This document shows positions 1 through 37,099 of a stretch of DNA of 37,099 nucleotides, in pieces (the stretch's first letter is position 1; every line of letters starts with the position of its first letter). The stretch covers positions 1 to 37,099 of the forward strand of contig DASSIZ010000083.1 in assembly GCA_035691485.1 (NCBI GenBank). The letters run 5' to 3'. Source of the stretch: Terriglobales bacterium (GTDB lineage: Bacteria; Acidobacteriota; Terriglobia; Terriglobales; Acidobacteriaceae). Made by a program: the position numbers and the translations under genes. A model generated the notes under the pieces. That model was not told the origin of the DNA, made no database searches, and saw nothing but the letters and a program-made list of their open reading frames with translations.

Positions 1-1
1 C

Positions 2-103
2 ACGTCCGATGGCAAACGCTTCCTGATCAATTCGCTTCCACCGAACGGAGGAGGCCCGCTGTCGGTGATCAGCAACTGGACCGCATCCGCGTCCGCGCAT
101 TGA
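2..103 (+). CDS. C-terminal end of a PD40/WD40-like beta-propeller protein (partial)
   Basis: The reading frame is open from base 2 and stops at TGA 101-103, giving 33 residues that begin TSDGKRFLIN and end SNWTASASAH. The pattern 'DGKRFLIN ... LSVISNWTA' is the usual ending of PD40/TolB-like propeller proteins, often fused to Ser/Thr kinases or wHTH domains, that are abundant in Acidobacteria. The upstream part lies outside the window, so the full domain structure cannot be known. The gene converges on the minus-strand DUF6328-like gene with 3 bp between stop codons and no terminator visible between them. Confidence 0.6.
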   Translation, partial: TSDGKRFLINSLPPNGGGPLSVISNWTASASAH

Positions 104-106
104 GCG

Positions 107-508
107 CTACCGGCGCTTCACCCAGCTCAACAGGAACCACAGCGCGTACACCGCCGCCAGCAGTCCTCCGGCCATCGCCACCGCCACCGTTCGCGAGCCC
201 ACCACTTTGGCCAGCACGACGTACAAATCTCCCGCCATTCCCGGCGCCAGAAATACCAGCGCCGCAAGCAGCAGGCGAGAGGCGGTGGTGTGAACCCGCT
301 CGGTGTCCTGGCCGGCCTCGGCCAGGCGGTGATACGCCGCGGGCGCAATCAGCAGGACGATGGCGAGCGTGGTCGAGACCAGCGCGCCGAAGTGGATCAG
401 TCGCGACGACCGGGGCAGTTTCTCGAAACTTTCCGTGAACACGATCGCAAACTGAAAGCCGAGGAAGGCCTGCGCTCCCGGCAGCGCCATCCGGCACTCG
501 ATGAGCAC
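107..508 (-). CDS. DUF6328-like membrane protein, second half of a split two-domain gene
   Basis: A 133-residue hydrophobic protein with about four membrane segments. It carries the family hallmark APAAYHRLAEAGQDTERVH and an N-terminal GAQAFLGFQF segment, both matched in the adjacent gene at 542-1021 (TPAAYHRIAEHGCQTERVH; GGQVLLGFTY). Function unknown. The only usable start is GTG at 508. The preceding codons, back to the TAA that ends the neighbour at 542-544, are in the same frame and encode ESDLEQRIKKVL, which aligns with the neighbour's own N-terminus (SDRLENVLNEA). So the conserved N-terminus lies partly before the start codon. Either this is the second domain of one gene cut by an in-frame stop, or it restarts after the GGAGAG that follows the TAA. 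It has no other plausible ATG. Confidence 0.6.
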   Translation of the reverse strand: MLIECRMALPGAQAFLGFQFAIVFTESFEKLPRSSRLIHFGALVSTTLAIVLLIAPAAYHRLAEAGQDTERVHTTASRLLLAALVFLAPGMAGDLYVVLAKVVGSRTVAVAMAGGLLAAVYALWFLLSWVKRR

Positions 509-541
509 CTTCTTGATGCGCTGCTCGAGATCGGACTCTCC

Positions 542-1021
542 TTACTTCTCGTTTTCACCATCACTCAATTTCGGGCGCACCTGGCGCTGCCGTTCCGAAC
601 GGGGCCGCAGCAGGCCGGCGCCGTACCAGCTGCCCGCCGAGAGCAGGAATACCAGCAGCGCAATAATGGCGGCGTGGGGGAGGCGCAAGGCGATGGCGAC
701 CGGATAGAAGCTGAGCCCCAGGCCCACGCAGAAGGGAAGCAGTCCCCAGTCGAGCACAGCAGTAGTGAAGGCGTGCACGCGCTCGGTCTGGCATCCGTGC
801 TCGGCGATGCGATGGTAGGCCGCCGGCGTGATCAGCCATCCCAGGCCCGCCGTCATGATGCCGAGCGCGGTGACTTCGACCAGATGCACGCTACGCGCCA
901 TGCTGTCGAACGCCGGCTCAAAGCAGATCCGGTAGGTGAAGCCCAGCAAGACCTGCCCGCCGAGCAGGAGCATGCGCGCTTCATTCAGCACGTTTTCCAG
1001 TCGATCGCTCAGCTCGGCCAT
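542..1021 (-). CDS. DUF6328-like membrane protein, first half
   Basis: 159 residues: a short amphipathic N-terminus (SDRLENVLNEARMLLLGGQ), then about four membrane spans, with the family motif TPAAYHRIAEHGCQTERVH between spans 2 and 3 (residues about 66-84), and a charged tail ending GENEK. No biochemical function is known for this family. It is paralogous along its whole length to the product at 107-508, directly downstream and in the same frame. Start ATG at 1021 was chosen because the N-terminus matches the expected pre-membrane helix. No obvious promoter is seen; clpX upstream ends in a strong terminator, so the pair is probably transcribed separately. Confidence 0.7.
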   Translation of the reverse strand: MAELSDRLENVLNEARMLLLGGQVLLGFTYRICFEPAFDSMARSVHLVEVTALGIMTAGLGWLITPAAYHRIAEHGCQTERVHAFTTAVLDWGLLPFCVGLGLSFYPVAIALRLPHAAIIALLVFLLSAGSWYGAGLLRPRSERQRQVRPKLSDGENEK

Positions 1022-1080
1022 GCCGGGATTCGCGGCGCTCCTGCGTCTGGGAACGCAGGAATGAAACCGCGGGTTGGCTG

Positions 1081-1112
1081 AAAAAGGAAAAGGCGGGCGC
1101 GCGGCCCGCCTT
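1081..1112 (-). terminator. Rho-independent terminator of the tig-clpP-clpX operon
   Basis: GGCGGGC (1092-1098) and GCCCGCC (1104-1110) form a perfect 7-bp GC stem with a GCGCG loop, extended by AA/TT. Read on the minus strand it is followed by TTTTCCTTTTT. It lies about 30 bases after the clpX stop and has the orientation expected for that operon. Confidence 0.85.
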
Positions 1113-1138
1113 CCAGATGTTCCGATTGAGGCGAACAG

Positions 1139-2407
1139 TTATCCCGCTTTTTCCATCAGCGCGATTGCCAGGTCGCGCTTTTCCACCATCTCGCGCGTGA
1201 CCTCGAAATCCTTGATCCGCTTCTGGCTGGGCAGGTGATACATCAGGTCGAGCATCAGCTCTTCCAGGATCATGCGTAGCCCGCGCGCGCCCACCTTGCG
1301 GTTCAGGGCTTCGCGCGCAATAGCATGCAGCGCCTCGTCGGTGAACTTCAGTCGCACATTTTCAAATTCGAACAGCCGCTGGTATTGCTTGCTGATGGCG
1401 TTGCGCGGCTTGGTAAGGATTTCCACCAGCGCGGACTCGTCAAGATCGTCGAGGATGCCGACCACCGGCATGCGTCCCACGAACTCAGGGATCAGCCCGA
1501 AGCGGATCAGGTCCTGCGGTTGCGCCTGCTGCAAGAGCGCCGTATCGCGACGCGCTGCCGGGGCCGCTTCCGCCTGCTGCGGGTCGCTCTTGAAACCCAG
1601 GCTCTTCTTGCCGACGCGGCGCGATACCACTTTTTCCAAACCCACGAATGCCCCGCCGCAAATGAACAGGATGTTGGTGGTGTCCACGGGCGTGAACTCC
1701 TGGTGCGGATGCTTGCGCCCGCCCTGCGGCGGCACGTTGGCGATGGTGCCTTCCAGGATTTTCAGCAGCGCCTGTTGCACGCCCTCGCCGCTGACGTCAC
1801 GCGTGATCGAGGGGTTTTCGTCCTTGCGGCCGATCTTGTCCACTTCGTCGATGTAGATAATGCCGGTCTGGGCGCGGCCCACATCGCCGTCGGCTGCCTG
1901 CAGCAGCTTCAGGATAATGTTCTCTACGTCCTCGCCGACATACCCAGCTTCGGTCAGGGTGGTAGCGTCCACGATGGCGAAAGGCACGTCGAGCATGCGC
2001 GCCAGGGTCTGCGCCAGCAGCGTTTTGCCGGTACCGGTCGGCCCGATCAGAAGGATGTTGGATTTCGCCAGTTCCACTTCGCTGTTGCGCTGGCGATTCA
2101 TGTGGATGCGCTTGTAGTGGTTGTAGACCGCGACCGCGAGCTTCTTTTTGGTTTGTTCCTGGCCGATGACGTACTGGTCGAGGAACGATTTCACCTCGGC
2201 GGGCTTGGGCAGGTGGTCAGGCGCCGCCGCCGCATGGGTCTCGCTGCGATCGTCTTCGAGGATGGAATTGCAGACCGCGACGCACTCGTCGCAGATGTAG
2301 GCCCGCGGGTAGTCGCTCGGCGAGGAAATCAGCTTGGCGACAGCATCCTGGGATTTATGGCAGAACGAGCAGCGTAGGGTGTCTTCTGTGCCTGACCTTG
2401 GTTTCAC
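1139..2407 (-). CDS. clpX: ATP-dependent Clp protease ATP-binding subunit ClpX
   Basis: 422 residues, full length. The AAA+ unfoldase recognises tagged substrates, unfolds them and feeds them to ClpP in the cytoplasm. The N-terminal C4 zinc-binding domain has Cys13, Cys16, Cys39 and Cys42. Walker A GPTGTGKT is at 122-129, pore loop GYVG at 155-158, and Walker B is [13 protein letters not shown]. The ClpP-docking loop reads LGF rather than the common IGF. Sensor-2 region GARGLR is present near the C-terminus. It is the third gene of tig>clpP>clpX, 176 bp after clpP, with a palindrome and a -10-like element in that gap that could give it a secondary promoter. Start ATG 2407 places the zinc finger at the expected distance. 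Confidence 0.97.
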
Positions 2408-2448
2408 CTTGTGCTCCTGACCGCGTTGCCAGCCGGGATTTCACTGCG

Positions 2449-2474
2449 AGTATAAGCCAGTTTCCCTTGGGAAA
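2449..2474 (-). promoter_or_regulatory. Possible clpX internal promoter with 14-bp palindrome
   Basis: On the minus strand TATACT (2454-2449) resembles a -10 box. The perfect palindrome TTTCCC-TT-GGGAAA (2461-2474) lies immediately upstream, where a -35 spacer would be. No good TTGACA-like -35 is found (TTGGAA would need a 20-bp spacer). This could be an operator for stress control of clpX, but the evidence is weak. Confidence 0.3.
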
Positions 2475-2542
2475 TTCCAAAAGCCGGCAACAACAACGGT
2501 CAAACTGCTTACTATTCTGCTCCCCATGGCGCCACAAGGCAG

Positions 2543-2558
2543 TGTGACCGTAGTCACC
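2543..2558. promoter_or_regulatory. CRP-like palindrome between clpP and clpX
   Basis: TGTGA-CCGTAG-TCACC fits the CRP/FNR-family pattern TGTGA-N6-TCACA at 9 of 10 half-site positions. It sits 26 bp downstream of the clpP stop and about 108 bp from the possible clpX start point. The same bases can form a 5-bp hairpin (GTGAC/GTCAC), so an RNA role is an alternative. Confidence 0.3.
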
Positions 2559-2583
2559 CAGGGGTGTGTCGGCGGTTACCGCC

Positions 2584-3171
2584 TCAGCGCGGCCGGTAAA
2601 TGATGTCGTCGATGAGGCCGTATTCCTTGCCCTGCTCGGCATTCATGATGAAGTCGCGCTCCACGTCTTTTTCCACCTTTTCCAGCTTCTGGCCGGTGTG
2701 CTTGGCCATGATCTGGTTCAGGAGTTCGCGCATGCGCAGGATCTCCCGGGCGTGGATGTCGATGTCGGTGGCCTGCCCGCTCAGCCCGCCCATGATGTGC
2801 GGCTGGTGGATCAGGATCCGCGAGTTGGGCAGGGCAAACCGCTTCTTCGGCGCTCCCGCCGCCAGCAGCACCGCCGCCATCGATGCCGCCTGCCCGATAC
2901 AGATCGTCATCACGTCGGGCTTGATGTACTGCATGGTGTCGTAGATCGCCATGCCCGAGGTGATCGAACCGCCCGGCGAGTTGATGTACAGCTGGATATC
3001 CTTCTCCGGGTCTTCCGCCGCCAGGAACAGCAGTTGCGCGATCACCAGGTTGGCGATGTTGTCGTCAATCGGGGTGCCGATGAAGATGATGTTGTCGCGC
3101 AACAGCCGACTGTAAATGTCGTACGCGCGCTCGCCGCGGCCGGTTTGCTCGATCACCATGGGAACTAGCAT
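2584..3171 (-). CDS. clpP: ATP-dependent Clp protease proteolytic subunit ClpP
   Basis: 195 residues, usual length. Serine protease that forms the two-ring degradation chamber served by ClpX. The catalytic triad is visible: Ser97 in GQAASMAA, His122 in LIHQPH, and Asp173 in ERDFIMNA. The oligomerisation segment [14 protein letters not shown] is intact. The propeptide is very short ([20 protein letters not shown]). Second gene of tig>clpP>clpX; the tig-clpP gap is 129 bp. Start ATG 3171 was chosen because it gives the standard short leader; a second Met at residue 5 is also possible. Confidence 0.97.
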
Positions 3172-3300
3172 GAAATATGGCTCCTTCCATCCGGGCCCGG
3201 TGCGCCGGGGCGCGCCGCAGCCGGTGTCAAACCTGGTCCCCGCCTACACTGCGGCCCGAAAAGACCGTGAACTTCTCGGGGAGGACCAAAAACGGTCAGC

Positions 3301-4623
3301 CTAGGCCGACCGGCGGTAAAGAAAGTCGAGAGCTTTGTCGTTGCGCAGTCGATTTCGGATTCTATCCAGCGCCCCTTCACGCGTCAAACGCGCCCGCACC
3401 GCCTCTGCTGACGTTTTGCTCTGCGCCGCCAGGGCCTGCACTTCGTGGTCAATTTCCTCGTCGCTGACGTCGATCTTCTCCGCCTCGGCAATCTTGTCCA
3501 GCAGCAGGGAAGCCTTCACCTCGCGCACCGCCGCCTCTTTTTGACCGGCGCGAAGACGATGGAAGTCCATCTTCTTCATGTCTTCGGAGCGCATGCCCTG
3601 CGCGGCCAGCGCCCGCAACCCCCGTTCCAGCCGGATATCGATCTGGCGCTCCACCAGCGCCTCCGGCACCTCGAACTCGTGCCGCTTGACCAGCTCTTCC
3701 AGGATTTTTTCTTTGCCTTCACGCTCGGCAGTGTGCAGTTTCTCATGCTCCAAGCCTTCGCGGATCTTCTGCTTCAGCTCGTCGACGCTGTTGATCTCGC
3801 CGCCCAGTTCTTTGGCAAATTCGTCGCTCAACGCGGGCAAGTGTTTCTGCTTGATCGCCTTCACGGAAATTGTGTACTCGAAGATCTTGCCCGCCAGCCG
3901 CTGGTCGGAAAAATCCGCCGGGTAGGAGACTTCAAAGGTGCGTTGCTCGCCCGGCTTCATGCCCCGCAGGTTATCGGAGAACTCGCGCACGGTGTTGGTG
4001 CCGCCGACCTCCACCATCACGTCGTCCACTTTCACCGGCTTGTCCGCTGCTGTAGCGGCGGAATTGATTCCGCCGGCCACTTCATCCGAGGTGCCGGCTG
4101 AGGCCTTCGGTATTCCCTCCAGCGAGACCTGGGCATAGTCGCCGCTCTCGATAGCGCGGCCTTCAATCGGGGTGTAGGTCGCCTGCTGCTCGCGGATCCG
4201 GTTGAGCGACTCCTCGATCTCCTGCTCGGTCACCGCCGTGTCCGGCTTGTCGACGCGCAGTTCGTGGTAACCCGAAACCTCGATTTCAGGGAGCACTTCG
4301 AAGGCGGCCTTGAAGCGCATCGGCTCGCCGCTTTCCAGGTGCAGATCGGTCACGCGAGGTTGCGACACCGGCACCAGCTTCTGTTTCTCGGCTTCCTGGT
4401 GGAAGTAGCGGGGAACCAGCGACTCCACGACTTCGCTCTTGATTTCCTCGGCGAAGCGCTGCCGGATGACGGTGGAGGGCACCTTGCCGGCGCGGAAGCC
4501 GGGCAGCCGCGCTACCTTCTGCATCTTCTGAATTACGTTTTCGGTTTCGCGGGAGACGACCTCGGCAGGGATCTCCACCTGGATTTCGCGGCGGGTAGCG
4601 GAATTGGTTTCGGTTGGGCTCAT
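3301..4623 (-). CDS. tig: Trigger factor, ribosome-associated chaperone and peptidyl-prolyl isomerase
   Basis: 440 residues from ATG 4623 (an in-frame TTG lies six codons upstream but would add a non-conserved MRPQVI). It binds nascent chains at the ribosome exit tunnel. The ribosome-docking signature GFRAGKVP is at 42-49. An FKBP-like PPIase domain follows at about 150-265, beginning near ESGDYAQVSLEG, with an Ala/Gly-rich insert (ASAGTSDEVAGGINSAATAA) that makes this domain longer than in E. coli. The C-terminal helical cradle runs from about 265 to 430. First gene of the tig-clpP-clpX operon, with a promoter at 4713-4741 and an ~83-nt leader. Confidence 0.96.
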   Translation of the reverse strand: MSPTETNSATRREIQVEIPAEVVSRETENVIQKMQKVARLPGFRAGKVPSTVIRQRFAEEIKSEVVESLVPRYFHQEAEKQKLVPVSQPRVTDLHLESGEPMRFKAAFEVLPEIEVSGYHELRVDKPDTAVTEQEIEESLNRIREQQATYTPIEGRAIESGDYAQVSLEGIPKASAGTSDEVAGGINSAATAADKPVKVDDVMVEVGGTNTVREFSDNLRGMKPGEQRTFEVSYPADFSDQRLAGKIFEYTISVKAIKQKHLPALSDEFAKELGGEINSVDELKQKIREGLEHEKLHTAEREGKEKILEELVKRHEFEVPEALVERQIDIRLERGLRALAAQGMRSEDMKKMDFHRLRAGQKEAAVREVKASLLLDKIAEAEKIDVSDEEIDHEVQALAAQSKTSAEAVRARLTREGALDRIRNRLRNDKALDFLYRRSA

Positions 4624-4712
4624 GATCACTTGGGGGCGCAAGACACAAGGCCGATCGCTTCACCTGGCGACCGTGCTTCAGAACTGCGCCGGCGTGTGGC
4701 GACAACCTATTG

Positions 4713-4741
4713 AATATAAGGCGCGGAAAGCGGGCGGTCAA
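4713..4741 (-). promoter_or_regulatory. Sigma70-type promoter of tig-clpP-clpX
   Basis: On the minus strand TTGACC (4741-4736) is separated by exactly 17 bp from TATATT (4718-4713). The predicted start is near 4706, about 83 nt before the tig ATG. The boxes and spacing are among the best in the window. Confidence 0.65.
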
Positions 4742-4808
4742 ACGGGGGTCATGCCCCGGTCAAGGACTCAAGTACGGGACAATCCGGAATTGCCCGCATA
4801 GCGGTAAG

Positions 4809-4828
4809 GGCACGGCTTCAGCCGTGCC
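4809..4828. repeat. REP-like perfect hairpin
   Basis: GGCACGGC-TTCA-GCCGTGCC forms a perfect 8-bp stem with a 4-nt loop. It lies 32 bp past the stop of the ABC-DtxR gene and upstream of the tig promoter. There is no U-run on either side, so it is more likely a dispersed intergenic palindrome than a terminator. The 'ACGGCTTCAGCCGT' core is of a type I recall as common in acidobacterial intergenic DNA (from memory, not searched). Confidence 0.5.
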
Positions 4829-4860
4829 GAACCATGCACCTGCGAATTCAAAGCAGCGCC

Positions 4861-6102
4861 TTATTTTGGGCGCCCGTGGGCAAACAGGCGCTTCATGTTT
4901 TCCGATGGAGGACGGGTGCAGCACTCGCCGGGAGGAATCGGCGCGCCGTGCGGGCAAGTCTTCGGGTGGCCCAGGAAAGCGCAGATTTTTTCCGTCGCCT
5001 CGGGCGAGAGGATGTGCTCGAACTTGCACGCCTGCTCCTCGATCTCCTCTTCGTTGACCATGCCCAGGCTGGTCGTAAACAGCTGCTCGGCCAGTCGGTG
5101 GCGGCGGATGACATCGGCCGCGCGCTTGCGTCCGCGCTCGGTGAATTCGATCATCAGGCTGCCGTCAGCGGGAATTTCCCCGCTGTAGACCATGGCGTCG
5201 TGGCAGGGATTGACCACGTGCTTATGGCCGTGCGGCTCCGGGGGATGCGGCGCCGAGGTCACCAGGTCCAGCTCGACCATGCGTTCCAGGGCGAGCGACG
5301 GCGGCAGCGCGCCCGGTCCGTGCACTTCCATGCGCCCCAGTTCAGCCATCTCGCCGTGCTCCTGGAGCACCCAGATTTCCTCGAGGATTTCGTCAATCTG
5401 CTCTTCATCGCGCAGGACAAAGGTTTCGATCGTGGAAATTTTTCCGTGATGCAGCTCGATGCGGCGGTCCGCCATGCGCGCCACCACCGGATCGTGCGTC
5501 ACCATGACGATGGTGCGTCCCTGCTGGTGCAGTTCGCGTAGCAGGCGCATGACGATTTCCTCGTTCTGCGCGTCCAGGTTGCCGGTGGGCTCGTCGGCGA
5601 GAACGATCTTGGGATCGTTGATCAGCGCGCGCGCAATGCAGACGCGCTGCTGCTCGCCGCCGGAAAGATGCGCCGGAAGATGATGCGCGCGGTCGCGCAA
5701 CCCGACGCGCTCCAGCGCGTTGAGCGCTTCCGGCTCGTCGGTCATGCTGTGGAAGTATTGCGCCAACAGCACGTTTTCCAGCGCGGTGAGATACGGGATC
5801 AGGTGAAACTGCTGGAAGACGAAACCGATCTTCTCCGCGCGCACGCGGTTGAGCTGCGAGCTGGAAAGCGCGGCAACATTCTCGCCGTCGAGCCAGATTT
5901 CGCCGGAGGAAGGACGATCCAGGCAGCCGATGAGGTTGACCAGCGTGGATTTCCCGGAGCCCGAGGGTCCCATCATGGCCAGCCACTCGCCGGGCGCGAC
6001 GGTGAGCGTCACGTTGTCCAGCGCCTTGATGACGCCGCCATTGGCGTCGGCCTTGGCCGGATACTCGCGGGATACATTGACCAGGCGGATCATCTCACTC
6101 AC
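4861..6102 (-). CDS. ABC transporter ATPase fused to a DtxR/IdeR-like metal-sensing module
   Basis: 413 residues in one uninterrupted frame. Residues 1-230 are a MacB/LolD-type ATPase: Walker A GPSGSGKS (45-52), signature LSGGEQQR (146-153), Walker B LADEP (168-172), switch His203. Residues 231-290 resemble the DtxR winged helix (QIDEILEEIWVLQEHGEMAE ... ALERMVELDLV). Residues 281-318 are a His/Cys-rich insert in the wing (H286, H291, H293, H295, C300, H301). Residues 321-395 match the DtxR dimer/metal domain: H335 and E339 in RHRLAEQ, then C359, E362 and H363 in ACKFEH, the ligands used by Fe(II)-type DtxR/IdeR rather than Mn-type MntR. It overlaps the upstream permease by 8 bp and is last in the iron-uptake operon. 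Whether the module binds DNA or gates the ATPase is unknown. Confidence 0.85.
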   Translation of the reverse strand: MSEMIRLVNVSREYPAKADANGGVIKALDNVTLTVAPGEWLAMMGPSGSGKSTLVNLIGCLDRPSSGEIWLDGENVAALSSSQLNRVRAEKIGFVFQQFHLIPYLTALENVLLAQYFHSMTDEPEALNALERVGLRDRAHHLPAHLSGGEQQRVCIARALINDPKIVLADEPTGNLDAQNEEIVMRLLRELHQQGRTIVMVTHDPVVARMADRRIELHHGKISTIETFVLRDEEQIDEILEEIWVLQEHGEMAELGRMEVHGPGALPPSLALERMVELDLVTSAPHPPEPHGHKHVVNPCHDAMVYSGEIPADGSLMIEFTERGRKRAADVIRRHRLAEQLFTTSLGMVNEEEIEEQACKFEHILSPEATEKICAFLGHPKTCPHGAPIPPGECCTRPPSENMKRLFAHGRPK

Positions 6103-7213
6103 CCCTCAGTATGGTAGCAGGCTGCACCCGCCGCAACAGGCTGATGGGGAGCACGGCCGAGATCAAGGCCAGGGCCACGCTGCCGGCGAACACGGCAGGG
6201 AACACGGCGAAGCGCGGGACCACGGCGGCATGAAAATTCACCCGCCCGATCCATGCCGCCACGCCGATGCCGATGGCAAATCCTAGAACCGCTCCGGCAG
6301 CGCCGAGCGCGGCCGCCTCGGCGGCGAAGAAGCCGTTCACCACGCGCTCGGACGCACCCAAAGCTTTCATGATGGCAAAATCGCGGCGGCGGTCCAGTAC
6401 CCAGGCCGTGAGCGTCGCCAGCACGCAGAGCGCGGCCGTGAGGATGATCATGGCAACCGCAGCCAGCAGCGCGGCGCGCGTCTTGCCCAGGACGCGGGCT
6501 TCGCCTTCCACGATCTGCCGAACCGGCTTCACCTCCGCCGCCGGCAAGGCATTCGCAAGTTGGCCGATGACGGCGTTGATTTCCGCCGGCGTGCCGTTGA
6601 CACCGATCTCAATCGTCGAAGCCGGCACCCCGGTCCAGGCGGTGAACTCTTTCAGGTCAAGATAGATGCGGCTGTCCTCGGCCGCTCCGGTGCGCAGTAT
6701 TCCTGCAGGCATTAGTTGAAGCTTTCGCCCTTCAAAGTTGATATTAAATGGCTTGCGTCCTGGTGAAACAACAGAAGCTGCGCGCGTTCCCAACAGCGCC
6801 GAGTGGGCCGCGCTCGGCCAGGCAGTCACCGACCACCAGGAGTTCAACTTGCGCACCCGCTCCATGTCGGTTCCGGCGACCACGATCGGGGCGCCGGTGT
6901 CGGTGCGTGTAACCGCGAAGGCGAAGGGAACCGCCAGGCCGGAATTGCCGATCACGCTCTCCACGCGCGAGAGTGCGTCAACCGGAAGGGTCTGGCCTTC
7001 GCGCGCAACCACCACCACGTTGGCGCCATAGCTGCGGAATTCCTTGCGTAGCTTGGCCTGCACGTCGACGTAGAGGTTCATCATGGCGGTGGCGACGGAA
7101 GCAGCCACGACGACCGCAACCAGGGCAGAGATCACGCGGCCGGGCTTGACCATGGTCGCCCGCATCAGCATGCGGAAGAACATCGGGTTGCGGCTGCCGG
7201 TACGCTGCTTCAT
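6095..7213 (-). CDS. ABC transporter permease, FtsX/MacB type (second permease of the iron system)
   Basis: 372 residues. One N-terminal membrane helix (VISALVAVVVAASVATAMM, about 28-46), a roughly 200-residue extracytoplasmic MacB-PCD-like domain, then three C-terminal helices with the FtsX hallmark RRRDFAIMKALGASE between the first and second, ending in a charged tail (RRVQPATILRGE). It would form a heterodimeric permease with the product of 7210-8475, powered by the ATPase at 4861-6102. Its ATG overlaps the upstream gene's stop (ATGA, 4 bp), showing translational coupling. The order FTR1/DUF2318 - FtsX - FtsX - ATPase matches the Campylobacter Cj1658-Cj1663 (P19) type iron locus. Confidence 0.85.
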   Translation of the reverse strand: MKQRTGSRNPMFFRMLMRATMVKPGRVISALVAVVVAASVATAMMNLYVDVQAKLRKEFRSYGANVVVVAREGQTLPVDALSRVESVIGNSGLAVPFAFAVTRTDTGAPIVVAGTDMERVRKLNSWWSVTAWPSAAHSALLGTRAASVVSPGRKPFNINFEGRKLQLMPAGILRTGAAEDSRIYLDLKEFTAWTGVPASTIEIGVNGTPAEINAVIGQLANALPAAEVKPVRQIVEGEARVLGKTRAALLAAVAMIILTAALCVLATLTAWVLDRRRDFAIMKALGASERVVNGFFAAEAAALGAAGAVLGFAIGIGVAAWIGRVNFHAAVVPRFAVFPAVFAGSVALALISAVLPISLLRRVQPATILRGE

Positions 7214-8475
7214 GCGTCACCTCGCAGCACCATCACAGGGTCGAACTGCATGGCCTTGCGGATGGATGCGGCGCTGCCGGCGAAAGTCACCAAAATCGCC
7301 AGCGCGATCACGACCGGGAAGAGCACAGGCTGGACGGCAATGCTGGAATTGAAAACCCAGCGTCCGATCTGGCGCGCCATCAGGTTGCCGAAACCATATC
7401 CCGCGGCGCCGCCGATCACCGCCAGCAGCGCGGCTTCGGCGAAGAACAGAGTCGCCACCGCGGAGTTTCCCGCGCCCAGGGCCTTCATCAGTCCCACTTC
7501 GCCGCGACGCTCGAAGATGGCGGTCGCCATGGCCGCCGATACCGCCAGCGCCGACGCCAGCAGCGCCGCCAGCGTGACCAGCAGCATCAGGCCCTTGATT
7601 TTCTGCAGCACCGTACCTTCGTTCTGCGCCACCTGGCGGATCTGCTCGGCGTGGGAGTGCGGGATGGTCTCCTGCAACTGGTAGGCGATGGAGCTTACGT
7701 AGGGCGAGCAGTACCAGCGGTCGAAAACTTCCGGCGACATGGTCTTGGGATCGCGGCGGGCCAGCGCGTCTTCCGGCTTGGTCATGGCGCTGACCAGCAC
7801 GCGGCGAACCGCGCCGGGCCGGCCGAGAATCTGTTGCGCCAGCGCCAGCGGAGCGACCATCTGGCTGTCCTCGACGCCGTCGGAGGAAAGGATGCCGGCG
7901 ACATGCAACTTGCGTCCCGCCGCCTGGACCTCATCGCCGACCTTGCTTCCCAGTTGCTGTGCCAGGCGCTCGCCGAGCAAAACGTCGTCGGAACTGTCGC
8001 TCGGCCATGCTCCTCGGACCTTCCACCAGGGCTGGGTGATGCGCACCCCGGTGGTGAATGTGTCTTTGCCGTTGGTCAGCTGCTTGGAGAAGTAGGTTCC
8101 CAACAATTGCGCCGGTAGCACGGCGGGGCCGTTCTGGATGGTCACCGGCACCGTCAGCATGGGTGAAAAACCAACGATGTTGTGCCGCCAGAACATGTTG
8201 TTGATGCCGGGCAGAGCGCTTTCCTCGAGGTAGGCGCCCGAGCTGGCGGGCTTCAGATTGACACCGCCGATTTCGACGTCGAGGGTGTCTTCGTCGGAGG
8301 TGACGACTAGGTTGGCGCCATAGGTGCGCAACTCGCGGTTGATCTTGTCGCCGATGTCAGTGGCCACCGCAATCATTGCCGTCGCCACCGAGACGCCGAG
8401 CGTGATGGCGATCCCGGCGAGCAGCTTGCGCCGCCGCTGGCGAAGGAACGATTGATAGAGCAGGCGAAAGAACAT
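7210..8475 (-). CDS. ABC transporter permease, FtsX/MacB type (first permease of the iron system)
   Basis: 421 residues from ATG 8475. This start is preferred to the longer frame because it comes 4 bp after the FTR1 stop and begins MFFRLLYQSFLRQRRRK, like its partner (MFFRMLMRA). N-terminal helix at about 18-38, a large periplasmic domain of about 240 residues, then three helices containing FERRGEVGLMKALGAGN, and the tail MQFDPVMVLRGD. The periplasmic part is longer than in its partner, so the two are probably non-equivalent halves of one permease. Role inferred from synteny: moving iron, or energising its transfer, together with FTR1-DUF2318 at the inner membrane. Confidence 0.85.
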   Translation of the reverse strand: MFFRLLYQSFLRQRRRKLLAGIAITLGVSVATAMIAVATDIGDKINRELRTYGANLVVTSDEDTLDVEIGGVNLKPASSGAYLEESALPGINNMFWRHNIVGFSPMLTVPVTIQNGPAVLPAQLLGTYFSKQLTNGKDTFTTGVRITQPWWKVRGAWPSDSSDDVLLGERLAQQLGSKVGDEVQAAGRKLHVAGILSSDGVEDSQMVAPLALAQQILGRPGAVRRVLVSAMTKPEDALARRDPKTMSPEVFDRWYCSPYVSSIAYQLQETIPHSHAEQIRQVAQNEGTVLQKIKGLMLLVTLAALLASALAVSAAMATAIFERRGEVGLMKALGAGNSAVATLFFAEAALLAVIGGAAGYGFGNLMARQIGRWVFNSSIAVQPVLFPVVIALAILVTFAGSAASIRKAMQFDPVMVLRGDA

Positions 8476-8479
8476 GGCG

Positions 8480-9730
8480 TCACTGTTTGAAGTACTTGGC
8501 GCTAGCGGCCAAGTCGGCCTCGGCAATCACCACCGAATCGCCGGTGGTCGTGGCCTTCAGCGGCACCGGGTTGCACCCGCCCGGCTGGCCCACCGACTGC
8601 GGATTGATGGGCGCCGCGCAGTTTTTGCAAATCAGGTTGCCGCCGCTCTTGTAAAAGCCGACCGGGCCGCAGATCTCGCAGGTGTCGAGCACGGTCGCGA
8701 TTTTTCCGTCCGGCTTGCGCAGCAGAAAGAAGCGGACCTCATTGCCATTGACGTGCGCGACGTAGCGATGCAGGTCGCCGTCATTGACTTGCGCCAGCGG
8801 AATGCGTGCCTCTCCCTGCGTGATCGACACTTCCGTCGCCGGCGAAAGCGCACTGGCGCTCTTGGCATAGATGAATTGCGCCGTGATCAGCATGATGAAC
8901 ACGAACGAGCTGGCATACACCGCGGTCGCCCACATGCGCTCGCGGCGCGCCGTCCATTCCACCTTGCGGCGCTCGGCGCTGGAAGCGGTCGCGGGAACAT
9001 TCGTCTGGCGGCGGCGGTATTCGAAAAGGACCATCATCCCGGCTAACGCCAGGATGGTGATGAAGAAGAACAGGTCGTTACGCACGATGGGTCCGATCAG
9101 CGCCATCTCGCGCTTGCTGGAGGGCAGCACCCCGTTTTCCGACAGCTCGTGCAGCCCCGAGATCACCAGCTGGAAGGCGACAAAGAAGAGAATGACGGTG
9201 GTGACCCGGAAAAATTTCTGCAGGTTGACGCGCACGCTTCCTTTGACGAAGGTCACGCCGAACACTACCGCCAGGGCCACCCCGAGCAGCGTTCCCAGGA
9301 AGCTCATCAGTTCGGTGCTGTTGAGCGTGACCGCGGAGAGAATCAGCACCGTCTCCACGCCTTCGCGCAACACCATCAGGAAGACGAAGGCGAACAGGCC
9401 GAGGCGGGAGCTGCGGGCGGCCATGGCGCCAACTTTGCCTTCAATGTCGCCCTTCAGACGGCGGCCGGTGCGCATCATGAAGATGATCATGGTGACGACA
9501 AATACGGCGGCCACCAGCATCACCCAGCCTTCAAAGATGTCCTGGTTGAAGTTAAGGCGGGACAAAGCGATGGCGGCCGCGACACTGCCGGCCGCGGCGG
9601 CGCCCAGGGCGGCAAAAACGGCCTTCCTCAGGTCGGGCCGGCCGATCTTGTTGATATAGGCGAGGGTAATGCCGACGATCAGGGCGGCCTCGACCCCTTC
9701 GCGCAAGGTGACAACGAGGGCTTCAAGCAT
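8480..9730 (-). CDS. FTR1-family iron permease fused to a DUF2318 Fe-binding domain
   Basis: 416 residues. The N-terminal FTR1/EfeU-like part (1-290) has the two iron-binding REGVE motifs at 10-14 and 122-126 and about seven to eight membrane helices. The C-terminal part (about 300-410) is a DUF2318-like domain facing outside, with CEIC (351-354), CKNC (368-371) and Cys386, probably binding metal. In the Campylobacter P19 locus the permease and the DUF2318 protein are separate genes; here they are one polypeptide. No P19/FetP periplasmic protein is found in the window. First gene of the operon, 4 bp before the first permease, with promoter, Fur-like and CRP-like sites directly upstream. Likely substrate Fe(II)/Fe(III) at the inner membrane (inference). 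Confidence 0.9.
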   Translation of the reverse strand: MLEALVVTLREGVEAALIVGITLAYINKIGRPDLRKAVFAALGAAAAGSVAAAIALSRLNFNQDIFEGWVMLVAAVFVVTMIIFMMRTGRRLKGDIEGKVGAMAARSSRLGLFAFVFLMVLREGVETVLILSAVTLNSTELMSFLGTLLGVALAVVFGVTFVKGSVRVNLQKFFRVTTVILFFVAFQLVISGLHELSENGVLPSSKREMALIGPIVRNDLFFFITILALAGMMVLFEYRRRQTNVPATASSAERRKVEWTARRERMWATAVYASSFVFIMLITAQFIYAKSASALSPATEVSITQGEARIPLAQVNDGDLHRYVAHVNGNEVRFFLLRKPDGKIATVLDTCEICGPVGFYKSGGNLICKNCAAPINPQSVGQPGGCNPVPLKATTTGDSVVIAEADLAASAKYFKQ

Positions 9731-9751
9731 GGGAAACGGGCATCCCGAATA

Positions 9752-9772
9752 TGAAATTGAAATTCATTTTCA
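9752..9772 (-). promoter_or_regulatory. Fur-box-like operator of the iron-uptake operon
   Basis: On the plus strand the segment reads TGAAAT-TGAAAT-T-CATTTTCA. The 7-1-7 core TGAAATT-C-ATTTTCA (9758-9772) matches the Fur consensus TGATAAT-N-ATTATCA at 11 of 14 positions. It lies 22-42 bp before the FTR1 ATG and just downstream of the predicted transcription start, where binding would block initiation. A site for the operon's own DtxR-like domain is an alternative. Confidence 0.55.
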
Positions 9773-9781
9773 ACATTAAAA

Positions 9782-9810
9782 ATCATAGTCCCGCCGGCGG
9801 CGAGGGTCAA
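9782..9810 (-). promoter_or_regulatory. Sigma70-type promoter of the iron-uptake operon
   Basis: On the minus strand TTGACC (9810-9805), a 17-bp spacer, then TATGAT (9787-9782). Predicted start is near 9775, giving a ~45-nt leader before the FTR1 ATG, with the Fur-like site in its first bases. Confidence 0.65.
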
Positions 9811-9830
9811 CGCGAAGCGTCACAGCGGCT

Positions 9831-9846
9831 TGTGACCGCGCTCACA
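9831..9846. promoter_or_regulatory. Perfect CRP-type palindrome upstream of the iron operon
   Basis: TGTGA-CCGCGC-TCACA is an exact TGTGA-N6-TCACA match. A third half site TCACA (9820-9824) lies on the other side, so two overlapping palindromes can be read. Its centre is about 63 bp upstream of the predicted start, the position used by class I CRP activators. The divergent HEAT/PilZ gene has its own promoter about 230 bp away, so the iron operon is the more likely target. Confidence 0.5.
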
Positions 9847-10068
9847 GGGGAAAACCACGCCGCGAGCGGGAAATGGGCCCCGGTCCCCTCCCAGGCGCCG
9901 TTCGGGGGCAGACTATTGAACGCCCACGCCTCCTGCCCCTGACCGTTTTTGTGTAGCGGCGGAATTCATGTCGCCGATCACGACGGACTCAGCCCTCCCG
10001 AAGCGGGATGGATTCTGCCCCGCCTGCGGGCGCAACCTATTTATCAACACCCGGAAACCTTCGTAACT

Positions 10069-10097
10069 TTGAGGGTTTACGGGCGAAGTCCTATGCT
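10069..10097 (+). promoter_or_regulatory. Possible sigma70 promoter of the HEAT/PilZ gene
   Basis: TTGAGG (10069-10074), a 17-bp spacer, then TATGCT (10092-10097). The predicted start is near 10104, about 27 nt before the ATG at 10131. No convincing Shine-Dalgarno lies just before that ATG. Confidence 0.4.
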
Positions 10098-10130
10098 TGC
10101 CGTGGGGAGACACGCTTTTCTAGCGTTTTT

Positions 10131-13100
10131 ATGGCCCACAGCGATCGAATCGCCGCCGCTCGCAGTTTCGTGCGCAGTTGCAATGTTCTGCTCAAGCAGG
10201 CCGGCCTTTACGGTTTAAAACACAACCGCTGCGCGGCCCAACTGGACCTCACCTGGAAAGACCTGAGGAAAGCGCTGGCGGAACGCAAACTCGTGCTCGT
10301 GGTTGGGCGTGATCGGATCATGGTGGAAAACACGCCGACGGCAGCCGGAGCCGCGGAAAAAAGCCTGGTTGCCTTTTTCGCTACCGCCAATATCGGTCGC
10401 CTTGATTTCGATCCGCGAGTCACCGTGGAAGAATTCACCGAATTCATTCAGATCTGCTCGACCGGAAAGCCCGTCGATGTCCTCTCCAAGCTTCAGCCGG
10501 AATTGGGCAAGACGATCGGAAACATCAAGGTCGTCGAGTTCCGAGTCCTCGATACGGCTTCGTTGGCGCAAGCGCAACCGGGCACCGGTGTCCCGGGCAG
10601 TGGCGGCGGGGAGGGAGAAGCGCCGGGCACCGGACTTGACCTGGGCGTGCTGCTGAGCGACCCGCACAAACTTTTGCAATTGATTGATGCCATTCCCACC
10701 GAATCGCCGCTTCCGGCTGGAGGTACACCTGGCGCCGGCGGCGATGGTAGCGGTTATTCCGGACAAGGCGGCGGATACCGGGACGGCGAGGGCAGCGGTG
10801 GCGGTTTTTCGGGTCCCGGCGGCGAAGGCGGTTTTTCCGGAACTGGCGAGTTCCCAGCCAGCGCAGATGCCGACGGTGGTATTGCGGGTCAAGGCCGTCC
10901 CGGTGGCGCAGCAGGTGGAGTCGGCGGCGGTATTGCGGGTCAAGGCCGTCCGGGTGGCGCAGCAGGTGGCCACGGCGGCGGGGGACTTCCCGGCCACGCC
11001 GGCGGTGGTATTGCGGGTCAAGGCCGTCCGGGCGGCGCAGCACGCGGAGTGGTTGGTGGTGGACGTCCCGCCCAAGGCGTCGGTGGTGGTGGTACGGGTC
11101 AGGGCGGTCCGCACGGCGCAGCCGGTCAAAGCGGCGGCGGTGGCCAAGGCAGCGGCGGTGGCGGTTTCCAGGAAGCCGAGGTAGTCGGCGTTATCCAGTG
11201 GCTGACCAGCTTTGCCGGCGGCAAGACCGTGCCGGCCGCGACCCCAGGAAAATCGGCGTCGAACCTGCAACAGGCGATTCAGAAACTTCTGCCGGCGAAG
11301 CCGACAGCGGAGATGCGCGGCGCGTTGTTGATGCAGGTAGCAGAGCACGTGGCGCTGCGCGCCGTCAGCGACAAATACAAGACGCAAGGGCTCAATGTCA
11401 CCGCCATCCAGCAGATGCTGGATCGCATGAATTCCGAGCTGGAAAACCTACGCAAGGTGCTGCGCGCGCGCGAAGAGGAGATGGGCCGCGCCGGCCTCTC
11501 GGTTGAAAGCCATGCTGATGTCCTGGACAACAAGTTCTGGCAAGGAGTACCCGAGGAGGCCCGCCGCAAGGTGCTGCTGTCGGGCGACGCTTGGGTGCTG
11601 CCGCCGGTCATCATCCGTAACTTCGTTCAGCCGCTGCTGGCGAAACGCGCCGAGGTGGACCTTGTCAGTGACGTCCTGCGCAACTACTGCAACTTCCTGA
11701 CCCGCGAAAACCACGCCGCGCGGGCCAAGACGGCCGCGGGCGTCGGCAAGTTAGCTGACCTCTATTCTCGAATTCATTACCTCCGCGAGGTCGTGGATCT
11801 GGTGGGCAACAAGCTCGCTATCGACACCACCGGCGAGCTGGCGCCGGCGCTCAAGGAATCCTTTGTTCTACTCGGGCAGGAAGCGATTGCCGCCAGCGAC
11901 TATCTCGCGCTCGATGATTGGCTGTGCCTGTTGGAGGAGCTGAAGAAGCGCAATGCTCCCCTGGCCAAGTCGATTCGAGCCGGTGTATCCGTGGATGAGC
12001 GTGTTCCCGAGATGGTGCGGATTGCTTCTGAGCCGCCCAAGCCGCCCGAGGGGTTGATCGAGGTGCTGACGCGACTGCCGGATCCGGCGGCGCGCTGCAT
12101 CGCCGAGCGCTTTGCCGGATGTTCTACGCGCGACGAAGGCCTGCGGCTGGCCAGCGTGCTGAGCGTGCTAGGACCGGTTTCGATCGAACCTTTGCGGGAG
12201 ATGCTATACCGCGGCTCGCCCCGGGATGCGATCGCCGCTCTCGGCATTCTGACCATGCTCGATCCTGATTTCTTGCGCCCGCAACTGTCGGCGCGGCTGG
12301 GCAAATGGACCCGCGCCGAACAGGACGCGGCCTTACGACAGATCTCTGCCGCCGGCACCCCGGAGCGCGGCTCGCTCCTGCTGGACTTCCTCGACTACCT
12401 CGATCCGTTCGTCCTTCCCCTCGCGGTTGACGAAATCGGCATGGCCGGCATGGTCTCCGCCTCCAAGTTGATGCACCTGGCGCGGGGCTTGGGCCGGGCG
12501 CGCAATCTGCCGTACCTGCGGGTGAAGGCCATCGAGGCCCTCGGCCGGTTGGGGGAAAAGGCCGCCGTCCCGCTGCTCACCGAATTTCTCACCGAGCGCA
12601 CGCTGCTTACCTGGCAGCAGCCCCGGGAAATTCGGGTCGTCTCGGCGCAGTCTCTGCAGCGCATTGATGCGGAAGCGGCAGGAAACATTCTGCACGCCAG
12701 CGGCCTTACCGAGCGCGAACTTGTGCTGGGGCCGGCCAACGAAGCCAACCCAAGGTGGATACGGCAGAGGAAGTACGCGCGCGTTTCGGTCGAAAACCAT
12801 CTCGTCGGTTCGCTGGAGTTGCCCAGCGGCAGCTCGAGCATGAAGATTCACAACATCAGCCTGGGCGGCGGGTTCGGGAACACCGTGCGCGATCCGCAAG
12901 GCCTGACCGAAGCCACCCTCGATCTCTTCATCGGATTGCGCAAGCTGCCGACCCAGGTCTTTATCCGGCGAACTCGTCCGCACGAGATCTGCTTTGAGTT
13001 TGTTGACATTAGCCTTGAGGACCGCTCTCGATTGCGCGAGTACGTTGCTGAAAAATGCTTCGGCAGCGAGCCCAGCGCCAAGCTCAAGGACGACACCTCC

Positions 13101-13133
13101 TTCGACCGCCTTTCCCAAACCCCGGCCCGGTAA
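10131..13133 (+). CDS. Large HEAT-repeat protein with glycine-rich spacer and C-terminal PilZ domain
   Basis: 1000 residues from ATG 10131; the frame is open further upstream but the earlier part looks non-coding. Residues 1-145 form a conserved-looking alpha/beta segment (ARSFVRSCNVLLKQAGLYG ... LVVGRDRIMVENT), which I have seen ahead of HEAT repeats in acidobacterial proteins. Residues 197-348 are a Gly-rich spacer with a repeated GIAGQGRPGGAA unit. Residues 360-640 are helical, and about 640-870 read as HEAT-like repeats (e.g. LREMLYRGSPRDAIAALGIL). Residues 876-985 are a PilZ domain with the c-di-GMP motifs RxxxR (RKYAR, 880-884) and NISLGG. No signal peptide, so probably a cytoplasmic c-di-GMP-responsive scaffold. 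It stands alone, 117 bp before the acetyltransferase. Confidence 0.8.
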   Translation: MAHSDRIAAARSFVRSCNVLLKQAGLYGLKHNRCAAQLDLTWKDLRKALAERKLVLVVGRDRIMVENTPTAAGAAEKSLVAFFATANIGRLDFDPRVTVEEFTEFIQICSTGKPVDVLSKLQPELGKTIGNIKVVEFRVLDTASLAQAQPGTGVPGSGGGEGEAPGTGLDLGVLLSDPHKLLQLIDAIPTESPLPAGGTPGAGGDGSGYSGQGGGYRDGEGSGGGFSGPGGEGGFSGTGEFPASADADGGIAGQGRPGGAAGGVGGGIAGQGRPGGAAGGHGGGGLPGHAGGGIAGQGRPGGAARGVVGGGRPAQGVGGGGTGQGGPHGAAGQSGGGGQGSGGGGFQEAEVVGVIQWLTSFAGGKTVPAATPGKSASNLQQAIQKLLPAKPTAEMRGALLMQVAEHVALRAVSDKYKTQGLNVTAIQQMLDRMNSELENLRKVLRAREEEMGRAGLSVESHADVLDNKFWQGVPEEARRKVLLSGDAWVLPPVIIRNFVQPLLAKRAEVDLVSDVLRNYCNFLTRENHAARAKTAAGVGKLADLYSRIHYLREVVDLVGNKLAIDTTGELAPALKESFVLLGQEAIAASDYLALDDWLCLLEELKKRNAPLAKSIRAGVSVDERVPEMVRIASEPPKPPEGLIEVLTRLPDPAARCIAERFAGCSTRDEGLRLASVLSVLGPVSIEPLREMLYRGSPRDAIAALGILTMLDPDFLRPQLSARLGKWTRAEQDAALRQISAAGTPERGSLLLDFLDYLDPFVLPLAVDEIGMAGMVSASKLMHLARGLGRARNLPYLRVKAIEALGRLGEKAAVPLLTEFLTERTLLTWQQPREIRVVSAQSLQRIDAEAAGNILHASGLTERELVLGPANEANPRWIRQRKYARVSVENHLVGSLELPSGSSSMKIHNISLGGGFGNTVRDPQGLTEATLDLFIGLRKLPTQVFIRRTRPHEICFEFVDISLEDRSRLREYVAEKCFGSEPSAKLKDDTSFDRLSQTPAR
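10875..11130 (+). repeat. Intragenic glycine-rich tandem repeats
   Basis: A 36-40 bp unit containing GGTATTGCGGGTCAAGG followed by CCGTCC(C/G)GG(T/C)GGCGCAGCA occurs three times almost unchanged (near 10878, 10929 and 11007), with a fourth, diverged copy near 11090. It encodes GIAGQGRPGGAA, in frame. The near-identity at DNA level shows recent expansion or gene conversion in a spacer that joins the N-terminal and HEAT/PilZ parts. Confidence 0.85.
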
Positions 13134-13250
13134 TCACGGCCAAGAACAACGATTTTGGCTCTGGCTCGTATTCAGTTCCCTTAACGCGCTGTTGCGACGT
13201 AAATAGACGTTACATCCGCCCCCTCCCGCTCTGCGTCTAACCAACACGAG

Positions 13251-14237
13251 ATGACGCGGATCAAAATTATCCGTTCCGCCCATGAACTAGAAGCGCTGCG
13301 CAGCGCATGGCAATGCCTGTACCGCGACGGCGGCTATTCCATGTTTCAAACTCCAGGGTGGAACCTGCTGGCGGCACGAATGTTTTCCGGCGTTGCCGAA
13401 CCGATGGTCATCCACGCGGAGAGCGGCAATGGCGCCGCCATCATTCCTGCCTGCGTGACAGCGGCAGGGATTTCCTTCCTGGGTGAGGCCCTGTTCGATT
13501 ATCGCGACGTGCTGGCCTGCGGGGATGAGGAAGTGCTGCGCCGGGCATGGCAGCAGGTGGCCGCGGAGCAGCGCCCGCTGTCGCTAACCGTGCTCCGCGG
13601 CGAACGAGCGCAACAGTGGCAGTGGAGCGGATTTGCTCCCTCTCCATTCTGCAATGCACCTGCGGTTCGCCACGCCGACGTTACCGCCGACGATTTCGTC
13701 TCCCGGCACACGCGCTCAGCGCGCCTGATGCGGCGGCTCACCCGCGCCGGTGTGGAATTGCGGACCCACGACGGCGCTGACGCGGCGCTGGTCCGCAATA
13801 TCTACGAACTGAAGTCGAAGCAACTGGGGCAGCTTCCGCACAACCTGTTTGCCGAGCGCTCGCGCATTGACTTCATGGTGGCCGCTGCCGCCCTCGACGC
13901 GGGCTGCGAGATTTTTACCCTGGAGACTGCCGGCGCGCTGGTGGCGGCCCTGGTCAGCTTCCGCGACGAGCTGATTCGCCGCTGCTATACCATCTATTAC
14001 GATCGCGCGTGGGCCCAGTATTCGCCCGGAGTTGCGCTTCTGTACGAGGTCACCCGCGGTTCGCTGGCCGGCGGGCTCGATTGCGATTACATGACCGGCG
14101 AGCAGCCGCACAAGATGCGGTTCGCTACCTCGCTGGCACCGTTGTTCCGCATTGAAGCGGAGCCATCCGAGTTGACCCGCATTTCGCACTTCAAGAGCTC
14201 GTTCGAAGGTGAACACGTCACCGTGCTGGCAGCCTGA
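13251..14237 (+). CDS. GNAT-superfamily acetyltransferase, BioF2/CelD-like
   Basis: 328 residues with the two-lobed layout of Acetyltransf_6 (BioF2-like, CelD/FemAB-related) proteins. An N-terminal lobe (SAWQCLYRDGGYSMFQTPGW) is followed by the C-terminal GNAT lobe with FVSRHTRSARLMRRLTRAG (about 145-163), FTLETAGALVAALVSFRDE and YYDRAWAQYSPGVALLYEV, then DYMTGEQPHKMRFAT, the usual ending of the family. Such enzymes transfer acyl or aminoacyl groups, often in exopolysaccharide or cell-envelope synthesis; the substrate here is unknown. No weighty neighbour explains it: it follows the HEAT/PilZ gene and converges with the metallopeptidase gene 5 bp away. No strong Shine-Dalgarno precedes ATG 13251. 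Confidence 0.75.
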   Translation: MTRIKIIRSAHELEALRSAWQCLYRDGGYSMFQTPGWNLLAARMFSGVAEPMVIHAESGNGAAIIPACVTAAGISFLGEALFDYRDVLACGDEEVLRRAWQQVAAEQRPLSLTVLRGERAQQWQWSGFAPSPFCNAPAVRHADVTADDFVSRHTRSARLMRRLTRAGVELRTHDGADAALVRNIYELKSKQLGQLPHNLFAERSRIDFMVAAAALDAGCEIFTLETAGALVAALVSFRDELIRRCYTIYYDRAWAQYSPGVALLYEVTRGSLAGGLDCDYMTGEQPHKMRFATSLAPLFRIEAEPSELTRISHFKSSFEGEHVTVLAA

Positions 14238-14242
14238 CCGGT

Positions 14243-14929
14243 TCACAACGTCTTCAGAAAGCGCTTGGCTTCTTCGAGCTGCGGAAACTGCTTCTCCTCT
14301 ACCTGAAACTGCGGCGGATGCACGCATCGCCGGCTGCCGCGCAGCCGCACCGGGTGTTTCAAGTGCAGCATCTCGTGATAGACGATGTATTCCACCGCGT
14401 AGCGCGGCACCTGCGGGCGATCGAAGACGCGACTGACCACGATGGCGTTGTGCGCCGGGTCGTAATGGCCGAGGGCGTTGCGGGCGTGATCGCGGCTCCA
14501 CGTCATCTGCGGACGCGCCAGCAACCCGAAGAAGAAGCGGCTGTTGAGCTCGTCAAAGATGGCTTCCAGGTCGTAGACGCGCCCCCGCGCGCTCGCAATG
14601 CACTTGCGCCCGCGCATCTGCCGCACCAGGTGGGCCTTCGCGTTCAAGTCGCGGCGGCCGACGTGCTGCCGGTAGCGCCGCGCCAGGCCCGGATCAATGG
14701 TCTTGCGGTAGAGCTTGGCGATCAGGATGTGCGCGATGGCGTACAAAACATCGTCCGGTGCGCCCTCCAGCAGATCCGAGACCCGAACCTTGACCACGCC
14801 TTCCCGCATGCGGATGGTGTTGTTGATGTTGGCAAAGGGAAAGAATTCGCCACGGAACTCCGGCATGGGAGCGCGCGGCCGCAGGTCGCGATAGGCACGT
14901 TGCAGGATGGAGGTGAGGCGCGGATGCAT
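14243..14929 (-). CDS. SprT/M48-like metallopeptidase (HExxH)
   Basis: 228 residues, no signal peptide or membrane helix. The zinc motif HEMLH (185-189) sits in AVEYIVYHEMLHLKHP, with His192 or His204 as possible third ligand. Upstream, FDELNSRFFFGLLARPQMTWS (about 125-145) is the 'LNxxFF' segment typical of SprT-like proteins, and ALGHYDP (152-158) corresponds to their 'G.y....I.ls' strand. An N-terminal region with RMREGVVKVRVSDLLEGAPD is extra. Likely an intracellular zinc protease; SprT relatives act on DNA-bound proteins, which would suit its position last in the uvrA-led gene series, but the link is inference. It is separated from the preceding gene by 49 bp of ACTACTA repeats. Confidence 0.75.
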   Translation of the reverse strand: MHPRLTSILQRAYRDLRPRAPMPEFRGEFFPFANINNTIRMREGVVKVRVSDLLEGAPDDVLYAIAHILIAKLYRKTIDPGLARRYRQHVGRRDLNAKAHLVRQMRGRKCIASARGRVYDLEAIFDELNSRFFFGLLARPQMTWSRDHARNALGHYDPAHNAIVVSRVFDRPQVPRYAVEYIVYHEMLHLKHPVRLRGSRRCVHPPQFQVEEKQFPQLEEAKRFLKTL

Positions 14930-14936
14930 GGTCGCG

Positions 14937-14983
14937 ACTAACTACTAACAACTACTAACTACTAACTACCAGCTACTACTACT
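14937..14983. repeat. Low-complexity ACTAACT tandem repeat
   Basis: Irregular tandem copies of ACTACTAAC/AACTACT fill the whole 49-bp gap between two minus-strand genes and run into the stop codon of the upstream one. It can shift by slippage. No secondary structure is expected because the unit is not self-complementary. Confidence 0.8.
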
Positions 14984-15536
14984 TTTTCTTCTTCTTGGCT
15001 TCCTTAATCGCGACTTCCTGCTCAGCGAGCAGCTTGCGGGCGTCGTCCAGGCTGCTGTTGACGGCCTCGGTCGCGTTTTGCAGGACAAAAGTGTATTCCT
15101 GCACCTCCGTCGCCTTGCCGCCCGCGCCGGGCCCCTGTTCTGTGAGCGTGCGCAACTTGAGCTGGAAAGCGGTGTCCCCTTCAATCACCGCCTTCAGCGC
15201 CGCCCGCAGGTCCTCTTTCCGCGCCACGTAGTCGTCGAGATTGTCGCCCATCTCGTCCACCAGCTTGGTGAAATCCTCCAGCAGGTCGTGGACCCGAGCG
15301 CCGCGCTCGGCAGCCAGACGAGGATCGCCGCGCAGCTGCTCGATAGTCGCCAGGCGCGCGCGCGCAAACTGCACCATCAGCTTCAGGCGCTTGTCGGGCT
15401 CCTGGGCAGTTTCGCGGAGCTCGTCGATTTCCTTGTTGTTGAGCGGTTCTCGTCCTCCGACTTGCGCCAGCAGCGGCGCCGCCGACAGCAGCAGCAAAAA
15501 CATCGTGGGGAGCAGCTTTCGTTTTCGCATTGTCAC
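14979..15536 (-). CDS. Secreted helical protein of unknown function with lysine-rich tail
   Basis: 185 residues. A signal peptide (KRKLLPTMFLLLLSAAPLLA, cleavage likely after LLAQ) is followed by a charged, mostly helical body (NNKEIDELRETAQEPDKRLK; LEDFTKLVDEMGDNLDDYV). It ends in EVAIKEAKKKKK, a poly-lysine tail written in AAG/AAA codons next to the ACTACTA repeat. I recognise no domain. It is coupled to the gene upstream (4-bp ATGA overlap), and both are small exported coiled-coil-like proteins, suggesting they act together in the periplasm. Conservation of this pair behind a TPR gene and uvrA would test that. Confidence 0.65.
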   Translation of the reverse strand: MTMRKRKLLPTMFLLLLSAAPLLAQVGGREPLNNKEIDELRETAQEPDKRLKLMVQFARARLATIEQLRGDPRLAAERGARVHDLLEDFTKLVDEMGDNLDDYVARKEDLRAALKAVIEGDTAFQLKLRTLTEQGPGAGGKATEVQEYTFVLQNATEAVNSSLDDARKLLAEQEVAIKEAKKKKK

Positions 15537-15961
15537 TTCCTGAACATGCGGTTGAGCAGCTCGCTGCGCGCATTTTCGATTTTCTGGATGGCCTCGGCGA
15601 CGGGCGGCCGGTCATCCACTTCCAGGGTCTTCCGGATCGATTCCATCCGCAACGTCATTTTACGAAGCGCGATTTCCGTTTGCTTCATGCGCTTGCCGCT
15701 CTGGGCGGACGTGTTGGCCGCTTCTACGCCGTATTTCTGGACGTCGGCGAGCGCCGCTTGCGCTACTTCGATGTTACCTTCTGTGTAAGCTTTGTCCATC
15801 GCCTCCACTTGGCGCTCCGTGATGCGAAGCAGTAGCTCGACTTGCTCCTTGGGCGGGGTTTTCTCCACGCGCGCCTTGAGCGAGTCGACGGACTCCTGTT
15901 TGTCCGAGGCCCATGCCACAGCCGCGAGCAGCACCGCCAAGATGAGGAATGTTTTCTTCAT
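15533..15961 (-). CDS. Small secreted helical protein of unknown function
   Basis: 142 residues from ATG 15961, which lies 2 bp after the TPR gene's stop and gives a clean signal peptide (MKKTFLILAVLLAAVAWA). The longer frame would add a non-conserved MAGAASPDRH stretch inside the upstream gene. The mature part is almost all helix (SLKARVEKTPPKEQVELLLR; AEAIQKIENARSELLNRMF) with no cysteines. No known domain. It overlaps the next gene by 4 bp and is transcribed with uvrA and the TPR gene. Confidence 0.7.
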   Translation of the reverse strand: MKKTFLILAVLLAAVAWASDKQESVDSLKARVEKTPPKEQVELLLRITERQVEAMDKAYTEGNIEVAQAALADVQKYGVEAANTSAQSGKRMKQTEIALRKMTLRMESIRKTLEVDDRPPVAEAIQKIENARSELLNRMFRK

Positions 15962-15963
15962 CG

Positions 15964-17268
15964 CTATTTCTTCGGCTCGATGGCGATCAGGCGATGCTGC
16001 GCCTGCCACTCCTGCTCGGGAAATTTTCCATTCGCCGCCGCCAGGAACTGGTGATAGCTGGCGGCCGCCTCTTTCTTCGCCCCCAGATGATCCAAGGCGG
16101 TCGCGCGCAGGAACAAGGTTGCCGGAATATCCGGCAGAAACCTGGCCCGCGCGTCGAGCGCCTTCAGCGTAAGCGGGTAGTTCTTGTTTTCCGACGCGAC
16201 GAAAGCCAGGTCGCCATAGGCAATGCCATAGTCCGGCTTGAGATTGACGGCTCGCAAAAGCTCGTCCTGCGCATCGGCAAACTTCTTCTGCTCGATCAGG
16301 GAAGTGCCGAGACTATGGTGCAACTCCGCATTGTTCGGCTCTTTTTTCAGGACCTCGCGATACAGGGACTCGGCTTTGGCGAACTGCCGGTTGGCGGCGT
16401 AGAGGTCGGCGAGTTCCCGCGCTGCGGGCGCCTCGCCGGGCGCCAGTTCGATGGCCCGCTCGAACTCCGGTTGCGCCTCCGCGAGCCTGTTTTCGGCGGC
16501 AAGCACGCGGCCCAGCATGAGGTGCGCCCGCGCGTTTCCGGCATCGATGGCGAGGTACTTGCGAAGCGCAGATTCCGCTTCCGGTAGCCGCTTGCTTCGA
16601 AGATAAGTGTTGGCGAGACCGGAAATGGCGTCGGCGGACTTGGGATCACGCTCCGCGGCGGCCTTGTATTCCTGTTCGGCGGTGACCAGGTCCTTGGAGC
16701 GTTCGGCGGCAGCCGCCGCCAACAGATGCGGTTCCGCGCTGCCGGGCTTCTGTTCTGCGGCTTTGCGATACGCCGTCACCGCTTCCTTAGGCTGCTTCGA
16801 TTCCAGCACCTGCCCCAACGAAATCCAGGCGCGATAGAGGCCCTCTTCCGGCTTCGCCGTCGGCTTCAGTTCGGTGGCGGCACGAAGGTACTTGGCGGCC
16901 TCCGGATCGGAGGCGCGCGCCAGCGTCAACCCAAGGTTGAGGTTTGACTCAAAAATGGCGGGGTTGGCGCCGACGGATTTGCGATAGGCGTCAATCGCGT
17001 CCGCATCCCGGTTGAGCGCGGTGTAAACGAAGCCAAGATCGAACCAGGCAATGTAGTTGTTGGGATCGAGCTTGAGGGCTTGCTGCAGCGCCTGTTCTGC
17101 CCCCGCGTAGTCATGCTTGTCGATGGCGGTTTCGCCGCGTGCGATCGCGGCGGTCGCGCCGTTGTCCGCCGGCACACGGTGATGGCGCACGGTTGGCTTG
17201 GACTCCTGCGCGCAGACGCCGCTGGCGCAGGCCAGGCAGAGCAGCAGAATCAGGCTATTTGCCGCCAT
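15964..17268 (-). CDS. Exported TPR-repeat protein
   Basis: 434 residues. Signal peptide (LILLLCLACASGVCA, about 6-20), then about nine to ten tetratricopeptide repeats, e.g. AEQALQQALKLDPNNYIAWF, AEQEYKAAAERDPKSADAIS and AESLYREVLKKEPNNAELHH. TPR proteins are protein-binding scaffolds; the partner is not visible but may be the two small secreted proteins encoded directly after it. Its ATG lies inside the end of uvrA (14-bp overlap, ATGGCGGCAAATAG), so translation is coupled to uvrA despite the unrelated cell compartment. Confidence 0.85.
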   Translation of the reverse strand: MAANSLILLLCLACASGVCAQESKPTVRHHRVPADNGATAAIARGETAIDKHDYAGAEQALQQALKLDPNNYIAWFDLGFVYTALNRDADAIDAYRKSVGANPAIFESNLNLGLTLARASDPEAAKYLRAATELKPTAKPEEGLYRAWISLGQVLESKQPKEAVTAYRKAAEQKPGSAEPHLLAAAAAERSKDLVTAEQEYKAAAERDPKSADAISGLANTYLRSKRLPEAESALRKYLAIDAGNARAHLMLGRVLAAENRLAEAQPEFERAIELAPGEAPAARELADLYAANRQFAKAESLYREVLKKEPNNAELHHSLGTSLIEQKKFADAQDELLRAVNLKPDYGIAYGDLAFVASENKNYPLTLKALDARARFLPDIPATLFLRATALDHLGAKKEAAASYHQFLAAANGKFPEQEWQAQHRLIAIEPKK

Positions 17269-20242
17269 TCGTTCCCGTGCCGCGCCGGCGAACCGCGACT
17301 GCCGGCTCAGGGGCGGGCGCTTCCAGTCGAGAGTTTCCGATAGCAGTTAAGATGCGCGCCAGCCATTTTCCGGTGTACGACTTCGCGCAGCGCGCGATGG
17401 CCTCGGGAGGTCCGGCGGCCACCACCTGCCCGCCGCGCTCGCCGCCTTCCGGGCCCAGGTCGATGACCCAGTCTGCCACCTTGATGACGTCAAGATTGTG
17501 CTCGATCACCAGAACCGAGCCTCCGGCGTCGATCAGCCGCCGGAATGCCGCCAGCAGCTTGCTGACGTCGTCGAAATGCAGTCCGGTGGTGGGCTCGTCA
17601 AAGATGTAAAGCATGCGCGGGCGCCGGCGCTTTGCTTCCTGGTCCTTCTGCGGCGCGAAGTCGCGGACCCGCGGCTGCAAATGCGCCGCCAGCTTGATGC
17701 GTTGCGCCTCCCCGCCGGAGAGCGTGGTCGCCGATTGTCCCAGACGCAGGTAACCGAGCCCCACTTCCTCCAGGACCCGCAGTTTTTCCGTGATCTTCGG
17801 CACCTCGCGGAAAAACTGCAGCGCCTCGCGCACGGTAAGGTTGAGGACTTCGTGGATGTTCTTGCCGCGGTAACGGACTTCCAGCACCTCGGGCTTGAAG
17901 CGTGTGCCCTTGCACTCCTCGCAGATCAGTTCGACATCGGCAAGAAACTGCATTTCCACCGTGACCGTGCCATCGCCCTGGCAGGTTTCGCAGCGTCCGC
18001 CGGGAATGTTGAACGAGAAGTGGCCGGCGCTGAAGCCGCGCTTCTGGGCCTCGGGCAGGGAAGCCATCAGTTCGCGGATGCCGTCGAAGGCCTTGGTGTA
18101 AGTCACCGGGTTGGAGCGCGGGGTGCGGCCGATGGGCGACTGGTCCACCAGCACCACGTCGTCCACAAATTGCCAGCCCCGCAGGGTGGCAGCGCCATTC
18201 ACTGCCGGCGGAATCGCGACATTGGACTGCTTGGCGGAAACCAGCGCGTGATACAGCACGTCGTGCACCAGCGTGGATTTTCCCGAGCCGGAGACCCCGG
18301 TGATGGCGACGATCATCCCGAGCGGAATGGTGACGTCGATGTTCCTCAGGTTGTGCGCGTCCGCGCCCAGCACTTCCAGCTTCTGAATCCCGGGCTTGCG
18401 GCGCTGCGGCGGCGGTTGAATGCGCAGTTCCTGTCCAAGATATCGCCCGGTCAGCGAGGCTGCGTTGCGGCGGATTTCGTCGAAGGTGCCGGTGGCGATT
18501 ACCCGCCCGCCGTTCTCGCCCGCGCCGGGGCCGAGGTCGAGGATATGGTCGGCCGAGCGCATGATCTCGGGATCGTGCTCCACCACCAGGATCGTGTTTC
18601 CCAGGTCGCGCAGGTCGTGCAGGATTTTGATCAGGCGGGTAGTATCCCGGCTGTGCAGCCCGATCGATGGCTCGTCCAGGACATACAGCGTCCCCACCAG
18701 GCGCGAACCGAGCGAGGTTGCCAGCTGAATGCGCTGCGCCTCGCCGCCGGACAGCGTCGAGGCGAGGCGGTCGAGCGTAAGGTATTCCAGGCCGACGTCG
18801 TTGAGAAAACGCAGCCGGTCGCGGATTTCCTCCAGGATCTTGTCCGCGATCTCGCTCTCGGCCGGACTTAGTTTCAGCGTCGTAAAGAACTGCCCCGCCT
18901 GCTCCACCGTCATTGAGCACACCTGGCAGATGTCCTTGCACGCGATTTTTACGTGACGCGCTTCCGGGCGCAGGCGCGCGCCCCCGCAGATGGAGCACAC
19001 TGAATATCCGCGGTACCGGCTGAGGAAGACGCGCACGTGCAGCTTGTACTTCTTGCGTTCCAGGTGGGCGAAGAAGCCTCGCACGCCCCAGAACTTGCTG
19101 TCGCCGTCGACCAGGACCTGCTGGTGCTCCGGCGAAAGCTCGCGCCAGGGAACGTCCAGCGGAATGCCGGCGCTCTTGGCGTAGCGCTTCAGGTCGTTGA
19201 ACAGGGGCTTGTATTTGGGCTTCGTCCAGGGCTCGATCGCGCCCTCGGCCAGCGTCTTGTTCTTGTCCGGAATGACCAGGTCAATATCGAAATCGATGGT
19301 GTTGCCGAAGCCCTGGCAGCGCGGGCAGGCGCCGAACGGATTATTGAAGGAGAACAGGCGCGGCTCGGGTTCTTCATAGAGGATGCCGCACTGCTTGCAT
19401 TCAAAACGCTGTGCGAAGCGCATGCGCTCCGCTGCCTGGCCTCCGCCCGGGGCGGTCTCGAAGACTACTTCGCCGGCCTCGCGGTAGCTGCTCTCAACCG
19501 CGTCCACGATGCGCGTGCGCTGGTCGGGCGCCACCACGATGCGGTCCATCAGGACGAAAACCGGCTCCGAGAAGTCGATGTCCAGCAGCGATTCCGGGGT
19601 GGAAAATTCGAATACCTGTCCGCCCTGGAAGAGCCGGTTGAAGCCCTTCTTGCGCAATTCGAACAGGGTCGCCTTCAGCAGGTCGGATTCTTCCAGTTTC
19701 TGCGCCGCCGGAAGCTGCTTTTTGCGGCCGCGCGATTTCGGCTCCTGCGCAATCACCCGTCCCGCCGGCGGTTGCACCGGGAAGAACACGTTCAGCCGCG
19801 TTCCTTCCGGCAATGCGAGCAAGCGGGAGGCGACTTCATCCACCGTATCCCGTTTGACTTCGACGCCGCACTGCATGCAGTAAGTCCGGCCGACGCGCGC
19901 GAACAGCAGGCGCAAGTAGTCATAAATTTCCGTGGCTGTGGCGACGGTGGAGCGCGGGTTCCGCGTCGTGTTCTTCTGACGGATGGCCACCGCCGGCGCG
20001 ATGCCGTCGATCACATCGGCGTCGGGCTTCTCGATCCGCTCCAGAAACTGGCGGGCGTAGGCGGAGAGCGATTCCACGTACCTGCGCTGTCCCTCGGCGT
20101 AAATCGTGTCGAAGGCGAGCGACGACTTGCCCGATCCCGACACTCCCGTAACCACGGTCAAGGCGTTGTGGGGAATCTCGAAGTCGATGTTCTTCAGGTT
20201 ATGAACGCGGGCGCCGCGGACAACTATGCTTTCCGTTGACAT
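17255..20242 (-). CDS. uvrA: Excinuclease ABC subunit UvrA
   Basis: 995 residues, full length. DNA-damage recognition ATPase of nucleotide excision repair, acting as a dimer with UvrB. It has two ABC modules: Walker [10 protein letters not shown] (33-41) and [13 protein letters not shown], signatures LSGGEAQRI twice, Walker [12 protein letters not shown] and [11 protein letters not shown]. Zinc sites appear as CMQC, CKQC...CPRC, CSIC...CQVC and CETC...CEEC pairs. The C-terminal tail ([20 protein letters not shown]) is longer than usual. A good promoter lies ~80 bp upstream; no LexA-type operator was recognised. Confidence 0.97.
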
Positions 20243-20323
20243 CAGGGAACCGAAGCAGCCTGTACCCGCCCCAGACCATCTCCGGGTCTACAAACAGGGT
20301 CGGGAATGCTGCGGAATCTTTTG

Positions 20324-20353
20324 ATTATAGAGTCTGGCATCCCTGCTTCACAA
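20324..20353 (-). promoter_or_regulatory. Sigma70 promoter of uvrA
   Basis: On the minus strand TTGTGA (20353-20348), 18-bp spacer, then a consensus TATAAT (20329-20324). Predicted start is near 20317, giving a ~75-nt leader. The remainder of 20354-20537 holds only a weak ATCGC-GAA-GCGAT hairpin and no gene I can support. Confidence 0.6.
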
Positions 20354-20537
20354 CGGCCTGCCGGGCAAGCGCCGCATGGCCCAAATCGGGCGAAGAGCAC
20401 ATCGCGAAGCGATATGTCCCCAAGTAGTTAGCCGTCCAACTTTGCATCCAGGCGGTCAGTTCCAGCATCATGGAGTGTAACAGTGAAACTGCGCTCGGCA
20501 CCGAGTTCAAGCTGCCGGTCGGGGTGAGGTGAATTCA

Positions 20538-20642
20538 ATGTATGAGGTTCTTCTCTTGGCGGCTTGGGTGCCCCTGGCCGGCTTTACCTTGGCCCTGTGT
20601 CTTGGCCCCGATAAGGAAAGCGAAACGTCCTACTCTGAATGA
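20538..20642 (+). CDS. Candidate 34-residue single-span membrane peptide
   Basis: ATG 20538 is preceded by GAGGTG at a workable distance and opens a 34-codon frame. Residues 3-23 (EVLLLAAWVPLAGFTLALCLG) form one clear hydrophobic span, followed by an acidic tail DKESETSYSE. It converges with the small cox-cluster protein and overlaps its last 13 bases. The frame is short enough to arise by chance; the ribosome site, the well-formed span and the charged tail favour a real gene. Single-span mini-proteins often accompany terminal oxidases, which is why its place beside a cox operon is notable (inference). Confidence 0.4.
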   Translation: MYEVLLLAAWVPLAGFTLALCLGPDKESETSYSE

Positions 20643-20890
20643 CCGTCGACCACGGGCGCCTCGACCTCGTTCGCCCGCGGGTTGCGGTTATACCGGAAAG
20701 CAAATCCCACCAGTCCCAGCATGAGTCCGACAGGCGGCAGCAGCAGGGTAAGGACCGCGTGCGTGATGGCCTTCTGCCCGTTGTTGCTGGCGCCCTTCGC
20801 CGAGGTGTAGCACATGGCGCACCCCTGGCCGAATGCCGGTGCGGCGCCCAATGCCGCCAGCAACGCGAGACTGCACAGCCGCGAGCGCAT
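20630..20890 (-). CDS. Small membrane protein with CxxC motif, end of cox operon
   Basis: 86 residues. Start ATG 20890 overlaps the stop of the subunit IV gene (TAATG). A signal peptide or first span (LCSLALLAALGAAPAFG) leads to GCAMCYTSAKG with Cys25 and Cys28, then one membrane span (THAVLTLLLPPVGLMLGLVGFAF) and a charged tail. A CxMC-plus-one-span architecture recurs, from memory, at the end of acidobacterial oxidase clusters. The motif could bind copper or take part in thiol exchange during CuA/CuB assembly; no SCO or Cox11 gene is present in the window. Function not established. Confidence 0.7.
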   Translation of the reverse strand: MRSRLCSLALLAALGAAPAFGQGCAMCYTSAKGASNNGQKAITHAVLTLLLPPVGLMLGLVGFAFRYNRNPRANEVEAPVVDGHSE

Positions 20891-21222
20891 TACCTCACTC
20901 CCAGGTCGATGATGCGAAATGCGTCGGCGAAGAAGACGCACATCAGCGCCAGGCAGACGCACAGCGCAACCATCATCACTCGCCGCATGCGCATGATCTC
21001 GTACTTCATGTGCATGAACCAGAGAATGATCAGCGCCGCTTTGATGATGGAAAGTCCCAGCAGTATGGACAGCATTCTTAACGGCTGCAGCTGTTCGTAT
21101 GCCAGCAGGACCTCGATGCCGGTAATCACCAGCAGCACCGCCCACACGATGTAAAAAGGCGTGTGGCTGTGTCCGCGGTGCTTCAGCGCTTCGCGTTGTG
21201 CGATCAGTGCGTCGGTGCTCAT
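20890..21222 (-). CDS. Cytochrome c oxidase subunit IV (prokaryotic COX4 type)
   Basis: 110 residues with three membrane helices: FYIVWAVLLVITGIEVLLAY, LSILLGLSIIKAALIILWFM and VMMVALCVCLALMCVFFADA. The second helix plus HMKYE is the hallmark of the prokaryotic subunit IV family. It is a small accessory subunit thought to stabilise the CuB site of haem-copper oxidases. It lies 7 bp after the second subunit III gene and overlaps the next by 1 bp. Confidence 0.85.
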   Translation of the reverse strand: MSTDALIAQREALKHRGHSHTPFYIVWAVLLVITGIEVLLAYEQLQPLRMLSILLGLSIIKAALIILWFMHMKYEIMRMRRVMMVALCVCLALMCVFFADAFRIIDLGVR

Positions 21223-21229
21223 GCCTCTC

Positions 21230-21865
21230 CTACTTAATCCTGGCAGACATCAGGTACACCAGCGGAAAAATGAACATCCACACCAGGTCCACGAAGTGCC
21301 AGTACAGGCCGCTGGTTTCAACGTCGTTGGAGGAAAACTTCTTGCCCATGCTGCGCAGCACAATGATTCCGAGCACTACCACCCCGATGGTCACGTGCAG
21401 CATGTGCAGCCCGGTCAGGGTAAAGAACGTGCCGCCGAATTGCGGCGCGCCCCAGGGATTTTTGCTCGGGGTCATGCCCTCGTGAATCAGCCCCATCCAC
21501 TCGCGAATGTGGAGGATCACAAACATGGTCCCGCAGAACATGGTTGCCAGCAGCCAACCGATCGTGCCCTTTCGGTTTCCCAGGCTGGAGGCGGACACCG
21601 CCAGCACCATGGTTAGCGAACTGGTGAGCAGGAACCCGGTCATGATGGTGGCGTTGATGATGCTGCCGCTGTGAAACGGCGTCGGCCAGGTCGGGTTCGA
21701 GATACGTCCGTAGCTGTAGGCAAACAGCAGCGCTCCGAAGGTGAGTGAATCGGAGAGGATGAACAGCCACATCCCGATCTTGTTGGAATAAGTCTGGAAC
21801 AGCGAGGGCTCAAACTCGGTGTGCGCTATACGCTGTCCCACGGCAACATCGGCCATTCTTTCCAT
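21230..21865 (-). CDS. Cytochrome c oxidase subunit III paralog (second copy)
   Basis: 211 residues. COX3-family protein with about five helices and the conserved segments NKIGMWLFILSDSLTFGALL, GTFFTLTGLHMLHVTIGVVV and SGLYWHFVDLVWMFIFPLVY. It supports proton uptake and stability of subunit I. It follows another subunit III gene (21873-22634) by 7 bp; the two share the C-terminal GLH-LH and YWHF pattern but differ at the N-terminus. Starts at Met1 or Met4 are equally possible. Confidence 0.88.
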   Translation of the reverse strand: MERMADVAVGQRIAHTEFEPSLFQTYSNKIGMWLFILSDSLTFGALLFAYSYGRISNPTWPTPFHSGSIINATIMTGFLLTSSLTMVLAVSASSLGNRKGTIGWLLATMFCGTMFVILHIREWMGLIHEGMTPSKNPWGAPQFGGTFFTLTGLHMLHVTIGVVVLGIIVLRSMGKKFSSNDVETSGLYWHFVDLVWMFIFPLVYLMSARIK

Positions 21866-21872
21866 CCTCCGC

Positions 21873-22634
21873 TTACGCCGCGAATTTCAGCAGCGCGAAA
21901 ATGTACAGCCACAAAATCGCCATGAAGTGCCAATACCACGCGGTGACATCCACGACGATGCGTTTCCGCTCCAAGGGCCGCGAACGGAACACCGCGGCCA
22001 GCGCGTAGAGCAGCGCCAGCACTCCTCCCAGCAGGTGCACGCCGTGCATTCCGGTCAGCACGTAGAAGAACGAACTGCTGGGACTGCTGGAGACATAAAA
22101 GCCGCGCTTGCCCAGCTCATGCCATGCCAGCAGTTGCCCGGCAAGAAACCCGAAGCCGAGCACTACCGTGATCGGCAGCCAGGGCATGCCGCGGTCCGGT
22201 TCCTTGGCAATGCCAGGCATCTCCGTCACCGGCACAATCGCCGCCTTGGCAAACGCCGCTCGCCGCGCCATTTCGATGGTGAAGCTGCTCGCCAGCAAAA
22301 TGCAGGTGTTCAGCAGCAGCAAGCCCATGGGCAGGCTGAGCGGCTTCCAGTCCGTGACATAGGCCTGCGTCGCCTGGTCGTAAGAACCGAGCCCCTGGCG
22401 CACGATGTAGGCGCTGGTGAAGGAGACGAACAGCATCACCACCGCCGCCAGGCCGACCATCAGCCCAAGGCGATACCGGCGCAGGCGCTCGCCGAAATCG
22501 GGATAGGGGTCGTCGCGCCCGCCGCCTCCGCCTCCGCCGTAGCGCGGAAAATCGATGACCGGTGGACGCCCCCCGCCGCCGGCTTTCGTTGTCACCGGTT
22601 TCTCGCGGACCCTCAATGTCGGCAAACTGCTCAT
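21873..22634 (-). CDS. Cytochrome c oxidase subunit III (first copy)
   Basis: 253 residues. A Pro/Gly-rich cytoplasmic N-terminus of about 60 residues containing a run of glycines (RYGGGGGGGRDD) precedes COX3-family helices: LMVGLAAVVMLFVSFTSAYI, SLPMGLLLLNTCILLASSF, and FFYVLTGMHGVHLLGGVLAL with the terminal VTAWYWHFMAILWLYIFALL. It starts 10 bp after coxA. The glycine-rich extension is not present in its neighbour and its role is unknown. Confidence 0.88.
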   Translation of the reverse strand: MSSLPTLRVREKPVTTKAGGGGRPPVIDFPRYGGGGGGGRDDPYPDFGERLRRYRLGLMVGLAAVVMLFVSFTSAYIVRQGLGSYDQATQAYVTDWKPLSLPMGLLLLNTCILLASSFTIEMARRAAFAKAAIVPVTEMPGIAKEPDRGMPWLPITVVLGFGFLAGQLLAWHELGKRGFYVSSSPSSSFFYVLTGMHGVHLLGGVLALLYALAAVFRSRPLERKRIVVDVTAWYWHFMAILWLYIFALLKFAA

Positions 22635-22644
22635 AACCCCAACT

Positions 22645-24432
22645 TCAGTGAGATGTGCTGCCGGTCTGTGCCGGATCGGTCTGCATGATGAAATCGCGCG
22701 GCGCGCCGGGGACGCCGTACTCGTACGGCCCGTTATTCACCACCGGAATGTGTCCGCCGAAGTTGTCATGCGGCGGCGGCGACGGGATGGTCCATTCCAG
22801 CGTCGTGCACTCCCACGGATTCACCTCCGCCTTGGCGCCCTTGAACATGCTCCAGAACAGGTTGAACAGGAAAATGAACTGGGCGCTGATGGTGATGATG
22901 GCCGCGATGGTAATGAACTTCTCCACCGGCCAGAACTGGTGCAGGTACGCCACCTCGGTCAGCTGCGAGTAGCGCCGCGGACGCCCGGCGATTCCCTCGT
23001 AGTGCATGGGGAAGAAGATCGCGTACGCGCCGATGAAGGTAATCCAATAATGGATGTACCCGAGAGTGTTGTTCATCTTCCGGCCGAACATCTTGGGGAA
23101 CCAGAAGTAGGTTGCGCCGAAGATGCCGAAGATGGCTGCCACGCCCATGATGAGGTGGAAGTGCGCGACCACGAAGAAAGTGTCGTGCAGCGGAATGTCG
23201 ATCGCCGGTTGCGCCAGGAACGGACCGCTCAGCCCGCCGGAGACGAACAGCGAAACGAAGCCAATGGCGAACATCATGGGCACGGTAAAGCGAATCCGCC
23301 CCTTCCACATCGTGCCCAGCCAGTTAAACGTTTTGATGGCGGAGGGCACCCCGATGGCGATGGTCATCATGCTGAACGCCATGGCCGAATACGGGCTCAT
23401 GCCGCTCATGAACATGTGATGGCCCCAGACGAAGAACCCGAGCACGCCGATGCCCAGCATGGCGTACACCATCGCCTTGTAGCCGAAGATGGGTTTGCGC
23501 GAAAACGTCGACAGGATTTGCGAGGTGACACCCATGCCCGGCAGAATGGCGATGTAAACCTCGGGATGTCCGAAGAACCAGAACAGGTGCTGCCACAGCA
23601 GCGGGGAGCCCCCGTTGTGCTTCACCATTTCGCCGCTCACCACCAGCCCGCCGGGAACGAAGAAGCTGGTGCCGAGATTGCGGTCCAGCAGCAGCAGGAC
23701 ACCGGCGGCCAGGAGAACGCCGAACGCCAGCAGGCCGAGTATGGCGGTCACGAACCAGGACCAGACCGTCAGCGGCAAGCGCATCATGGTCATGCCGCGG
23801 GCCCGCAGGTCCAAGGTTGTAGTGATGAAGTTCAGCGCGCCCAGCAGGGAAGCGATGCAGAACAGCGCGATGCTCGCGATCCACAAATCCTCGCCCAGCC
23901 CTTGTCCCGGACCGGCCGACGGGATTGCGCTCAGCGGCGCGTAGTTGGTCCAGCCTGACAGCGGCGCCCCGCCCTCGACAAAAAACGCGGCAATAATGGC
24001 GACAAACCCCAGGAACGTCGTCCAGAACGACATCATGTTGAGGATGGGAAACGCCATGTCCGGCGCGCCGATCTGGATGGGCAGCATGTAATTGCCAAAG
24101 CCGCCCTGCGGCGCGGTGGTGAGCACGAAAAACACCATGATGGTGCCGTGCATGGTCAGCAGCGCCAGGTAGGTTTCCGGCTTGATGTCGAAGCCCAGGA
24201 CCTTGGCCCCAGGCCACACCAGGTGGATCCTCATCAGCAGCGACAGGAACATGCCGACGAAGACCGATGTCAGCGCCAGGAAGTAATACTGAAGCCCGAT
24301 GACCTTATGGTCGGTGCTGAAGATGTATTTGCGGATGAAGCTGGTAGGCGCGGGATGAACGTGCACTCCTCCGTGCCCGTTCCCGCCGGCTTGCAAGGCG
24401 GAATCATGTTGGGGAGTTTCTGGATTTTGCAT
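22645..24432 (-). CDS. ctaD: Cytochrome c oxidase subunit I (aa3 type A)
   Basis: 595 residues. Catalytic subunit of the terminal oxidase that reduces O2 and pumps protons. Haem a ligands His95 (TMHGTIM) and His426; haem a3 ligand His424 (VVAHFHLIMG). CuB ligands His289 and the pair His338-His339, with the His-Tyr cross-link tyrosine in GHPEVY (Tyr293). Glu291 marks an A1-type D-channel; Asp125 (GAPDMAFP), Asn201 and K-channel Lys367 (PSAIKTFNW) are present. The usual Arg of the D-channel entrance (APDMAFPR) is Ile130 here. ATG 24432 follows the coxB stop by 2 bp. Confidence 0.97.
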   Translation of the reverse strand: MQNPETPQHDSALQAGGNGHGGVHVHPAPTSFIRKYIFSTDHKVIGLQYYFLALTSVFVGMFLSLLMRIHLVWPGAKVLGFDIKPETYLALLTMHGTIMVFFVLTTAPQGGFGNYMLPIQIGAPDMAFPILNMMSFWTTFLGFVAIIAAFFVEGGAPLSGWTNYAPLSAIPSAGPGQGLGEDLWIASIALFCIASLLGALNFITTTLDLRARGMTMMRLPLTVWSWFVTAILGLLAFGVLLAAGVLLLLDRNLGTSFFVPGGLVVSGEMVKHNGGSPLLWQHLFWFFGHPEVYIAILPGMGVTSQILSTFSRKPIFGYKAMVYAMLGIGVLGFFVWGHHMFMSGMSPYSAMAFSMMTIAIGVPSAIKTFNWLGTMWKGRIRFTVPMMFAIGFVSLFVSGGLSGPFLAQPAIDIPLHDTFFVVAHFHLIMGVAAIFGIFGATYFWFPKMFGRKMNNTLGYIHYWITFIGAYAIFFPMHYEGIAGRPRRYSQLTEVAYLHQFWPVEKFITIAAIITISAQFIFLFNLFWSMFKGAKAEVNPWECTTLEWTIPSPPPHDNFGGHIPVVNNGPYEYGVPGAPRDFIMQTDPAQTGSTSH

Positions 24433-24434
24433 GG

Positions 24435-25238
24435 TTATTGTTTCTCCGCCAGGCGCAGTGCCGTCCAGGCGTCATAATCGTTCTGGCTGACCACCTTGAG
24501 AATGCCGTGCATTTTGTAGTGCCCGAGACCGCACAGTTCGGCGCACGCGATCTCGTAGTCGCCGATCTTGTCGGGAGTGAAGTGCATGTGAATCATCAGC
24601 CCGGGAACGGCGTCCTGCTTGAAGCGCATCGAGGGCACGAAAAAGCTGTGGATCACATCCTGCGAGCGCAGGATCACCTCCACTTCGCGATTCACCGGAA
24701 CGTACATGGTGCCGGTGACGAAGTCGTCCTTGGAGGCGGGATCGGTGGAGTCCAGTCCCACCGCCGCTTCTCCGCCCGCCGAGGCGTCCACCAGCTCGGG
24801 TTTGGTGCGCCCGAATTTGCCGTCCGGCCCGGGATAGCGGAAATACCAGGCAAACTGCAGCCCGGAGACCTCCACCTGGACCGCGTTGGGCCTGGCCGGC
24901 TCGAAGCGCTCCGACGCCCACAGGTGAGCGCCGGTAATGGCCAGCCCGAAGAAGAGGACAGCGGTCAGCGCCGTCCACACCACTTCCAGCGTGGTGTTGC
25001 CGTGGGAGTAGGTGGCGGAGGCGCCGGGACGCTCGCGGTATTTCCAGGCAAACAGTCCCAAGCCGGCTTGCGCCGCGATGAACACGATGCCCATCGCAAT
25101 CAAGGTGTATTGGAACTGCGAATCAAGGGCCGGCCCGCTCAGCGATGCCGCTGCCGGCCACCACCAGGTTTTCGCCACGAAGAAATAAGAACAAACAAAT
25201 GTCAGGAGCCAGATGACAAATAACAGCGCAAGGCCCAT
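24435..25238 (-). CDS. ctaC: Cytochrome c oxidase subunit II
   Basis: 267 residues. It receives electrons from cytochrome c at the CuA centre. Two N-terminal helices (about 4-22 and 43-66, with a further hydrophobic stretch 88-107), then the cupredoxin domain. All CuA ligands are visible: His197 (DVIHSFFVP), Cys232, Glu234, Cys236 (CAELC), His240 and Met243. No C-terminal haem-c domain, so this is a caa3-less aa3 enzyme. First gene of the operon coxB-coxA-coxC-coxC2-cox4-CxxC protein. Confidence 0.95.
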   Translation of the reverse strand: MGLALLFVIWLLTFVCSYFFVAKTWWWPAAASLSGPALDSQFQYTLIAMGIVFIAAQAGLGLFAWKYRERPGASATYSHGNTTLEVVWTALTAVLFFGLAITGAHLWASERFEPARPNAVQVEVSGLQFAWYFRYPGPDGKFGRTKPELVDASAGGEAAVGLDSTDPASKDDFVTGTMYVPVNREVEVILRSQDVIHSFFVPSMRFKQDAVPGLMIHMHFTPDKIGDYEIACAELCGLGHYKMHGILKVVSQNDYDAWTALRLAEKQ

Positions 25239-25332
25239 CCTCGAACGCCCCCGTGCTGAAATGTTGATGTGTTCCCTAGGTCAGTTCGCCGGCCGAAAAT
25301 TCCACCCCATCGGGATTTCGCGACCGCCGCGA

Positions 25333-25353
25333 AATATATCACACTGACCAGTG
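25333..25353 (-). promoter_or_regulatory. Possible cox-operon promoter with CACTG-AC-CAGTG operator
   Basis: On the minus strand TATATT (25338-25333) resembles a -10 box. The inverted repeat CACTG-N2-CAGTG (25342-25353) sits directly upstream, in the -35/-10 spacer region. No good -35 is seen, which would fit an activator- or repressor-controlled promoter. The predicted leader is ~90 nt. The rest of 25239-25460 shows nothing else I can support. Confidence 0.3.
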
Positions 25354-25460
25354 ATGCTGCACACTCCAAGCTGTGACGCAAAATATTTCCCGCGGCGGAG
25401 TTGAAAATTGCAACAGCAGGAAAGCCGCGCTGGACGGAGTTTTTGGCCTGGACTCGTCGC

Positions 25461-25493
25461 AAAAAAAATGGCCGAGGCTTTCACCCCCGGCCA
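25461..25493 (-). terminator. Rho-independent terminator of the radical SAM gene
   Basis: TGGCCGAGG...CCCCCGGCCA (25469-25493) makes a 9-bp stem with one mismatch and a 7-nt loop. On the minus strand it is followed by eight consecutive T (complement of 25461-25468). It is 29 bp past the radical SAM stop. Confidence 0.85.
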
Positions 25494-25521
25494 CTGGAAA
25501 CCCTAAACTCGAAACTGGTTT

Positions 25522-26625
25522 CTAGGCTTCCGCCATCTGCGGACGCCCGCTCCAGCCGTGCAGCCCCTGCTTCAGGATCCAGCGCACGACGTTGCGGTTG
25601 TTGTAGTAGTAGCCGAGCACGTACTGGCAGGTGGAGAGGCAGTGCGAGTTGCACACCTTCTTCATCTCGTCGAGCTCGCCGAAGTTGAACTTCGGTTCCC
25701 AGATCTTTCCCCAGTCGGTCTTTGCCGAGTACATGGGGAAGCACGGGGCCAGGGTGCCGTCGGTGCGGATCACGCAGGAGTTGTGGCCGGCGCGGCAGTT
25801 CCACGGATAGGTAATGCCGCGCATGAAGTCCTTCATCTTGCGCAGGTGGTCCTTGGAGTTCACCATGATGTACCCCTGCGCGTTTTTCTCGATCAGGTAG
25901 TCCAGCACCTCATCCACCGCCGGCCAGTCCTCCGGCCGGATGTAGGTGACGTTTTCGTTCAAGTGCTGGAAGTGCGGCTGCTCGATGTAAGGCGGCTCAT
26001 TGATGTGCACGTCGCTGGAGATGCCGTTATCGTGGGCGATCTCGGTGAGCTGCTTGACGTCATCAAGGTTGTGCCGGCAGATGTTGGTGTTGAACACGAT
26101 CATGTAGCCGTACTTGCGCTGCTGCTGCACCAGGTACTTGAACTGCTTCTCGATGCGCTTGAAGTTCTTCGCCAGTCCGGGCTTTTCATCGATGCTGTCC
26201 ACCGCCAGGTTGATGGCCGCCACTCCGCGATCGCCGACCTTGTCGATGAAATCCTCGTTCATGAGGATGCCGTTGGTCGGCAGGTACACGAAGAAGCCGT
26301 TCTTGGTGCCGTAATCCACTACCTTGAGGATGAAGTCGCGGCGCAGCAGCGGTTCACCGCCCATGATCGCGATCACCCGGCAGCCCACCGCCTTCAGCCA
26401 GTCAATCGACTGGATGGCGGTTTCCTCGGTCATGCCTTTCACTTTGTTGTTAAACGCCCAGCAGTAGTGGCAGTCCACGTTGCATTTCCACTCTGTGAAC
26501 AGGTACGACAGCAGGGGACGGAACTGGTCGTTCATTACTCGCGACTGCACGTACGGCACGAACCACCGCCGGAAAGCGCGCACAAAGTTGTTCGCGTGAT
26601 AGCTTCCGGTCTGTAACTCCGGCAT
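25522..26625 (-). CDS. Radical SAM protein with SPASM-like cysteine cluster
   Basis: 367 residues. The 4Fe-4S/SAM motif CxxxCxxC is Cys48-Cys52-Cys55 (CNVDCHYC), followed by the SAM-binding IMGGEPLLRRDF (87-98). The C-terminal part has Cys277, Cys284, Cys295 and then Cys325, Cys329, Cys333 (CNSHCLSTC), resembling a SPASM domain that binds auxiliary clusters. SPASM enzymes usually modify peptides or carry out co-factor maturation; no precursor peptide is seen nearby, so the substrate is unknown. A strong AAGGAGG precedes ATG 26625. The gene is monocistronic, divergent from the methyltransferase, and ends in its own terminator. Confidence 0.85.
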   Translation of the reverse strand: MPELQTGSYHANNFVRAFRRWFVPYVQSRVMNDQFRPLLSYLFTEWKCNVDCHYCWAFNNKVKGMTEETAIQSIDWLKAVGCRVIAIMGGEPLLRRDFILKVVDYGTKNGFFVYLPTNGILMNEDFIDKVGDRGVAAINLAVDSIDEKPGLAKNFKRIEKQFKYLVQQQRKYGYMIVFNTNICRHNLDDVKQLTEIAHDNGISSDVHINEPPYIEQPHFQHLNENVTYIRPEDWPAVDEVLDYLIEKNAQGYIMVNSKDHLRKMKDFMRGITYPWNCRAGHNSCVIRTDGTLAPCFPMYSAKTDWGKIWEPKFNFGELDEMKKVCNSHCLSTCQYVLGYYYNNRNVVRWILKQGLHGWSGRPQMAEA

Positions 26626-26796
26626 TGAGCCTCCTTGCGAAGTGATACATTGGGACCACGGTCGTCCCGAAAGCGTTTAAGATAGTCAACCCCGGCGCTT
26701 AGATTAAATAAAATTATGCGGCGTGGGGCTATGGCCCACATCGTATTGACCGGATAACGCATTGAACTGCCGTGGGTTGCAGCGAACGGAGCGAGT

Positions 26797-27393
26797 ATGC
26801 GGGAAATTGCCAGGCAACAGGAAGACGAGCGGCAGGATTGGAACCGCCGCTACCAGGAAGAGTCGCACGGCGCCTTCGAGCCCGACCCCTTCCTGCTCAG
26901 CGCCTACGACGAATATATCCAGCCCACTTTCGCCAAGGGAGGCAGCGCGCTGGATCTCGCCGGCGGCACCGGCCGTCACGCCATCTGGCTGGCCGAACTG
27001 CGCTGGAAAGTCACCGTCGTGGACATCTCCGAAGTCGCCTTTGAGAAGGCGCAGCGCAAGGCGGAAGAGCGCGGCGTCAAAATCAACTTCCTGGTCCGCG
27101 ACCTCCGTTCCTTCGATCCCGGGGAAGAGAAGTATGACCTGGTACTCGTCTTCTTCTACCTGCAGCGCGATCTTTATCCCGCGCTGGTCAAGGCGCTCAA
27201 GCCGGGAGGCCTGCTGATCTACAAGACTTACACGGAAGAGCACAAAACGAAACACGCCAAGACCGTTCGCCATCCCGAGTACTACTTGCAGGAAAACGAG
27301 CTGCTGCACACCTTCTTGCGCCTGCGAATTCTCCACTACGCCGAAACGGTCGAAGAAAAAGGCGTGGCGGAGTTAGTGGCGCAAAAGAGGTAG
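26797..27393 (+). CDS. Class I SAM-dependent methyltransferase (TehB-like)
   Basis: 198 residues. The glycine-rich SAM loop ALDLAGGTGRHAIWLAE (about 51-67) is motif I, VTVVDISEVAFEKA follows as the acidic-loop strand, and DLVLVFFYLQRDLYPALVKA plus LKPGGLLIYKTYT are motifs IV-VI. The N-terminal WNRRYQEE is typical of the TehB/methyltransferase-11/25 group. Substrate unknown. It is divergent from the radical SAM gene (171 bp apart), so the two may share a control region. ATG 26797 is preceded by GAGCG at a poor match to a Shine-Dalgarno. Confidence 0.85.
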   Translation: MREIARQQEDERQDWNRRYQEESHGAFEPDPFLLSAYDEYIQPTFAKGGSALDLAGGTGRHAIWLAELRWKVTVVDISEVAFEKAQRKAEERGVKINFLVRDLRSFDPGEEKYDLVLVFFYLQRDLYPALVKALKPGGLLIYKTYTEEHKTKHAKTVRHPEYYLQENELLHTFLRLRILHYAETVEEKGVAELVAQKR

Positions 27394-27486
27394 TTTCGCG
27401 TTTCGCGTTTCGCGTTTCACGTCGTACAGCTCGGCGCGAACTTTGAAAACCGCACAACGTGAAACGTGAAACCTTGAAACGTAAAA
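27393..27486. repeat. GTTTCGC iterated motif with inverted copy
   Basis: Directly after the methyltransferase stop, GTTTCGC occurs three times and GTTTCAC once (27393-27420). After a 34-nt loop, the complementary ACGTGAAACGTGAAAC occurs (27457-27472) with further GAAAC copies. GTTTCACGT (27414-27422) pairs perfectly with ACGTGAAAC (27457-27465). The result is a hairpin whose register can slide. It may stop transcription without a U-run, or be a slippage-generated repeat. Confidence 0.75.
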
Positions 27487-27532
27487 CTTGAAAACACTGC
27501 TTCCGCTGTTCGTTCAAGATCATCTTGAACCC

Positions 27533-28033
27533 ATGCCAAAACGCCCCGTCCACGGTCACGTGCACCACAAGCATCCGGCGCTGAAACAGCATCCCGCGCT
27601 GCGCAAAAACTACTGCTTCGGATGCGGCAAGGACAATGCAGAGGGCATGCGCCTGAAGTTCGTGCATGACGAGAACAGCCAACGTTTCGTCGCGCATTTT
27701 CGCCTCGGACGCCGCTTTACGGGACCGCCGCGGCACGCCCACGGCGGCATTATTGCGGCCATCCTCGATGAGGCCATGTCCAAGCCTTCACGGCTGCGCA
27801 ACGTGCTGGCGCCAACGATAGAGTTAAACGTGCGCTACCTGAAGCCGGTTCCGCTGGGAGCCCGGTTGACCGCCTCCGGATGGGAGGTGCGCGTGCGCGG
27901 ACGCCAGCACTTGCGCGCCGCCGAGATTCGCAACGAACGCGATGAACTGCTGGCGACTGCGCGCGGTAAGTTCAAGGCCGTGGATGCGGAGCGGATGATG
28001 AGCAAGTTCCTCAGCCGCGGGAGAGGAAAATAG
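27533..28033 (+). CDS. PaaI-like hotdog-fold thioesterase
   Basis: 166 residues from ATG 27533; an in-frame TTG 15 codons upstream is less likely. The start of the fold reads NYCFGCGKDNAEGMRLKF, a pattern common in this family, with CxxC at Cys28-Cys31. The catalytic loop HAHGGIIAAILDEAMSK contains HGG and the helix Asp/Glu. The C-terminal strands TIELNVRYLKPVPLGARLTA are typical. It probably hydrolyses acyl-CoA or aryl-CoA thioesters in the cytoplasm; the exact substrate is not readable. It stands between two repeat-filled gaps and is not clearly in an operon. Confidence 0.8.
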   Translation: MPKRPVHGHVHHKHPALKQHPALRKNYCFGCGKDNAEGMRLKFVHDENSQRFVAHFRLGRRFTGPPRHAHGGIIAAILDEAMSKPSRLRNVLAPTIELNVRYLKPVPLGARLTASGWEVRVRGRQHLRAAEIRNERDELLATARGKFKAVDAERMMSKFLSRGRGK

Positions 28034-28053
28034 CTCTGCAGGGAGAACTGCGG

Positions 28054-28109
28054 AACTGCCGAATTGCCGAATTTCAATTCCACGCTTCGGCAGTTCGTTA
28101 ATTCGGCAA
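28054..28109. repeat. Two interleaved perfect inverted repeats
   Basis: A = AACTGCCGAA (28054-28063), B = TTGCCGAATT (28064-28073), A' = TTCGGCAGTT (28086-28095), B' = AATTCGGCAA (28100-28109). A pairs with A' and B with B', each over 10 bp, in the order A-B-A'-B', which is pseudoknot topology. A and B share TGCCGAA, so other pairings compete. It lies after the thioesterase gene and just upstream of a weak -10 (TAAAAT, 28126-28131) for pdxS. Confidence 0.7.
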
Positions 28110-28166
28110 ATGCTCCCAGGCGGGTTAAAATAGAGGGTTCCAGGTTACATACGAAGTGAGGTAAGC

Positions 28167-29123
28167 ATGTCGGACAACAATGGCAGCAGCGGCCTGCGGC
28201 TCAAGACCGGGCTGGCTGAAATGCTCAAGGGCGGCGTGATCATGGATGTCATGAGCGCGGCGCAGGCGGAAGTTGCGGAAAAGGCCGGCGCCGTTGCGGT
28301 CATGGCGCTGGAGCGCGTGCCGGCCATGATCCGGGCCACTGGCGGGGTCGCGCGCATGGCCAATCCCAAACTGATTCGCGAGATCATGGACACGGTGTCC
28401 ATCCCGGTCATGGCCAAGTGCCGCATCGGCCATTTCGCCGAAGCCCAGGTATTGCAGGAGCTCGGCGTCGACTACATTGATGAGTCCGAGGTTCTCACTC
28501 CCGCCGACGAAGCCAACCACGTCGACAAGCACGCCTTCAAGGTCCCCTTTGTTTGCGGCGCGCGTAATCTCGGTGAAGCCTTGCGCCGCATCGCCGAGGG
28601 CGCGGCCATGATCCGCACCAAGGGCGAGGCCGGCACCGGTGATGTGGTGCACGCGGTCAAGCACATGCGCCAGATTGTCAGCGAACTGCGCCAGCTCACC
28701 GTGATGGGTGACGACGAACTTTACACCGCCGCCAAGAACCACCAGGCGCCCTATGAACTGGTGCGCATGGTTGCCAGGGCAGGGAAGCTGCCGGTGCCGA
28801 ATTTTTCTGCCGGTGGCATCGCCACACCGGCCGACGCGTCGCTGATGATGCAGCTCGGCGCCGAATCCGTGTTCGTTGGTTCCGGCATTTTCATGAAGGA
28901 TGGCACTACGCCGCTTGAGGTCGGATACGAGAACGGGCGCTTCAAGGATCCGCAAGAGCGCGAGGATGCTGAGCTTCGCGCCAAGTCGATTGTCGTCGCC
29001 ACCACTCACTACAACGATGCCAAGATCGTACTGGAGGCCAGCACCCAGGCGAAGACAGCCATGAAGGGCCTGGCCGTGGCTGCCATCGAAGCATCGCAAC
29101 TGCTGCAGACGCGCGGCTGGTAA
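28167..29123 (+). CDS. pdxS: Pyridoxal 5'-phosphate synthase lyase subunit PdxS
   Basis: 318 residues. It builds PLP from ribose 5-phosphate, glyceraldehyde 3-phosphate and ammonia. Asp27 (GGVIMDV), Schiff-base Lys84 (VMAKCRIGH) and Lys152 (RTKGEAGTG) are in place, as are [13 protein letters not shown] and [19 protein letters not shown]. The common VPADIR is VPAMIR here. A ~20-residue insert ([20 protein letters not shown]) follows GSGIFMKDG, lengthening the usual ~294 residues. The glutaminase partner gene pdxT, often directly downstream, is absent from the window. GAGGTAAGC precedes the ATG. Confidence 0.95.
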
Positions 29124-29452
29124 GAACTTTTTTGACCTCAGGGGCACGGCGGCGCTGATCGGGAAAATTGCTACAGGTCCAAGTTCGCTTGGGCACAGCT
29201 GCATCCCGTCGACCGGAAACGTGTGGTTCGTCTCGATGTCTGCCAACAGGAACGAACCTGGATTCAGAAACTCAGTCACTCTTGTCGTATCCCGTCGGCT
29301 CGCATCCGCGATTGCGACTCCGGTGTTACTGAACGAAAAATCTTGGAGGATTAACGTGGGGTTGACGAATCGGGAAATCGGGGACCGACATCCAAAAAAT
29401 GAATGAGCGCTTTCGATGTACGCAGCCGAATCGATCGGTCTAAGGAGGATAC
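29124..29452. other. Gap without a supported gene after pdxS
   Basis: No terminator hairpin follows pdxS closely. An open minus-strand stretch (about 29130-29400) can be read as VNPTLILQDFSFSNTGVAIA... DIETNHTFPVDG, which has a protein-like composition, but its frame merely continues antisense to pdxS and lacks a convincing start and Shine-Dalgarno. It may be a decayed gene fragment. The last 20 bp hold the strong AAGGAGG of the next gene. Confidence 0.4.
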
Positions 29453-29932
29453 ATGGAAGCACGTTTCAACTATGTCAAAGCGGCCCCGGGAGTATTCAAA
29501 GCCATGCTTGGTTTGGGACAGTATCTTCACGAATGTGGCATAGAAGGAACTCTGCTCAACCTGGTCTACCTGCGCGCATCGCAGATCAACGGCTGCGCGT
29601 ACTGTCTGGACATGCACTGGAAGGACTTGCGCGCGAGCGGAGAAAACGAGCAGCGCTTGTATTCGTTGGATGCCTGGCGCGAATCTCCGTTCTATACGGA
29701 TCGCGAGCGCGCTGCCCTGGCGTGGACCGAAGCTCTTACGCTGATCACCCATGGCCACGTGCCGGACGAGATCTACGACGATGTACGTCAACACTTCAAT
29801 GACAAGGAATTGTCGGATCTCACTTTGGCTGTCGTGACCATCAATGGCTGGAACCGTTTCAACATTTCAGCAAGGGCAGTTCCTGGCGATTATCAGCCGG
29901 CAAAGCCGCACCCGGTGGAAAAGAGCGCGTAA
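29453..29932 (+). CDS. AhpD-like / carboxymuconolactone decarboxylase-family protein
   Basis: 159 residues, all-helical CMD fold. The redox motif CAYC (Cys48-Cys51) with His55 (CAYCLDMHW) follows VYLRASQINGC, the usual AhpD-like active site for disulfide-dependent peroxide reduction. Later RERAALAWTEALTLI is the second conserved helix. It probably acts as an alkylhydroperoxidase-like reductase; the electron donor is unknown. Its AAGGAGG is ideal in sequence and spacing, suggesting high expression. Not clearly in an operon. Confidence 0.88.
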   Translation: MEARFNYVKAAPGVFKAMLGLGQYLHECGIEGTLLNLVYLRASQINGCAYCLDMHWKDLRASGENEQRLYSLDAWRESPFYTDRERAALAWTEALTLITHGHVPDEIYDDVRQHFNDKELSDLTLAVVTINGWNRFNISARAVPGDYQPAKPHPVEKSA

Positions 29933-30013
29933 ATATGCGTCCGCGGGCCGCGCTTTTCTGCTAGGGCGTTCTCAATGAAACTCTCACGCAATACCGTCTC
30001 AATCACGGGCTCA

Positions 30014-30157
30014 AGGCTTCCTCTAAAGGGGAAGCCTATTTCCTGACCCTGAGGGCTGTGTGCTACGCGGTATCAGCTACCGCTGAGAGCAGGAGCTCAA
30101 ATTAAAGAGCACCAGATTGCTCCGGTGCTCCCCGGCTCGTACCCTCCCCCCAGGTAC
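30014..30157. other. Run of four consecutive hairpins in a 323-bp convergent gap
   Basis: Between the AhpD-like gene (ends 29932) and pilA (ends 30256): AGGCTTCC/GGAAGCCT (30014-30037, 8 bp), GCGGTA/TACCGC (30067-30083, 6 bp, 5-nt loop), GAGCACC/GGTGCTC (30107-30130, 7 bp, 10-nt loop), GTACC/GGTAC (30139-30157, 5 bp). None has a good U-run, and neither strand shows a coding frame. It may be a structured 3' region or an unannotated RNA. I recognise no Rfam-type consensus. Confidence 0.4.
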
Positions 30158-30255
30158 TTCGCCATACTTGAGGCGCTTACGCGGCATGAGCAAAGAGGGA
30201 GCGCGTGCCGAAATCCCGAGGCCGTAGGCCGAAGGATCTTATAAATCAGCTCAGA

Positions 30256-30732
30256 CTACTGCAGCGGGCTGTCGCTGGCGCTGGCGGTCTGGCTGACGTT
30301 GAAGCGAATCACGCCCGACTGGTCGGTGAAGAAGTGCCGTTGACCGGTCTGCGAGTTCTGCGGGTCGCCGTTGACGGTGTAGATCGTCGCTGCGCCGCCG
30401 CCGCTGGGGGCGCCGCTGGTTACGACTGAAAACACATAGCCGCTCTTGGTGCCGCTGGCCAACACGGAATCCAGCAAGCCGGCGCCGGTATCACCAACCG
30501 AGCCTGAGCTTGGTGGCCCAAGGTGAGCCAAGGTGGCAAAGCCGTGGTTCGGATAGGTGGAAGCAAAGGTGACTTCCGCGGTGTTGATGGTGCGAGCCGA
30601 GCCCACCGCTGACGCTTCATTCGCGGCAATTCGCGAACGCAGCAGGTTAGGAATCGCGATCGCGGCGATAATCAAAATGATCGCGACTACGATCAGCAAT
30701 TCGATCAGTGAGAAACCCTTCTGTTTGCGCAT
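30256..30732 (-). CDS. pilA: Type IV pilin, major-pilin-like
   Basis: 158 residues. Class III prepilin leader MRKQKG cut before Phe, then the hydrophobic spine FSLIELLIVVAIILIIAAIA with Glu5 of the mature protein needed for assembly, then AIPNLLRSRIAANEASAVGS. The C-terminal globular part is Gly/Ser-rich (GPPSSGSVGDTGAG), with no cysteine pair. Type IV pili drive twitching motility, adhesion or DNA uptake; no other pil gene is in the window. AAGGAGA precedes ATG 30732. The gene is under a sigma54-type promoter (30784-30799). The symbol is given for type only; a minor pilin cannot be ruled out. Confidence 0.88.
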   Translation of the reverse strand: MRKQKGFSLIELLIVVAIILIIAAIAIPNLLRSRIAANEASAVGSARTINTAEVTFASTYPNHGFATLAHLGPPSSGSVGDTGAGLLDSVLASGTKSGYVFSVVTSGAPSGGGAATIYTVNGDPQNSQTGQRHFFTDQSGVIRFNVSQTASASDSPLQ

Positions 30733-30783
30733 GGAAATCCTGTCTCCTTGAGAGCAATTATTCCGGATTATGCGCTGGATCGG

Positions 30784-30799
30784 TGCAATTGCGACGCCA
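30784..30799 (-). promoter_or_regulatory. Sigma54 (-24/-12) promoter of pilA
   Basis: On the minus strand TGGCGT-CGCAA-TTGCA fits the RpoN consensus TGGCAC-N5-TTGCW, with the invariant GG and GC exactly 10 bp apart. GC at -13/-12 places the start at 30773, a 41-nt leader with AAGGAGA before the ATG. pilA genes are classic RpoN/PilR targets. Confidence 0.75.
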
Positions 30800-30917
30800 T
30801 TGGGCTGGCCCGAATTACCAGAATGGAAACGGTTCTAATCCGGCCACTTACGTTATGGCCATGCTCCGCATCTGGCACCTCGGTAACGGCGCTAAGGTGG
30901 AGTCGAGTTGTCGCCGT

Positions 30918-30945
30918 TGTCACGGAGTGTCACTGCGGCGTGACG
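30918..30945. promoter_or_regulatory. Possible enhancer (UAS) for the sigma54 pilA promoter
   Basis: TGTCAC occurs twice, 10 bp apart (30918-30923, 30928-30933), and the second copy forms a palindrome with GTGACG (30940-30945; TGTCAC-N6-GTGACG). The array is about 145-170 bp upstream of the pilA start, the usual position for sigma54 activators. It also lies ~105 bp upstream of the STAS gene, so that gene is an alternative target. Confidence 0.4.
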
Positions 30946-31050
30946 GTATTTGTCGTTCTGTCCGCCTCCAAAGCCGCTTCCCGATCAGTGCTAAACTAGG
31001 CTGCAGGTCGGCTTCTTGTGGGGCTCCGGCGTTTCAGCCGGGAGGGTGGC

Positions 31051-31407
31051 ATGTCTTCCGATGCGGTCTCTTCCATTCGTCGCTTGCGTTTTCACACCAC
31101 CCAGACCGGAAATGAAATCGTAATTCGCTGCACCGGCCGCCTTACCTCGCAATACACCGACGAGTTGCGCCAAGAGTTCATGCGCGTGCTGCCCGGGGCC
31201 CGGCGCATCGTTCTCGACCTCACTGATCTCCGCCACATGGACAGCTCCGGGCTTGGCACCCTGGTGCGTCTGTACGTATCCGCCAAGTCGGCGCGCTGCG
31301 AATTGCAACTTGTCAACCTCAACCAGCGCATTCGCGACCTGCTCGGCCTTGCCAACCTGTTGTCGCTGTTCACCGCCTGCGGTCAGTACATGACCAAGCT
31401 TCCTTAA
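31051..31407 (+). CDS. STAS-domain protein (anti-sigma factor antagonist-like)
   Basis: 118 residues, one STAS domain. RRIVLDLTDLRHMDSSGLGT (51-70) includes the DSSG loop with phosphorylatable Ser65/Ser66, followed by the helix LVRLYVSAKSA and strand CELQLVNL. Such proteins release sigma factors from, or otherwise bind, kinase-like anti-sigma factors; no such kinase is encoded here. ATG 31051 is chosen because GGGAGGGTGGC precedes it well and the upstream GTG adds nothing conserved. A TGCTAAACT extended -10 (about 30989-30997) may drive it. It ends 34 bp before the convergent GGDEF-kinase gene. Confidence 0.85.
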   Translation: MSSDAVSSIRRLRFHTTQTGNEIVIRCTGRLTSQYTDELRQEFMRVLPGARRIVLDLTDLRHMDSSGLGTLVRLYVSAKSARCELQLVNLNQRIRDLLGLANLLSLFTACGQYMTKLP

Positions 31408-31441
31408 GCCTGAGCTGGGATTGAATTCGCCACGAATGGGC

Positions 31442-33115
31442 TTAACGGACGGCGGAGGCCGCGGAACTGGCTGCGTTTTGTGAAACTGCTGCGACGGCGC
31501 GCGGGAAATAAACCGTAAACGTGGTCCCTTGACCGGGGACGCTGTCTACCGCGATGTAGCTGCCGGTCTGCTTCACCACGCCATACACGATGGCCAGCCC
31601 CAACCCTGTGCCCTCACCGGCGGACTTGGTGGTAAAGAACGGCTCGAAGATGTGCGCCTTCACTTCCTCGCTCATTCCCACCCCGGTATCGGAAACGGCC
31701 AGGCTGACGTAGCTGCCCGGGCGCGAGCCGGGATTCTCGCTCACGAAGGCGTCATCCAGTACGGCATTTCCGGTGCGGATGGTGATGCTGCCGCCCTCCG
31801 GCATGGCGTCGCGCGCATTGATCACCAGGTTCATGATCATTTGTTCGATCTGGCTGGGATCGGCGCGCGTCGTGTCCAGGTCATTGGCCAGTTCGAACGC
31901 TGCCTGATGCGCACCGCTCAGCAGCGATCGAATCATGTTGTCCATGCCGGAAACGATCTTGTTCAGGTCAACGCGATGGTCCGGGTCGGGTGGCTGCTTG
32001 CGGGTAAACGACAGCAGCTGCCGCGTCAGCGTCGCCGCCCGCTGTGCCGCGCTGTCGATCTCCTCTACTTTGTCGCGCAGCGCGTCGCCGGCCGGAATGT
32101 AGTCCAGCAGCAGCTCGCTGTATCCCCGGATCACCGTCAGCAGGTTATTGAAATCGTGCGCCACCCCGCCCGCCATGTGACCGACCGTGACCATCTTCTG
32201 CTGTTGTTCCAGCGCGGCTTGGGCGGCGCGCACCTGCTGCTCCGCGTTGCTTGTATGCTTGTCCGCGTACAGCGCCCGGTCGGCCCGGGCCAACAACTCG
32301 TTGGCAGTGTCGCCATCCCGGCTCTCGGCCCAGCCCGCCGCGAAAGTAATGTCGATCTTTGTGCCCAGGTGCTCGATGTACAGGTCGCGCAGGTGCATCA
32401 ATGCCTTGGGAACGTTTTCCGCCGAACACTCCGGCAACACGACCATGAATTCGTCCCCGCCCATTCGCACTGGCAGGTCGGAGGAACGGAAGCCGCGCTT
32501 CAGGTGACGCGCGAACTCCTGCAGCGCGGCATCTCCGGCGGCGTGTCCGTGCTGGTCATTGATCGACTTGAAGCCGTTCAGGTCCAGCATCAGCACGGTC
32601 AAGGGATAGCCCTGGCGCGCGGCGCGGGCAATTTCGATCGGCAGGTGTTCGGTGGCGAAGCGCCGGTTATAGAGTTCGGTGAGCGGATCGGCGATCGCCA
32701 GCTTTTCGAAAGCCTCGGCCCGCGTCTCCAGCGCCGCCATCTCCGCCAACTGCGCTGCCAGCTGCACCCGCAGCCGCTTAATCAGGACTTGCTGATACAC
32801 CACGAATACGCTGAATACCACCACCAGCCCCAGCAGTCCGCGCGCTGCCAGGTCCAGTTGCACCCAGTAAAAGGAATTTTCCTCGTGCAGTACGCCCGGG
32901 AAGCTCAGCGAAAGGATTCCGAACGTGAGCAGCAGCATCACCAGCACTGCGCCGCCCCACAGCCACCAGTCCTGGCTTTCCAGCCGCCGCAAACGGAGTC
33001 GGATGTCGTCCAGGCTCACGGCGGCAGAGTCGCTTTGCACGCCGGTAAGCGTACGTCCTTGCTCGCGTTGGACTTGTTGGTTCACCCTCTTTTGACGAAA
33101 ATATAACCCAATCAC
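31442..33115 (-). CDS. Membrane GGDEF-histidine kinase fusion
   Basis: 557 residues. Two membrane helices (about 52-74 and 90-110), a coiled linker, then a diguanylate-cyclase domain starting DPLTELYNRR (143-152) with an intact GGDEF (219-223) and an inhibitory RxxD site five residues before it (RSSD, 210-213). A kinase core follows: HisKA with His320 in GGVAHDFNNLLTVIRGYSEL, N-box NLVINARDAM (429-438), DTGVGM (476-481) and GEGTGLGLAI. So one chain could both make c-di-GMP and phosphorylate a response regulator, though no regulator gene is nearby. The start is uncertain: GTG 33115 is used; GTG 33085 is possible, since TATATT lies between the two. Confidence 0.85.
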   Translation of the reverse strand: MIGLYFRQKRVNQQVQREQGRTLTGVQSDSAAVSLDDIRLRLRRLESQDWWLWGGAVLVMLLLTFGILSLSFPGVLHEENSFYWVQLDLAARGLLGLVVVFSVFVVYQQVLIKRLRVQLAAQLAEMAALETRAEAFEKLAIADPLTELYNRRFATEHLPIEIARAARQGYPLTVLMLDLNGFKSINDQHGHAAGDAALQEFARHLKRGFRSSDLPVRMGGDEFMVVLPECSAENVPKALMHLRDLYIEHLGTKIDITFAAGWAESRDGDTANELLARADRALYADKHTSNAEQQVRAAQAALEQQQKMVTVGHMAGGVAHDFNNLLTVIRGYSELLLDYIPAGDALRDKVEEIDSAAQRAATLTRQLLSFTRKQPPDPDHRVDLNKIVSGMDNMIRSLLSGAHQAAFELANDLDTTRADPSQIEQMIMNLVINARDAMPEGGSITIRTGNAVLDDAFVSENPGSRPGSYVSLAVSDTGVGMSEEVKAHIFEPFFTTKSAGEGTGLGLAIVYGVVKQTGSYIAVDSVPGQGTTFTVYFPRAVAAVSQNAASSAASAVR

Positions 33116-33296
33116 CCGCCGGCGAAACTCTTTTTGGCAGTGGCAGTTAGGGTTCGGGGGGCGACGAAACGGTAATCCTGGCGAGGGTTTAATTGGTGCC
33201 TGGCGGCGGGGCGTAATTCTTTCCCCGGCTCTGGCAAAAGCTACCTAATAAAAAATTCAGCCGCCGACTAAGTCGCGTGCTATCAGTGTGCGCCGT

Positions 33297-33312
33297 TGGC
33301 ATGGAGGTTGCT
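33297..33312 (+). promoter_or_regulatory. Sigma54 (-24/-12) promoter facing a non-coding hairpin
   Basis: TGGCAT-GGAGG-TTGCT matches the RpoN consensus at all key positions (GG and GC 10 bp apart, TTGCW intact). The start would be near 33323. Downstream on the plus strand there is no open frame, only the hairpin with a T-rich tail at 33344-33402, and the next gene there is on the other strand. Confidence 0.5.
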
Positions 33313-33322
33313 TTGAGAAAGG

Positions 33323-33402
33323 ACAGACGAAGTGGCGCGCAACAGGGGCGCTCTCGAGAATAACTTTCGGCCAGAGAGTTTCTTGAGCGCCCCTTTGCAT
33401 TT
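33323..33402 (+). ncRNA. Predicted sigma54-dependent small RNA (~80 nt)
   Basis: Predicted from the sigma54 start at 33323 to the T-rich stretch ending 33402. AGGGGCGCTC (33344-33353) and GAGCGCCCCT (33385-33394) pair perfectly over 10 bp, with a shorter AACT/AGTT or CTCTC/GAGAG inner pairing. The stem is followed by TTGCATTT, a moderate U-rich end. On the minus strand no U-run follows, so a role as terminator for the HMA gene is less likely. No known sRNA family recognised. Confidence 0.35.
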
Positions 33403-33663
33403 CTAGGCCAACCGGAGTTTCTCCGTCACATCGATTCCCGCCTGCCGCAGCAGCGCCGCCACCGAGTCTTCTGTCAACCTGGTAGCGTCGTATTCTACGC
33501 GCAAAGTTCTTTCGCTTTCGTTGAAGACAATCCGCCGGATTCCATAGACGTCGCGCACGCTTTCGATGGCGCGCATCTCCGCCGTTCCCGGCGCCTTGCC
33601 GTATTGAAATGCCACTTCCACCGCTGTCAAGGCTTCCCTCGAAACCAGAAGTTGCGAATACAC
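33403..33663 (-). CDS. Small HMA-like protein lacking the CxxC metal site
   Basis: 86 residues. The ferredoxin-like beta-alpha-beta pattern of heavy-metal-associated domains is readable: AIESVRDVYGIRRIVFNESE, LRVEYDATRLTEDSVAALLR, QAGIDV. The GMxCxxC loop is replaced (KAPGTAEMRAI), and there is no cysteine in the protein, so it cannot bind Cu(I) in the usual way. It starts with GTG 33663, divergent from the copper ATPase gene (51 bp apart). The pairing suggests a regulatory or docking role for the ATPase, but sequence alone does not show it. Confidence 0.7.
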   Translation of the reverse strand: MYSQLLVSREALTAVEVAFQYGKAPGTAEMRAIESVRDVYGIRRIVFNESERTLRVEYDATRLTEDSVAALLRQAGIDVTEKLRLA

Positions 33664-33714
33664 TGCATATTCGGTTGAATCTAACTATAGCAGCCGACAT
33701 CTGGAAACCTGGGC

Positions 33715-36231
<2,517 letters not shown>

Positions 36232-36439
36232 CATCGCGCCGATTAACTCGAAATTGAAGTTTGTCATCCCGAGCGAGCGCGAACGGCCGCGACCGTCGAG
36301 AGCGGGTTCGTGAGCGCGAGTCGAGGGACCCTACTCCGCCCGTACGATCGGAACTGTTGGAAGGCAGCTCATTCGAGGGCCGCGATGAAGGGAGGCTTAT
36401 TGCCGTTGCCAACTCTAACAACTCAAAAATTCAAAATAC
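36232..36439. other. Convergent gap with dispersed-type palindromic element
   Basis: About 208 bp between the copper ATPase and the TlpA-like gene. It begins TTTGTCATCCCGAGCGAGCG (36260-36279), and a few tens of bases on reads GAGTCGAGGGACCC. This resembles, from memory, a repeated intergenic element of Acidobacteria genomes. It has nested GAGCG/CGCTC-type pairings but no U-run terminator. No coding frame is supported. Confidence 0.35.
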
Positions 36440-36937
36440 CTACATCCTGCTCAAGTACGACACAATTTCCGGCTGGTTCCAGTCAATCGCGCCGATAAAC
36501 TTCCGCCGCACTTTACCGTCGCGATCGATCACGTACGTCTCCGGGAACTTGAACGTGCCGTATAGCGCATTCGACTTCTGGTTGGGATCGCGCACCGCCA
36601 GCAAGTCCACGCCGTGGTCTTTCAAAAATTTCTTGTAAGCATTCTCGTCCACGTCCACGCTCACTGCCAGCACGGTTACTCCCTTGTCTTTCAGGCGCGA
36701 CTGCATCTGCACCAGCGACGGCATCTCCTCGACACATGGCGGGCACCATGTCGCCCAGAAATTCAGCACTACCACCTTGCCCCTGAAATCGTGCAGTGCT
36801 ACCGCCCGGGAGGTGTCCTGGATGGAAAAATCCGGCGCCGCCTCGCCGATCCGCGGCGGTCGCGAGCCACTGTAGCATCCGTTCAGCAGCGTCGCCGCCA
36901 GGACAAGAATTCCGACAACTGTCTTCCGGCCTCTCAC
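36440..36937 (-). CDS. TlpA/ResA-like lipoprotein thioredoxin
   Basis: 165 residues. Lipobox LLNGC (Cys21 lipidated), so it is anchored to a membrane facing the periplasm. The thioredoxin fold has the WCPPC active site (Trp64-Cys65-Pro-Pro-Cys68) in VLNFWATWCPPCVEEMP and the cis-proline region FPETYVIDRDG. The AhpC/TSA-like start GEAAPDFSIQD is typical. It likely reduces protein disulfides, for example in cytochrome c maturation. It converges with the copper ATPase gene. No ccm gene is nearby. Confidence 0.88.
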   Translation of the reverse strand: MRGRKTVVGILVLAATLLNGCYSGSRPPRIGEAAPDFSIQDTSRAVALHDFRGKVVVLNFWATWCPPCVEEMPSLVQMQSRLKDKGVTVLAVSVDVDENAYKKFLKDHGVDLLAVRDPNQKSNALYGTFKFPETYVIDRDGKVRRKFIGAIDWNQPEIVSYLSRM

Positions 36938-36993
36938 GCTGCCATCATACGACAGCCTTCGCCCGCTGCTTTCCGCCTCTTGTCACCCTGACC

Positions 36994-37008
36994 TGTGACC
37001 GGCTCACA
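36994..37008. promoter_or_regulatory. CRP-like palindrome near the TlpA-like gene
   Basis: TGTGA-CCGGC-TCACA has perfect CRP half sites but a 5-bp instead of 6-bp spacer, which weakens the case. It lies 57 bp upstream of the ATG. The remainder of 36938-37099 shows no gene I can support. Confidence 0.3.
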
Positions 37009-37099
37009 TAGGAGCTTTCTCCCGCGGCTCGTAATCATTTAGGAGTTTTGTTTTCAATATTTTGCGTGTAACTGCTTTGAACTCAAGGATCTGCCGGCC

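Follow-up and report, generated by a model that had tools for sequence, protein, structure and literature searches.

An ABC ATPase fused to a DtxR-like domain in an FTR1-linked operon of Acidobacteriota

Results

The locus and its operon

Within the window (the whole stretch of 37,099 nucleotides that was analysed), a tight operon of four genes on the minus strand encodes an FTR1-FtrD protein, two ABC permeases and, as its fourth and last gene, an ABC ATPase that continues in the same frame into a DtxR-like domain (Table 1). The FTR1-FtrD protein contains both the REGVE and the CxxC motif twice, the first permease may have its true start at an internal ATG, and the second permease gene shares 8 bases with the fusion gene, downstream of which lie trigger factor, clpP, and clpX. 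No P19, thioredoxin, or FMN-binding gene was found in the operon, where the four genes overlap or abut, leaving no space, and trigger factor comes next. The divergent neighbour at window positions 10008-13133, a frame of 1041 residues with weak HEAT-repeat and PilZ matches, is apparently unrelated. Searches of the window genome returned no second PF02742 protein and no match of FeoB strength, the best having 53.6 bits compared with 165-184 for the FeoB proteins used in the comparison.

Table 1. Features of the operon, the fusion protein, and the promoter.
Feature	Position in the window	Strand	Basis
Putative Fur-like operator TGAAATTGAAATTCATTTTCA, ~20-40 bases upstream of the FTR1 start in the promoter of the operon	9752..9772	.	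consensus match
FTR1 iron permease fused to FtrD-like domain	8480..9730	-	Pfam FTR1 1.3e-36, FtrD-like 1.2e-31
FtsX/MacB-like ABC permease (first)	7210..8526	-	Pfam FtsX and MacB_PCD
FtsX-like ABC permease (second)	6095..7213	-	Pfam FtsX 1.9e-17
ABC ATPase-DtxR fusion protein, 413 aa (GTG start 6102, stop 4861)	4861..6102	-	frame read, Pfam; join shared with 39 further loci
ATPase (NBD) part, residues 4-226, MacB/LolD type, every motif present	5425..6093	-	Pfam, motifs, Foldseek
DtxR-like part, residues 229-395	4918..5418	-	Pfam, models, Foldseek, alignments
His/Cys insert core between the wing strands, residues 286-301	5200..5247	-	alignment; strands from model
Residues 359-395 with C359, C374, C383, C394, C395	4918..5028	-	alignment

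The sequence-only reading of this DNA had described a single frame of 413 codons joining an intact MacB-type ATPase to a DtxR/IdeR-like region, and the frame itself, Pfam, and Foldseek all bear this out. Pfam places ABC_tran at residues 28-173 (2.6e-36) and Fe_dep_repr_C (PF02742) at residues 321-390 (7.7e-28), and the ATPase motifs lie at residues 45-53 (Walker A), 146-153 (signature), 167-174 (Walker B), and 200-204 (H-loop). The DtxR-like part runs from helix 1 through an altered HTH region, a wing, and the metal/dimerization helices to a cysteine motif. Its five predicted metal ligands (H335, E339, C359, E362, and H363), the retention of which had also been claimed, are present at these residues within motifs at 333-339 and 357-363. 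The AlphaFold2 model of the DtxR part has a pLDDT of 90.3 and a pTM of 0.86; that of the full-length single chain has a pLDDT of 85.8 and a pTM of 0.66, and its domain arrangement is uncertain. By Foldseek, the whole protein matches ABC ATPases, the best being the ABC domain of E. coli MacB, and for the model of residues 227-401 all 50 of the PDB matches listed are chains of the DtxR family, with IdeR (7b1v, E 8.3e-8) at the top. The closest named record, from a Terriglobia bacterium (Acidobacteriota), is 88% identical across the C-terminal part. The whole protein is matched by 946 phage records, of which one covers at least 80% of the query and the three listed cover the ATPase half alone; 8 phage records match the DtxR part alone, none of them over more than 80% of its length.

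Distribution of the fused and unfused forms

Searches with the C-terminal part covered an order sample of 298 genomes and a phylum sample of 396 genomes, and 62 loci were examined: 60 neighbourhoods taken from the stronger matches, and L023 and L024, which came from a contig search with a single-protein query that four loci matched. The ATPase-DtxR join lies in one frame in 39 of these loci, which span eight acidobacterial families, and a separate DtxR-like protein is present in 23. An assembly artefact or frameshift is ruled out as the source of the join because the same join is found in 39 loci besides the window. All four ATPase motifs are present in 39 of the 40 fusions, the window counted; in L100 the signature was not found in its usual form. 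In 37 of the 39 further loci the fusion comes after FTR1-FtrD and two permeases encoded on its own strand, so that the placement of the fusion at the end of an iron-uptake operon, as first read from the window, holds well beyond it. In L082 the second permease shows up in two frames.

The fused genes of L103 and L104, both of family f2, lie beside unrelated genes with no FTR1 nearby; at 7145-8260 of L103 and 7957-9057 of L104 they adjoin frames whose domains are of riboflavin-synthase and NADH-dehydrogenase 20 kDa type. We dropped the view that the two are orphans, since their genomes (G009 and G013) carry an FTR1 operon elsewhere (L190 and L189, respectively) with no ATPase gene beside it, and they are probably the relocated ATPases of those operons. 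In the order sample, 87 of the 298 genomes have a match at E 1e-50 or better and six more, of family f2, have one near 1e-30, figures that count matches to the C-terminal part, the join itself having been read in the named loci. FTR1-FtrD is present in 150 of the 298, including 86 of the 87 and all six of f2.

We also read 20 additional FTR1 loci: 18 in which no fusion was evident, plus those of G009 and G013. In twelve of the 20 (L171-L181 and L188) the operon recurs, but its ATPase ends close to the point where the DtxR part would start, and 11 of these 12 belong to the window's own family (f1). Two others (L185 and L186) are fusions broken by contig ends, and L182, L183, L184, and L187 stop before or within the ATPase. 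In a tree of the ATPase part, built by a quick method and with moderate support from SH-aLRT only, the 11 unfused f1 proteins group beside the 23 fusions that carry the His/Cys insert, within the fused lineages, an arrangement that one gain and two losses of the DtxR domain would explain. The presence of the same operon without the DtxR part in 12 relatives implies that the machine works without the sensor, which is thus an add-on.

The metal-binding half and its cysteines

Three sets of proteins were compared: the 40 fusions, the 23 unfused relatives, and 19 canonical DtxR/MntR proteins of Acidobacteriota, the last being what remained of 20 taken from weaker matches after L156, in which the anchor was not found, had been left out. 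A FeoB-like frame precedes the unfused DtxR-like protein on the same strand in 19 of the 23 loci, and we refer to these proteins as the FeoB-linked class. Two of the FeoB-like frames were confirmed as FeoB by Pfam, and a C-terminal FeoA domain was found in all five proteins of the class that were tested. The FeoB-linked genes include one at L126:5638-8413, those at 18 more loci among L118-L140, and one at L168:2307-4998.

PF02742 is present in all 40 fusions. The residues that we take to be metal ligands, by analogy with DtxR, are kept in 36/40 (H335, with Gln in its place in 4/40), 40/40 (E339), 39/40 (C359), 40/40 (E362), and 40/40 (H363). The set of five cysteines from C359 to C395 is present in 39-40 of the 40 fusions (C374, C383, C394, and C395 each in 40/40) and in 22-23 of the 23 FeoB-linked proteins; at most one of the 19 canonical proteins has a cysteine at the position of C359 or C383, and none at C374, C394, or C395. 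At the positions that correspond to His98 and Met10 in DtxR numbering, glutamate is found in 36/40 and 35/40 fusions and in 22/23 and 23/23 of the FeoB-linked class, respectively. The metal halves of the fusions have a mean pairwise identity of 68%, and the examined ligand and cysteine positions are kept in 36-40 of the 40. In a tree of this half, drawn from only 87 columns with a midpoint root and a program warning of long branches, the fusions and the FeoB-linked class are split from the canonical set (97/95), and the fusions form one group (88/92) placed among the FeoB-linked class.

The DNA-binding half and the His/Cys insert

PF01325, the N-terminal winged HTH, is not matched in the window protein at E values up to 1. 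At E up to 0.1 it is found in at most two of the 40 fusions, being absent among the families listed, which go down to those with two members, and it lies above the cut-off in 3/3 canonical proteins tested and in 0/5 of the FeoB-linked class. Compared with the canonical proteins, fusions with and without the insert are 39% and 37% identical in the metal half, and 13% and 11% identical in the HTH region. For pairs matched at a metal-half identity of 0.5-0.6, HTH identity is 16% for the 197 fusion pairs, 19% for the 149 pairs of the FeoB-linked class, and 35% for the 58 canonical pairs; at 0.6-0.7 the values are 21% (278 pairs), 18% (35), and 57% (only 11 pairs); and at 0.7-0.8 both the fusions and the canonical proteins reach 58%. 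Averaged over each set, the net charge of the HTH region is -1.6 for the fusions, -2.5 for the FeoB-linked proteins, and +0.4 for the canonical ones, with overlapping ranges. The AlphaFold2 models retain helix 1, two wing strands, and, at residues 268-277, a helix that resembles a recognition helix; the second HTH helix is missing.

A plainly eroded HTH is nevertheless too simple a description, since the region is divergent between families yet constrained in the window's group, where the 23 insert-bearing fusions are 62% identical in the HTH region and 79% in the metal half. The ratio is like that of the canonical proteins (47% and 63%); the 17 insert-less fusions have 28% and 65%. The constraint in the insert-bearing fusions implies that the HTH region does something there, and it could still bind DNA.

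The His/Cys insert noticed in the sequence-only reading is real: H286, H291, H293, C300, and H301 of its core are conserved in 23/23 insert-bearing fusions, and the insert is absent from 17 of the 40. The insert probably forms a second metal site. The further suggestion that it disables DNA binding finds no support, as the fusions that do without it are no nearer to the canonical HTH than those that have it (11% as against 13% identity).

The promoter palindrome

A palindrome, most often TGAAATTGAAATTCATTTTCA, lies ~30-100 bases upstream of FTR1. When the promoters are scored against the Fur consensus and the DtxR box, 24 of 38 match the Fur consensus at 14-15 of 19 positions, which at most one of 60 shuffles equals; the best DtxR-box scores are 8-12 of 19 and are equalled by shuffles in all 38 promoters (3 to 60 of 60). 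Because the HTH is unrecognized and no DtxR box stands out from the shuffles, the DtxR part does not look like an ordinary repressor and should not be classed among the DtxR repressors, although it may use an operator other than the DtxR box. The Fur-like box is present in 22 of 23 insert-bearing promoters and in 2 of 15 of those without the insert. In the window genome two Fur-like sites were found at up to 3 mismatches, and none in the control. The second of these belongs to the region L163:1490-2817, where it sits at the point at which a frame encoding a secreted, possibly outer-membrane protein begins; a frame containing a CxxCH motif comes next, making this a candidate iron-regulated operon.

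We had initially counted the resemblance to a Fur box as disproof of self-repression, an argument that is weakened by the unfused operons, only one of the 12 of which has such a box. Among 40 chosen genomes, 20 of them fused and 20 with FTR1 but no fusion match (11 of these read as unfused), the box is present in 19/20 fused genomes versus 1/20 others, a correlation that is expected too if the fusion protein bound the box. A survey of Fur-family proteins, for which loci were read in 30 of the 40 genomes (the ten unread are all from the unfused set, with matches of at most 90.5 bits and one with no match), moved the balance back toward Fur control, though not fully. The window genome has one Fur-family match, and a Fur 62-87% identical to it is present in 17 other genomes, giving 18/40 with the window, that is, 17 fused genomes and the unfused G048. 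The box is found in 18/18 genomes with this close Fur and in 2/22 others (G095 and G246), which have the fusion and the box and for which the survey found no close Fur. The unfused G048 has both Fur and box, and the fused G103 has neither. In five of the 18 (G041, G193, G014, G070, and G252) a box starts 33-70 bases before the start of the matched fur frame. On this pattern of matches we take the palindrome to be a Fur site, with reasonable though not conclusive confidence. The G103 locus, L090, is the sole insert-bearing fused locus without a Fur-like box, and it has another palindrome, AGTTGCAACTAAGTTGCAACT, at about -38.

Discussion

A hypothetical mechanism

We propose, with a probability of roughly 0.53, that the DtxR part is a former repressor turned iron-responsive regulatory domain of an FTR1/FtrD-linked MacB-type ATPase. 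On this view the gene would supply the ATPase for a MacB-type ABC system that serves iron and is linked to FTR1/FtrD, and a C-terminal DtxR-type iron sensor would have become the regulatory domain of that ATPase. The two ATPases would bind both permeases, bringing two DtxR halves side by side in the cytosol, where the sensor would be filled either by cytosolic Fe(II) at the DtxR site or by an Fe-S cluster on the extra cysteines. The loaded DtxR domains would then pair or change shape, holding the ATPases apart or otherwise slowing their cycle, and iron uptake would be throttled at once, while transcription would be separately under Fur. That the ATPase in many soil Acidobacteria bears such a relative of an iron sensor, with an unrecognizable DNA-binding part, suggests that iron could control the transporter itself, beyond its gene. 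The sequence-only reading had offered iron gating of uptake and repression of its own operon by the ATPase as alternatives, and gating is the better supported of the two. The case for iron gating the uptake of iron comes, however, from the company of FTR1 and FtrD, because the substrate of the ABC part is given as not known even for the P19/FTR1 system of Campylobacter (PMC6083913).

Relation to known systems

The operon resembles Campylobacter jejuni 1649-1656 (P19/FTR1) and its homologues, in which FTR1 and an FtrD-like protein are likewise followed by two permeases and then an ATPase, with a Fur box upstream (PMC6083913). In contrast to that system, the window operon has FTR1 and FtrD fused and a DtxR domain on the ATPase, with no P19 or thioredoxin gene. 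The opinion that no system of this kind had been described was too strong, since close precedents exist in YtgCR (PMC5599777) and in MetN and ModC (PMC10710835). In Chlamydia YtgCR an ABC permease is fused to a DtxR-like repressor that is cleaved off and represses transcription, and permease-DtxR fusions are reported from 11 phyla (PMC5599777). Both systems have a DtxR-like iron sensor placed covalently on a subunit of a metal ABC transporter and encoded in the transporter operon, but the partner of the sensor in YtgCR is the permease of a Tro-like importer, whereas here it is a MacB-type ATPase, linked to FTR1, and the HTH is unrecognizable. The kind is therefore not wholly new, the differences from YtgCR lying in the ATPase partner, the MacB-like/FTR1 type of transporter, and the HTH. 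Among the papers listed by literature searches of open-licence papers there was none on an ATPase-DtxR fusion and none on the FeoB-linked DtxR class.

Regulatory domains fused to transporters are a common theme, and in MetN and ModC a C-terminal domain on the ABC ATPase can stop import (trans-inhibition), according to a review (PMC10710835). Like the ATPases of MetNI and ModABC, the fusion has an extra C-terminal domain on its ATPase, which here would likewise be regulatory; the domains of MetN and ModC have other folds, and substrate binding and inhibition are demonstrated for them. FeoC, which acts on FeoB (PMC10710835), offers a parallel of another kind. It has an iron importer as partner, has an Fe-S cluster, and acts on the transporter protein rather than on DNA, but it is a small separate protein and the DtxR part is fused. 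FeoC is a winged helix outside the DtxR family. With DtxR, IdeR, and MntR themselves the fusion shares the fold, the metal/dimer half, and most of the primary ligands; it differs from them in its unrecognized HTH, in glutamate at the His98 and Met10 positions, in the extra cysteine motif, and in having no SH3/FeoA domain.

Other explanations

The DtxR part might instead remain a repressor, either attached or cleaved like YtgR, that acts on its own operon at the palindrome of Table 1 when iron is plentiful, in which case the fusion would tie repression to assembly of the transporter. This has the YtgCR precedent behind it, and it would account for the palindrome in 19/20 fused versus 1/20 other genomes and for G095 and G246, in which the fusion and the box were found and a close Fur was not; it also fits the window's group, which combines the box with a conserved HTH region (62%), and a window genome with no other PF02742 protein. 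We nonetheless consider it rather unlikely. The HTH is unrecognized by Pfam, is 13% identical to the canonical one, and lacks its second helix in the model. The box resembles a Fur box, stands just upstream of fur in five genomes, and follows the close Fur (18/18 genomes versus 2/22 others), as the unfused G048, with box and Fur, and the fused G103, with neither, illustrate, and 13 of the 15 FTR1 promoters of insert-less fusions do without it. Self-repression, as it had been put forward from the sequence, is thus weakened by the HTH and the Fur-like box, while the correlation of box with fusion and the constrained HTH of the window's family still speak for it.

Three further explanations can be considered. 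Metal-binding domains of copper P-type ATPases receive metal and hand it on, and in a similar way the DtxR-like sites and the His/Cys insert could take iron from the permease and pass it on with no regulation involved. The many conserved cysteines and histidines besides the DtxR ligands, those of the insert included, would suit such a receiver; however, the DtxR ligands and dimer helices are retained as in sensors, unfused operons manage without the domain, and the expected path of iron is through the FTR1 protein and not the ABC permease, which together make this unlikely. The cysteine set could hold an Fe-S cluster and report cluster status or oxygen rather than Fe(II), much as FeoC, with its Fe-S cluster, shields FeoB from FtsH (PMC10710835). 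Five cysteines that are near-invariant in the fusions and the FeoB-linked class and missing from 18-19 of the 19 canonical relatives are in keeping with such a switch, but they could also be structural or bind Zn, and the Fe(II) ligands of DtxR are retained as well, so that we regard it as distinctly unlikely. Finally, a leftover dimerization domain might stabilize the ATPase dimer without sensing anything, and one f1 clade that retained the operon has probably lost the domain; the ligand and cysteine positions make such a tail highly improbable, as 36-40 of the 40 fusions keep them while the metal half averages 68% identity.

A wider class of sensors

Regulation of the ATPase by its DtxR domain can be placed in a broader hypothesis, which we hold tentatively and at somewhat less than even odds: that the fusions and the FeoB-linked proteins form a distinct class of DtxR-derived sensors, in Acidobacteria and at least one member of the Thermodesulfobacteriota, that lost ordinary DNA binding, gained the five-cysteine site, and acts directly on iron importers. 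One form, a separate DtxR-FeoA protein, would work on the GTPase FeoB, and the other, which arose by one fusion event, would be an ATPase brake built into the FTR1-linked ABC system. One class of sensor would then stand beside two unrelated importers. There are few systems for which it is known how an iron importer is closed before transcription can react, and a natural test set is provided by this operon, which occurs both with the sensor domain and without it inside one bacterial family. The class is not confined to Acidobacteriota, since a signature-bearing protein is also encoded after feoB on a Pelobacter propionicus plasmid. That protein is annotated as a 'metal-dependent transcriptional regulator', and if the hypothesis is true, genes annotated in this way may regulate proteins, not DNA.
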